A DNA stretch of 52,865 bases from Polyangiaceae bacterium. Its GTDB lineage: Bacteria > Myxococcota_A > Polyangia > Polyangiales > Polyangiaceae. Positions 1 through 52,865 of the stretch are shown piece after piece. Each line of letters opens with the position of its first letter. Within the stretch, counting starts at the first letter, position 1. The translations under genes were made by a program, and so were the position numbers. The stretch spans positions 1 to 52,865 of the forward strand of contig JAPYTK010000013.1 in assembly GCA_029941785.1 (NCBI GenBank), given 5' to 3'. The notes below the pieces were generated by a model. It did no database searches. It was not told the DNA's origin and saw only the letters and a list, made by a program, of their open reading frames with translations.

Positions 1-349
<349 letters not shown>

Positions 350-525
350 AACTTGGAGTCCGATATCTCGCCCACCGCCTTCACCGAAGCGAAGATGGCG
401 AGCTCGACAGGCTCTATAATTAATGAATGACAATGTTGATGCTGCGCCTGAAGTGGGTACCCCTAAAAGGAGTGCTTCAGTGCGCGCATCGAACCCGCGT
501 CACTAACGAACATATTTCGTTCAAT

Positions 526-544
526 TCAGTTTTCAAGGACCAAG
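526..544 (-). promoter_or_regulatory. boxA-like antitermination element in the rRNA leader
   Basis: The minus strand reads TTGGTCCTTGAAAACTGAA, very close to the boxA-type element (TCTTTGAAAA core) found in the leaders of many bacterial rRNA operons, where it recruits the NusB/S10 antitermination complex. It lies about 180 nt upstream of the mature 16S 5' end and about 90 nt downstream of the promoter, as expected. The leader between here and 16S also contains short inverted repeats (for example CTGAAG/CTTCAG at about 448-479) that probably fold. Confidence 0.6.
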
Positions 545-633
545 GTAAGAGAAGCGCACCGCACCGAAGTAACGAGGGTTTCTCTCAGAGCCAGACTTAT
601 GAGCGTGCTCACATCACCTGACGAGGACGGCGA

Positions 634-662
634 ATACTAGTTACCGAGTTTGCACTTGTCAA
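634..662 (-). promoter_or_regulatory. rRNA operon promoter (sigma-70 type)
   Basis: On the minus strand there is a perfect -35 TTGACA (657-662), a 17-nt spacer and a -10 TAGTAT (634-639). Transcription would start near 627, giving a 16S leader of about 275 nt. No second promoter of similar quality is visible between here and the 16S gene. Spacing, near-consensus boxes and position make this the likely main rrn promoter. Confidence 0.8.
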
Positions 663-846
663 CCTGAATTAACACTCAGGGCCGAAGATTTTGCTTCGGC
701 ATCTCGGTCGCTTACGAAGTTTTTGGGGGACTTCGCTTCGCCGTCGGAGGGCGGAATCTACTCGCAATGGGAGTAGAAGCAAGGAGAAAAAAAATAAAAC
801 TATAAATGGTAATGTTTTCGCATACTTGTTCATGCTTGGAAAAGGT
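663..846. other. Gene-free region upstream of the rRNA promoter, with hairpins
   Basis: No convincing coding region. Three short perfect inverted repeats follow one another: GCCGAAG/CTTCGGC (681-700), CGAAGT/ACTTCG (715-735) and CTACTC/GAGTAG (758-776), then an A/T-rich stretch (about 781-820) unlike the GC-rich surroundings. This may combine the rrn upstream activating region with the end of the upstream operon. None of the hairpins has a proper T-tract. Function is inferred from position only. Confidence 0.4.
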
Positions 847-887
847 GCTCGCAGCGCTGGACCACCACCAGTTCCGTGCGAGCTTTT
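847..887. terminator. Possible terminator after the Roadblock-like gene
   Basis: A perfect 7-bp stem GCTCGCA (847-853) / TGCGAGC (877-883), with an internal CTGG/CCAG, sits just beyond the 3' end of the minus-strand gene ending at 909. On the plus strand it is followed directly by TTTT; on the minus strand the following run is ACCTTTT. It could separate the pepA-to-Roadblock operon from the rRNA operon that follows on the same strand. The long loop makes it a weak call. Confidence 0.35.
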
Positions 888-908
888 GGCTATTATTTCA
901 GCTGCTTA

Positions 909-1310
909 CTACGAAGCGCCGAACGCCTCGCGTGCCAGCGCAGAACTCGCCGAATCGAGGTGAGCAGGCTTCAGATCCCAAGCGCCATCGGCGCCACACT
1001 TCAATAACAGCAGGTAGCCGTGGCCGAGGTGACGGCTCATGATGCTGTGCAAGCTGGTTTGAAGCGTCAATTGGGCAACGAGGGGACTGCCGGCCAATCG
1101 ATGCACGATCTGGATGTGGGCCCCCATGAGACAAAAGTCCTCGTGGCTTTGGGGCGGCTCGGAGGCCCTGCGAACCTCATCGACCGCCTCACCCTCCGCA
1201 TCGATCACCATCGCCGCCTCGATCAGTGGCGAGGCGTGCAGCAGCGCGCGCAAGATGGAGGTAAATCCGGTAACGGCTATCTCGCCACGTGGCGCAAGTT
1301 GCGCGGTCAT
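909..1310 (-). CDS. Small Roadblock/LC7-like protein (putative)
   Basis: A 133-residue protein whose ATG overlaps the stop of the upstream foldase gene as ATGA, so translation is probably coupled. The N-terminal third (FTSILRALLHASPLIEAAMV then IDAEGEAVDEV) resembles the helix-strand-turn start of Roadblock/LC7 domains, which in myxobacteria often work with small Ras-like GTPases such as MglA. No signal peptide or membrane segment is present, so it is probably cytoplasmic. No MglA-type GTPase is adjacent. That it is a gene follows from the tight overlap; the family assignment is tentative. It is the last gene before the rRNA promoter on this strand. Confidence 0.6.
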   Translation of the reverse strand: MTAQLAPRGEIAVTGFTSILRALLHASPLIEAAMVIDAEGEAVDEVRRASEPPQSHEDFCLMGAHIQIVHRLAGSPLVAQLTLQTSLHSIMSRHLGHGYLLLLKCGADGAWDLKPAHLDSASSALAREAFGAS

Positions 1311-2359
1311 GGCGCAGCTGCGGCGCTGCCGATCGAGAGCAGGTCCATGAGGGCTGGCGCGTTCGCAGCGACCTCAACGGTGACGGTCTTCCTGGCGCTC
1401 TGCAAGATCGCCGCGTAAGCCTCTTTGCTGCGCTGCACGGTGATGATCTTTCGCTCCTTCAGCCAGGCGAGCCGCTCCCCTCGGGAAAGCGTCTTGGGGG
1501 GCGTGATCTCAAGCAGCATGATGACGTGATAGCCGAATTGACTCTCGACGACCTCGCTCAACCCGCCTCGTCCAGAGTCTGCAAGCTCGACGACCGCCTT
1601 GACGTAAGCCGCATCGTAGGCGCCCGGATAACGAGACGCGCCGTGCTCGATCACCGAGCCGTCAACAGCGAGCACGCCGACACCTTGTGACGTCACCTCG
1701 AGATCGCCTTTCTCGACGGTCTCGACGGCGGCTTCGAATTTCGTGTCGACAGGATCGTAGGGTCGACTGCCCACGCGAAAACGCTGAGCCTCGCTGCGCT
1801 CGGGCGCAGGGGTCTCGCGCGCAAATCGCGCAACCGGAAGCAAGGCCTCGCGCGCCTTCTTGGCGAAGGCCAAAGCCTTCTCGCGCTTCGCCTTGGCGTC
1901 CTCCTTTTTGAGCATGGCGACCACGTGATAGCTCCGATAACCTGTCGGTCGATCGAGGTAGGTCCAATTGTACTTCGTTGCCTCGTCGAGCTCCTCGGCC
2001 CCGATCGGACGGCTACGCGACTGCGCGTGCAGCTCGAGCAACATCTGCCGCGCAAGCGAGCGTCGGGCGGCCGACCGTGATTCAGAGGTCGGCGGATCTT
2101 GCCGAGCACCTTGCGCAAAGAGCGCATCGACGACGACCTCGTTCAGGGCAGCTGCGGGCGAGAGGGCCTGCGCCGTGGCCACCGCTCGCACGGTCGCCAC
2201 CGAGATGTCGTCCGCGCCAACACGGGCCACGATGCCTTCCCGCAGCTGCGCCGACTGTGCAGCCACGGGCGTCGAGTTTTCGCCGCAAGCGAAGAGGATG
2301 AGCGTCACCGCCATGAGCGCGACGATGGAAAGAGATGTTGCGACGGTCGACAGCTTCAT
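1307..2359 (-). CDS. PpiC/SurA-type peptidyl-prolyl isomerase lipoprotein
   Basis: About 350 residues. The N-terminus is a lipoprotein signal: a hydrophobic stretch ending in LFACG with the acylated Cys at about residue 25. A helical SurA_N-like region follows (many Ala/Arg, residues 40-130), then a parvulin-like domain with the typical FGYHVIMLLEI motif near residue 275. Such lipoproteins help fold outer-membrane or secreted proteins in the periplasm. I chose the ATG at 2359, which has an AAGGACAGGG ribosome site and overlaps the upstream stop as ATGA; a longer reading from 2425 lacks the signal sequence at its start. The downstream gene overlaps its stop in the same way. Confidence 0.85.
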   Translation of the reverse strand: MKLSTVATSLSIVALMAVTLILFACGENSTPVAAQSAQLREGIVARVGADDISVATVRAVATAQALSPAAALNEVVVDALFAQGARQDPPTSESRSAARRSLARQMLLELHAQSRSRPIGAEELDEATKYNWTYLDRPTGYRSYHVVAMLKKEDAKAKREKALAFAKKAREALLPVARFARETPAPERSEAQRFRVGSRPYDPVDTKFEAAVETVEKGDLEVTSQGVGVLAVDGSVIEHGASRYPGAYDAAYVKAVVELADSGRGGLSEVVESQFGYHVIMLLEITPPKTLSRGERLAWLKERKIITVQRSKEAYAAILQSARKTVTVEVAANAPALMDLLSIGSAAAAP

Positions 2360-2532
2360 AACGCCCTGTCCTTGGCCGCTTGGCCGCTCGCCGCCAGGGC
2401 TGCCAGGCCGGTGGCCGCTCCGCACAATCCGAGCACGTCACGTCCGGCACCGAGAGCGTACAAGCTGAGCGGCAAGGTCACGACGGCGACCAGGACCAAA
2501 AGGCTCAACAGCGCGACGTCCCGAGACGACAT
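2356..2532 (-). CDS. Small two-helix membrane protein
   Basis: A 58-residue protein, mostly hydrophobic: one helix at about residues 6-28 (LLSLLVLVAVVTLPLSLYAL) and a second, weaker one at 32-50, then a short basic tail. Its stop overlaps the ATG of the foldase lipoprotein, which supports it being real. An upstream in-frame ATG at 2568 would add 12 basic residues. No family recognised; it may anchor or assist its neighbours in the inner membrane, but nothing in the sequence shows how. Confidence 0.55.
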   Translation of the reverse strand: MSSRDVALLSLLVLVAVVTLPLSLYALGAGRDVLGLCGAATGLAALAASGQAAKDRAL

Positions 2533-2604
2533 GGCCCGAGCATAGCGCCGGTCGCACCTCGAACGCAAAGTTGCTCGCCCTGAGCGAAACCACGTGGCGA
2601 CGGA

Positions 2605-3393
2605 TCACCCAAGACGGACCCACAACACGGCCAGCAGCACGGCGAGCAGCATCCAGAGCAGCGAGGACACGACCTGGCGTTGCCAGCGCGATCTGGCTTC
2701 GAGCGGCTCGTGTGATTCCACCGCGGCTACGGTCACGGCGGCCGACACGCTCAACAAGCCCACGGCGGCCACCACGGCGAGTACGTGAGCCAACACTCCC
2801 CGATCGGCACGATCGACCTGCCAGGCCAGCCACATCGAGACCGCCGAACTGAGCGCCGCCACGATCACCAGTCCGTACGCGAACACGCCGAGACGGCGGC
2901 GCGGCTCAAGATCGCGCGTATCCGCCTCAGGTGCCAGACTCAGTTCGCCTTCCGGAATCGTCCACGGCTCGGGCCAAGTGGCGGCAAATGCTGCCCACGC
3001 CACGGCGCCCACGAAACCAGCGAAGGGGCCGACGCTCGCCAGCCTCGGGCCCGCGAGGAGCCAACAGGCGATGGCACCGATCAGGAACATGCCGATCCCG
3101 ACGCCGCGGGCAGCGGCCCCAGCACGTCGCCGCATGACGACCGCAACGGCCAGAGACAACAGCGACAGGATGCCGGCCATCGTGCACCACACGGACACCG
3201 TCGATTGGACGACGAGGGGAAACACCGTCGTCAGCCATGCGAGCACGCCGAGGGCGGATGTGGTGACGCGACGGCGGGCCACAGAAGACGCAAGCACGGG
3301 GAGACCACCCCCATCAGGAGTCGCTGATGCCGGTCCGCTTTCGGGCGACGACAGGGCGCGCGGGAGCGCTTCGGAGCCAGGGTCAATCGGCAT
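2605..3393 (-). CDS. Multi-pass inner-membrane protein, unknown function
   Basis: 262 residues with a polar, Pro/Ser/Gly-rich N-terminus of about 40 residues and then roughly seven hydrophobic segments: two near 45-85, two near 95-140, and three near 170-260. A soluble acidic stretch (about 142-165) separates the two halves. The ATG at 3393 overlaps the end of ttcA by 11 nt, so it is part of the same transcript. No motif identifies a transported substrate or enzymatic role, and I cannot name a family. Confidence 0.75.
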   Translation of the reverse strand: MPIDPGSEALPRALSSPESGPASATPDGGGLPVLASSVARRRVTTSALGVLAWLTTVFPLVVQSTVSVWCTMAGILSLLSLAVAVVMRRRAGAAARGVGIGMFLIGAIACWLLAGPRLASVGPFAGFVGAVAWAAFAATWPEPWTIPEGELSLAPEADTRDLEPRRRLGVFAYGLVIVAALSSAVSMWLAWQVDRADRGVLAHVLAVVAAVGLLSVSAAVTVAAVESHEPLEARSRWQRQVVSSLLWMLLAVLLAVLWVRLG

Positions 3394-4270
3394 CGCTGAC
3401 CGTAGCGTCGGACAAGCCCGTCGCCACCTCCAAACCGAGCTTCTGCCACAGACCGGTGTCCAACAAGTGCGACGGCCGCACGTTGCGGAGCGCCGCGAGC
3501 ATGTTCGCCCTGACGTCGGGCTGACGCTGTTCGAGTTCCGCCAAAAGCTCGCCGATCAAGCGCCGTTGATGATTGGGCTGCGTGCTGCAAAGCTCGCACG
3601 GGATGATTGGGTAGGCCCGCGCGCGGGCCAAGGCCGCGATGGTGTCTTCGGCCGCGTAAGCCAGCGGGCGTATGACGACGACGTCCCCTTGGTCGTTGAC
3701 GAGCTTGGGAGGCATCGCCTTGAGCTGCCCGGAGAAGACGAGGTTGAGCATCAAGGTCGTGACGACATCGTCCCGATGATGCCCCAGCGCGATCTTGCCA
3801 CACCCCATCTCGCGCGCGATCCGATAGAGGATCCCGCGCCGCAGCCGCGAACACAGGGAGCACGTGGTCTTGCCCGCGGGCACCTTCTCTTTGACAATCG
3901 AATAGGTGTCCTCATGCACCATGCGGAAGGCGTGGCCCTCTTTGCGCATGTAATTGGTCAGTACCTCGCGCGGAAAGTTGGGATGACCTTGATCGACATT
4001 GACCGCGACGAGCTCGAAATCGATCGGCGCCCGACGCTGCAGATCCACGAGCAAGTCGTGCATCACGTAACTGTCCTTGCCACCGGAGACCGCGCACAAG
4101 ATGCGATCGCCAGACTCGATCATCTGAAAATCGTTGAGGCATTGACCCATGGAACGCAGCAGGCGCTTGCGCAAGCGCGACGCGTCCTGCGCGGTCGGCG
4201 ATGACGCTGGCCTGACCGGATGAACCACGCCGGCCACAGGCAGGCTGCGACGGCGCGGCTCAAGGGACAT
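3383..4270 (-). CDS. ttcA: tRNA 2-thiocytidine biosynthesis protein TtcA
   Basis: An ATP- and Fe-S-dependent enzyme that thiolates cytidine 32 of tRNA. The PP-loop ATP-binding motif SGGKDS lies near residue 50, and the CSLCSRLRRG motif supplies the paired cysteines that hold the Fe-S cluster in this family; a further CELCS motif follows. GHHRDD and the PLAYAAED region also match TtcA. At 295 residues it is of normal length. The start is the ATG at 4270, only 14 nt after the pepA stop; the frame stays open further upstream, but that part lies wholly inside pepA and does not look like protein. Confidence 0.93.
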   Translation of the reverse strand: MSLEPRRRSLPVAGVVHPVRPASSPTAQDASRLRKRLLRSMGQCLNDFQMIESGDRILCAVSGGKDSYVMHDLLVDLQRRAPIDFELVAVNVDQGHPNFPREVLTNYMRKEGHAFRMVHEDTYSIVKEKVPAGKTTCSLCSRLRRGILYRIAREMGCGKIALGHHRDDVVTTLMLNLVFSGQLKAMPPKLVNDQGDVVVIRPLAYAAEDTIAALARARAYPIIPCELCSTQPNHQRRLIGELLAELEQRQPDVRANMLAALRNVRPSHLLDTGLWQKLGLEVATGLSDATVSDAD

Positions 4271-4284
4271 GAGCGGGCTCCCCC

Positions 4285-5799
4285 TCAGTCGTCGGCGGCG
4301 ATGAGGTCGTCGATCAACGCGAGGTACGTCAGCACGCCGTGGCCCGTACCGCCCTTGGTGTAGATGCCGTAGTTCTTCGTGGACATGGAGGGACCGGCGA
4401 TGTCGACGTGAACCCACGGCGTGTCGCCAACGAACTCGCGCAAGAACAGCGCCGCGGTGATCGAACCGCCCCAGCGATCGCCCATGTGCTTGAGGTCCGC
4501 CCAATCGCTCTTGAGCATCTCGCGAAGACTCTCGACGAGCGGCATGTGCCACATGGACTCGCCGGCGGTTTTTGCGGCCGCTCTCATCTTCTCGGCCAGC
4601 GCATCGTCGGTCGCGTAGTACCCCGACACCGTAGGTCCGAGGGCCACCATGCACGCGCCGGTGAGAGTCGCGTTGCAGAGCATGAACTCCGGCTCGAGCT
4701 TCACGCCGTAGGCAAGTGCATCCGCCAAGGCGAGGCGGCCTTCGGCATCGGTGTTGATGATCTCGACGGTCTTGCCCTCGTAGGACCCGAACACGTCACC
4801 GGGGCGGTAGCTGTTTCCATCGGGCATGTTCTCGGCGCTCGCGATGAGACCGTGCACCTCGACGTTGGGCTGCGTGACGGCCAGCGCCGCCATCAACGCA
4901 ACGATGTTCGCCGCGCCGCCCATGTCACCCTTCATGTCCTCCATACCTGGAGCGGGCTTGATGCAAATACCGCCCGTATCGAAGGTCAGGCCTTTGCCCA
5001 CGAAGCAGAGCTTCTTTAGCTCGCCCTTCACGCCCGGGGGGCGGTAGGTCATGTGAATGAAGCGCGGACCACGCACACTGCCCTGACCGACGGCGCTCAG
5101 GAGCAACATCCCTTCGTCCTTGAGCTTCTTGTCGCCCCACACGACGCAGCTCAGACCATCGGCCTTGTGCTCCTTGGCCACCGCCTTCGCGTAATCGGCC
5201 AAGGCGGCCGGGTACAGTTCGTTGGGCGGACAATTGATCAGGTCGCGCGCGCGGCACACGGCTTCCGCGAGACGTCGCCCACCGTCGACCATGTCGCGCA
5301 AGCCGGCATTGACCTTGCTCCCCGTAAGGAGGGTTACTCGCTCGAGCGGATACTTGGCGCGGTGCTCTTCAGTCTTGAACGCCTCGTAACGATAGCCACC
5401 GAGCACGGCGCCCTCCGCCGCACAGGCCTCGATGTTTTCGATGCCCGTGTCGTCTGGAATCGCAACCGCCAACGAGGTGCAGCGCGCGCCGTTGGCCGCC
5501 CGCGCTGCCGCCGCTATCGCCGCACGAAATCCGGCGTAGGTCAGGGAAACCGCATCACCGAGACCCACGAAAACGACAGAATCCGCCTTGACGGAGCCGC
5601 CGGTCGCGACCCGCAGGACTTGGCCGGTCTTGCCTGTAAAGTCCGCCCGTTTGACCGTCTTGTTCGCGCTCGATCCGATGGCCTTGAGAAAATCCCGGGA
5701 GAGGCCTTTGCGTAGACTGCCTGCAGTGACGCCCACGGCCACCATGTCGGCGGCACTGTGACGAGGATCAGCGGAGGTAACAGTGACTTTGATCGACAT
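4285..5799 (-). CDS. pepA: Cytosol (leucyl) aminopeptidase, M17 family
   Basis: A cytoplasmic di-zinc/manganese aminopeptidase that removes N-terminal residues. The 504-residue length is normal. The C-terminal catalytic domain shows the hallmark NTDAEGRLALADAL motif together with GKGLTFDTGG and MKGDMGGAAN, which carry the metal ligands and the catalytic Lys/Arg. The N-terminal domain (about 1-160) is the usual more variable macrodomain. The start has an AAGGAA ribosome site eight nt upstream. It is the first gene of a six-gene unit running to 909 and is divergent from fbp across a 177-nt gap. Confidence 0.95.
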   Translation of the reverse strand: MSIKVTVTSADPRHSAADMVAVGVTAGSLRKGLSRDFLKAIGSSANKTVKRADFTGKTGQVLRVATGGSVKADSVVFVGLGDAVSLTYAGFRAAIAAAARAANGARCTSLAVAIPDDTGIENIEACAAEGAVLGGYRYEAFKTEEHRAKYPLERVTLLTGSKVNAGLRDMVDGGRRLAEAVCRARDLINCPPNELYPAALADYAKAVAKEHKADGLSCVVWGDKKLKDEGMLLLSAVGQGSVRGPRFIHMTYRPPGVKGELKKLCFVGKGLTFDTGGICIKPAPGMEDMKGDMGGAANIVALMAALAVTQPNVEVHGLIASAENMPDGNSYRPGDVFGSYEGKTVEIINTDAEGRLALADALAYGVKLEPEFMLCNATLTGACMVALGPTVSGYYATDDALAEKMRAAAKTAGESMWHMPLVESLREMLKSDWADLKHMGDRWGGSITAALFLREFVGDTPWVHVDIAGPSMSTKNYGIYTKGGTGHGVLTYLALIDDLIAADD

Positions 5800-5976
5800 T
5801 CGTGTTCCTTGAAAAGCTCAATTATTCTCGGGCTCGGATCCCCCAACACCCGCGCGCAGCCGCGTGAACGGAGGCGCATCTAAGCACAACCCCTGTTCAC
5901 CGTCGACCGCCATTGTCGGACCTCTCCCCACACGCCTTGTTGACGACGGCGGTCACCAGCGGCATGTCGTTGGGCC

Positions 5977-7011
5977 ATGGAGAGCTACGAACCAGCATCC
6001 ACACGCCCCTCCCGATCGGGGCTCACCCTCGAGACATTCATCTTGGAGGGCATGCTCGAGCATCCCGGCGCGCGGGGACGCTTCACGTCCTTGTTGAGCC
6101 AGCTGGCGCTCTGCTCGAAGCTCATCACCTCCCGGGTGCGGCGCGCCGGCCTCGCTGACGTCCTCGGCTACACGGGGAAAACCAACATACAAGGCGAAGA
6201 GGTCCAGAAGCTGGACGAGGAGGCGAACAACACCTTGATGCGCGTGCTCAGCCGGCGCGGTAGCTGCGCCGCGGCGGCGAGCGAAGAGGAAGAGACGATT
6301 CGCCTGCTGTCGCCCGAGCCGGACGCCGACTACCTGTGCGTATTCGATCCGCTCGATGGCTCGAGCAACATCGACGTGAACATCTCGATCGGCACCATCT
6401 TCGGGATCTTGTCGAAGAAGCACCCAGGACCCGCCACCGAGCAGGATTTTCTGCAGCCTGGCCGCGAGCTTCTGGCCGCCGGCTACGTCATCTACGGCTC
6501 GAGCACGATGTTCGTGATCACGACCGGCAAGGACGTGCACGGCTTCACCTACGATCCGACCGTGGGCGAGTTCCTCCTCAGCCACGAGAACATCCGCATC
6601 CCCGAACACGGCACGATCTACGCGATCAACGAGAGCAACCGCGAGAGGTGGGAGCCCGGCATACGAAATTGGGTCGACTGGATCCGCACCGGCAAAGACG
6701 GCCCGGGCCGAAGCTACACCCAGCGCTGGGTCGGCACGCTGGTCGCCGACGCGCACCGAACCCTCTTGCGCGGCGGGCTCTTCACCTATCCGGACGACGA
6801 ACGAAACAAGACGGGCAAACTGCGCCTGCTCTACGAGGCGAACCCCTTCGCGATGATCTTCGAGGCGGCGGGCGGCGCGGCCACCACGGGCCGGGAGCGG
6901 ATCCTGGACATCCAGCCGACCGAGCTTCATCAGCGGGTGCACCTCGCGCTCGGATCGAAGGAAGAGATCGCGGCCTACGACGATTTCGTCAGCGGCAAGC
7001 GCGAAGACTGA
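5977..7011 (+). CDS. fbp: Fructose-1,6-bisphosphatase, class I
   Basis: Hydrolyses fructose 1,6-bisphosphate to fructose 6-phosphate in gluconeogenesis. Seen in the sequence: the metal-binding signature FDPLDGSSNID near residue 124, GSSTMFVITTG, and the substrate-site motif GKLRLLYEANPFAMIFEAAGG near residue 285. The length of 344 matches class I enzymes. The ATG at 5977 has no clear Shine-Dalgarno sequence. A long open frame on the opposite strand across this gene is a by-product of GC-rich codon usage. Confidence 0.95.
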   Translation: MESYEPASTRPSRSGLTLETFILEGMLEHPGARGRFTSLLSQLALCSKLITSRVRRAGLADVLGYTGKTNIQGEEVQKLDEEANNTLMRVLSRRGSCAAAASEEEETIRLLSPEPDADYLCVFDPLDGSSNIDVNISIGTIFGILSKKHPGPATEQDFLQPGRELLAAGYVIYGSSTMFVITTGKDVHGFTYDPTVGEFLLSHENIRIPEHGTIYAINESNRERWEPGIRNWVDWIRTGKDGPGRSYTQRWVGTLVADAHRTLLRGGLFTYPDDERNKTGKLRLLYEANPFAMIFEAAGGAATTGRERILDIQPTELHQRVHLALGSKEEIAAYDDFVSGKRED

Positions 7012-7027
7012 GCGAGGAGCAGGCAGA

Positions 7028-7255
7028 TTGTACGACCCGTGGGCCATCGTGGCCGTCGCGTCCATCTTCCTGATCGGCGCCCTCTTCATTTTCTTGATCT
7101 TCATCGCGGTGGGCGGCGCGGCAACACAACCTCATGGACCCCATTTCCCTTACCGTCATCAGCACCATCGTGCTCGGCACCGGCGCCCTGATCACGAAGG
7201 GGCTCCGGGCCCAAAAGAAGAATGTGTCGCGCTTCCTGCAGGCCATTCTCCCTGA
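7028..7255 (+). CDS. Possible small single-helix membrane protein (TTG start)
   Basis: A GAGGAG ribosome site 8 nt upstream of a TTG start, followed by a clear hydrophobic helix (residues 5-30, WAIVAVASIFLIGALFIFLI). The remaining 40 residues are His/Arg/Pro-rich and overlap the start of the next gene in another frame, which looks non-coding. Either a real small protein with a long overlap, or a chance hydrophobic stretch between fbp and the next gene. Low confidence. Confidence 0.3.
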   Translation: MYDPWAIVAVASIFLIGALFIFLIFIAVGGAATQPHGPHFPYRHQHHRARHRRPDHEGAPGPKEECVALPAGHSP

Positions 7256-8261
7256 GCATGGATTTCAGCGGCAGACGGGCGGCTTTCATGGACAGATCGC
7301 GGGCAATCCGTGCACGGTGACCGTGTCGGCAGGAGGCAAGGCCCTCATCACCGTCCACTTCTCGCCGAGCCTGGATCTCGGACTTCTCGCCCACGACAAC
7401 CCGACCAACACCCTGTTCGAAGTTCCATTTCCTGATGATCTGGCGTTCGCCGGCGGCTACGAAGTCGTCGCCTTGGAGCCCGCCCGAGCCTACCAACTCT
7501 TCAACAACGAAATCCGTCGGCTCCTCACGAAGACAGCCTACATGGACAACATTCGCGTGGAGGACGCCTTCTTTCGCACCACCATCTCCGGCATCGCTGC
7601 GAGCGAGCAAAAGCTGAGCGAGCGTATGCTGCGTGTGTTCGACTTCGTCGAGCGCTTCGAGTCTGTGCGGCAATCGGTCTCCGTCGCCGCCGCGTTGAAA
7701 CACATGGAGCCCCGTTGGCGCGCGCTGGCCACGAAGCAGGGCTGGCGCTTCGGGACCACACCGCTGCATATGGTGGGACAAGTCGACGCGGGCGAAGTCC
7801 GGATCCAGATGACGTTGATCCGCCAGTCCGTCCAGTCGGGAAACAACACCAGCTACCGATACCATTACGAGAGAGAGGCCACGCTGCGCTTTGTCGATCC
7901 GCTCGCGCTCGGCTTGACCGTGGCCCCGAAGACGTGGGCCGGCCAGACCGCCGAGCTGTTCGGGGCTCAAGACATCAAGACCGGCGACGCGCTCTTCGAT
8001 GACACCTTTCGCGTGCAAGCCGAGGACGTCGAGGGCGCCAAGCGCGTGCTGTCGGCCGCGGTGCGCGCCAGGCTGCTACTCATTCACCATGACATCGATC
8101 CCATCAGGCTCGACGACGACGGCCTCTCCTTACGTGAGAAACATGACGCGACACGCCCCGAAGAGATGGTCAAGCTGGTTCCGGCGCTCGAGAAACTCGC
8201 GCGCCTCATCCAAGAGGCCCGCACCGCGCGTGGTGACGAAGAACAAGGTCCCTACCGCTGA
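7134..8261 (+). CDS. Uncharacterised membrane-anchored protein
   Basis: 375 residues. Residues 4-22 (ISLTVISTIVLGTGALI) form one N-terminal membrane helix followed by Lys/Arg, suggesting a cytoplasmic body behind a signal anchor. The rest is soluble and mixed, with a conserved-looking block around residues 75-130 (LFEVPFPDDLAFAGGYEVV then a helical stretch) and a second domain after residue 190. The C-terminus is Glu/Lys-rich and helical. No family recognised. It follows fbp on the same strand and converges with the GT-C/TPR gene, overlapping it by 10 nt. Confidence 0.75.
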   Translation: MDPISLTVISTIVLGTGALITKGLRAQKKNVSRFLQAILPEHGFQRQTGGFHGQIAGNPCTVTVSAGGKALITVHFSPSLDLGLLAHDNPTNTLFEVPFPDDLAFAGGYEVVALEPARAYQLFNNEIRRLLTKTAYMDNIRVEDAFFRTTISGIAASEQKLSERMLRVFDFVERFESVRQSVSVAAALKHMEPRWRALATKQGWRFGTTPLHMVGQVDAGEVRIQMTLIRQSVQSGNNTSYRYHYEREATLRFVDPLALGLTVAPKTWAGQTAELFGAQDIKTGDALFDDTFRVQAEDVEGAKRVLSAAVRARLLLIHHDIDPIRLDDDGLSLREKHDATRPEEMVKLVPALEKLARLIQEARTARGDEEQGPYR

Positions 8262-10030
8262 GACGGCGGGGGGGCCGGCCTAGGGGCAGAGAGCATTTGC
8301 CGGGCCCGACCTAACAGCCGCTTCGCGTCCTGTGCAGCCGCCGGATCGGAAGTGGGCAGAGCGCGCAGTCCTGCGGCGAGATGCTTGAGCGCCTCGCTGG
8401 GCTCACCACGACGGAGCAACAACTCGCCGAGGATGAGGTGAGCGTAGGGATCGTTTGGATCGATGCGAAGCGCCTGCTCGCGCAGAGCCTGCTCCGCCGG
8501 GGAAAAACGTTTCTGACTGAGCAGAGCGATGGCGAGGTTGTTCGCGGCCTTCACGTTGGTCGGCCCATGCTTCAAGGCCGCCCGGAAATCAGCCTCGGCT
8601 TCGGCAAAGCGCCCCAAGGAGAGCCGCGCCATGCCCCGGTTGTTCCACGCCATGGTCACGTCCGGATCGAGCGCGATCGCGCGAGCCGCTGACGTCTCCA
8701 CCGCCGCGAACTCCCCTCGCTTCATCTGCGCATGGGAGAGATTGGTCCACGCCACCGCCGATGCGGGGCTCGCCTCCGTCCCCCAACTCCACAAGGACAG
8801 CTCGTCCCGCCAGTGAAGGCTGATGAGCAGAGAGGTGAGAGCCGCGCCTCCGCACCACATGCCGACGAGGGTAAGCAGAGGACGCTCGGCGTGAGACGGC
8901 CAGGCGCGCGCGATGGCCAAGCACAGAAGGGCGATGGGAAACACCAGGAAGCGCTCCGCGGTCACCGCCCCGTCGGCCATGACCGACAACCACGGTTGCG
9001 AGATGGGAAGAAGCGACACCAGGACGGCCGCGAGCCACCAGCCCGCAGAAAAACGGCGCCGAACCAACTCGCAGACGCCCGCGATGACGACGAGGAGGAA
9101 AGCGGCATCGAGCGCCAGCTCGCCCGCGCTGGCAGCCGGCAGTTGGATGGGCGTCAAGCTCCCCATCGGCCACAGCATGAGCTGTAGGCTGCGCGCAAGC
9201 GCGTCGCTGCTCGCAATGATCGACGCCCCGGTTTTCGACGCGGCCGAAGGATCGAGCAGACGACCGAGCGCCACCGCGCGCCAGCCCAGGTACGCGAGAG
9301 AGCTTACCAACAAGGCTGCGTAGGTGGGCCGATGCTCCGCGAGCCGATGGCGCCAGGGCTTACCGGCTGCAGACCGCGCGAGGTGAACGCAGGGCAAGAC
9401 CATCACAAAGCCCGCCGCCATCTCTTTGCAGAGCGCCGCCAAAAAGAAAAACCCGCCCACCGCGATGGCGCGCCGTATGGGCCGCTCCAAGGCATGATCT
9501 GCGAGCAAGGCAGCGAGGAGAAAAACGGTGAGGAGGGCATCGAACTGCGCGCTGACGAAACAGCTCCCCTCACCGAGCGCGGGGTGAAGGGCGTACATCA
9601 GGGCCGCGACGAGGGCGCCATCATGCCACCAGCGCTCGGCCTTCGGCGCGTCTTGGCGCATCCCCAGGGCAATCCTGGCGACGAGCCAAGACGCCAGTCC
9701 GTGCAGCAGCAAGCTCACCAGATGAAACCCCCACGGCGCCAACGCGAAGAGCCTCGCCTCGGCCCCCAAGACGAGAACGCCGAGCGGCCGGAAGTAGTTG
9801 TCGCTGAACACGAGCGGGCTGTTGATCGCATCGAGCAAGCGACCGCCATCGGCAAACCAGCGATCACGAAGCAGCAGGTCGCGGTCATCCCACACGAAAC
9901 CGTGCCGCAGGGTCGGAGCGAAGATCGCGACAGCCACGATCGCCGGGATCAAACCGTGCATCGGCCGCGCCGTGCCGGCTTCTCCCTCCGCCAGCTCGAC
10001 GACCTTCTCCTCAGGGGACGAGCTGCTCAC
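8252..10030 (-). CDS. GT-C-type membrane protein with C-terminal TPR repeats
   Basis: 592 residues. The N-terminal two thirds hold about ten membrane helices with the FVWDDRDLLL motif after the first helix; an acidic pair in that loop is the usual catalytic feature of GT-C (PMT/TMTC-type) glycosyltransferases. The C-terminal third is a set of TPR repeats (for example AWNNRGMARLSLGRFAEAEA, then ANNLAIALLSQKRFSPAEQA), as in TMTC proteins. It may transfer a lipid-linked sugar to exported proteins; the substrate is unknown. I chose the GTG at 10030: it overlaps the queE stop as GTGA and has GGAGG ten nt upstream. A TTG at 10054 would add eight residues. Confidence 0.8.
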   Translation of the reverse strand: MSSSSPEEKVVELAEGEAGTARPMHGLIPAIVAVAIFAPTLRHGFVWDDRDLLLRDRWFADGGRLLDAINSPLVFSDNYFRPLGVLVLGAEARLFALAPWGFHLVSLLLHGLASWLVARIALGMRQDAPKAERWWHDGALVAALMYALHPALGEGSCFVSAQFDALLTVFLLAALLADHALERPIRRAIAVGGFFFLAALCKEMAAGFVMVLPCVHLARSAAGKPWRHRLAEHRPTYAALLVSSLAYLGWRAVALGRLLDPSAASKTGASIIASSDALARSLQLMLWPMGSLTPIQLPAASAGELALDAAFLLVVIAGVCELVRRRFSAGWWLAAVLVSLLPISQPWLSVMADGAVTAERFLVFPIALLCLAIARAWPSHAERPLLTLVGMWCGGAALTSLLISLHWRDELSLWSWGTEASPASAVAWTNLSHAQMKRGEFAAVETSAARAIALDPDVTMAWNNRGMARLSLGRFAEAEADFRAALKHGPTNVKAANNLAIALLSQKRFSPAEQALREQALRIDPNDPYAHLILGELLLRRGEPSEALKHLAAGLRALPTSDPAAAQDAKRLLGRARQMLSAPRPAPPPSQR

Positions 10031-10680
10031 ACGCCGGTCGCCTCCGCGTCCCAAATGTACTTGTGCATCTGCAGCTGGACGCGCACGGGCAGGTCATCTT
10101 CCAACGACCACGCGACGAGCTCTCTCGGCTCGAGCTGGCCAAACACACAGGACGCCAGCATTTTCGCGGGCCCCTCGGCGAGGCTGCGCTCCGCGATGAT
10201 CTCGCGCATCCACTCGTAGTCGGCCCGATCCGCGAGCACGAACTTGATCTCGTCCCGCTCGGTCAGGTACGCGAGATTCTCGAAGCGGTTGCGATGACAC
10301 TCGGCCGATCCGGGCGCCTTCAAATCCATGATCTTGTGCACCCGAGGATCGACCTCCGAGACATCTCGCTCCCCGCTCGTCTCGAGCAGTACCGTGCGGC
10401 CCGCGTCACACAGCTCACCCATCAAAGGCAGCACGCCGGCCTGCAGCAGAGGCTCCCCACCCGTCACCTCGACGAGCTGCGTCCCATGCGCGAGCGCCTC
10501 CTCGAGCACCGTCGCCCGCGGCATCTCCGTCCCCCCGTAGAAGGCCTGCTCCGTGTCACACCACGAGCAGCGCAAGTTGCAACCGGTCGTCCGCACAAAG
10601 GTGCAAGGCAACCCCGCGAACGAGGACTCGCCCTGGATGCTCTTGTAGATCTCGTGAATGAGAAGGTGTTCGGACTTCAT
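10027..10680 (-). CDS. queE: 7-carboxy-7-deazaguanine synthase (radical SAM)
   Basis: Converts 6-carboxytetrahydropterin to 7-carboxy-7-deazaguanine in the queuosine pathway. The radical SAM cluster motif CNLRCSWCDT (CX3CX2C) lies near residue 35, after the family N-terminus EIYKSIQGES; VTGGEPLLQ is the SAM-binding GGE motif. At 217 residues the length is normal. The ATG at 10680 gives the standard N-terminus; a TTG at 10710 would add ten residues. The stop is shared with the GTG of the downstream GT-C/TPR gene. No other queuosine genes are in the window. Confidence 0.92.
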   Translation of the reverse strand: MKSEHLLIHEIYKSIQGESSFAGLPCTFVRTTGCNLRCSWCDTEQAFYGGTEMPRATVLEEALAHGTQLVEVTGGEPLLQAGVLPLMGELCDAGRTVLLETSGERDVSEVDPRVHKIMDLKAPGSAECHRNRFENLAYLTERDEIKFVLADRADYEWMREIIAERSLAEGPAKMLASCVFGQLEPRELVAWSLEDDLPVRVQLQMHKYIWDAEATGV

Positions 10681-10785
10681 CGACTGCACCGACGTCGCTC
10701 GCGCCAACAAGGCGCGGCAAACGCCTTGGCCGCGGGGGCGACAGCGCCATCATCGCACGGAATTTATTCTCTGAGTGAATCGGTG

Positions 10786-10817
10786 ACGGGGATCGATGCG
10801 TTTCGATGGCCCCCCGT
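10786..10817 (-). terminator. Hairpin directly after birA
   Basis: Stems ACGGGG/CCCCGT and ATCGA/TCGAT nest into one hairpin that begins a few nucleotides past the birA stop codon. The sequence following on the minus strand (CACCGATTCACT) is only mildly T-rich, so this is a weak intrinsic terminator or an RNA end-stabilising structure. The 140-nt gap between birA and queE otherwise shows nothing clear. Confidence 0.35.
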
Positions 10818-10820
10818 CGG

Positions 10821-11669
10821 TCACGAGGAACCGCGGGACAGGTCCCTCACGCTCACCTCGTCGCTGACCACGGAGTGCACCGAGCCCATCCGGTCGCGAA
10901 CCTCGAGCTGTCCCTGCCCGTCGATGCCTACAGCCAAGCCCTCGATTTCGCCCACCTGTACGGTGCGGCCCGCGAGCCAGTCGCGCCGTTCGAGTTCAGC
11001 CAGCATGGTGGCCGGTCCATCCGCGGTGAACACGGAGAGCCCCTCGCCGAGATGAAAAGCAATCGCCGCAACCAGGCTCTCGCGGTCGAGGTCCTCGCGG
11101 CCCAGCAAAGCCAGCGAGGTCGCGGGCGGCTTGATCTCAGGCGGAAAAACACGCGTCGCGACGTTGAGGCCGATCCCTACGATGATGTCCGGCGGATCGG
11201 AGCCACGCGTCACCGCCTCGATCAGCACCCCGGCGATCTTGGCGTCGTTCACGTACACATCGTTGGGCCACTTGATCTGAACCCGTGGAGACTCAGCGCT
11301 TGGGGTGGCGCCGGCATGCGCGGACGGCGGCATCGGGCTGAGGGCCTCGTCGAGGACGCGCGCGACCGCGACCCCCGCGACCAAGCTGAGCATCGGCATG
11401 CGCCCCGGCTGGATCGTTGGTCGCAAGAGAAACGAGAGATAGAGGTTTTCGCCCGGTGGCGAGTGCCAGCTCTTGCCCCCGCGGCCACGACCCGACCGTT
11501 GGCTGTCGGCCACGAACAGGGCTCCGTGGGCCCCTCCCCCGCGCGCCGCAGCTTTCGCCTCGTCGTTGGTGGAGTCGACCTCCTGCAGGACCGTCAGCGG
11601 CTGACCGAGCGTCGCGCCACGATGGAGCAGCGCGGCCGCGATGAGGTCTGCGTCGAGTTGCCGACTCAT
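10821..11669 (-). CDS. birA: Biotin-[acetyl-CoA carboxylase] ligase
   Basis: Attaches biotin to the carrier domain of acetyl-CoA carboxylase. Recognised by EVDSTNDEAK near residue 34, the biotin/ATP loop SGRGRGGKSWHSPPGENLY (the GRGRxG motif), and KWPNDVYVNDAKIAGVLIEA, followed by the small C-terminal domain. There is no N-terminal helix-turn-helix domain, so this is the monofunctional ligase type without the repressor function. The ATG at 11669 gives a typical N-terminus; an ATG at 11690 that overlaps nadC would add seven residues. Confidence 0.93.
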   Translation of the reverse strand: MSRQLDADLIAAALLHRGATLGQPLTVLQEVDSTNDEAKAAARGGGAHGALFVADSQRSGRGRGGKSWHSPPGENLYLSFLLRPTIQPGRMPMLSLVAGVAVARVLDEALSPMPPSAHAGATPSAESPRVQIKWPNDVYVNDAKIAGVLIEAVTRGSDPPDIIVGIGLNVATRVFPPEIKPPATSLALLGREDLDRESLVAAIAFHLGEGLSVFTADGPATMLAELERRDWLAGRTVQVGEIEGLAVGIDGQGQLEVRDRMGSVHSVVSDEVSVRDLSRGSS

Positions 11670-11679
11670 GGCGATGGGC

Positions 11680-12558
11680 TCAAGCCCCATTGAGCGCGAA
11701 GTCCAAGCCGATGTCCGCCGCCGGCGCCGAGTGGGTGAGCGCGCCCACGCTGATCACGTCGACGCCTACTGTCGCAATCTCCGGAATGCGCGCAAGCGTG
11801 ATCCCCCCACTGGCCTCGAGGATGGGCTTAGGACCCACGATCATCCCCACCCGCTCAACCGCTTCACCCATGTCCGACGTGCTCATGTTGTCGAGCATGA
11901 TGATGTCCGCCCCAGCCTCGATAGCGATGTCCAGTTCGTCGAGATTCGTCACCTCCGCCTCGATCCGAGAGGTGTGAGGTGCGTGCTTGTGGGCCCGCTC
12001 GATAGCCTCCCGCAGGCCGCCGCTGGCCACGATGTGATTGTCCTTGATCATGACCGCGCTACCGAGATTGTCCCGATGGTTGTGCGCGCCTCCCGTGCGA
12101 ACAGCGTATCGCTCGAGCGCGCGCAATCCAGGAGTCGTCTTGCGCGTATCGGCGATGCGGGTGCGCGCCCCCTTTGGCACCGCGTCGACGTAATCGCGGG
12201 CCATCGTCGCCACGCCACTCATTCGCTGTACGAGGTTGAGAGCAATCCGCTCGGCCGCCAAAATACTGCGCGCACGTCCGCTCACTCTCCACAATTCACC
12301 ACCGGCTGTCGCGCGCTGCCCCTCCGGGGTGATGGTCTCGACCTGCACGGTCGAATCGATACGCTCGAAGACGCGCGTAAAAACCGGACCACCACATACG
12401 ATCATCGAGTGGCGCGCGTTCGCAATCGCCCTCGCCGTCGCATCCGGCTCGACACACACGACGCTCGTCAGATCGCCGCTCACGAGATCTTCTGCCATCG
12501 CCACATCGATCACGCGGTCGATCGCGTCCGGCGGTAGTTCGGGCGTAAGCTTCGACAT
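11680..12558 (-). CDS. nadC: Nicotinate-nucleotide pyrophosphorylase (carboxylating)
   Basis: Makes nicotinate mononucleotide from quinolinate and PRPP in de novo NAD synthesis. Seen: the N-terminal EDLVSGDLTS motif, TRKTTPGLRALERYAVRTGG with the substrate-binding Arg/His residues, MIKDNH, and the C-terminal barrel motifs MLDNMS and LEASGGI. Length about 292 residues, normal for the family. The ATG at 12558 lies 10 nt after the fabH stop; a further upstream start would lie inside fabH. nadA and nadB are not in this window. Confidence 0.95.
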   Translation of the reverse strand: MSKLTPELPPDAIDRVIDVAMAEDLVSGDLTSVVCVEPDATARAIANARHSMIVCGGPVFTRVFERIDSTVQVETITPEGQRATAGGELWRVSGRARSILAAERIALNLVQRMSGVATMARDYVDAVPKGARTRIADTRKTTPGLRALERYAVRTGGAHNHRDNLGSAVMIKDNHIVASGGLREAIERAHKHAPHTSRIEAEVTNLDELDIAIEAGADIIMLDNMSTSDMGEAVERVGMIVGPKPILEASGGITLARIPEIATVGVDVISVGALTHSAPAADIGLDFALNGA

Positions 12559-12568
12559 GATGGGTGGC

Positions 12569-13576
12569 TCAGATCCGCACGACGGCGCCGGCCCATGTGT
12601 AGCCGCTACCAAAGGCTGCAAGCAGCACGTTCCCCTTCAATCGGCCCTCAGCGTACGACTCGCTGAGACCGATGGGGATCGTGGCCGCCGTCGTGTTGCC
12701 ATAGCGCTGGATGTTGTGCACGACCTTGTCCTCGGGGATCTTGAGCGCCTTGGCCACCATTTGGTTGATCCGCATGTTCGCCTGATGAGGAACGAACAAA
12801 TCGACATCGTCGATGCTCATGCCTACCTCCTGCAAAACCTCCATGGCGACCTCGGGCATCTTCTGCACGGCCCAACGAAACACACTCTTTCCCTTCATCT
12901 GAGGGTAGTGAAGACCCGCTGCCATCATCTCCTCGGTGAGGCGCGGTATCTCTCGAGACGCGGGCGCGGGAAGCCATAAGTCTTCCGCGCCTGATCCGTC
13001 CGCGTGAAGCTTGACGGTCAGCACTCCTTTTTCGTCGTCGTCGCTCTCCCCGACGAGCACCGCGCCAGCGCCGTCGCCAAAGAGCACGGAAACATCTCGT
13101 CCGCGCTCGGTGAACTCGATTCCGGTCGAGTGCACCTCCGAGCCGACGAGCAAAATGTTCTTGTAGGCGCCAGCTCGGACCCAGGCATCGGCAATGCTGA
13201 GGCCGTAGATGAAACCGGAGCATTGATTTCGCACATCGAGCGCGGGAATCCCGGGCAAGCTGAGTTTGTCCCCGAGAAGACAACCCGACCCCGGAAAGTT
13301 CACGTCCGGACTGAGCGTCGCGAAGATGATCATATCCACATCGCTCATCTCCCGACCGGCACGTTCGACAGCCATTTTGGACGCGGGCAGGGCCAGATCG
13401 CTAGCGCCGATCCCGCTCTCCTCGATGTAGCGTCGCTCCTTGATGCCGCTGCGCTGCTGAATCCACTCGTCACTCGTGGGCATCAACTCCGCCAAGTCGT
13501 CGTTCGTCACGACCTTGGTCGGCACGTAGTGCCCCGCGCCTAGAATTTGAGAACGCTTCACCTCACCTTCATGCAC
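12569..13576 (-). CDS. fabH: 3-oxoacyl-ACP synthase III (FabH)
   Basis: Starts fatty-acid chains by condensing an acyl-CoA primer with malonyl-ACP. The catalytic triad is visible: Cys at about residue 119 in NQCSGFIYG, His at about 264 in PHQANMRI, and Asn at about 294 in YGNTTAA. The 335-residue length is typical. The start is GTG at 13576 or a GTG five codons further in; neither has an ideal ribosome site. Primer specificity cannot be read from the sequence. It is the first gene of the fabH-nadC-birA set and is divergent from the kinase gene. Confidence 0.92.
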   Translation of the reverse strand: MHEGEVKRSQILGAGHYVPTKVVTNDDLAELMPTSDEWIQQRSGIKERRYIEESGIGASDLALPASKMAVERAGREMSDVDMIIFATLSPDVNFPGSGCLLGDKLSLPGIPALDVRNQCSGFIYGLSIADAWVRAGAYKNILLVGSEVHSTGIEFTERGRDVSVLFGDGAGAVLVGESDDDEKGVLTVKLHADGSGAEDLWLPAPASREIPRLTEEMMAAGLHYPQMKGKSVFRWAVQKMPEVAMEVLQEVGMSIDDVDLFVPHQANMRINQMVAKALKIPEDKVVHNIQRYGNTTAATIPIGLSESYAEGRLKGNVLLAAFGSGYTWAGAVVRI

Positions 13577-13865
13577 GCCGGAGCGCAGCGCTTCAAGTAA
13601 GAAGAGCTTCGGCGGATCGGTGCGATGAACCGGTGCTGAGCCCGAAGTCAGGTGCGGGCAGTCCCTGCGCTCACTTAGACGGACTCCGGGTGGACCTATT
13701 CAGTTTCACCCCTAGAAAAGCAGCCGCGAGATGAATTACGCAGAAATCCTCATCCTCGCCGTAGTAGGCTAGGCTCGTTTCGCGCTGTGGACCGTCTCAC
13801 ATCATGTGATCCAGAGCATGCAACACCATCCGGTCGCTCGGCGACCACGTCCCCGTCAAAAGCCC

Positions 13866-15986
13866 ATGCAGCCCGAAATCGGCCTCGTCATCAGCAACAA
13901 GTACCGCCTCGAGCGACTTATTGGCGACGGTGGCATGGGCAGTGTGTACGCCGCAAAGCACAAGGTTCTCGGCACGACTGTAGCGCTCAAGTTTCTGCAC
14001 CCCGCGCTCACACGCAGGAAGGGATTGGTCGAGCGCTTCCTCCAAGAGGCCAAGGTATCGGCGCAGATCAGCAGCCCCCATGTCGTGAGCGTCTCAGACG
14101 TCGATCGCACGGATGATGGGCTCGCGTACATGGTCATGGAGTACGTCGAGGGCAAGACGCTGCAGACGCTCTACGAAGAGCTGTACGAAGCGGGCGAGCG
14201 ACTGAGTTACGGCGACGCCTTCGAGTACATACTCCAGATGCTCGACGGGGTCAGCGCGGCACACAAGAAGGGCATTGTGCATCGGGATCTCAAGCCCGAC
14301 AATGTCATGATTTGCGACGATGCCGACGGCCTTCCCTTGGTCAAGATTCTCGATTTCGGTATCGCCAAACTCAAGGCCAGCGGCGAGGCGGACCGAGGCC
14401 TCACCCGTCCAGGCGTCGTCATGGGCACGCCCGAATACATGCCTCCCGAGCAGGCATTCAGCGCTGACAAAGTCGACGCGCGCGCCGATGTGTTCTCCTT
14501 GGGCGTCATGTTTTTCGAGATGCTCGCAGGCCGCCGGCCGGTAGGCGGCGACAACGCCCACGCCATCGCAGCCCAATACCTGAAGGGCGATCTGCCCGAA
14601 CTTTCATCGCTCAAGCCAACGATTAACGCACAGCTCGCGAAGGCCGTGCACCGCGCCATGGCTCCCAAGCCCGAGCAACGCTTCGACACGGTGGCAGACT
14701 TCAAGGCGGCGATCGCACCGTTCGCGCCCGGCGGCGCCCCCGAACCGCGGGTCCGAGCCGCGAGCGCGTCTCCCAAGAAAAGGGCCGTCGCAAAAGATTC
14801 ACCCGCCGAGAGCAGCCCCGAGTCGACGGGCGCCGACGAGGAAGTGCCTTCCGTACCGAAGACGCTTCCCCCGGAAGAGACTTTCGTGAGTTCGTCCCCG
14901 CTCGACGACGAGGAACAGGGCGCACCAAGCAGCGACAGCGGATCGGACAAAGAAGAGGCTGCACCGTCCGACGACCCCCAAAGCCCAGACAGTGACGAAA
15001 CGAAGCAAGACGGGCCTCAACGTGCTGAAGCCGATTCCTCCGAGGACGAAGCCGATTCCTCCGAGAACAAAGCCAATTCCTCCGAGAACAAAGAAGGCGA
15101 GGGCGAGGACGACGGCGCACAGAAGGCCGACGATGCGGCGTCCACCCCCGAAGATTCGAGCGACGCGGACGTCGATGAAGACGCCGAGAATGCGGCCGTC
15201 GCCGCCACCGAACCGGACGAGGACGACGACGAGGCCCCACGAGCCGGCAGCACCATCGTAGGGGACACCTTCACTCCGCCAGTGGGACAAGCCATACCCA
15301 AAGCTGTCGGCGCCAAGCCTGCTCTACGCGACGTGGCTCGCGTCGGCGCGATCCCGCAGCTGCCACAAGCCCATGCACCGCAGCGGCGGCGCAAAGGCCT
15401 GTCCATGTTCGCCAACTTGCTCATCGCGCTGCTCATCACTGGCGGCGCGCTCAGTGGGGCGTACTACTGGGATCAGTACCAGCAGCAGCAAGAAGACGCC
15501 GCCGACGGAAACACCGATCCGCCAATCATCGAGCTGGACACGCCAACCACATCGCCGACGGTCGACATTCCTGCCACCACGCCTCCGCCGATCGATCCGC
15601 CCCCGAGTGCTTGGCCAAGCGCGACGGCGACCTCGACGCCAACCAAGCCGGGCTCCCCGCACAAGACGCCGACCAAGCCGAGCGCGAGCCCGACGGCCCC
15701 CACCAAACCTAGTGCGACACCGACGTCGCCGCCGCCAACACCGACGACACCCTTCGCCATCCCCACGGGCATTCCCTCGGTGCTTCCGTCAACGCTGCCA
15801 CCTGGTTTCCCGACGTCCATTCCGACGATCCCTGGCTTCCCGCCAATCCCCGGGCTCACGCCCCCGCCAAGGCCGCAGGCCAAACCACCAGTCGAACCGC
15901 ACGGCCTACCCGTTACGCCAAAACCCAGCCCAAGCCAGCCCAAGCCGGCAGGCCTGCCTGGGTTCCCTTCGATCCCGATCCCCTAG
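13866..15986 (+). CDS. Membrane Ser/Thr protein kinase with proline-rich tail
   Basis: A Hanks-type kinase: Gly-rich loop IGDGGMGSVY, ATP-binding Lys at about residue 42 (VALKFLH), catalytic HRDLKPDN (Asp about 141), DFG (about 163) and the GTPEYMPPEQ activation segment. After the kinase domain (to about residue 280) comes an acidic, Ser/Glu/Asp-rich cytoplasmic linker of about 200 residues, one membrane helix (about 512-535), and an exported tail of about 170 residues dominated by Pro/Thr. No PASTA or other known sensor domain is present; the tail may touch the cell wall. In-frame starts at 13806 (GTG) and 13818 would add 16-20 residues. Confidence 0.9.
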   Translation: MQPEIGLVISNKYRLERLIGDGGMGSVYAAKHKVLGTTVALKFLHPALTRRKGLVERFLQEAKVSAQISSPHVVSVSDVDRTDDGLAYMVMEYVEGKTLQTLYEELYEAGERLSYGDAFEYILQMLDGVSAAHKKGIVHRDLKPDNVMICDDADGLPLVKILDFGIAKLKASGEADRGLTRPGVVMGTPEYMPPEQAFSADKVDARADVFSLGVMFFEMLAGRRPVGGDNAHAIAAQYLKGDLPELSSLKPTINAQLAKAVHRAMAPKPEQRFDTVADFKAAIAPFAPGGAPEPRVRAASASPKKRAVAKDSPAESSPESTGADEEVPSVPKTLPPEETFVSSSPLDDEEQGAPSSDSGSDKEEAAPSDDPQSPDSDETKQDGPQRAEADSSEDEADSSENKANSSENKEGEGEDDGAQKADDAASTPEDSSDADVDEDAENAAVAATEPDEDDDEAPRAGSTIVGDTFTPPVGQAIPKAVGAKPALRDVARVGAIPQLPQAHAPQRRRKGLSMFANLLIALLITGGALSGAYYWDQYQQQQEDAADGNTDPPIIELDTPTTSPTVDIPATTPPPIDPPPSAWPSATATSTPTKPGSPHKTPTKPSASPTAPTKPSATPTSPPPTPTTPFAIPTGIPSVLPSTLPPGFPTSIPTIPGFPPIPGLTPPPRPQAKPPVEPHGLPVTPKPSPSQPKPAGLPGFPSIPIP
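15030..15092 (+). repeat. Three tandem 21-bp repeats in the kinase linker
   Basis: Three near-identical 21-bp units (GCCGATTCCTCCGAGGACGAA, with two or three substitutions between copies) encode three 7-residue repeats of the type ADSSEDE / ADSSENK / ANSSENK. The repeat keeps the frame, so copy number can vary without breaking the kinase. It is part of the acidic linker between kinase domain and membrane helix. Confidence 0.85.
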
Positions 15987-16058
15987 CCTCGCCGGAGTGG
16001 CGGTTGAGCGGCGTCGTCAGCCACCCGGCGGCCGCACGCGCTCGAGTCGATGATAGCG

Positions 16059-17363
16059 TCAGACACTCTGTCCTCCCGAGGCGTGCTTTTCTCGGCGCGA
16101 TGCAAGCACCGCCAGCCACGCCACCAACGGCAGGACGACGATGCATGATGAGGCCAGCGCCACGTCACGCACGGTCCAACCGAAGCGTTCGATGAGTGCC
16201 CCGGAGAGCCATGCCGTCGCGCTGAGAGTCAGCGTGAGCACGCCCCACTCGATCGCGAAGACGCGACCCCGGTATGCGTTGTCGCTCTCGAGTTGTCCGA
16301 GCGTACCGGAGAACACCCAAATCGCTCCGCCACCGAAAGCCGCCGTGAAATAGCCCAATCCGGCTTGCCACAAGTTCGCCGAAACGGCGAGTCCGAGATA
16401 GCCCGCCGCCAGCAGGACGTAGCCCACCGGGATCAACATGTTCATCGTGCGTCGACGATCGCCGAAGATCTTGCGCACCGCGAGGGAGCCTATCATCGCG
16501 CCGAGCCCCCTGGCCGCATAAAGGGCCCCCATCGCGAGCGGAGCGCGAATCGACGTAAACACCTGGGTGGCGAAGACGGGCAACATCGCAAGCGTTCCGC
16601 CTGCGAGCGCCATGCCTGGCTTGAGGCAGATGATCACCGCCAAGTAGGGCTTGCGCTTGAGGTAGCGCAAGCCGTCGACGAAGGAACGAGAATCGGTCGC
16701 CGCACCTGAAGAGGGGGGACCATCACGATGCGGCTCGTCAGCGGTGGGCAACAAGGCTGGCAAGCCATAGAGGAAAACCGCGGAAACCAAGAAGGTCAGC
16801 GCATCGCATAGAAGCGCAACTTCAATGCCCGCGTATTCGGTCACGAGGCCGCCCGCAGCCGCTCCGGCCGCCAGCATCACCGACCACGTTCCAGCCGAGA
16901 GAGCATTGGCCGCGTTGAGCTGCCGTTCGGTCGTAATCTGCGGCACCACGGCGCTCTTCGCGGGGATGAAAACGCCCGCGAAGGCGACCATCACCACCAA
17001 CAAGCCGAAGATGAGCGGCAAGCTCCGAGCGCGGTAGGCGAACACCAAGCCCACCGCACAAGCCGCTCGCGCAAAGTCCGTGATGAGCATGAGCTTTCGA
17101 CGGTCGAAGCGATCGCAAAGCGGGCCCGCGATCGGCGTCATCAAGAAGACGGGCAAGAGCTTCGCCACGAAGACGGCCGCGATCGCTTCGGTGCTACCCG
17201 AGAGTTCTTCGACGGCGGCGTACAAGGCGATGGCGTTGAACCAATCGCCTGCGAAGCTCACCAGTTCGCCAAACCAAAGCCGGCGGAAATCGCGATTTTC
17301 GCGCAGCAGGGACAGATATCCGACGGGATGGCCAGGTAGAGAGACCGGCCCCGATTCGGTCAT
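16059..17363 (-). CDS. MFS transporter (MFS_3/enterobactin-exporter-like)
   Basis: 434 residues with about 12 membrane helices in two halves split by a polar loop near residue 200. The region RDFRRLWFGELVSFAGDWFN at the N-terminus and the CDRFDRRKLMLITD loop between helices 2 and 3 fit the MFS_3 group, mostly drug or siderophore exporters. Its ATG overlaps the stop of the SGNH-hydrolase gene (ATGA), so the two are probably made together, but no shared substrate is evident. Confidence 0.87.
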   Translation of the reverse strand: MTESGPVSLPGHPVGYLSLLRENRDFRRLWFGELVSFAGDWFNAIALYAAVEELSGSTEAIAAVFVAKLLPVFLMTPIAGPLCDRFDRRKLMLITDFARAACAVGLVFAYRARSLPLIFGLLVVMVAFAGVFIPAKSAVVPQITTERQLNAANALSAGTWSVMLAAGAAAGGLVTEYAGIEVALLCDALTFLVSAVFLYGLPALLPTADEPHRDGPPSSGAATDSRSFVDGLRYLKRKPYLAVIICLKPGMALAGGTLAMLPVFATQVFTSIRAPLAMGALYAARGLGAMIGSLAVRKIFGDRRRTMNMLIPVGYVLLAAGYLGLAVSANLWQAGLGYFTAAFGGGAIWVFSGTLGQLESDNAYRGRVFAIEWGVLTLTLSATAWLSGALIERFGWTVRDVALASSCIVVLPLVAWLAVLASRREKHASGGQSV

Positions 17364-18793
17364 CGCTCGCCTCGGTAGTCCGCCATCAGGTCACGAAACA
17401 ACCACCGCCCGAGTTCGACATAGCCCTTGGGCTTCAGATGAACACCATCTTCGGAAGCACGGCCGTCATCCCGCCAGCTGCGGAGCGATCCCTTTCCCCC
17501 CATCTTGGCGTAGGTGTCCCAGAACATGCAGCCTTCTTGCTCGGCCGCGGTGCGTACCGCCTCCACGATGGGCGGAATTCGATCTTCCGCATCCGCGCGA
17601 TCGGAAGGACCGATCACCACACAAGAGACGTCGCGCCGAATGTAGCGACTGCGGCGAATCAACTTGATCGCCTGCCGTTGGTACAAGGCCGGCCGTGGCG
17701 GGATGTCGCTCGCCTCGTTGCCGCCGTACTCGAAGATGAACAGCTCCGGCGTGCGTCGCATCACTTCCTTGGCCCACGCGACGCCTTCCCACGCAAGCGC
17801 GGTGCCGAATCTGGCGCCGTTGATCCCCAAATTGTCGAGAACCACACCGTTTCGCGACTTGGGCTGGGCCTCAACGACCACTCCGCAAAAGTCTGTACGA
17901 CCGCTGAGCTGACGCACCTCGATCGATTCGAGACCGCTGAGCGAGAAGCGGAGGTGCCGAATGATCGACACGTCCGATTTGTCCTTCGGTTCGAGAATGC
18001 GTCGCGCCTTGCCGTTCACGAAGAGGCGAACACGATCGTAGGGAAGGCCGAACTTGTAGCAGAGGTCGATCACGACGGGCGTCTTCGCCCACTGCGTGCC
18101 CCGCATCTCCATACGCGCGTGCCGCATCCCCGCAAAACCAGCGTGGAGGATCCCACCGAGCCCGAAAGCGCCGTCGCCCCAACGGCGCGACGTGGATGGC
18201 GCCTTGGGACGCATCCGCCACTTGCCTCCGATATCGAAGCGAATGCCGTTGTGCCGATAGGCCTTGAAGCCGAGATGCACAAAGCCCGGCCCCGCGTCGC
18301 CAAATCGCGCCTGAAGGCCTCGCCGCAGTTCGCCGGTCCAAAAGTCGGCTTGGGCGTGCGAGTCGCCGAGCCACATGACGCGAACGGGCTTGCTCCGGCG
18401 CCCGGCTTCCAAGTCGCGGAGTGCATCGTAGAACGTGAGGAGCGGACCGGCATAGGGCGTTAGCTTGGGAGGGGGAGCCGGCTCCGCTTCGGGTTTTGAA
18501 GTGGCGCTCGCCACGCTCGCCGGCAGCGCGGCCGCCGAGGAGGAGGCTGCCACTGCCGAGGAGGAACTCGCAACTGCAGCCGAAGCCAAAGCTGCAGCGA
18601 GGCCAGGTGGGGCTTGCGAGCCCAACACGCCGAGCACGCCGGGACGAGCAGCAGCGGTGACGACAGGCGGCGACTCCGGGGGGACCGGAGGCGACACCGC
18701 GGTCGGGGTACCACATGCACTCAACCAAACGCATGCCGCCGCCGTGCCTCGCTTGAGGCGCGTTCCAAGAACGGAATTGGCTGGCACGAGCAC
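17360..18793 (-). CDS. SGNH/GDSL-type hydrolase lipoprotein
   Basis: About 477 residues. An N-terminal lipoprotein signal (RLKRGTAAACVWLSACG) is followed by an Ala/Ser/Pro-rich linker of about 85 residues and then an esterase domain. Block I is WLGDSHAQ with the nucleophile Ser at about 145; the C-terminal DGVHLKPKG supplies Asp and His at about 449 and 452. The GDSHAQ-type start of block I is common in surface-polymer or peptidoglycan O-acyl esterases, but the substrate is not shown. Start codons are GTG at 18793 or 18787 without a clear ribosome site. It precedes the MFS gene with a 4-nt overlap. Confidence 0.8.
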   Translation of the reverse strand: MLVPANSVLGTRLKRGTAAACVWLSACGTPTAVSPPVPPESPPVVTAAARPGVLGVLGSQAPPGLAAALASAAVASSSSAVAASSSAAALPASVASATSKPEAEPAPPPKLTPYAGPLLTFYDALRDLEAGRRSKPVRVMWLGDSHAQADFWTGELRRGLQARFGDAGPGFVHLGFKAYRHNGIRFDIGGKWRMRPKAPSTSRRWGDGAFGLGGILHAGFAGMRHARMEMRGTQWAKTPVVIDLCYKFGLPYDRVRLFVNGKARRILEPKDKSDVSIIRHLRFSLSGLESIEVRQLSGRTDFCGVVVEAQPKSRNGVVLDNLGINGARFGTALAWEGVAWAKEVMRRTPELFIFEYGGNEASDIPPRPALYQRQAIKLIRRSRYIRRDVSCVVIGPSDRADAEDRIPPIVEAVRTAAEQEGCMFWDTYAKMGGKGSLRSWRDDGRASEDGVHLKPKGYVELGRWLFRDLMADYRGER

Positions 18794-18848
18794 AGGGGGG
18801 GATTACAGGCTCGTGCGCTTCGGCGCAATTCGAGCTACACCACGCACC

Positions 18849-20072
18849 GTGAACGCGGACGAACAGAAGCCTGCGAGTGAAGCGACGGACGGCGCGCCAG
18901 AGAACGAGGTCGGTAGCGTACCGGGCCCGTGGATGCTCGTGGTGGCAGGCCTCGCGCTGGCTGGAGCGGCCGCGCTGTACGTCCAACTCCTCGACATCGG
19001 TCGAAGCGACAGTGCCGCGCCGCCTCCGCTCGCGTCCGTATCGACGACGCGCCCGTCGCCAACAGCGACCTTTCACTCGCGTGTGGGGCCGACGGGGTCA
19101 GCAGCGCGCACGGCTCCCGGGACCGGCGGCAGCGGAGGAAAAGCGACTTCGAGCGCGGGAGCTAACGCCGCCGAGGGGGGCCACGCCCCGCACGACGGAC
19201 CCGCGGGACGGGGCGGAGCGAGCGCTGAACCGACCGCCAGCGCCCACACGCCCGATGCTCCCCTTCCCCCAACCGGCATGGTCTTCGTGCCGTGGCCCCA
19301 AAAGGGCCCCTTTCCAAACCCGACCGGCGCCAGAAGCGCCTCTCCTGCCGCGCCCCCCCCAGCCGGCTTTTTCATCGACCGCACCGAGGTCCCAACGGCG
19401 GCCTACCGCCGGTGCGTGCTCGCGGGCCGATGCGTGCCAGCCGAACGGGTCGTGCTGACCGAGGGGGCCATCACCATGTTCACCTCCGATCCATCGAAAG
19501 AAGGTGGCAAAGCGAGCCCGGAACAGCTCGCGCGCGCATGGAAGAACCGTTGCAACGAGGTGCGCGACGCACCAACCCACCCGACCAACTGCGTCAACTT
19601 CGCGAGTGCGCGAGATTACTGTCGGTTTGCCGCATCCCGGCTGCCAACGGCCGCGGAGTGGACGCGGGCAGCGCGGCTCGACGATCAGAGGAAATTTGCT
19701 TGGGGAGACGAGCAACCGAGCTGCGACTTTGCGTGTTTCGGACGCAACGGCAGTTGCTTGGGCGGCGAGCGCCGCCTGACCAGTTGTCCCGTCGGGGCCC
19801 ACGCGCGCGATCGTTCAGCCACAGGCCTCCTCGACATGTCGGGGAACGTTGCCGAGTGGGTGCGCGATGAAGCAAGGCCAAAGGCCGCGCCGCACGACCC
19901 GGCCCCGCGGCTCGTCATGGGCGGGAGCTTCGGGGACGACCTGGCGCAATTAGCTATCGACACCCGACGCGCGCTGCCCCCCGTGAGCGCCCATGTCACG
20001 ATCGGCTTTCGCTGCGCCCGCGACATGCTCACCACCGCCGCACGAAAACGACCCGACAGCAGCACTGAATGA
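18849..20072 (+). CDS. SUMF1/FGE-like membrane-anchored protein without catalytic cysteines
   Basis: About 407 residues. An N-terminal helix ([20 protein letters not shown], about residues 28-48) anchors it; a Gly/Ala/Pro-rich linker follows and the C-terminal 260 residues form a formylglycine-generating-enzyme-like domain: [52 protein letters not shown], and the end motif GFRCARD. In true FGE two cysteines sit in the segment after the GGS motif; here that segment ([17 protein letters not shown]) has none, so sulfatase activation is unlikely. The GTG at 18849 is the best start that gives the anchor; no ribosome site is visible. Confidence 0.78.
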
Positions 20073-20079
20073 AGCGAAG

Positions 20080-20100
20080 GAGCCAGATAACGTCTGGCTC
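20080..20100 (+). terminator. Perfect hairpin between the SUMF1-like gene and thiC
   Basis: GAGCCAGA / TCTGGCTC, a perfect 8-bp stem with a 5-nt loop, eight nt after the stop codon of the upstream gene. No T-tract follows, so it may be a weak terminator or an RNA 3'-end stabiliser. Confidence 0.4.
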
Positions 20101-20109
20101 ACTTGCTCC

Positions 20110-20138
20110 GTGACCACGCGAAGCCGCTCCGCTATAGC
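20110..20138 (+). promoter_or_regulatory. Possible thiC promoter
   Basis: GTGACC (20110-20115), 17 nt, then TATAGC (20133-20138), 13 nt before the thiC ATG. The -10 is fair and the -35 is weak. The short distance to the ATG leaves no room for a TPP riboswitch in the leader. Confidence 0.25.
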
Positions 20139-20151
20139 TTCGAGCGAAGGC

Positions 20152-21936
20152 ATGGAAAACTCAAAGCTCAACACACTCCCTTTGCACGGCGCCCACAACC
20201 CGACGAGCCGTGGAGACGGGACGAACCCTGGTTCCTTTGCGGCCGCTCCGAACGTCGGAGGTGCCCTCGCGTTCAGTTCGCCGGACACGCCCGGTATGCC
20301 CCGTCCCAGCGAGAAAACGGCGTGGGACTTCATGCCCGAAGATTGGTCCTTCACGGGCGGCCAATGGACGCCCCCCGAAGGTTTCGTCCCCATCACCCAG
20401 CTCGAGCACGCACGGTTGGGCCAAATCACACCCGAGATGGAAACGGTCGCCCGCCGGGAACCCCATCTCAGCGCCGAGCAGATTCGCGACGAGGTTGCCG
20501 CCGGCCGCATGATCATCCCCGCCAACCGCGTGCACCTCGAGCACAATCTCGAGCCGATGTGCATCGGTCGGGCGAGTCGCACGAAGATCAACGCGAACCT
20601 CGGCGCATCCCCCGTCAGTTCCGGTACACACGAAGAGGTCGAGAAGATGACGTGGGGCGTCCAGTGGGGCGCCGACACGGTGATGGACCTTTCAACGGGA
20701 GGCGATCTCGACGCCTGTCGCACGGCGATCATTCAAAACAGCACCGTGCCCATAGGCACGGTCCCGATCTACTCGATGATCATCGGTCGCAAGATCGAAG
20801 ACCTGAACGAAACGCTCATCTTGGAGCAACTCGAACACCAAGCGAAGCAAGGCGTCGACTACTTCACCGTCCACGCAGGCGTGCTCAAGGCGCACCTGCC
20901 GCTCATCAAAGAGCGGCTCATCGGCATCGTGTCGCGCGGAGGCTCGCTCCTCGGCAAGTGGATGCTCGTCCACGATGCAGAAAACCCGATGTACACCGGG
21001 TTCGAGAAGATGTGCGAAATCATGCGGCGGTACGACGTCTCCTTTTCACTCGGCGACGGCCTGCGGCCCGGTGGCCTGAGCGACGCGACCGATCGCGCTC
21101 AGCTGGCGGAACTTCAAACGCTCGGCGAATTGACCGAGCGCGCTTGGCGGCAAGGCGTGCAGGTGATGATCGAAGGCCCTGGCCACGTCCCCTTCGATCA
21201 GATCGAGTACAACATGAAGCTCGAACGGCAGCTGTGCCACGGCGCCCCCTTTTACGTCTTGGGGCCTCTGGTGACGGATGTCTTCCCTGGCTACGATCAC
21301 ATCACGAGCTGCATCGGGGCCACTTCCGCCGCCTACCACGGAGCGAGCATGCTCTGTTATGTGACGCCGAAAGAACACCTCGGACTTCCCAAGAAAGACG
21401 ACGTCAAGCAGGGGTGTATCGCCTACAAGATCGCCGCGCACGCAGCGGACGTCGCGCTCGGGATCCCCGGAACGCGCGACTGGGACGACGACCTGACCAA
21501 GGCACGCGCCGCCCTCAACTGGGAAAAACACTTCGATCTGAGCTTCGACACGGACTTTGCACGAGCGCTTCACGACGAAGATCTGGACGTCGACACGGAT
21601 TTCTGCGCCATGTGCGGGCACGACTGGTGTTCGGTTCGGATCAGCAAAGAGATCGTCGAGTTCGGCTCCGGTAAGGCCGAAGGCTTCGAACGTGCCGGGA
21701 CCTTCAAGAGCGCGGCGCTCAGCGACGAGCAGCAGGCCATTCTCGAACAGCGGGGCGTGCTGAGCCCCGAGGAGATTCACACGCTCGCGAACAAGACCAA
21801 GAACGCCGTGGGCGCCGATGGCGAAAACAAGGCGAGCTGCCACAGCGACTACGTCGCGCCCAGCGTCGCCCAGCAACTGCAACAAGAGCGACTCGTCGAG
21901 CTCAAGCGCAAGCCCTCCGCTGCGCCCGCCGAATAG
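20152..21936 (+). CDS. thiC: Phosphomethylpyrimidine synthase ThiC
   Basis: Radical SAM enzyme that rearranges aminoimidazole ribotide into the pyrimidine (HMP-P) part of thiamine. The 594-residue protein shows the bacterial N-terminal region ([20 protein letters not shown]), the barrel core ([46 protein letters not shown]) and the C-terminal cluster motif CX2CX4C with Cys at 485, 488 and 493 (CAMCGHDWC). The ATG at 20152 has AAGG just upstream; longer reading into the preceding gene does not look like protein. No TPP riboswitch is visible and no other thiamine gene is in the window. Confidence 0.96.
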
Positions 21937-21993
21937 GCGACCGCGCGCGGAACTTCGGCAGGGCTGCGGGTGCGCCCTCTTGGGCAGCGCCCG

Positions 21994-24432
21994 CTACTTG
22001 CGGTGCACCGTCAGAACGATTCGCCTACCGAGACCCCGCCCGCCAGTGAGTTCGAAGGTGCGACTGCCTTTCGTCACGCGGTACTTGTGCCGGGCCAGGA
22101 AGCGAGTCGCCCAACCGCGAGCCTTCAGCTTCTGCCGCGCCACGGCCATCATGGTCCGAATGCCGCGGTAGGTGTAACGCTGTTTGTAGAGGAAGAGGTG
22201 CTTCTCGCCACCCGTCGTGACCTTCGAATAAGAGGCGCCCGCAGGCATCACGAAGTCGGGATGCCCTGGAACGTAACCGCCGGCCGGCGGAGGCGGCGGA
22301 GGCGGCGGAGGGGGGGGCGCCATGCTCTTTTTTAATAAGCCAATCGCCCCGAGCATGCTGAATGCCTGAATGTTCAGCGTCTTGATCTCGAGATCGAGCG
22401 TCTTGCCGTCACCGTCAACCGTGACGGCAAAGGCCGCTGTCATTCGCTTGTCCCCCTTGAGGCGAATGGCTTTTCTCGAAATGCCCGTTTCCTTCTTCAT
22501 CCCGTCGAAGATGTCGTCGGCTTTGTCCCCGAGGGCATCGATGCCGATCTTGCCGACAGTCCCCGCATCGAACCACATCAACAGGTGCGGTTTTGCGTCC
22601 AGCGCGCTCATGGCGCTCTTGTGGGCCGCGTTGTCACCCAAGGTGTCTTTGCCATCCTTCAGAGCCGACATCACGCGCTTGACATACTTCTCCGCCCCCA
22701 CGGCAAAAGCCATGTAGTCGCCCGCAAACCGAATGCGCACGTGCGGCAACTCCTCCTTCTCCGGCGAAGCATTGAACCCGTCTTTCTTCTTCTTGACGGC
22801 GTACATTCCCTTCAACTTGGCGTCGTCGCCGTCGAAGAGCTTCTGCCGGACCGACTTGACGATCTTCTTTGCCGACTCTTCCTTGCCAACGTGGATCACG
22901 TAGGCGAAAGCCCCCGCGGAACTCATCAACTCCTCGGGCTTGAGCTTCTCCATCTCGAGCTTGAGCTTGGGATCGACGACCAGAGCGAACGCCAAATGGT
23001 CGCCCACCGAGTCGAAGATGTCGATGATGCTGAAATCGAGCTGGTCTTTGACTTCGTCCGACGCCTTGTCGAACGTGTCCCCCATGCCATCTTGGACGCC
23101 ATCGAGCTTCTTTTTGATATGCTTTCGCAGCGCCTTACCCTTCAGATCGCGCTTCGTGGAAAAGGCGATGTAGGCCACCGTCTCTTTGGGCAGCTTCTCG
23201 ACCACGTCGAGCGACGACACCGATGGGGCCTCATCCTCTTCGTCGAGCTTGGCTCCCTTGAATTGAGCCCGCATGGTGGTGACGAGACCGGCGCTTTCGA
23301 AGGCCGCTCCAGCCGTGAAGGGGGCAGCGTCCGACATGTAGTCGCGGGCAAACTTCTTTTGGTCGTCCGACTTGCTCTCGCCCAGGATCTCGCTGTCGAG
23401 GTAAAGAACCGCCGCGCCGCCACTCGGAAAATCAGCCTGGCCCCATCGTTCACTGTCGGCCAGCGCCTCTTTGTCTCCGCTGATCACCTTGCCGACGTCT
23501 TCGACGAACTCTGTGTTGCCGATAGCCAGTATCTGCTCGTCTCCAAACCAAACGAAGGCCTTCTTCTTGCGCTCTTTGGAAAGTCGATAGGTCCAGAAGG
23601 CCTTCTTGGCCGCCTTCCATTCCTTCATCTCGCTGTAGGTCTTGTCCTTGGCTTTCTTCACGAAGTAGCGCACGCCGCCTGCAAAATCGCCGTCTTTCGT
23701 GAAGCGCTCCGAGTCGAGCAACTTGTCGATCCCGTCGCTACTACCGAACTTGAACAAGGTCGCGGTCACCTGCTTGGAGCTGAGCCCGCGAGCAGCCATC
23801 GCTATGCCGTCGAGACCATCGACGATGTCTTCCGCCTCATCCTTCTTGAGTTCGAAGGCGTCGACCAGTCCGTCGATGAGGTCCTCCCGCCATTTCTTGG
23901 CGTCGATCTCCTTGGTCCGGATCATGTCCATATCCAGGAGTCCGCCGACGGCAGCCTTTACGCTCGGGACCTCGAAAAACAACTCCGTGTCTTTCGGTAC
24001 CGACGAGGCAAGCTTGGCCGAGCTTCCACCGCTGAACGCCACGACGAGGACGATCACCAACAAGAGCACCGCCGCACCAGCACCGCCGGCAATGGCCGCA
24101 ATCGGCAATTTCTTCTTCGGTCCCGCGGCGGCGGCCGGGTGCGCGCCTGCTGCTTGTGGTGCCGCACCGTAACCCTGTGGCGCCCCAGCATAACCTGGTG
24201 CAGCCCCCGCTCCCGGTGCGCCGGGATAGCCTGCGGCTGGTGATGCCGATGCGCGCGCCGCCGCCTCCAGAGCCTGTGCGAACGGCGGATGGGAATTGAG
24301 TGCCTGCCACTGCTGGCCACCCTCGACGCATACGTGGCCGCTGTTGACCTGTCCCGTCTGGATCATATGAACGAGTTGCGCTTCCTCGAACGGTCCCTCG
24401 TGCTGCCCGGTGCGATTCAAATACCAACCCAT
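21994..24432 (-). CDS. GYF_2-domain single-pass membrane protein
   Basis: 812 residues. Residues 1-50 form a GYF_2 domain (GWYLNRTGQHEGPFEEAQL, then W...L near 42-46), typically a cytoplasmic peptide-binding module. A Gly/Ala/Pro/Tyr linker (about 60-105) leads to one membrane helix (about 108-133). The large outside part (about 135-715) has a charged, Lys/Asp/Glu-rich composition; it is reminiscent of DUF3352-like proteins but I cannot confirm this. It ends with a run of 11 prolines and a small basic C-terminal domain of about 90 residues. The ATG at 24432 starts directly with the GYF fold. Role unknown. Confidence 0.8.
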   Translation of the reverse strand: MGWYLNRTGQHEGPFEEAQLVHMIQTGQVNSGHVCVEGGQQWQALNSHPPFAQALEAAARASASPAAGYPGAPGAGAAPGYAGAPQGYGAAPQAAGAHPAAAAGPKKKLPIAAIAGGAGAAVLLLVIVLVVAFSGGSSAKLASSVPKDTELFFEVPSVKAAVGGLLDMDMIRTKEIDAKKWREDLIDGLVDAFELKKDEAEDIVDGLDGIAMAARGLSSKQVTATLFKFGSSDGIDKLLDSERFTKDGDFAGGVRYFVKKAKDKTYSEMKEWKAAKKAFWTYRLSKERKKKAFVWFGDEQILAIGNTEFVEDVGKVISGDKEALADSERWGQADFPSGGAAVLYLDSEILGESKSDDQKKFARDYMSDAAPFTAGAAFESAGLVTTMRAQFKGAKLDEEDEAPSVSSLDVVEKLPKETVAYIAFSTKRDLKGKALRKHIKKKLDGVQDGMGDTFDKASDEVKDQLDFSIIDIFDSVGDHLAFALVVDPKLKLEMEKLKPEELMSSAGAFAYVIHVGKEESAKKIVKSVRQKLFDGDDAKLKGMYAVKKKKDGFNASPEKEELPHVRIRFAGDYMAFAVGAEKYVKRVMSALKDGKDTLGDNAAHKSAMSALDAKPHLLMWFDAGTVGKIGIDALGDKADDIFDGMKKETGISRKAIRLKGDKRMTAAFAVTVDGDGKTLDLEIKTLNIQAFSMLGAIGLLKKSMAPPPPPPPPPPPAGGYVPGHPDFVMPAGASYSKVTTGGEKHLFLYKQRYTYRGIRTMMAVARQKLKARGWATRFLARHKYRVTKGSRTFELTGGRGLGRRIVLTVHRK
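22285..22319 (-). repeat. Poly-proline-coding triplet run
   Basis: Repeated GGCGGAGGC-type units on the plus strand read as CCT/CCG/CCC codons on the minus strand and encode 11 consecutive prolines inside the GYF_2-domain protein. Such a run normally stalls ribosomes unless elongation factor P is present, and the DNA is prone to slippage. Confidence 0.8.
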
Positions 24433-24607
24433 ATCTCGTCCGCCTGCTCCTGTTCCGGCGCATCAGGTAAATGCGCGCCGCAATTGATGCTCGATAGTGC
24501 GAGCCGCGCCACGGTACTGAAGTCCGCCGCTCCGCTCAAGCTATCCGACACAGGCCGCGCCTTTCGACCGGACGACACGCTCGACGGTCACCGCAGGAGA
24601 GTCGCCA

Positions 24608-26119
24608 TCACGCGCGGTGCTGCAGGTTTTCCTGTTCGATCGCGCGAAACACGTCGGCGCCGGTAGCAAAACCAGTTCGGTGACTCTTGGCGTATCGTAG
24701 CTGCTCTTCAAACCGCCGGGTGACCAGGTCGTCCCCAAGCGCGAGGGCCAACGTCGCACAAACCGAGGCTGCGTGTCGAAGGACAATACGCGCCTCGATA
24801 CCAGCGATATCGCTGAAGAACCAACCGCAGCTCGTGTACATCGCGAGCGCCGAGCGCTGCATGGCGAGAACCGTCTCGATGTCGGCGTAGACCCGCTCCC
24901 TCTCCGAGGCGTCCAGGTGATCGCACGACTGCGCGAGCCAGTCATGTCGCATCGACGGGTCAACTCGATGCGCCCGATCGCCGTCGCGCAGAGCCCACAT
25001 ATCCACTCCCCAACGAGCGCCAACGTCGTCGGCGTACTGGGCGGCGGCCTCCCTCAAGCCATCCATCGCGTCCCGTAGAGGGCCCCGCCACCCTTGCTCA
25101 TCGCCGGGTTGCTCGCCGGTCACACAACCACAGTTGCGAAACCAGCGTTCGACACCATGTTCGCAGCTCCAAGAGCTACCGCCTGCAACGATGCGAGCCT
25201 CATGGGTGGGAGGATGATCGCTGAGGTGCCTGCCGTAATTGCTGATAAAAAAGTCACGAGCAGGAGCTTCTCGGGTCAACGCATACGCCAAACATCGCTC
25301 GCCGTAGGGGAAGTGATGACCGTAACTCTCGCCGTCCGTCGCCGCGTGGACGAGTACCCCAGCGTCTGCCCCGGAGCCTTGCGCCGCCGCATCCTGGATT
25401 CGATCGACCAAGTTCGCGCTATCCTGAAGCACGCCGTCGAAGGCAATCGCGCGAGCGATGCCCCCGTCGTAGAAATAGAGCGCGATCGATCGGTCCGAAT
25501 AGGGGGAACGCCAATGGTAGGCGAAACGCGTATCGATCGTCCCCCCCTGCCGGTCCTCCCAAGGGGCCGTGCCGTCACCTCGCGCCCGAACGGCGGCGGC
25601 CTGGCGCGGCGCGAGCAGAGCGAAACGAAGCCCGGCGGCGGCCAAGGCATCCAACACGCGATCGCTACACGCCGTCTCGGGGAGCCACATGCCTTCCGCT
25701 TGACGACCAAAGCGCAAACGAAAGTCGTCCATGCCCCAGCGAATTTCGGTCTTCAAGTCCCGCACATTGCAGAGCGGCAAAATCGCATGACTGTAGGCTT
25801 GGGCGATGGCGTTGCCGTGTCCGAGCCGGGCCACGCTCGCTCGGTCAGCGGCAACGAGTTTCTCCAACAAGGCCGGGGCGCGCTCTTCGATCCACGAAAG
25901 CAGCGTCGGCCCGAAATTGAAGCTCATCCATGCGTAATTGTTGACCCGATCGATGATCTCCCCAGAATCATTCATAATGGGCGCGTTGGCATTCGCCGCG
26001 TAACACTGCTCGGTGATCTGCCCGTTCCAGTCCGTGCCGCTCGGCCCCCTCCCGGTTCGAGGGTCCTCTCGCGGAGGCTGATAGAAGTGGCCGTGGACGA
26101 CCAACGAGCGAGGAGCCAT
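24608..26119 (-). CDS. GH57-family glycosidase (alpha-amylase/mannosidase-like)
   Basis: 503 residues opening with the family N-terminus LVVHGHFYQPPREDP. Further GH57 features are NNYAWMSFNFGPTLLSW, LGHGNAIAQAYSHAILPL, and GMWLPETACS, where the Glu is in the position expected of the nucleophile. This subtype, with a DUF3536-like C-terminal part (GVERWFRNCGC), occurs in many bacteria near alpha-glucan enzymes; the substrate here is not proven. No signal peptide, so cytoplasmic. The ATG at 26119 has no Shine-Dalgarno; a TATGCT hexamer lies six nt upstream, so the message may have almost no leader. Divergent from the DUF362 gene. Confidence 0.88.
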   Translation of the reverse strand: MAPRSLVVHGHFYQPPREDPRTGRGPSGTDWNGQITEQCYAANANAPIMNDSGEIIDRVNNYAWMSFNFGPTLLSWIEERAPALLEKLVAADRASVARLGHGNAIAQAYSHAILPLCNVRDLKTEIRWGMDDFRLRFGRQAEGMWLPETACSDRVLDALAAAGLRFALLAPRQAAAVRARGDGTAPWEDRQGGTIDTRFAYHWRSPYSDRSIALYFYDGGIARAIAFDGVLQDSANLVDRIQDAAAQGSGADAGVLVHAATDGESYGHHFPYGERCLAYALTREAPARDFFISNYGRHLSDHPPTHEARIVAGGSSWSCEHGVERWFRNCGCVTGEQPGDEQGWRGPLRDAMDGLREAAAQYADDVGARWGVDMWALRDGDRAHRVDPSMRHDWLAQSCDHLDASERERVYADIETVLAMQRSALAMYTSCGWFFSDIAGIEARIVLRHAASVCATLALALGDDLVTRRFEEQLRYAKSHRTGFATGADVFRAIEQENLQHRA

Positions 26120-26181
26120 GGGCAAAGCATAACAAACTCATCGGCCCGGCGTGACCCACACTGTCGTGGTACGGTCCGCGC

Positions 26182-27693
<1,512 letters not shown>

Positions 27694-27734
27694 GACTCGC
27701 TAGCGACCGTGTTCGCGGCGTTTTGAGGTGTCGT

Positions 27735-28262
27735 TCAACGTAAGACGAGTCGGAACTGGACGACGATCTCGTCGGCCACCCGGAAGGCCCCTAGTGGGCC
27801 CCGGATCGGCGCTACGCCGAGACGCTCCAATGACAATTCGATCTGGCCAGTGAGTGCTCCGTCCTGCTCGTCGTGCTTCAAGTCGAAACGGATGCGCTGT
27901 TGGCCGCGCGGTGCACGGACCACGCCTTGACCAGCATCGCGAGTCTTGCCGTTCACTCGGACGAGGACTTCGGGTCCAAGAAGAATGTCGTTCTGGACCT
28001 TGTCGGTGATTTGGGCGTGCTCTCGGGCAGACAGCACGCCCTCATCAACCGCCCCGGCCCGCAGCACGCCGACGACGGTCAAGCCGACAATTGGGAACCG
28101 AAGCGAAGCCGACCAATTCTGCTCGTCGTCCTCGAGGCGAACTTGGCCCTCGAATTGTCCGGCGCGCAACTCGAGATCGTGAGCCAGTCGGGACATGAGC
28201 CCCTCGGCGCGAGTGCGAACGACGACGGTGCTTTCGTCGGGGTTCACTCGACGCGTAGTCAT
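27735..28262 (-). CDS. YceI-like domain protein
   Basis: 175 residues of mostly alternating polar and non-polar strands, as in the YceI lipocalin-like barrel: VVVRTRAEGLMSRLAHDLEL (the Hxl/S-HD start), then SASLRFPIVGLTVV and LGPEVLVRVNGKTRD. YceI proteins bind long polyprenyl-type lipids. No signal peptide is seen from the chosen start. The ATG at 28262 has GAGG eight nt upstream; extending to 28364 adds non-conserved residues. It is the last gene of the lipoprotein/pseudo-ABC block, separated by 109 nt that include a 12-bp palindrome GGCTCGCGAGCC (28340-28351). Confidence 0.72.
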   Translation of the reverse strand: MTTRRVNPDESTVVVRTRAEGLMSRLAHDLELRAGQFEGQVRLEDDEQNWSASLRFPIVGLTVVGVLRAGAVDEGVLSAREHAQITDKVQNDILLGPEVLVRVNGKTRDAGQGVVRAPRGQQRIRFDLKHDEQDGALTGQIELSLERLGVAPIRGPLGAFRVADEIVVQFRLVLR

Positions 28263-28371
28263 AAGGGACACCTCGACGTGTTCGCCCCGTCCGTCAAGCA
28301 CCCACGCGGCGCAGAAGCGGCCGACAACAAAGGAGACGTGGCTCGCGAGCCTATCGTCACGCAAGATAAGC

Positions 28372-29118
28372 TCATTGTCGGATCCGTACTGCCGCCACGA
28401 GCAGTAGCGCGCCGACGGACACGACCAGCCAGGCGGTACTCTGTTGCTGACTAAGTCCCAACAATTCGGAGCTGCCCAGCAAGTGCGCCAACGGTGCTCG
28501 CGGCAAGCACGCGGCCGCCCATCCGGTGCCCGTGCCGATCGTGAAGTCCAGAACCAATGGCAGCCATCGCCACCGGCCCGCTTTGCCCCAACCGCTCGCG
28601 ACGAGAAACCAAGTCATGTAGCTAAACGCACCCAACGCCGCGATCCACGTGCTCGTCCATACATCAGCCAACAACCCTGGGCTTCCCCCATACGCGACGC
28701 CGAGACCCGCCCCGACCAGTACAGATGCCGCAGCCGCCATGAGCAGTCCGGCGCCGGTGATCAGGCCCAGGGCGGTGACCCGCCGTGAAGCACCGTACCG
28801 GGCCAAGCACCAGACGCTGTGGTCCAAACGCTGGTTTCGTGTGAACAGGCGGGCACTCGCGAAGGCACCGAGGGGCAACACAAAAGATGCCATGATGTAG
28901 AGGGTACGATTGGCCGCGAGCCCTGCCCCGAGGGACCGCTCCACGCCTGCCGTGACGAGCACGACAGCCGCGGAGAGCCCGAACAACCAACGAAACTCCG
29001 GGGCCCTCCCCCGATGCCACGCCAACTTGGCGCCAGCGCGAAACGCCATCCAGCATGCGCTCAAACCCACCGCAGCGGAAACTCCTGCCGCGGGCATGGC
29101 CGTCGCGGGCTCAGCCAT
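28372..29118 (-). CDS. Multi-pass membrane protein, permease-like subunit
   Basis: 248 residues with about six hydrophobic segments: 13-30 (weak), 45-63, 75-95, 115-145, 155-180 and 225-245. A charged loop (FTRNQRLDHSVWCLARYGAS) between the third and fourth resembles the coupling loops of ABC-2-type permeases. It starts with an 8-nt overlap with the ABC-ATPase-like gene, so the two are probably translated together and may form one complex. No sequence motif identifies a substrate. Confidence 0.7.
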   Translation of the reverse strand: MAEPATAMPAAGVSAAVGLSACWMAFRAGAKLAWHRGRAPEFRWLFGLSAAVVLVTAGVERSLGAGLAANRTLYIMASFVLPLGAFASARLFTRNQRLDHSVWCLARYGASRRVTALGLITGAGLLMAAAASVLVGAGLGVAYGGSPGLLADVWTSTWIAALGAFSYMTWFLVASGWGKAGRWRWLPLVLDFTIGTGTGWAAACLPRAPLAHLLGSSELLGLSQQQSTAWLVVSVGALLLVAAVRIRQ

Positions 29119-30079
29119 GGGTCCCGGCTCGCTGCGCCCGCTGCGCATGAATCGTCGCTTCGAGTTCTCGTCGGGTAGGCACGGCCGGAGACAGCCGCGT
29201 CACGGCTGAACCCAGTGACGCGGCGAGTTGTGCCACGAGGCGCGCTCCGTCCTCGAGCTGAGCCACCTCAATCGTCACGCTCGCCTCGTGCATTCGCTCC
29301 GACCACTTTACCCCGTGGACCATCTCGTGTTCGCTCAACGCCGCCGCCAAGGCGCGAGCATCGCCGCCAACACGGGGATCCAAGCTGACCTTCAGCCGGC
29401 CGTAACGAACCGCGTGACGCAGGGGCTCCCCTCCGTGCAACTGCCCCGCCGCAAGAAGATAAATCGCATCGGCGATCTCAAAATAGGACCCCGCCTGCGG
29501 CGCCGTGATGACGACGACAGTGCCCCGGCTCGACAAGGCACGAAGCACGTCTGCCGCGGCCGGTTCGTCCGGCCCAGATTGCAGGAACTCGGGCCCATAA
29601 CGAAACGGGTCGTGCAGCAACAGCACGGCTGGCTCGGCCAGAGCCAGAGCCAAACGCCACGCGAGCTGGAGCCTCTGGCCAGCCGTCAACAAGTCGATCC
29701 TCAGGTCGTGTAGACTGCCCGGCGCACCGATCGGGGCGAGGTCCTCGGCGGCGTCGGGATGCCAACGCCGGAAATGATCGAGGGCATCGGATACCGTCGT
29801 TCCTTCCGGCAGAGAGGCATCCACGTCGAGCAAGCCGATCCGGCGGCGGACGCTCGCGTCCCGATGAGGAAGTGCCTCCCCCAACCTCACCTCGCCACGC
29901 CGTGGCGCGCTACGGCCACTCGCCACGGCAAGCAGCGTCTCAATGCCATCGTCGAGTTCGCCGATCACCAGGTGAATGCCCGACCCAAAGACTCCGGTCA
30001 CGCCGTTGAGCTTCGCCGGGGCCGCCGCGCCTCGCGGCTCGCTGGCCCACACGGCGTCGAAGTGCAAGGCGGCGCTCAT
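29111..30079 (-). CDS. ABC-ATPase-like protein lacking catalytic motifs (pseudo-ATPase)
   Basis: 322 residues laid out like an ABC ATPase but with every catalytic motif altered. The P-loop counterpart (residues 40-49, GELDDGIETL) has lost the invariant Lys, Ile taking its place. The Q-loop position (near 85, LLDVDASLPEG) has no Gln. The signature is LTAGQR rather than LSGGQ (131-136). Walker B ends HDP instead of DEP (152-158). The switch His is missing (VVVITAP, about 188-194). It probably cannot hydrolyse ATP in the normal way and may act as a structural or regulatory partner. Residues 225-322 form an extra C-terminal domain, as in some ABC-2 ATPases. The ATG at 30079 overlaps the previous stop (ATGA). 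Confidence 0.75.
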   Translation of the reverse strand: MSAALHFDAVWASEPRGAAAPAKLNGVTGVFGSGIHLVIGELDDGIETLLAVASGRSAPRRGEVRLGEALPHRDASVRRRIGLLDVDASLPEGTTVSDALDHFRRWHPDAAEDLAPIGAPGSLHDLRIDLLTAGQRLQLAWRLALALAEPAVLLLHDPFRYGPEFLQSGPDEPAAADVLRALSSRGTVVVITAPQAGSYFEIADAIYLLAAGQLHGGEPLRHAVRYGRLKVSLDPRVGGDARALAAALSEHEMVHGVKWSERMHEASVTIEVAQLEDGARLVAQLAASLGSAVTRLSPAVPTRRELEATIHAQRAQRAGTHG

Positions 30080-30741
30080 GCGGCGCTCACCAAGCGACTC
30101 AACCAGGCATCGATCAACGTCGGGAGAGACAGTCCGTCCCCGAGAACATCGGCCACCAGCCACGGGATGATGACGAGCGCCGCCATCCAGCCAGGACCGC
30201 GGCGCCCAGCGAGATGACCGCATGCGCTCGCGAGAAGGCCAACCACTCCTCCGGTCATGAGGCACACACCCAGGATCCCCGCGACGAGGCCAGCGGCCCT
30301 AGCGTGTACACCATGATAAAACACCGCGGCTGACAGCAGAAGTGCGGGCAGACCAAGGACTCGGATCGCCTCGAGCACCGACGCGACAAATCGCGCACGA
30401 CGTAGCTCGTCTCGTCCTACGCCCCGACATGCGAGCATGTCCGTTACGCCTTCGGTCCGATCCCGCCCCTCCGGGTCGTGAGCCAAGACCAACGCGACCG
30501 GCCCAAGACCGATCCATACGAGCGCCGTCAGCGTCGGTCGAATCAGCTCCGCCACATCACTTCCAGCGCGGATGACGGCCCACGCGCCCGCGGCCGCGAC
30601 AACCCATGCGGTGCCACTTGCCGCACGAACGATCCACGAGCGTTGCGCCTGCCAGCGGCACAGTGCGATGACCGACGACCTCGGCCACCGGGAAGATGCC
30701 GACACCGACCGGCGCTCCGAGATCGCGGGCGCCTCGCTCAT
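30076..30741 (-). CDS. Multi-pass membrane protein, second permease-like subunit
   Basis: 221 residues. A basic N-terminus (about 30 residues) is followed by about six hydrophobic segments between residues 35 and 215. A loop after the second pair, HDPEGRDRTEGVTDMLACRG, is charged and resembles the cytoplasmic coupling helix of ABC-2 permeases. Start and stop overlap both neighbours as ATGA, so it sits inside a tightly coupled unit with the pseudo-ATPase and the second membrane protein. Permease identity is inferred from layout; no family signature is certain. Confidence 0.7.
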   Translation of the reverse strand: MSEAPAISERRSVSASSRWPRSSVIALCRWQAQRSWIVRAASGTAWVVAAAGAWAVIRAGSDVAELIRPTLTALVWIGLGPVALVLAHDPEGRDRTEGVTDMLACRGVGRDELRRARFVASVLEAIRVLGLPALLLSAAVFYHGVHARAAGLVAGILGVCLMTGGVVGLLASACGHLAGRRGPGWMAALVIIPWLVADVLGDGLSLPTLIDAWLSRLVSAA

Positions 30742-32786
30742 TTGTCGCCTGTGTCCCGGCTCCCAACAACCTCGACGGGCTGCCCTTGCACCTTGCTGAA
30801 GCGATGACCCGAAGCGACGTCGAACAACTCTTCGGTCAGCGCCCCATCCGGCCACCGCACGGCAACCTCAGCAGTGCAAGCCGTACCCAAGCCAAAGTGC
30901 AGGCGCAGATCCTGTTGAGCACCGTACTGGCCGTGCCCACCACCGATCTCCTGCGTCCGCACGATCCCATCCGGGGTCGTCACTGTGACACGCGCACCGA
31001 TGGCAGAACGATTGCTGCCGTCCGCGCCCTGAAGCGCGAGCTGAAACCAGTTGCCATCTTGACCCATGATGTTCTCAAAGACGCGCGCCTGCATCGTCGG
31101 ATAACAGTCCGTCTCGTTCCCACAACGCATGTGGGAATGGCCGACGATGATGTCGAGGTCGCCGTCGTGGTCGAAGTCCGCCACCGCAACGCCATGACTG
31201 CGATTGTTTTCGATTCCCAACTCGTAGGGAACGAGCTGAAACTTCAGAGTCTGATCATGATGAAACAGACGCCCGCGACTGCCAGGGTAATCCGAGTCAC
31301 CGATGTAGATGTCGAGCAGACCGTCGTTATCAAAATCGAACAAGGCACCGCTCATGTCACCGTCGTTCCAACTGATCGCATCATGATCGCGGATCAGTCC
31401 GGTCTGCTCGTTGCCCGGTCTCTCGAAACGCACGTCAAACTCGCCCGTGTTGACGAGAATCTCGCTCGGATCGGAGGAACTGCCCACGTCCCAATGCACG
31501 ATCTCGGTGGTGAACAGATCCATGTCTCCGTCGTTGTCCACGTCCCCGCACATGGTTCCCCCGCTATTGCCACCTAGGCTAAATAGCTCGCGGCTCGTGC
31601 TGTGGTCCCACCGGAAGGCATCCCCAGGCTGTTCACACTTGATGTACATGGGCGGCGGAACGCCGTCGCAATCTTGGGCTTGAGGGTTCAATTTACAGTA
31701 GCACCGCGCCGATTCGTCCTCGGTCCAGTCGGTGCGATGGTCGTAGGCGTAACCCGACGCGACGCTTCGATTGACGAAGGTCCAACCTCCGTCGGGTCCG
31801 GTCGCCTGCCACAAGTGGTTCGGTGCGCGCCCATAGGATGAGGCCAACAACTCCAGGTTGCCATCATTGTTGAGGTCACAGGCCAACGCTGACCAGCCCC
31901 AACTATGGGCGCGACCCTCGTTGAGGGTTTTGAGGTCGTTCCAGCCTTGCGTCACCAGGGCGGTGGCCCCTGTCACGTTTGTGAAGCTGCCTTCGCCGTG
32001 CCCCCAATACAGCTGATCCTGGGCCCGTTGATTCCCCCAGGCGTTCTGCGGCACCCAGAGATCGACGACCCCATTTCGATCATAATCGACGAAGCTCGCG
32101 CCGGCCGGCACGTCACCGAGCGGGACGCGCAGCGCGCTATCAGCAGGGCCCAAGGAGAAGGTGCCATCGCCTTGATTCAGCAGGATCTCGCTCGTCTCTG
32201 TTTTGGCAGATCCGGGACCATCGCTGCGCCCGGTGTATGCGTCGAGATCACCGTCATTGTCCACGTCAGCAAATGCCACAACTTGAAAGGGCCGACCCGT
32301 ATCGGGATCGGCGTCGTCGCGTTTCGCAAGAAACCCCGACGAGAGCGTCACGTCCTCGAATCCGCCCTTCCCCGTGTTGCGCATCAACCACGTACGACGA
32401 ACCGGACAGGTTGTTTCTTCCGGACAGCTGTCGTTCGCACAGCACGCCGGCGCCGTGAACAAGTCATCAGGTGCATCCGTCATCATCCGCACCAGGACAT
32501 CGGTCCAGCCATCACCATCAAAGTCAACCGCTTGAAAACGTTGTCCCTCCACGCCCACGAAGTTCCACTCGGTGGTCACTTCGCGAAAAATGGTCCCCGC
32601 CCCATCCCAGCGCGACCCCGCCGTGCACAGCGGCTCTACGCCACCCCCAGAGCCACCCGCGCCGCCGCCACCACCGGAAGAAGTCGCGACCGCAGCATCG
32701 TCCCCGCCGCATGCTGACGCCAAGAATAAGACGCCCATCTTTAGGCCGGCGAGAACACCACGAAAAGACACCCGACAACAGCTCAT
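30738..32786 (-). CDS. FG-GAP/VCBS-repeat lipoprotein with ASPIC/UnbV domain
   Basis: 682 residues. A lipoprotein signal (VLFLASACGG, Cys at about 26) and a Gly/Ser linker are followed by repeated calcium-binding-type motifs of FG-GAP/VCBS repeats (VDFDGDGWTDVLV, ADVDNDGDLDAY, CDLNNDGNLELL, GDVDNDGDMDLF, FDFDNDGLLDIY, ADFDHDGDLDII). The C-terminal 100 residues match the ASPIC/UnbV domain (SAIGARVTVTTPDG, QEIGGGHGQYGAQ). Such proteins form seven-bladed propellers at the cell surface or in the outer membrane. Several Cys pairs suggest disulfides. Its stop is shared with the first membrane subunit (ATGA), linking it to the pseudo-ABC unit. Confidence 0.88.
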   Translation of the reverse strand: MSCCRVSFRGVLAGLKMGVLFLASACGGDDAAVATSSGGGGGAGGSGGGVEPLCTAGSRWDGAGTIFREVTTEWNFVGVEGQRFQAVDFDGDGWTDVLVRMMTDAPDDLFTAPACCANDSCPEETTCPVRRTWLMRNTGKGGFEDVTLSSGFLAKRDDADPDTGRPFQVVAFADVDNDGDLDAYTGRSDGPGSAKTETSEILLNQGDGTFSLGPADSALRVPLGDVPAGASFVDYDRNGVVDLWVPQNAWGNQRAQDQLYWGHGEGSFTNVTGATALVTQGWNDLKTLNEGRAHSWGWSALACDLNNDGNLELLASSYGRAPNHLWQATGPDGGWTFVNRSVASGYAYDHRTDWTEDESARCYCKLNPQAQDCDGVPPPMYIKCEQPGDAFRWDHSTSRELFSLGGNSGGTMCGDVDNDGDMDLFTTEIVHWDVGSSSDPSEILVNTGEFDVRFERPGNEQTGLIRDHDAISWNDGDMSGALFDFDNDGLLDIYIGDSDYPGSRGRLFHHDQTLKFQLVPYELGIENNRSHGVAVADFDHDGDLDIIVGHSHMRCGNETDCYPTMQARVFENIMGQDGNWFQLALQGADGSNRSAIGARVTVTTPDGIVRTQEIGGGHGQYGAQQDLRLHFGLGTACTAEVAVRWPDGALTEELFDVASGHRFSKVQGQPVEVVGSRDTGDK

Positions 32787-32845
32787 GCGGGCACCTTAGT
32801 GCCCCGACGATGAAACGTCGCGTCTAGACTTCGGCGCCAGACCGA

Positions 32846-34056
32846 TTAGGGAAGCGAAACATAGGCACCGCCGCGCTTCCGTTGTTTCGCTCCTTCGACG
32901 ATGCGACCCCATCGGTAGACGACGGGTTTACGGAAAGCGCCGTTTCGGTCCCCGCCGTACAGACTGAGCACCCGCGGCGAGCTGGCCTTGCCCACGCTGG
33001 GCTGCCACCAATCACTGGAAACGAACAACAACAACCGCAAGCGCTCCCCTTCTGGTCTGGCGACCATCACGCCACAGACGTCGTGCTGCGGCAGTTTCCC
33101 GCACCCCCCCGCGACGAGCAGCCGCTCATTGGCGATGGGACGCCATTCCCAGTTGCGGCTGATACGAAACGGCAGTGCCGTGAGCCGATTCTTGAGTTGG
33201 TTGCGAACCAGTGAAGGCAGCAGGGCAAGGAAGCGGTCATCGCGTTCGGTATTTTCTCCCAGCCAGATGAGCACCTTCCCCGAATCGATCGCAAGTTGTA
33301 CCTGCGGGCGATTCTCTTCGCCGGCGCAACACCGTACCCCCGCCGTTGTCGATACCTTGGTCGGCTTCGCCGGACTGGCATTGGCACAACGCGCGGTCAG
33401 CTCGCCATCGTCCCCCGAGCCACCCCGCACGCTCATGGCGTTTCCTGGCACACCCCGGCCCCACGAACTGGACGTCCAATTGGCCGCGCCGCCGTGCATA
33501 TCGCGTACTCCAAATCCGCTGACGCAGCGATCGTGGATACCGTTCGGCGCGAGAGAATCGGTCGGCCCCGTGCCGCAAACGTTCGGATCGTAGCTGTCGC
33601 CGTACTCGTAGGTGAGATTGTCGGGCCCCTTGCACGCTCGCTCCCACTCCAGCTCGGTGCAAAGTCGCTTTCCGTGGCCCGCGCATATCTGCTTGGCCTC
33701 GGCAAAGCCAACCCCGGTCACGGGCAACGCCCCTGGTTCGTCAGGGTAGTTGTACCGGTCGATGAAAAATCCGCCGAGCTTAACCGATACCCCCGGCATC
33801 TCGCGGTCGGCCATGCGGGGCAACTGGCCGGCGGGCGTACCCGCAACGAGAACGCCGCTGGGGATCCAGGCCATGTTGGGATGGCTGGGAGGCTCTGATT
33901 CGGTCACATGCCACGGCGGAGGAGTCCCGTCCGCCACCGTCGGCGCCGGCGACCCATCACCACATTCACAAGCGCATAAGGCCGTCATGCACGACAAAGC
34001 CACCACGCCATGGCGAACCAGGCCTGCCATCACCTGTCCGCGGCGTCGCGCCAGGC

Positions 34057-34060
<4 letters not shown>
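32846..34060 (-). CDS. SUMF1/FGE-like lipoprotein without catalytic cysteines
   Basis: 404 residues. A lipoprotein signal (SCMTALCAC) is followed by a SUMF1-type domain: MAWIPSGVLVAGT, KLGGFFIDRYNYPDEP, LCTELEWERACKG, DMHGGAANWTSSSW, SVRGGSGDDGELTARC, ending GVRCCAGEE. As in the copy at 18849, the segment after GGS lacks the catalytic cysteine pair of true FGE. A unique C-terminal region of about 150 residues (after 250) has no recognised domain. The ATG at 34060 overlaps the stop of the NtrC-type regulator (ATGA); an internal ATG at 34030 gives a tidier signal peptide. It lies 59 nt upstream of the FG-GAP lipoprotein gene. Confidence 0.8.
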
Positions 34061-35436
<1,376 letters not shown>

Positions 35437-35444
35437 CGGAGAGG

Positions 35445-35450
35445 ACTATA
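35445..35450 (-). promoter_or_regulatory. -10-like element directly before the NtrC-type gene
   Basis: TATAGT on the minus strand, ending eight nt before the ATG at 35436. No good -35 is seen at the usual distance. Upstream of the ATG the sequence is GTCCTCTCC, which cannot act as a Shine-Dalgarno. If used, the transcript would start at or next to the ATG (leaderless). Confidence 0.35.
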
Positions 35451-35516
35451 GCCTTCAGTGACAGCACAATGGTGCTTTTTCGCGGGGCGCGCTAGGATGG
35501 CGTCGTCATTGAAGCC

Positions 35517-36449
35517 ATGTCTTTGTATCTTCGCTTTTCTATCATCGCCGCCTCCCTTGGTAGCCTTCTCGCCAGTCCCGCTATGGCGGGCGATGCGGCG
35601 CCTGGCGCGACGCAGCCCACCGACGCACCGGCTCGGTCCCAGGCTGCCCACGGCTATCCCGCCTGCACAACGAAACCGACCACCGAAGATGTCCAGGGGG
35701 CCAAAGGCGCACACCAATCCGCGAAGGCGTTCTACAAGAAGGGCAAGTACCTGCTCGCCATCCAACAGTGGCAACTGGCTTACGGCTTCGACTGCACCGC
35801 GCACCGCCTGCTGATCAACATCGGAAACGCCCACGAGAAACACGGTGAGTTCGACCAAGCGATCCGCGCCTTGGAACTGTACCTCCACCGTGATGGCAAG
35901 AAGGCCGATCCGACAATCCGCGACAGGGTTGAGGGGATCAAGAAGCTCCTCGCCAAGAGAAACGAGGCCGACCTGCCGGCCAGCGCGATGGCTCCGCTGA
36001 GCGACGACGATGGCCCGACCGACACTTCCGGCTCGCGAGACGACAACTCCGAAACGACCTCGAGCGGGTCGATAGCGCCCTGGTTGCTCATCGGTGGCGG
36101 AAGCGCGGCCGCCATTGGGGGCGGCGTGCTCATCGGCGTCGCGATGGGCAAATTCGCCGAGGCCGACCGCTTGTGTCCCGACCTCAAACCAGGATCCACG
36201 GATCACGCTTGTCCACAAGGACAACCCAACCTCACTCAAGCGAACGCGGTCACGAATGAGGGGCAGATTTTCAATGGTGCTGGGATCGCCACCCTGAGCG
36301 TCGGGGTCTTGGCCATCGGCGGCGGGATCTGGTGGTACCTCACTGAACCAGGGGCCGACACGACCGAGGACGGCGTGGTCTCGAGTTACCAGCTCACACC
36401 GCTCGTCACGCCGACTTTCGGCGGCTTCGGCGTCTACGGTCGTTTCTGA
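35517..36449 (+). CDS. Exported TPR-type protein with C-terminal membrane segments
   Basis: 310 residues. A Sec signal peptide (about 1-24, cleaved near ASPAMAG) is followed by a TPR-like region (about 60-150: AKAFYKKGKYLLAIQQWQLA, then IGNAHEKHGEFDQAIRALEL). After an acidic Asp/Ser-rich linker come two hydrophobic segments (about 180-205 and 258-278) that bracket a Cys-containing loop. This layout, a TPR followed by two helices in a short protein, is common in myxobacteria but without assigned function. The start is the ATG at 35517. It is divergent from the NtrC-type gene, 80 nt away. Confidence 0.82.
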   Translation: MSLYLRFSIIAASLGSLLASPAMAGDAAPGATQPTDAPARSQAAHGYPACTTKPTTEDVQGAKGAHQSAKAFYKKGKYLLAIQQWQLAYGFDCTAHRLLINIGNAHEKHGEFDQAIRALELYLHRDGKKADPTIRDRVEGIKKLLAKRNEADLPASAMAPLSDDDGPTDTSGSRDDNSETTSSGSIAPWLLIGGGSAAAIGGGVLIGVAMGKFAEADRLCPDLKPGSTDHACPQGQPNLTQANAVTNEGQIFNGAGIATLSVGVLAIGGGIWWYLTEPGADTTEDGVVSSYQLTPLVTPTFGGFGVYGRF

Positions 36450-36474
36450 GCCCTCCGACAAGCTTCCAAAGGCA

Positions 36475-36502
36475 CTGTGCCGAGGACCCTGTGCCGAGGA
36501 CC
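36475..36502. repeat. Two 14-bp tandem direct repeats
   Basis: CTGTGCCGAGGACC occurs twice back to back and is followed by a partial third copy (CTGCGC). It lies in the 67-bp gap between two convergent genes. No stem or T-tract; probably a local duplication. Confidence 0.8.
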
Positions 36503-36516
36503 CTGCGCGGGCTGGC

Positions 36517-37938
36517 TCAGCTCTTCGAGGAGCCTAGGCGCGACAGCTCGTCGTAAAGGTAGACCACGCTGACGACAGCCTTGCGAAAATCGCTCAGCAG
36601 GAGCGACTCGTTCTCGGAGTGGGCGTTACAGATCGGGTCTTCCAGACCGACGAGTAAAGCGGGTACGCCACCGAGCACTTTGGCAAAAGGCTCGACGAAA
36701 GGGATTGAACCGCCGCACCCAATGTAGACGCTGTCGCGACCAAATCCGCTTGCGAGGGCGCGCTCCGCCGCCTCGAAAGCCTCGCCGCTTGGATCGGTGA
36801 TCCACCAATCGGCTTTCGCCTTGACCTCTACCTTCACCTGCACGCCCCACGGCGCGCGCTCATGCAGCGTCTTGCACAACGCCTCGGCGGTCTCCGCAGC
36901 GTCCATATCGGGTACGGTACGAATGCCGATGCGAGCGCGGGCGGAAGGTACGATCTGGTTCGACGCCCCCTTCATCGGTGCCGCCTCGAGGGCCGAGATG
37001 GCGATCGCCGGGCGGTGCCATATTTTTTCATAGGGGCTACGAATGTCCTGCTCGCCCGCCATCTGGACCCCATCGAGGAAACCCGCGTCTTGGCGAAATT
37101 CCGCTTCGTCGTAAGGCAAGCCCTCAAGGCGTTCCCTCACGGTGTCATCGAGAGGCCGAACCTTGTCGTACAGTCCATCGATCGCGATGCGCCCCTCGGC
37201 GTCGACCAGGCTGCCGAGCATGGTGCACAGCGCGAGCGGTGCATCGGGGACGGGGCCACCCCAGATCCCCGAGTGCAGCGGATGATCGATCGCGGCGACC
37301 TCGACGTCGACGATCACGATGCCCCGAAGCGCGTAGGTGATCGACGGCAAACCCGCGGCCAGATTGGCGGTGTCGGTCAGCACGATCACCTCGGCGTCGA
37401 GTCGACTGCGATATCGCTCGAGGAAAGCGCCCAGATTCTCCGAGCCGATTTCCTCTTCGCCGTCGATGATGACCTTGATGTTAACCGGGAGACCACCTTG
37501 CTTGATGTAGGCCTCGAGGGCCGCGAAGTGAATCGCTGCGCCGGCCTTGTCGTCGACAACACCGCGTCCGTACAGCCGTCCATCGCGTTCCGTTGGCTCG
37601 AAAGCCGGAGACTTCCAGTGGCTAGGCCTTCCGGGGGGCTGCACGTCGTGATGAGCGTAGAGCAGCAAAGTGGGCGCACCCTCGGCGTGAAGCCAGTCGG
37701 CGTACACATACGGGTGAACACCCTCGATCTCCAAAATCTCCGCGTTCTCCAACCCGATCTCGGTCATCCACGCGCGCACGAACTCGGCGCTCTCCTTCAA
37801 TGCGGGATTCGGGGGCGGATCGGCTGATACGCCGGGGATCCGCGACAACTGCTTGAGCTTCTCGATGGTCTCGTCCAGATGCGCTTCGATGTGCCCCAGC
37901 ACGCCATCTATGGCAGGAGTGTTGGTCGTTACGGTCAT
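36517..37938 (-). CDS. M20-family dipeptidase/metallopeptidase
   Basis: 473 residues, a di-zinc exopeptidase. Metal and catalytic motifs: LLLYAHHDVQP (His/Asp), GRGVVDDKAG (bridging Asp), IDGEEEIGSEN (catalytic and metal Glu) and the C-terminal CNAHSENE (His). The inserted dimerisation domain spans about residues 205-360. It fits the CNDP/PepV-type dipeptidase branch. No signal peptide, so cytoplasmic. The start is the ATG at 37938, with GGAG about eight nt upstream; a TTG at 37950 is unlikely. Confidence 0.92.
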   Translation of the reverse strand: MTVTTNTPAIDGVLGHIEAHLDETIEKLKQLSRIPGVSADPPPNPALKESAEFVRAWMTEIGLENAEILEIEGVHPYVYADWLHAEGAPTLLLYAHHDVQPPGRPSHWKSPAFEPTERDGRLYGRGVVDDKAGAAIHFAALEAYIKQGGLPVNIKVIIDGEEEIGSENLGAFLERYRSRLDAEVIVLTDTANLAAGLPSITYALRGIVIVDVEVAAIDHPLHSGIWGGPVPDAPLALCTMLGSLVDAEGRIAIDGLYDKVRPLDDTVRERLEGLPYDEAEFRQDAGFLDGVQMAGEQDIRSPYEKIWHRPAIAISALEAAPMKGASNQIVPSARARIGIRTVPDMDAAETAEALCKTLHERAPWGVQVKVEVKAKADWWITDPSGEAFEAAERALASGFGRDSVYIGCGGSIPFVEPFAKVLGGVPALLVGLEDPICNAHSENESLLLSDFRKAVVSVVYLYDELSRLGSSKS

Positions 37939-37990
37939 GATATTCTCCAATTCCCTCCGCGAGGGAACGTCTACTCGTTCGTGAACGGAG

Positions 37991-38023
37991 CGTCACCCAC
38001 ATTCTGCGGGGATGTGGGTGACG
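37991..38023. promoter_or_regulatory. Perfect 12-bp inverted repeat between divergent genes
   Basis: CGTCACCCACAT and ATGTGGGTGACG, a perfect 12-bp inverted repeat with a 9-nt spacer, lie in the 187-bp gap between the M20 peptidase gene and rpiA. It could be an operator for a dimeric regulator, or a hairpin. No T-tract follows on either strand, which argues against a terminator. Confidence 0.5.
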
Positions 38024-38125
38024 GGCGGGCTCCTTCGGCGCCACGAACAGGGCCTAAACCGCCGCCCAGCGCACTTCCAAATCGGCGTTGCGGCGCCTTC
38101 CGATCTGGCGGACATAAGCTCCACC

Positions 38126-38809
38126 ATGTCGAGCCCACCGTCTCCAGAATCCTTGAACCATGTCGCCGCACGCGCGCTGACGAGCGTCCAGAACGGAATG
38201 AAGCTCGGACTCGGCACGGGTCGAGCCGCTGAGGCCTTCATTCGTGCCCTCGCGACACGGGTCAACGAGGGTCTGCAGGTGGTCGCTGTGACGACTTCGA
38301 TTCGGTCTCAAACCTTGGCCGAAGAGCTGTCCATTCCGCTCAGCACCATCGCCGACACGCCGGCTCTGGACGTCGCCTTCGATGGTGCCGACGAGGTCAC
38401 ACCCCAACTCGACTTGACCAAAGGCCTCGGCGGCGCCCTGTTGCGCGAACGCGTCATCGCGCACGCGGCCGACCGCTTCATCGTATTGGTCACTCCCGAA
38501 AAACTCGTCGATCAACTCGGCTCACGCACTCCGATTCCGATCGAAGTGGTGCCATTCGCCGAAGCGCCCGTAGCACGAGCATTGCAGAGCCTGGGAGGCG
38601 AACCGGTGACCCGCACCGCCGGAGACAAAGCCTACCTCACCGACAACGGCAACTTGATCGTCGACACCGGATTCCCACCGATCGCTGATCCCGCCACGCT
38701 CGACGCGGCCGTGCGGGCCATCCCGGGCGTGGTGGATACCGGCTTGTTTCTCGGGATGGCCAGTGAAGTCATCGTCGGCGAAGCCGATGGCGCCCGCGTT
38801 CTGAGCTGA
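38126..38809 (+). CDS. rpiA: Ribose-5-phosphate isomerase A
   Basis: Interconverts ribose 5-phosphate and ribulose 5-phosphate. Motifs: LGLGTGRAAEAFIRAL, the substrate loop VAVTTSIRSQTLAEEL, VAFDGADEVTPQLDLTKGLGGALLRER (the catalytic Asp/Glu/Lys region), and GNLIVDTGFPPIADPATL. At 227 residues the length is normal. The ATG at 38126 gives the usual N-terminus; a longer frame from 38012 contains non-family sequence. fni follows 59 nt downstream on the same strand and could share its transcript. Confidence 0.94.
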   Translation: MSSPPSPESLNHVAARALTSVQNGMKLGLGTGRAAEAFIRALATRVNEGLQVVAVTTSIRSQTLAEELSIPLSTIADTPALDVAFDGADEVTPQLDLTKGLGGALLRERVIAHAADRFIVLVTPEKLVDQLGSRTPIPIEVVPFAEAPVARALQSLGGEPVTRTAGDKAYLTDNGNLIVDTGFPPIADPATLDAAVRAIPGVVDTGLFLGMASEVIVGEADGARVLS

Positions 38810-38868
38810 GTGGTGTCGGCGCCGCTGTCCTCGACGCCGCCGATGATCGGTGCGATGAGTGAGAGGCC

Positions 38869-39936
38869 ATGTCGATCGCGGATCGCAAAGCAGACCACAT
38901 CGATCTTTGCGCCACCGGACCGGTCGGGTTCCGTGAAAAACGGACCTTGCTCGACAACGTGGAATTTTTTCACCAGGCCTTGCCCGAGCTCGACGCCGAC
39001 GCGATCGACACCAGCACGGAGTTGCTCGGCAAGACGCTTCGGGCGCCCATCCTGATCGCGGCGATGACCGGCGGCACCGAGCGGGCCGCATCGATCAATC
39101 AACAACTCGCGGCGATCGCCGAGGAGCGCGGATACGGATTCGGGCTCGGCAGCCAGCGGCCCATGTTGGAGAACCCCGACGACCCTAGCTATCAGGTCCG
39201 CGACGTCGCGCCCGACTGCCTCCTGTTGGGCAACATCGCCGCTGTTCAAGCGCGAGAGATCGGCGTCGAGGTGGTGGAGACTCTCGCCGCAGCGGTCGGA
39301 GCCGACGCCATGTGCCTGCACCTCAACCCCGCCATGGAGCTGATTCAACCAGGCGGCGACCGCGATTTCACGGGCATTGTCGAGATACTCACCTCGTGCG
39401 CCGAAAAGCTCCCCATTCCCGTCGTCGCCAAGGAAACAGGTTGTGGAATCAGCCCGACCGCCGCCCAGCGCCTCGCGGCGTGTGGGATCTGTCACGTCGA
39501 TGTTTCGGGCGCCGGCGGTACCTCGTGGGTAGCCGTAGAGACCGAGCGAGCCCAAGATGACGCCCGAGCACTGGGCGAAGCCTTGCGGGAGTGGGGGGTA
39601 CCCACGGCTGCATGCATCGCCTACGCGCGACGGGCACAGCCAGCCTTCGACAGCATCATCGCAACCGGTGGCATCAAGACGGGTTTGGATATCGCCCGAT
39701 CCATTGCGCTCGGCGCAAGCGCGGCCGGTCTCGCCCGCCCGGTGTTGCAGGCACTGCACAGAGACGGCCCGGAAGGAGTCATCTCGCTGCTCGACGCGGT
39801 GGAGCGAGAGCTCCGGGCCGTCATGCTCCTCGTTGGTGCGGCCAATATCGCCGAACTGGCCACCACCCCCTACCTGCCCCGCGGCGAACTGCGTGACTGG
39901 CTTGGCGTCCCCAACCCGCCGGACACGGCAGACTAA
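38869..39936 (+). CDS. fni: Type 2 isopentenyl-diphosphate delta-isomerase
   Basis: FMN- and NADPH-dependent isomerase of isopentenyl and dimethylallyl diphosphate. The N-terminus has RKADHID, followed by PILIAAMTGGT (FMN site), GYGFGLGSQRPML, HLNPAMELIQPGGD (active-site Gln near residue 158), KETGCGISPT, VSGAGGTSW and TGGIKTGLDIA (phosphate binding). Length 355, standard. A GAGAGG ribosome site precedes the ATG. Type 2 isomerases are typical of lineages that make isoprenoids by the mevalonate route, such as myxobacteria, although no mevalonate gene is present here. It overlaps the convergent GGDEF gene by 4 nt. Confidence 0.95.
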   Translation: MSIADRKADHIDLCATGPVGFREKRTLLDNVEFFHQALPELDADAIDTSTELLGKTLRAPILIAAMTGGTERAASINQQLAAIAEERGYGFGLGSQRPMLENPDDPSYQVRDVAPDCLLLGNIAAVQAREIGVEVVETLAAAVGADAMCLHLNPAMELIQPGGDRDFTGIVEILTSCAEKLPIPVVAKETGCGISPTAAQRLAACGICHVDVSGAGGTSWVAVETERAQDDARALGEALREWGVPTAACIAYARRAQPAFDSIIATGGIKTGLDIARSIALGASAAGLARPVLQALHRDGPEGVISLLDAVERELRAVMLLVGAANIAELATTPYLPRGELRDWLGVPNPPDTAD

Positions 39937-40865
39937 GCGCCCGCTTCGGGCAGGCACTTGAGCAACACGCGGTTGCGACCACCATTCTTCGCCTCGTAGA
40001 GGGCTTCGTCAGCCTCCCGCACGAGTGCAATATCCTCCGTGATGCCATCGTGCAGAGCGGCCACCCCGAGGCTCACCGTGACGCGCAATCGCTGGTCCTC
40101 GAACACGAAAGTGCCCCCTTCGATGCCCGCGCGAATTCGCTCGCCCACGATGCCCGCATCGCTCAGCTCGATGCCCCGACAAATAATGGCAAACTCCTCG
40201 CCGCCATAGCGCGCAAGGATGTCCTCGGTCCGGAGCATCTGTTGCACCATTTGCGCCACGTCGACCAACACCTGATCGCCAACCACATGGCCATAAGTGT
40301 CATTGACCCGTTTGAAGTGGTCCAGATCGAAGATGAGCAAGCTCAGGGGAGAGTCGTGGCGCTTGGCGTAAGCGACCTCGGCGCTCAAGGAATCGAGAAA
40401 GTACTTCTTGTTGAACACCTTCGTCAGCGGATCACGCAGCGCCGCATCGTACATCTTGCGCTGAAAGCTCTCGTCGAGACGATCGTGGTAGGTAAACTTC
40501 AGGATGGTGGTCTCGCCGAGCCTGATCTTGTCCCCATCCCGCAGTTCGTGGCCGACGATGGTGTCTCCGTTGACGACGGTACCGTTCGCACTGCCGAGAT
40601 CTTCGATATAGACACTGCTACCAGAGAGCGAGATGGTCGCGTGCTCGCGCGAGATGCTGTCATCGTTCAGACGAATGGCCGAAGTGTGGGAGCGGCCGAT
40701 CACCGTCGGGCCCTGTTCGAGCTTGTACATTCGGCCGACGTCACGGCCAGCGAGCACGATGAGATATGCACGGTCACGTTGTGTCCGGTCGCGCAGCTCG
40801 CGTTGCATCTTGTCGATCGGCGCGATGCGCGTACTCTCAAGGTCATCCACTCGCTTGTTTGTCAT
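39933..40865 (-). CDS. FHA-GGDEF diguanylate cyclase
   Basis: 310 residues. Residues 35-125 form an FHA domain (GRSHTSAIRLNDDSISREHA, DLGSANGTVVNG) that reads phosphothreonine, linking it to Ser/Thr kinases such as the one at 13866. The C-terminal half is a GGDEF domain: DPLTKVFNKKYFLD, DLDHFKRVNDTYGH and the active A-site RYGGEEF, which predicts synthesis of cyclic di-GMP. RTED five residues before GGEEF matches the inhibitory I-site. No membrane segment. The ATG at 40865 has no strong ribosome site. Confidence 0.95.
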   Translation of the reverse strand: MTNKRVDDLESTRIAPIDKMQRELRDRTQRDRAYLIVLAGRDVGRMYKLEQGPTVIGRSHTSAIRLNDDSISREHATISLSGSSVYIEDLGSANGTVVNGDTIVGHELRDGDKIRLGETTILKFTYHDRLDESFQRKMYDAALRDPLTKVFNKKYFLDSLSAEVAYAKRHDSPLSLLIFDLDHFKRVNDTYGHVVGDQVLVDVAQMVQQMLRTEDILARYGGEEFAIICRGIELSDAGIVGERIRAGIEGGTFVFEDQRLRVTVSLGVAALHDGITEDIALVREADEALYEAKNGGRNRVLLKCLPEAGA

Positions 40866-40904
40866 GGTTTTCTGGCTTCGTTCACTCGAGTCGGGACGCC
40901 GGCC

Positions 40905-41585
40905 TCAGGCCGCCCTCCCAAGTGGTACGCTCATTTGCTCGACGTGGATCTCCCCCTTGGTCATGTCGATGAATGTCGCGTGAGCCAAACGCTCGTTGAG
41001 CGTCGGAGCCTCGCCCACGGATCCCAAATTGATGACGCGCACTCCGCCTTGCGGCTGGGACGTCGCAGCCTCTCGTGCCAACATCCGGTCGAAAGGAACG
41101 TGCGAACCTCCACAGAGGATGATGTCTACCGGCGCGTCCCCGATGAGTGCCGCCATCGCCTCGTCCGTCATGTCGTGAGTCAGGGGTTCGAGCGGATCTT
41201 GAGGAGAGCCGTGGGTGAGCATGAGCTGCCCCCCCGCACCGGTGGGCAAACATACCGACGAGGGAAGCGATGCGAGCTTCTTGAGGATCGGTGAGCCGAG
41301 TTCTTCACGCACCTCGATCAGTCGTTCGAGTCGAGAACGCTCAAAGTCGTCGCGAGGTCGAAGAGCGTCCGTCTCCACGGTCGCGAGGGCACGATCTCCG
41401 GAGCCCTGAACACACACCGCCCTGAGCTGAGACAACCTGCGCCACACCTCGAGCGGCTCAGGGCCCGGGAAACACAAGTCGCCCGCCACCAGAATTCGCC
41501 CATATCCGGTGCGTTCCGCCATAGCGAGCACCGCCGCTAGCGCATCCGCGTGCCCGTGGATGTCCGACAAACATAGTATACGCAC
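40905..41585 (-). CDS. Calcineurin-like metallophosphoesterase
   Basis: 227 residues: RILCLSDIHGHADAL (first metal motif), LVAGDLCFPGP (GD motif), LMLTHGSPQD (TH motif) and the final HVPF. Two usual ligand positions are altered: GNHD appears as GSGD, and GHTH as GGSH. It resembles MJ0936/YfcE-type phosphodiesterases but may differ in metal use. The GTG at 41585 gives VRILCLSD; the frame reads further upstream but that part has no family match. It lies 39 nt upstream of the FHA-GGDEF gene on the same strand, so the two may be co-transcribed. Confidence 0.82.
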   Translation of the reverse strand: MRILCLSDIHGHADALAAVLAMAERTGYGRILVAGDLCFPGPEPLEVWRRLSQLRAVCVQGSGDRALATVETDALRPRDDFERSRLERLIEVREELGSPILKKLASLPSSVCLPTGAGGQLMLTHGSPQDPLEPLTHDMTDEAMAALIGDAPVDIILCGGSHVPFDRMLAREAATSQPQGGVRVINLGSVGEAPTLNERLAHATFIDMTKGEIHVEQMSVPLGRAA

Positions 41586-41654
41586 GTGTTCATCATAGCA
41601 GGCCTCCCGGAGCCTGACGCAAGAACGTACGCCCGGTTGTCCCCTCAGGCATGC

Positions 41655-41660
41655 TAGATT
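41655..41660 (+). promoter_or_regulatory. -10-like element directly before glnE
   Basis: TAGATT ends nine nt before the glnE ATG at 41670. The gap CGCGGGGCG contains no clear Shine-Dalgarno at the right distance, and no strong -35 is seen. A leaderless or near-leaderless transcript is possible. Confidence 0.3.
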
Positions 41661-41669
41661 CGCGGGGCG

Positions 41670-44609
41670 ATGCCCTCCGCGGATGCCGTGTTTGAATTCG
41701 CCTCGCGCATCGACGCCGACGGCGCCCGACAACACCGTCGGTACTTTGGTGCCCATTTCTCGGCGACTCCCGAAGCCATCGACCGCGCGACCCTGCTGGC
41801 AACGGCTTATCCTGCACTCGGCGCCCTGCTGCAGGGCGATCCCGACACCTTGCCGATGGGTCGTCGACCCACAGCGGCTACCCTCGAGGCCACGCGGCAA
41901 GAGTGGCTCGCACATAGCGATCTGGACACCTTCCGCCGTGCCCTGCGGCGGTTCACAAGCACCGAGAAAATGCGGGTGGCTTACGAAGCCATCCTCCCCT
42001 CGTCACTCGGCGGCGCCGATCCGATGGCGTGCGCTCGGCGGATCAGCGACCTCGCACAGTTCGTGATCGATGCGGCGCTGTCCGAAGCGCAACAAGCCAT
42101 CTTCACGCGCCTCGGCAAGCCCCGTCATTCCGACGGCCGACCTGGCCGGTTGACCATCCTGGGTATGGGCAAACTCGGAGGTCACGAGCTGAACGTCGGC
42201 TCGGATGTCGACCTCGTCTGCTTCTACGACAGCGACGAATGCATCGCCGTCAACGACGATGGCCGTGAAAACAGCGCACACACCATCTGGACCAAGGTCG
42301 TCCAGCGACTCACAGCGAACCTCGACGAGGTCACCGAAGACGGAATTGTGTGGCGCGTCGATCTGCGCCTACGTCCCGAGGGCCGGAGCGGACCGCTGGT
42401 CAACTCTTTGGCTGCGGCTGAGCGTTACTATGAGAGCTTCGGACGACTCTGGGAGCGGGGCGCCATGCTGAGAGCCTGCCCCGTCGCCGGTGACCTCAAG
42501 CTCGGCCGAGCGTTCGTCGAAATGCTTGAGCCATTTGTGTGGCGACGGCGGGTCGATCCTTCGATTGCGACGAACATGTACAGCCTCGTACACCGTGCGC
42601 GGGCCGAGCTGTCCCCAGATGCGCAGCTTGACCTGAAGCTGGGACCTGGAGGAATACGAGAAGCCGAGTTCTTCGTGCAGACCCTGCAACTCATCTGGGG
42701 AGGACGGGATGTCCAACTGCGTACGCGACCGACCCTGCGCGCGCTCGCTCGTTTGCTCGCTGCGGGGCTGGTGACCGAACGTGAGGCCCACGACGTGGAA
42801 CGAGCTTATGTTGCGCTTCGCCGCGCCGAGCACGCTGTGCAGTTCACGACGGGACGGCAAACGCATCAAGTGCCACAGGCGGGGGCCGAACGAGAGCATC
42901 TCGCACGAGTCCTCGGATTTGAGAACGCCGCCACATTCATGGTGGCTCTAAAGGGGCACACCAAGCGGGTGGCCACGCTGTTTGCCTCCTTGCTACCTGC
43001 GGGCAAAGTGCCCACCAGCCGCTGGGAGCCCGCTCTGGAAGCCCTCGACCGAGGCGACAAAGTCACCTTCGCTGCCGCGATGGATGATGCTTGGACCGCC
43101 AGAGGGACCGACGCGGAGCGCGAACGCTTTCACCGAGAGTTGTTCGCGTTGTCCCGCTCGCCTACTTCTCCCTTGGGACCGCGAAGTCGCGAGCGCCACC
43201 GCCCGCTCGTCGGCTCGCTTCTCGACGCCATCGTCGACGCCGCAGATCCTACGCAGGCGGCGACCCATTTGCGCAGCCTCTTCGCGCGCGTGAGACATCC
43301 CGCGATGTACCGCAAGATCCTGCTCGACGATCCGAGCGCGCTGCGCCGCCTTATCACGGTCCTCGGCGGCTCGGCGTTCGTGGCCGAAGCCATCGAGACC
43401 CGGCCCGATTTGATCGACCTCGTGCTGCTCTCTAGACAACCCATCAGCCCCGAGGAAGCCGAGCTCGAAGTCCGGCGAGCCACAGGCACCAAGCTTGATG
43501 ATGGCGACGATCCCCTCGAAGCTCACGCAGGCGCATTGCGGCGTGCAAAACTGCGCATCACCACAGCCGTCGCCCTCGCCGACCTCGCAGAGGAAATCGA
43601 CACGACGCAGGCAACGACCATCTTGTCTCGACTCGCCGACGCCACCCTCGACAACGCCCTTCGCTTCGTGCTGGGTACAGCCGAGGGCGAACAACCCAAG
43701 GGCCTGAGCATCCTGGCGATGGGCAAGCTCGGCGGCCATGAAATTGGCTACGGCTCCGATCTCGATGTGATCTTCTTGTTCGACCCCGCGAGCGGACCCG
43801 ATGACGCGGTTGCGCATTATTCGAAGTGCGCCCGACGGATCATCAGCCTCATCGGCACCCCGCATCACGAAGGCCGAGGTTATGAACTCGACACGCGGCT
43901 AAGGCCGTCCGGAAGCCACGGCCTTCTCGTCGCATCGCTGGACGCCTTCGCCCGATACCATCAGAGCGGCCCGCGCTCCGACCCTGAAGCGAGTTCGAGC
44001 GGCGGGCATGCGGCCACCTGGGAGCGACTCGCACTGTTGCGCGCGCGCTTTGTTGCCGGTGATCCCGAGGTAGGGAGACGAGCCATGGAGGTCGCCCATC
44101 GTGCCGCCTACGAAGGTGCCTCAGATCTTGGCACCCTCGCCGCGGACATTCATCGCCTCAGGCAGCGCATGGAACAAGAACTCGCGCGAGAGAGACCCGG
44201 TCGCTATGACATCAAGCTTGGCCGCGGCGGCTTGGTCGACATCGAATTCAGCGTACAACTTCTGCAGCTACGGCACGGCGCAAACCCTATGGTCCGCAGC
44301 AGCGATACCCGCCGTGCAATCGCCGCCCTCACGGACGTTGGAGCGTTGACCCACGAGCAGGCCGCCGCATTGCGCGAAGGCTACATCTTCTTGCGACGAC
44401 TCGAGCAGCGCATTCGCGTGGTCCACGCCGACGACGCTCATCTGCTCGAAGAAAACGCCGCAGGGCTATCGAGTCTGGCCCGACGACTCGGGATCCACGC
44501 CGCCGGCCAAAAGACCGCAGCACAAATCCTACTCGAGCGATACATCACGATGCGCGACCGGGTACGTCGATGTTACGAGGATATTGTGCAGAACGTGGCA
44601 ACGTCTTGA
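41670..44609 (+). CDS. glnE: Bifunctional glutamine synthetase adenylyltransferase/deadenylase
   Basis: Adds and removes AMP on glutamine synthetase in response to nitrogen state. 979 residues with two nucleotidyltransferase halves, each followed by a helical domain: the N-terminal deadenylase half with GMGKLGGHELNVGSDVDL at about 163-180, and the C-terminal adenylylase half with AMGKLGGHEIGYGSDLDV at about 681-698. The KLGPGGIREAEFFVQ and KLGRGGLVDIEFSVQ motifs follow each. Both catalytic GSDxD signatures are intact, so both activities are expected. PII, glnA and the ntr regulators are not adjacent. The NtrC-type regulator of this window is 6 kb away and not obviously linked. Confidence 0.96.
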   Translation: MPSADAVFEFASRIDADGARQHRRYFGAHFSATPEAIDRATLLATAYPALGALLQGDPDTLPMGRRPTAATLEATRQEWLAHSDLDTFRRALRRFTSTEKMRVAYEAILPSSLGGADPMACARRISDLAQFVIDAALSEAQQAIFTRLGKPRHSDGRPGRLTILGMGKLGGHELNVGSDVDLVCFYDSDECIAVNDDGRENSAHTIWTKVVQRLTANLDEVTEDGIVWRVDLRLRPEGRSGPLVNSLAAAERYYESFGRLWERGAMLRACPVAGDLKLGRAFVEMLEPFVWRRRVDPSIATNMYSLVHRARAELSPDAQLDLKLGPGGIREAEFFVQTLQLIWGGRDVQLRTRPTLRALARLLAAGLVTEREAHDVERAYVALRRAEHAVQFTTGRQTHQVPQAGAEREHLARVLGFENAATFMVALKGHTKRVATLFASLLPAGKVPTSRWEPALEALDRGDKVTFAAAMDDAWTARGTDAERERFHRELFALSRSPTSPLGPRSRERHRPLVGSLLDAIVDAADPTQAATHLRSLFARVRHPAMYRKILLDDPSALRRLITVLGGSAFVAEAIETRPDLIDLVLLSRQPISPEEAELEVRRATGTKLDDGDDPLEAHAGALRRAKLRITTAVALADLAEEIDTTQATTILSRLADATLDNALRFVLGTAEGEQPKGLSILAMGKLGGHEIGYGSDLDVIFLFDPASGPDDAVAHYSKCARRIISLIGTPHHEGRGYELDTRLRPSGSHGLLVASLDAFARYHQSGPRSDPEASSSGGHAATWERLALLRARFVAGDPEVGRRAMEVAHRAAYEGASDLGTLAADIHRLRQRMEQELARERPGRYDIKLGRGGLVDIEFSVQLLQLRHGANPMVRSSDTRRAIAALTDVGALTHEQAAALREGYIFLRRLEQRIRVVHADDAHLLEENAAGLSSLARRLGIHAAGQKTAAQILLERYITMRDRVRRCYEDIVQNVATS

Positions 44610-44640
44610 CCGCTCGGCGCAGCTGCGGCAAGGCCCACAC

Positions 44641-45168
44641 ATGAACGCGAGCGCGGCCGGCAGCGGCGAAAAGAAGAGTCGAGCGAAGAGCACCGTGGCG
44701 CAAGTCGCATCGCTCGACTCCCTGCTCGGTGCCCATCCCTCCGCCCTGCGAGATATCTACCGTGAGGGCGTTCCCGCCGACCCCTCGACGATGGCCCGGC
44801 AGCTTGATGGTCGCGTTATCGCGTTGGAGTCGATGGCCGGAATGCACATGCTCGGACGACCGCTCATGAGCCTCGCCGCTCGCATCATGCCTTGGCGGGG
44901 CAAGGTATTCGAGAGCGGAGGTACGGCCGGAATCAATCGACTGGTATCCGGCAAGAGCTTTCGCTTTCATTGCGAAGGAGCCCCATCCATGCTCGACGGC
45001 CTGCCGACGCTGCGGCTCGCTTACGATGGTCTCAACAACCCCCTGTTTGTGGAGCGGATCGTCGACGAAATAAGGATGGTGGGCCCGAAGGTGGGTATCG
45101 GTCCGGTGTTCCTCGACGCCACAGCAACTCCCAGGCTGCTGCTGTGGTGGGGACTCGAGTGTCCTTGA
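44641..45168 (+). CDS. Uncharacterised protein downstream of glnE
   Basis: 175 residues, no signal peptide and no membrane segment. Visible features: a helical N-terminal half (DSLLGAHPSALRDIYREGVP), then PADPSTMARQLDGRVIALES near residue 42, PWRGKVFESGGTAGINRLV near 88, and LRLAYDGLNNPLFVERIVDE near 126. The order suggests a small beta-rich domain, but I cannot name the family. The ATG at 44641, with AAGG upstream, starts 32 nt after glnE, so it may be co-transcribed. Confidence 0.7.
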   Translation: MNASAAGSGEKKSRAKSTVAQVASLDSLLGAHPSALRDIYREGVPADPSTMARQLDGRVIALESMAGMHMLGRPLMSLAARIMPWRGKVFESGGTAGINRLVSGKSFRFHCEGAPSMLDGLPTLRLAYDGLNNPLFVERIVDEIRMVGPKVGIGPVFLDATATPRLLLWWGLECP

Positions 45169-45252
45169 GCGAAAAAACGACCATATCCTGCTCACGTCTG
45201 TAAGCCTGCGCAGTGGTGCTGCGTTCTCCCCCACACAAGGAGAACCTCGACC

Positions 45253-47007
45253 ATGCGCCTCAGCCCTCAACTTACCCTCGTCAGCCTGACTCTACTCGCC
45301 ACCGCGGCGGGTTGCGGAAGCCACATGCCCGTACACTCTGCCAGCACGCCGAGCACATCGGGCGGGCCGCCCGCAGCCGTGCGACACGAGGCCGCCCCAT
45401 ACTCGGACGACGCCGCAGCGCCTCAGACCGCCAGCCAACCCGCGAGCCGCTCGGGAGGCGTCGCCGCCAGAGAGTCGGCAGCAGACCGCGCAGCGCCACG
45501 ACCTTCGAGGAAGAAGAGCCGAGGGGCCAGTGGTGGCGCGAAGTCGACCATGGTTCGTCGCCGACCGATGCCGCCGCCCCCAGCAGCTCAGATCATCGCG
45601 GCTGAGGTCGAGTCACCCGGCACAGAGCAGTACACGGACTACGGGGTCAACGGCTTCGTCACGACCGAGAAGGACCGTCTGAGCACATTCGCGGTCGACG
45701 TCGACACAGCCAGCTATTCGATCGCTCGCAGCAAGCTCACCAGCGGCAGCCTTCCACCGTTTCAGTCCGTGCGAGCCGAGGAGTTCATCAACTACTTTAA
45801 CTATGACTACGGCGGTCCCGCCGGAGCGCCATTCGGTGTACACCTCGCGGCCGCACCCTCACCCTTCCGCGCGGGGCATCACATCTTGCGGGTTGGTGTG
45901 CAAGCCAAACGCATCGATCGCCACGCACGAAAGCCGGTTCACCTCGTGTACCTGGTCGACACGAGCGGCTCGATGCACTCACGCAACAAGCTCGGCCTGG
46001 TCAAGCGGAGCCTCAAGCTGCTGACCTCCCAACTCAACCCGAGCGACACCGTCGCGCTCTGCACCTACGCGGGCAGCACACGGATCGTGCTTCGCCCGAC
46101 CGGCGCGGCAAACCAAGACAAGATTCATCGGGCCATCGACAATCTTTCCGCAGGAGGAGGTACCGCGATGTCGAGTGGTATCGACCTCGCCTATGACCTG
46201 GCGAGCCAAACGCTGATCGATGGACACGTCAATCGCGTCATCGTGCTCTCCGACGGGGATGCAAATATCGGTCGTACCAGCCACCAAGCCATCCTCAGGC
46301 GAATCGCTGATCACCGCTCCAAGGGGATCACCTTGTCTACGGTAGGTTTTGGCCGCGGCAACTACAAGGACACGATGATGGAGCAACTCGCCAACAAGGG
46401 AAACGGCAACTACAGCTACATCGATACGCCGGCGGAGTCCCGTCGGGTGTTTGGGGAACAGCTCGGCGGGCTGTTGCAGGTCGTGGCCCGCGACGCCAAG
46501 ATCCAGGTCGAATTCGATCCGACCATGGTTCGTAAATACCGGCTCATCGGTTACGAGAACCGCGACGTGGCGGACCGCGACTTCCGCAACGATCACGTCG
46601 ACGCTGGCGAAATCGGTGCCGGCCACAACGTGACCGCGGTCTACGAACTCGCATTCAATGACGGAAGCCGCCTCGATCGTTCACCGGTGACCGTGCGCAT
46701 TCGTTACAAGCAGCCCACGGGCTCCGAAACAGCCAGTGAACTAGCCTTCCGCATGCGGCCGAACATGATCGCTTCGCGCTTCAGCGCCGCTCCGCGCTCT
46801 CTCCGACTTGCCACCGCCGTGGCAGGCTTCGCAGAGGTCCTTCGCCAAAGCCCCCACGCCAAACAGTGGTCGCTCGCGACCATGGCTCGAATCGCCCGGC
46901 AAGCGAGCTGGGGCAAGCCCGAACAGAACGAGCTCCTGCGACTCATTGGCAAGGCTCAGCGGCTCCGGCCCGAACCAAAACCCCAAGCTGCGCTCATCGC
47001 CCGCTAG
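45253..47007 (+). CDS. von Willebrand factor A-domain lipoprotein
   Basis: 584 residues. Lipoprotein signal TLLATAAGCGSH (Cys about 21), then a low-complexity linker to about residue 110. A vWF-A N-terminal segment (YTDYGVNGFVTTEKDRLSTF, then FAVDVDTASYSIAR) precedes the vWA domain, whose MIDAS motif DTSGSMHS is at about 236-243, with GGTAMSSGI and LSDGDANIG completing the metal site. The C-terminal region is the YfbK-type extension (PTMVRKYRLIGYENR). Related proteins are outer-membrane lipoproteins of unknown function. It has a good AAGGAG ribosome site and is followed by an intrinsic terminator. Confidence 0.92.
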   Translation: MRLSPQLTLVSLTLLATAAGCGSHMPVHSASTPSTSGGPPAAVRHEAAPYSDDAAAPQTASQPASRSGGVAARESAADRAAPRPSRKKSRGASGGAKSTMVRRRPMPPPPAAQIIAAEVESPGTEQYTDYGVNGFVTTEKDRLSTFAVDVDTASYSIARSKLTSGSLPPFQSVRAEEFINYFNYDYGGPAGAPFGVHLAAAPSPFRAGHHILRVGVQAKRIDRHARKPVHLVYLVDTSGSMHSRNKLGLVKRSLKLLTSQLNPSDTVALCTYAGSTRIVLRPTGAANQDKIHRAIDNLSAGGGTAMSSGIDLAYDLASQTLIDGHVNRVIVLSDGDANIGRTSHQAILRRIADHRSKGITLSTVGFGRGNYKDTMMEQLANKGNGNYSYIDTPAESRRVFGEQLGGLLQVVARDAKIQVEFDPTMVRKYRLIGYENRDVADRDFRNDHVDAGEIGAGHNVTAVYELAFNDGSRLDRSPVTVRIRYKQPTGSETASELAFRMRPNMIASRFSAAPRSLRLATAVAGFAEVLRQSPHAKQWSLATMARIARQASWGKPEQNELLRLIGKAQRLRPEPKPQAALIAR

Positions 47008-47025
47008 TTCGTCAGCTGCGTACCG

Positions 47026-47063
47026 CGAGCCGGGTTCCTCCAAAGGGGCCCGGCTCGTTATTT
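47026..47063 (+). terminator. Intrinsic terminator after the vWA lipoprotein
   Basis: A perfect 9-bp GC-rich stem CGAGCCGGG (47026-47034) / CCCGGCTCG (47049-47057) followed by TTATTT. It begins 19 nt past the stop codon. Confidence 0.78.
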
Positions 47064-47088
47064 GTGGAGAGCGCCGAAGTCCGGTCGA

Positions 47089-47499
47089 TCACTCCACGAC
47101 GTGCGCCTCGAAGGCCGCGCGGACGTCTGGGGGCATGTCGCAAGACTGCATCGCCTCGAGGTCGGAGAACACCACCGTGTGCCGCATGCGCGAGGCGAGC
47201 ACGCCATCCGCTTTGCGTTTGAGCTCGTACACGAACACCGCGCTGCGTCGACCGAGTTTCGCCACGCTCGTCTCAATGCGAATGACGTCGCCGTAACGAA
47301 GCGGAGCGAGAAAGTCGGTCTCGAGCTTGACGGCCGGCAAGCCGAGTCGGCGCTCGGTGATGAGGCGCACGTATCCCCCATCCAGCTGAGAGAAAAAGTC
47401 TTCCATGGCCTCGTGCGCGTAGGTCGCGAAACGAGCAAAGAAGACGATGCCCGCGGCGTCGACCTCCTCGAACTTCACGGCCCGTTCTAAGATGACCAT
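47089..47499 (-). CDS. Acyl-CoA thioesterase, YbgC/4HBT family
   Basis: 136 residues with the hot-dog fold signature: VDAAGIVFFARFATYAHEAM near residue 14 (catalytic Asp in VDAAG) and IETSVAKLGRRSAVFVYELK in the middle. Such enzymes hydrolyse short-chain or activated acyl-CoAs. Its ATG lies inside the end of the DUF3501 gene (13-nt overlap), so it is the last gene of the perR-rubrerythrin operon. The functional link to peroxide defence is not obvious. Confidence 0.88.
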   Translation of the reverse strand: MVILERAVKFEEVDAAGIVFFARFATYAHEAMEDFFSQLDGGYVRLITERRLGLPAVKLETDFLAPLRYGDVIRIETSVAKLGRRSAVFVYELKRKADGVLASRMRHTVVFSDLEAMQSCDMPPDVRAAFEAHVVE

Positions 47500-48077
47500 G
47501 ACAAGTCCGCCTGGAGTTGTTGTTTGAGCGCGCCTTCGATACCGATCCGCTGCGAATAGGCGGCATGGTCGACGATGAAGCTCGCCGCGCCATGGCCATC
47601 CCGCAAGGCAGCAGCCCCTTCTTTTGACAGCTTGACCTTCAGGTAGTGAACCGCCGTCGTCCGGCCCGGCTCGACACCCTCGCGTTTCCCCGATGCTGCA
47701 AAACGTTCACCGTCCACCTCGATCGCGACGAACTCCTCGAGGCCCTCGAGCTTCTCGAGCATTTCCTCGCGCTCTTCTTTTTGGCTGATTTCGATGAACA
47801 AGCAGAAGCTCAGCTCGTCGTCGGCCGGCACGAGTTCGTTGTAGGTGCGAAGCTCGTGGTCGATCGCTGATTCTTTCGTGATCCGCTCTGTTCGCAACAT
47901 TTCCTGGACTTGCATGAGCACGGTTTCCCGATTCTCGAACACCGCCGTCATCACGGGACCCACAGCGAGCCGGCGCTGCTTCTTTTCGGCTATGAGCCGG
48001 CCACGAAAATGGGGTCGGATTTGTTCGTATTCGGCTAAGCCGAGAACCTCACTACGCTGTACACACTTCATCGTCAT
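47487..48077 (-). CDS. DUF3501 family protein
   Basis: 196 residues. The family pattern is clear: EVLGLAEYEQIRPHFRGRLI, KKQRRLAVGPVMTAVFENRE, VQEMLRTERI, ELRTYNELVP and LSFCLFIEI. DUF3501 proteins are encoded beside rubrerythrin and a GlpC-like Fe-S protein in many bacteria and are thought to act with them, but their biochemistry is not settled. The ATG at 48077 overlaps the stop of the Fe-S gene (ATGA), supporting coupled translation. Confidence 0.9.
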   Translation of the reverse strand: MTMKCVQRSEVLGLAEYEQIRPHFRGRLIAEKKQRRLAVGPVMTAVFENRETVLMQVQEMLRTERITKESAIDHELRTYNELVPADDELSFCLFIEISQKEEREEMLEKLEGLEEFVAIEVDGERFAASGKREGVEPGRTTAVHYLKVKLSKEGAAALRDGHGAASFIVDHAAYSQRIGIEGALKQQLQADLSWSS

Positions 48078-49396
48078 TCCTCCAAACCGTAGGCTCGCGC
48101 GAGAGCCTGCACCGGATGCATGGCCTCCCGACCGGTCTCTTGTCGAATGCGGAGCACAGACAGGCTGCAATCGGTGACGACGAGATCATCCTCTTGTGCC
48201 TGCACTTCGTCGCTCAACTTCTTCGCGTAACGCCGGCCCGTCTCGAAGTGGGCGGCTTTCATCCCCCAGGTGCCGTCCACGGCCGAACATTCTTGAATGA
48301 TCCGTACCTCGGTATCGGGCACCATCTTGCCAAGCACCCGCGCGGCCGGGAAGCCTATCTTCTGAGCGCGCAAGTGGCAGGCCGCGTGGTACGCCACCTT
48401 GCCCAGGGACTCGACAAAGTCCGTTGGAAGAGCCTTGGCCCGCCGGCGTTGCTCGACAAACTCCATGAGATCCATCGTCGCCTCGGCAACCGCCGCGCAT
48501 GCTGCAGTCTCGACGTAGTCAGGCCACTCTTTCTTCATGGTGTAGGCGCAAGTCGCAGATGGAACGAGCACCTTCATCCCTCGTTCGACGAGAGGATAAA
48601 GGCTCGCCACGCCTCGCTCGATCTTCTCCCGTGCGCGGGACACATCGCCGCCGTCTAGATTGGGCATGCCGCAGCAACCGTCGCTGACCAGCGAGATGCG
48701 GTAACCCGCATGCTCGAGAACCGCGACGGCGGACCGCACGACCTCCGGCGTATTGTAGTTGCCATAACATGTTGCAAATAGAGCCACTTCCCCCGCATCC
48801 CCGGCACCCACTGGGGACTGGTGCGTCTTCCACCAGTTGGCGGCCGTCTGGGTCGCTAGCGGAGGAAGCTCGAACGCTGCCGAAATGCCGGTCAGTTTTT
48901 CCTGCACCTTGCGTAAGAGACGGTTGGCTTGAATCAATTGACCGGCCGGCGCCATCCGCCCGGAACCAAGTTGGCCGATCAGCTCCGGCTCACCAAGTAC
49001 GCGGTCGACCAAGGCGACGCCGTGCCGCTTTGCGTGGTTTGCCTTCTCGCGCAACATCAAACGAGGAAAGTTCAGCAACTCCGAGGCATCCTCGTCCTTC
49101 GTGTAGGGGCACTTGATGTAACAGATTTTGCACTGCCAGCACTCCTCGCTGACCACGCGAAAGTCCTCGTCGGTGAGCGCCTCGGCTCCGTAGGCCGTGT
49201 TGGCGTCGACATCTCTGTCGATGCGAGCAAACAACTCCGGGAAAGAGCCGCAATAGCCAACACACATCCGACACTCGTGACAGATCTGAAACGTTCGGCG
49301 CAGCTCCGATTCGAGGTCGCGCGGGTCGTAATAACGCTCGTCACTCGGCCGTTCGGCGGGGGCCGTGCTGGGCCGTCTTGCTAGGTGTCTCTTCAT
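48074..49396 (-). CDS. GlpC/HdrD-like Fe-S oxidoreductase subunit
   Basis: About 440 residues. Two 4Fe-4S motifs near the N-terminus: CHECRMCVGYC (about 39-49) and CWQCKICYIKCP (about 87-98). The C-terminal part has two cysteine-rich modules: SDGCCGMPN with ATCYG and ATCAY, and ACHLR with ECSAVDGTWG. In the second module the usual CCG is replaced by CSA. This layout resembles GlpC and heterodisulfide-reductase subunits that pass electrons. In this neighbourhood (rubrerythrin, DUF3501, PerR) it probably feeds electrons to rubrerythrin for peroxide reduction. The ATG at 49396 is preferred over upstream GTG/TTG choices. Confidence 0.9.
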   Translation of the reverse strand: MKRHLARRPSTAPAERPSDERYYDPRDLESELRRTFQICHECRMCVGYCGSFPELFARIDRDVDANTAYGAEALTDEDFRVVSEECWQCKICYIKCPYTKDEDASELLNFPRLMLREKANHAKRHGVALVDRVLGEPELIGQLGSGRMAPAGQLIQANRLLRKVQEKLTGISAAFELPPLATQTAANWWKTHQSPVGAGDAGEVALFATCYGNYNTPEVVRSAVAVLEHAGYRISLVSDGCCGMPNLDGGDVSRAREKIERGVASLYPLVERGMKVLVPSATCAYTMKKEWPDYVETAACAAVAEATMDLMEFVEQRRRAKALPTDFVESLGKVAYHAACHLRAQKIGFPAARVLGKMVPDTEVRIIQECSAVDGTWGMKAAHFETGRRYAKKLSDEVQAQEDDLVVTDCSLSVLRIRQETGREAMHPVQALARAYGLEE

Positions 49397-49434
49397 CGGT
49401 TTTTCGCTCACGGGAAGCTCGACGGGCAAATCGA

Positions 49435-49478
49435 CACAACCGGGCCACGCGACACGTCATGCAGCGTGGCCCGTTGTG
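49435..49478. other. Strong hairpin between rubrerythrin and the Fe-S gene
   Basis: CGGGCCACGC (49441-49450) / GCGTGGCCCG (49464-49473) is a perfect 10-bp stem with a 13-nt loop; flanking CACAAC / TTGTG extends it with a single bulge. It sits in the 125-nt gap inside the operon. With no T-tract it looks like an RNA-processing or differential-stability element, or an attenuator. Confidence 0.55.
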
Positions 49479-49521
49479 ACTCGACTATCCTCGTGGAATA
49501 GCGCGCGACTCATCTCGGAGA

Positions 49522-49944
49522 CTAGTCGTCGAGCGTCTTGAGCGCCTGAGCGAACTTGCCCGCGTGCGACTTCTCCGCCTTGGCCAAAGTCTCGAACCAC
49601 TCGGCGATGTCCTCAAAGCCCTCTTCGCGCGCCTCCTTGGCCATGCTCGGGTACATCGTCTCGTACTCGTGGGTCTCGCCTGCGACGGCCGCCGCGAGAT
49701 TCACGTCGGTGGCTCCAATCGGCTTACCGGTGGCCGGGTCGCCTACCTTCTTCAGGTAGTCCAGATGTCCGTGCGCGTGGCCGGTCTCGCCGTCCGCCGT
49801 GTCCTTGAACAATCCTGACACCTCGGGATAACCCTCGATGTCGGCCACCTTCGCAAAGTAAAGGTAGCGGCGGTTCGCCTGCGACTCACCGGCAAAGGCA
49901 TCCTTCAGGTTTTTATGGGTCTTGGTTCCGTCTAGATTCGACAT
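49522..49944 (-). CDS. Rubrerythrin, diiron domain only
   Basis: 140 residues forming the four-helix ferritin-like domain. Metal ligands fit the rubrerythrin pattern: Glu in AGESQANRRY, ExxH in DGETGHAHGH, Glu in AGETHEYETMY, and ExxH in KAEKSHAGKF. It lacks the C-terminal rubredoxin domain of classic rubrerythrin, so the electrons must come from elsewhere, plausibly from the GlpC/HdrD-like protein encoded next. It reduces hydrogen peroxide to water. ATG start at 49944, 76 nt after the PerR gene on the same strand. Confidence 0.93.
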   Translation of the reverse strand: MSNLDGTKTHKNLKDAFAGESQANRRYLYFAKVADIEGYPEVSGLFKDTADGETGHAHGHLDYLKKVGDPATGKPIGATDVNLAAAVAGETHEYETMYPSMAKEAREEGFEDIAEWFETLAKAEKSHAGKFAQALKTLDD

Positions 49945-50019
49945 GCTGATGTTCTTTCTTATTTTGACCGCAAGGGGTCATGAGGACTGACAAGGCTGTA
50001 TCGAGACGTCATCGCCTCG

Positions 50020-50436
50020 CTACGTTCGACACGGGGCGCAAACCCCGCGATAGATTTTCTCGATGCTCCGTAGAGCGAAGCCCTCGGGCAGGGCTGCCGC
50101 TTCGGGACTCTCGCTGTAGGGCAAGTCGACCATCTTGCCGCACTGGTCGCAAACCACGTGGTGGTGCGGATCCATCTTGGGATCGAAGCGGGTCGGCCCC
50201 TGAGAGAGTGCGAGCGCCGTACAGGCGTGAACCTGCTCGAGGGCCGCGAGCGTGTTGTACACGGTCGCAAAGCTCATCGCCGCTTCGTTTGGACGCAAGC
50301 GCTCGTACAATTCTTGGGCTGTGGGATGACTCGGATCGTCTGCCAGCTCAGTAACGATGGCCACGCGCTGCGCCGTGATCTTGAAGCCGGCATCACGCAG
50401 TTGCCCGAGCATTCTCTCTGCGGTTCGGATCGCCAT
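50020..50436 (-). CDS. perR: Fur-family peroxide-stress regulator (PerR-like)
   Basis: 138 residues: N-terminal winged helix (KITAQRVAIVTELADDPSHPTA, ATVYNTLAAL) and a C-terminal metal domain with DPHHHVVCDQCGKMVDLP and a final CAPC, the two CxxC pairs of the structural zinc. The operon content (rubrerythrin and partners) and the palindromic Per-box-like operator in its own promoter favour PerR over Fur, though Fur cannot be excluded by sequence alone. The ATG at 50436 has no Shine-Dalgarno and sits about eight nt after the -10 box, so the message is probably leaderless. Confidence 0.9.
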   Translation of the reverse strand: MAIRTAERMLGQLRDAGFKITAQRVAIVTELADDPSHPTAQELYERLRPNEAAMSFATVYNTLAALEQVHACTALALSQGPTRFDPKMDPHHHVVCDQCGKMVDLPYSESPEAAALPEGFALRSIEKIYRGVCAPCRT

Positions 50437-50444
50437 GAGACGAC

Positions 50445-50473
50445 AACCTAATTAGAATCATTCTAATTGGCAA
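50445..50473 (-). promoter_or_regulatory. perR promoter with Per-box palindrome in the spacer
   Basis: On the minus strand: -35 TTGCCA (50468-50473), a 17-nt spacer and -10 TAGGTT (50445-50450). The spacer is filled by a perfect palindrome AATTAGAATCATTCTAATT (50450-50468), which contains TTAGAATCATTCTAA, a match to the Per-box pattern TTAnAATnATTnTAA. Regulator binding would block RNA polymerase, giving autorepression and control of the rubrerythrin operon. The ATG follows eight nt after the -10. Confidence 0.82.
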
Positions 50474-50547
50474 GCCCCGTCCCGATCCTATTTTTGCACG
50501 TGTTGCACGGGCCCGGTCCGGCCCCCTGAGACCGAAAACCGAAGCAC

Positions 50548-50576
50548 TTGCAAAGTCGTACGACGTCTGTCATATT
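50548..50576 (+). promoter_or_regulatory. rpsU promoter
   Basis: -35 TTGCAA (50548-50553), 17 nt, -10 CATATT (50571-50576). Transcription would start near 50583, giving a leader of about 25-35 nt before rpsU. Confidence 0.5.
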
Positions 50577-50608
50577 GCGCCGCCCCGGTCATTCGGCCGG
50601 ATAACGGA

Positions 50609-50902
50609 ATGCAAGGCATGGAAAACACTGAAAACCGTGACAACGACGAAAACGGCCAATACACCGAGAGAGCTGAAAACAGCGAAGTCGGCGAGGCGGT
50701 AGCCTGTCGTCCGCTAGAAGTCGTCGTTGGTGACCGCGGTATCGAGCGTGCCATCAAGCACCTCAAGCGCAAGATGGCCTCCGAGGGCATTCTACGCGAG
50801 CTGAAACGACGACGGCATCACATGAAGCCGTCGATCAAGAAGTGCAAGAAGCAGGCGGAAGCCGCACGACGTCGTCGCAAGCGCGTTCGCACGGAGATGT
50901 GA
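50609..50902 (+). CDS. rpsU: 30S ribosomal protein S21 with acidic N-terminal extension
   Basis: The C-terminal 60 residues are S21: RPLEVVVGDRGIERAIKHLK, ASEGILRELKRRRHHMKPS, then a Lys/Arg-rich tail. Usual S21 is about 60-70 residues; here about 33 extra residues rich in Glu/Asp/Asn (ENTENRDNDENGQYTERAEN) precede it. Starts at 50609 or 50618 (ATG) have partial ribosome sites (AAGG before the second); a start without the extension is not obvious. S21 takes part in translation initiation in the 30S subunit. It has its own promoter and terminator. Confidence 0.9.
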   Translation: MQGMENTENRDNDENGQYTERAENSEVGEAVACRPLEVVVGDRGIERAIKHLKRKMASEGILRELKRRRHHMKPSIKKCKKQAEAARRRRKRVRTEM

Positions 50903-50950
50903 GACCAACTGCGCAGTGCGCTCACCACTCGGTCGTGGGCGATAGGTCAC

Positions 50951-50999
50951 AAATGCGCCGCACAATGAGCCCACCTGCACGGGGGCTCATTCGCATTTT
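50951..50999 (+). terminator. Intrinsic terminator after rpsU
   Basis: AATGAGCCC (50964-50972) / GGGCTCATT (50983-50991) forms a 9-bp stem, and outer arms AAATGCG (50951-50957) / CGCATTT (50992-50998) extend it; the run ends ATTTTG. It lies between rpsU and the next gene. Confidence 0.7.
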
Positions 51000-51029
51000 G
51001 TACCCGGCGAATTCAGCGCGGAACTCAGC

Positions 51030-52079
51030 ATGTCGCTAGGCCGCGCCGTCTTCGTCACGACATCGTTCCCCCGTCGACCGGGCGATGCCGCCGGGCACTT
51101 CGTCCTTGGTCACGCGCAACAAATGCTCGCCCACGGCTGGCAGGTTGAAGTCATCGTGGGCGGTGACGCGCCGGCGCACAGCTCACATGACGGCATCATC
51201 GTCCATTGGGCTGGAGGCGGGGAGCTATTCGGATGGCCGGGCGTGGCCGCGCGCGTGCGAGAAGCTCCGCTGCGAGCAATAGGCGTACTGCCTTTCGCGC
51301 ATCGCGTACGTCAGATCCTCGAAGACCGCGGCCCTTTCGACCGAGCGGTTGCCCACTTCATCGTGCCGAGCGCATGGCCGCTTCTCTCCACGATGGCATG
51401 CCCCGTCGAGGTCGTCGCACACGGCGGAGACGTGCGACTCTTGCTCGCCCTGCCCTCTTGGGTGCGCAGGAGAATCATCGCTCCGATCTTGAGCCGAGAC
51501 GCGCGGCTCTACTTCGTTTCGTCCGAATTGCGACGCTCCTTGTGCGCCAGCTTGCCGGCCCCCCTCGCAGCGCGGCTCCAGCGGCAAAGCGCCGTTCGAC
51601 TTCCGGCCGTTTGCCTTCCTGACGCCGAAGCGAGGCGCAGCGCGGCCGCCCCCTGGCTCAAAGATAAAAGCACCCCCTATGCGGTGCTCGCCGGACGCAT
51701 GGTCGAAAGCAAGCGTTTCGCCTTGGGTTTGCGCGCGGCAGCCAGCACCGAATTGGAGACGCTGGTGATCGGCGACGGTCCCGAGCGCGCACACCTCGAG
51801 CGCGTTGCCAGCCAACTTCAATCCAACATTCGCTTCCTAGGCCGCTTGAACCGAGTGGAGACCTTGGGCCTCATCGAGCGAGCCGCGGTACTTCTTCACC
51901 CTTCGGCCACAGAAGCCGCACCGACCGTCGTCCTTGAGGCACGCGCGCTTGGCGTCCCTGTCGTCGCATGCAAAGCCGGTGATCTTGCGCTGTGGGCGAC
52001 GACAGACGATGGCCTCCACCTCGTCTCTCCCGATCCCCTCGCCATGGCTCGCGGGGTCCGTCGAACGATCCCCAGCTGA
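51030..52079 (+). CDS. GT4-family glycosyltransferase
   Basis: 349 residues. The N-terminal Rossmann half starts with AVFVTTSFPRRPGDAAGHFV and HAQQMLAHGWQVEVIVGG; the C-terminal half shows AVLAGRMVESKRFALGLRAA, LVIGDGPERAHLERVA, IRFLGRLNRVETLGL and the nucleotide-sugar motif HPSATEAAPTVVLEARALGVPVVA. These are typical of GT-B, family 4 retaining transferases. Substrates unknown; probably works in the cytoplasm on a cell-surface glycan. It converges with ftsZ. Confidence 0.9.
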   Translation: MSLGRAVFVTTSFPRRPGDAAGHFVLGHAQQMLAHGWQVEVIVGGDAPAHSSHDGIIVHWAGGGELFGWPGVAARVREAPLRAIGVLPFAHRVRQILEDRGPFDRAVAHFIVPSAWPLLSTMACPVEVVAHGGDVRLLLALPSWVRRRIIAPILSRDARLYFVSSELRRSLCASLPAPLAARLQRQSAVRLPAVCLPDAEARRSAAAPWLKDKSTPYAVLAGRMVESKRFALGLRAAASTELETLVIGDGPERAHLERVASQLQSNIRFLGRLNRVETLGLIERAAVLLHPSATEAAPTVVLEARALGVPVVACKAGDLALWATTDDGLHLVSPDPLAMARGVRRTIPS

Positions 52080-52095
52080 CATGAACAAACTGAAA

Positions 52096-52126
52096 CCGGC
52101 TGCCCGGATCCCTCCAAAGCAGCCGG
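52096..52126 (-). terminator. Terminator after ftsZ
   Basis: CCGGCTGC (52096-52103) / GCAGCCGG (52119-52126) is a perfect 8-bp stem with a 15-nt loop, between the convergent glycosyltransferase and ftsZ genes. On the minus strand it is followed by TTTCAGTTTGTT, so it more likely serves ftsZ. Confidence 0.55.
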
Positions 52127-52144
52127 CCGATGTTTGAGCGACTC

Positions 52145-52865
52145 TCAGTGACCGCGACGCTGATAGGCGGGCGTGTCCCAATCCACTTCGTCGTGTTGGG
52201 CGTTACCCCTCTCGATCCGCTCGACGGGCTGACTGCGGGGCGGCGGCTGACTGTATCCAGCGCTGTTTTGCAGTCTTTGACTCCGTGCTGTTGGAGGGCC
52301 TCCAAACTGACGACGACTGGCCAGCGCAGGCGGCTCGCTCAAGCGATCCTGCCGGCGCGCCGGCAACGGCTGTTGACCCCGCACATGGTGAGGTCGCTGC
52401 GAAGCGGGGGGAGGGCTGCTCCCGGCGGACATGTGGTCCGTCCGGCTCAAGGAACTACGACGAGCAAGCTCAGAAGCGGCCTGAGGCATCGCCACCTCAG
52501 CCGGGGCTTCCACGACCTCGATGAGTTCCGTCTCAAACCCAGTCGCGATGACCGTGACCTTGATGGTGTCGCCGGCATTCTCATCAACGCTGGCACCGAA
52601 GATGATGTTCGCGTCCTCATGAGCCTGTTCCTGAATGAGCGTCGCCGCTTCACTGACCTCGCGCATGCGCATGTCCGCTCCACCGACCACGTTGATGAGT
52701 ACGCCGGTGGCGCCATCCACAGTGATGTCGTCGAGCAGAGGCGACGCAATCGCGAGTTCAGCCGCCAAACGGGCTCGACCGTCGCCCTTGGCGCAGCCCG
52801 TACCCATAAGTGCCCGTCCCATGTTGGACATGACCGTTCGCACGTCAGCAAAGTCGACGTTCACC
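52145..52865 (-). CDS. ftsZ: Cell division protein FtsZ, C-terminal part (cut by right edge)
   Basis: The visible 240 residues start within the GTPase core at NVDFADVRTVMSNMGRALMG, continue with SPLLDDITVDGATGVLINV, DANIIFGASVDE and IKVTVIATGF, and end with a Ser/Arg/Pro/Gln-rich linker of about 100 residues and the C-terminal peptide DWDTPAYQRRGH, which binds FtsA and other partners. The tubulin-like GTP-binding half lies beyond the window. It forms the division ring at the inner membrane. Confidence 0.96.
   Translation of the reverse strand, partial: VNVDFADVRTVMSNMGRALMGTGCAKGDGRARLAAELAIASPLLDDITVDGATGVLINVVGGADMRMREVSEAATLIQEQAHEDANIIFGASVDENAGDTIKVTVIATGFETELIEVVEAPAEVAMPQAASELARRSSLSRTDHMSAGSSPPPASQRPHHVRGQQPLPARRQDRLSEPPALASRRQFGGPPTARSQRLQNSAGYSQPPPRSQPVERIERGNAQHDEVDWDTPAYQRRGH

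Follow-up and report, generated by a model that had tools for sequence, protein, structure and literature searches.

Work driven by ATP is the defining property of ABC transporters. In the known degenerate ABC transporters, a nucleotide-binding domain (NBD) has suffered motif losses and stays essential to the complex (PMC7756269). In Pdr5 (K to C), ABCG5/G8 and TAP, these losses are distributed so that one site remains canonical (PMC7756269). NBD1 of Pdr5 lacks both the Walker A Lys and the switch His (PMC7756269). One canonical composite site is kept in such transporters because an intact partner NBD belongs to the complex. A second point of reference is NosDFY, a type V ABC system in which NosF is the NBD, furnished with a regulatory (R) domain, and NosY is the transmembrane subunit, present as a homodimer; the ATP site of NosF is intact. 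Intact motifs are also found in the DrrA/CcmA/ABCA-type ATPases (TIGR01188, TIGR01189), whose NBD core is similar to that of the protein described here. No precedent for a fully degenerate ABC-2 complex or for a myxobacterial pseudo-NBD was found in the open-access literature searched.

The locus considered here lies in a stretch of 52,865 nucleotides from a Polyangiaceae bacterium (the window). It consists of three genes, referred to below as the triad:

30076-30741, minus strand: permease A, a multi-TM protein of 221 aa, invariably upstream of the pseudo-ATPase (conserved position, about six hydrophobic segments)
29111-30079, minus strand: pseudo-ATPase, an ABC NBD of the NosF/ABCA type, 322 aa, in which the catalytic motifs are degenerate (open reading frame, AlphaFold2 model, structure and profile matches, motif counts)
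28372-29118, minus strand: permease B, an ABC-2/NosY-fold transmembrane subunit, 248 aa (AlphaFold2 pLDDT 96, NosY structure match)

The original prediction described the middle gene as an intact frame with the codon usage of its neighbours and with both ends overlapping other genes, and each of these points holds. The open reading frame starts with ATG and is unbroken, and its GC3 of 0.75 is that of the window (mean 0.756 +/- 0.044). Its overlap with permease A is 4 bp long (30076-30079); that with permease B, counting from the ATG of permease B, is 8 bp long (29111-29118).

The flanking genes had been called permease-like, a description that fits permease B better than it can be said to fit permease A. 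Sequence searches of Pfam, NCBIfam and the PDB assigned neither of them to a family, and permease B was recognised through its fold only. Its AlphaFold2 model matches NosY with Z 19.3 (217 aligned residues, 2.8 A) and also matches ABCG membrane domains, and its transmembrane part is well conserved; on this model, permease B has the ABC-2/NosY fold. Permease A resembles it in size, is likewise a membrane protein and keeps a constant place. Profile comparisons of permease A with permease B and other ABC-2 permeases are not significant and show likeness in register only; permease A is a putative ABC-2 permease. The membrane part of the triad also departs from NosDFY in its composition: two different membrane proteins are found in place of the NosY homodimer, and NosD is missing from the conserved set.

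Taken singly, the window pseudo-ATPase is barely recognisable by sequence. It scores 16.6 bits against PF00005 (E 0.012), short of the gathering cut-off of 25, and its match to the CcmA model (E 4e-5) is far under every curated NCBIfam cut-off. Among 66 homologues, 48 match PF00005 at E <= 0.01, and the nearest NCBIfam models of the family include TIGR01188 and TIGR01189 (55/66 and 45/66 members, respectively). A profile of the family matched 463 PDB sequences, with ABCA7 at 5e-52 and NosF at 3e-33. The AlphaFold2 model built with the 66 homologues has a pLDDT of 91, and nearly all of the top 50 rows of the structure comparison are ABC NBDs (Z 19.6-23.4). Alignments to NosF chains span 284-289 of about 300 residues (model residues 3-315, Z 21.6-22.5), and NBD-plus-R-domain stretches of ABCA4 and ABCA3 align likewise. 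From these alignments, the C-terminal 90 residues correspond to the regulatory domain of NosF and ABCA proteins:

29123-29398, minus strand: C-terminal domain of the pseudo-ATPase, roughly residues 228-319, a match to the R domain of NosF and ABCA proteins (NosF alignments)

As modelled, the window protein is thus an ABC NBD of the NosF/ABCA type with a regulatory domain. The structural superposition that the original prediction proposed as a check, and the profile search that it named as a possible refutation, both come out in its favour, and a non-ABC fold is rejected by the family profile together with the NosF structure match.

The likeness to NosF does not extend to the ATP site, where the Walker A Lys, the Walker B Asp and the switch His are lost. 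Motif positions were read from a residue-level alignment of the window protein to a solved amino-acid ABC ATPase:

29936-29962, minus strand: Walker A remnant GELDDGIET, residues 40-48, with Ile46 at the Lys position; family consensus GxPxDGT (alignment)
29822-29824, minus strand: Q-loop Gln position, Val86 (alignment)
29672-29689, minus strand: signature remnant LTAGQR, residues 131-136 (alignment)
29606-29623, minus strand: Walker B remnant LLLHDP, residues 153-158, Asp to His and Glu to Asp (alignment, family counts)
29501-29503, minus strand: switch His position, Ala193 (alignment, family counts)

In this alignment, GPSGSGKST of the reference Walker A is replaced by GELDDGIET, VFQQ of the Q-loop by LDVD, LSGGQ of the signature by LTAGQ, FDEP of Walker B by LHDP (His156 for Asp, Asp157 for Glu) and TH of the switch by TA. 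The A-loop aromatic residue and the D-loop are also unrecognisable. The statement that all catalytic motifs are lost holds in the strict sense for Walker A, the Q-loop, the Walker B Asp and the switch His. The absence of the Walker A Lys, the Q-loop Gln and the switch His, and the HDP ending of Walker B, are all borne out, whereas the signature is near canonical: it is the least damaged motif of the window copy, retaining the second Gly and the Gln of LTAGQ. The Glu to Asp change in Walker B is a conservative one.

Whether these losses are peculiar to the window copy was addressed by aligning 80-83 members of the pseudo family with 25 ordinary ABC ATPases of the genome that contains the window. 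The Walker A Lys is present in 0/80 members against 25/25 ordinary proteins, and no member of the 80 shows the GxxxxGK[ST] pattern; the switch His occurs in 0/83 against 22/25. The Walker B Asp and the second Gly of the signature are each kept by 10/81 members and by 25/25 ordinary ATPases. Chance and artefact are excluded by the Walker A contrast between the family and the ordinary ABC ATPases. Homologues of about 30% identity, found when 59 relatives were searched by tblastn, likewise lack the Walker A Lys. In a quick maximum-likelihood tree, one branch separates pseudo from ordinary proteins (SH-aLRT 99), and the window copy sits on a long branch; the pseudo-NBDs form one clade, probably of single origin. 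For the pseudo-NBD, most dN/dS values inside Polyangium and Sorangium are about 0.2-0.45, in the range seen for both permeases, and by this measure the pseudo copies are under purifying selection. A local mutation, a decaying gene or an assembly error would leave a different record from intact frames, purifying selection and the same losses in about 80 homologues; nothing was found in its favour, and it can be set aside with near certainty. The gene is accordingly a maintained one, as had been proposed.

The P-loop has also acquired a conserved form of its own, GxxxDG(T). Its fifth residue, two before the Lys position, is Asp in 65/80 members of the pseudo family and Ala, Ser, Cys or Val in ordinary ABC proteins, and the Lys position itself is mostly Thr (41/80). 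Conservation of this derived Asp makes the loop look re-used, not decaying. Such a pattern would be expected if the GxxxDGT loop, together with the Walker B residues (His in 26/81 members at the Asp position, Glu kept in 75/81 and replaced by Asp in the window copy), formed a novel binding site, whether for an unusual nucleotide or for some other ligand, making the protein a ligand-gated ABC derivative. However, the Walker B Asp position is highly variable (H, E, D, F, Y or V) and several pseudo-NBD lineages lack DGT, so that this explanation appears highly doubtful.

The pseudo-NBD belongs to a gene set that is characteristic of one family. A profile search found permease B in exactly one copy in 86/108 genomes of the Polyangiaceae, with weak matches in 2/75 other genomes of the order and essentially no further occurrence among 282 genomes of the phylum. 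Genomes with matches include Sorangium cellulosum, Polyangium, Minicystis rosea and Byssovorax, all of the Polyangiaceae. Of the fetched loci long enough to show it, nearly all have permease A, pseudo-NBD and permease B in this order on a single strand. According to a home-made gene caller, a start-stop overlap of exactly 4 bp joins permease A to the NBD in 48/56 cases and the NBD to permease B in 51/74 cases. In two genomes, pseudo-NBD and permease B are fused in one open frame (L022:3502-5196, plus strand; L105:7700-9673, plus strand). The conserved fold, gene order and new P-loop together indicate that the subunit still does something.

A working ATPase hidden in the operon was considered and rejected, since no intact ABC ATPase recurs in the neighbourhood of 87 triad loci. 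The triad thus differs from the known degenerate transporters in co-encoding no intact NBD and in that the pseudo-NBD signature is usually lost too. An intact NBD could instead be encoded elsewhere and pair with the pseudo-NBD to form an asymmetric transporter driven by ATP, comparable to Pdr5, TAP or CFTR but with its active subunit in trans. The best-scoring intact relative of the pseudo family in the window's genome is an orphan DrrA/NosF-type ATPase (G000:C102:2885-3967, locus L159) with intact motifs, including a GPNGSGKT Walker A. It has no adjoining ABC-2-like permease: in 5/6 sampled relatives and in the window's genome, none of its neighbours is a multi-TM gene, and in the sixth relative the multi-TM gene beside it encodes an unrelated-looking 521-aa protein on the opposite strand. 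Retention of the Walker B Glu in 75/81 pseudo-NBDs and the near-canonical LTAGQ of the window copy make it conceivable that a pseudo-NBD and an intact partner together form a composite site.

The distribution of this candidate partner extends well beyond that of the triad. Its orthologue is present in single copy in 167/183 genomes of the order, including most other families, whereas permease B is almost absent from the other families that carry it. In families without the triad, the orphan ATPase lacks a permease neighbour as well (six sampled). Being order-wide, it is not tied to the triad. In addition, the signature Gly that the partner's site would need is lost in most pseudo-NBDs, and, going by the motifs, pairing with an intact NBD would in most cases still not yield a consensus site. 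The phylogenetic profile itself speaks neither for nor against pairing; a partner in trans is the leading rival explanation, though an unlikely one. The search for a second intact ATPase, proposed with the original prediction, was successful in that one exists elsewhere in the genome, but it shows no specific tie to this operon.

Two neighbours in the window lie on the same strand as the triad:

27735-28364, minus strand: conserved gene, 209 aa, downstream of permease B, without a Pfam match (homologue after permease B in most of 24 loci)
30738-32738, minus strand: FG-GAP/ASPIC protein with a lipobox-like N-terminus, upstream of permease A (4 bp overlap with the permease A start)

The 209-aa protein has a YceI-like look, by eye only. 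The FG-GAP/ASPIC protein is not a recurring neighbour at the other triad loci. Across these loci, genes near the triad vary by lineage, with DUF362 proteins in 27 loci and VWA/TSP3-type secreted proteins in 11. The DUF362 protein of the window (26182-27693, plus strand) shows about 70% identity between genera and is much better conserved than the triad. An FtsX/MacB-like permease adjoins the triad in 21 loci (e.g. L023:5902-7557, plus strand), and a Pfam scan detected no ABC domain in the L023 protein.

Because these neighbours vary by lineage, no single substrate is indicated. This bears on passive or secondary transport, in which permeases A and B would form a facilitator or a gradient-driven exporter and the pseudo-NBD would serve as a plug or assembly factor. 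Such a role would agree with the NosY fold, the conserved transmembrane part and the missing ATP site. However, only the triad itself is universal across the loci, and no substrate-linked neighbour common to all of them was found. To our knowledge, no protein of ABC-2 fold is a secondary transporter, which also counts against this possibility; we regard it as improbable.

In other loci, a second degenerate ATPase accompanies the triad. At 21 triad loci, permease A adjoins a divergently transcribed gene for a membrane protein of about 770 aa whose C-terminal part is of the NtrC-type AAA+ kind:

L031:10787-13081 (plus strand), L039:6272-8593 (minus strand) and 19 other triad loci: NtrC-like pseudo-AAA+

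The C-terminal part matches NtrX with E 5e-13. GxxxxGK is found in no member, most carry DG in place of the Walker B DE, and the GAFTGA region is missing. This gene is absent from the present window. Two unrelated dead ATPases as neighbours are a striking coincidence, one that hints at signalling rather than transport.

The reading that best accounts for these observations, to which we assign a probability of roughly 0.55, is that the pseudo-ATPase belongs to a type V (NosFY/ABCA-like, ABC-2) complex as an NBD without catalytic activity, kept as a structural or regulatory subunit of an ATP-independent gate or scaffold. Judged from its motifs, the pseudo-NBD is predicted not to hydrolyse ATP. 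Losses on the Walker side and, mostly, on the signature side fall in one gene, and a homodimer would therefore be left without a consensus site. The ATP site would have been lost once, in an ancestor that preceded the radiation of the Polyangiaceae, and the pseudo-NBD would have been retained since then in a structural and regulatory capacity. It most likely forms homodimers via its NosF-like regulatory domain, and such a homodimer would dock at the cytoplasmic face of a putative permease A/B heterodimer. Lacking ATP hydrolysis, the A/B complex would act not as a pump, but as a gate or scaffold that relays conformational signals across the inner membrane.

A bolder form of this proposal can be put forward only tentatively, at somewhat less than even odds. 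It holds that the ABC-2 (type V) complex lacks any functional nucleotide site across the whole family, that the P-loop was rebuilt once to GxxxDGT and then kept, and that the complex is an ATP-independent signalling or gating machine, placed in one lineage beside a membrane-bound, dead NtrC-type AAA+ protein.

Many Polyangiaceae genes of this kind may have been named 'ABC transporter ATP-binding protein' by similarity, and these are probably mis-described. The triad offers a natural system for separating the role of the NBD-TMD architecture from that of ATP. More broadly, a single-copy, widely kept complex in which the sole NBD encoded alongside is dead would demonstrate that an ABC architecture can persist for uses beyond ATP-driven transport.
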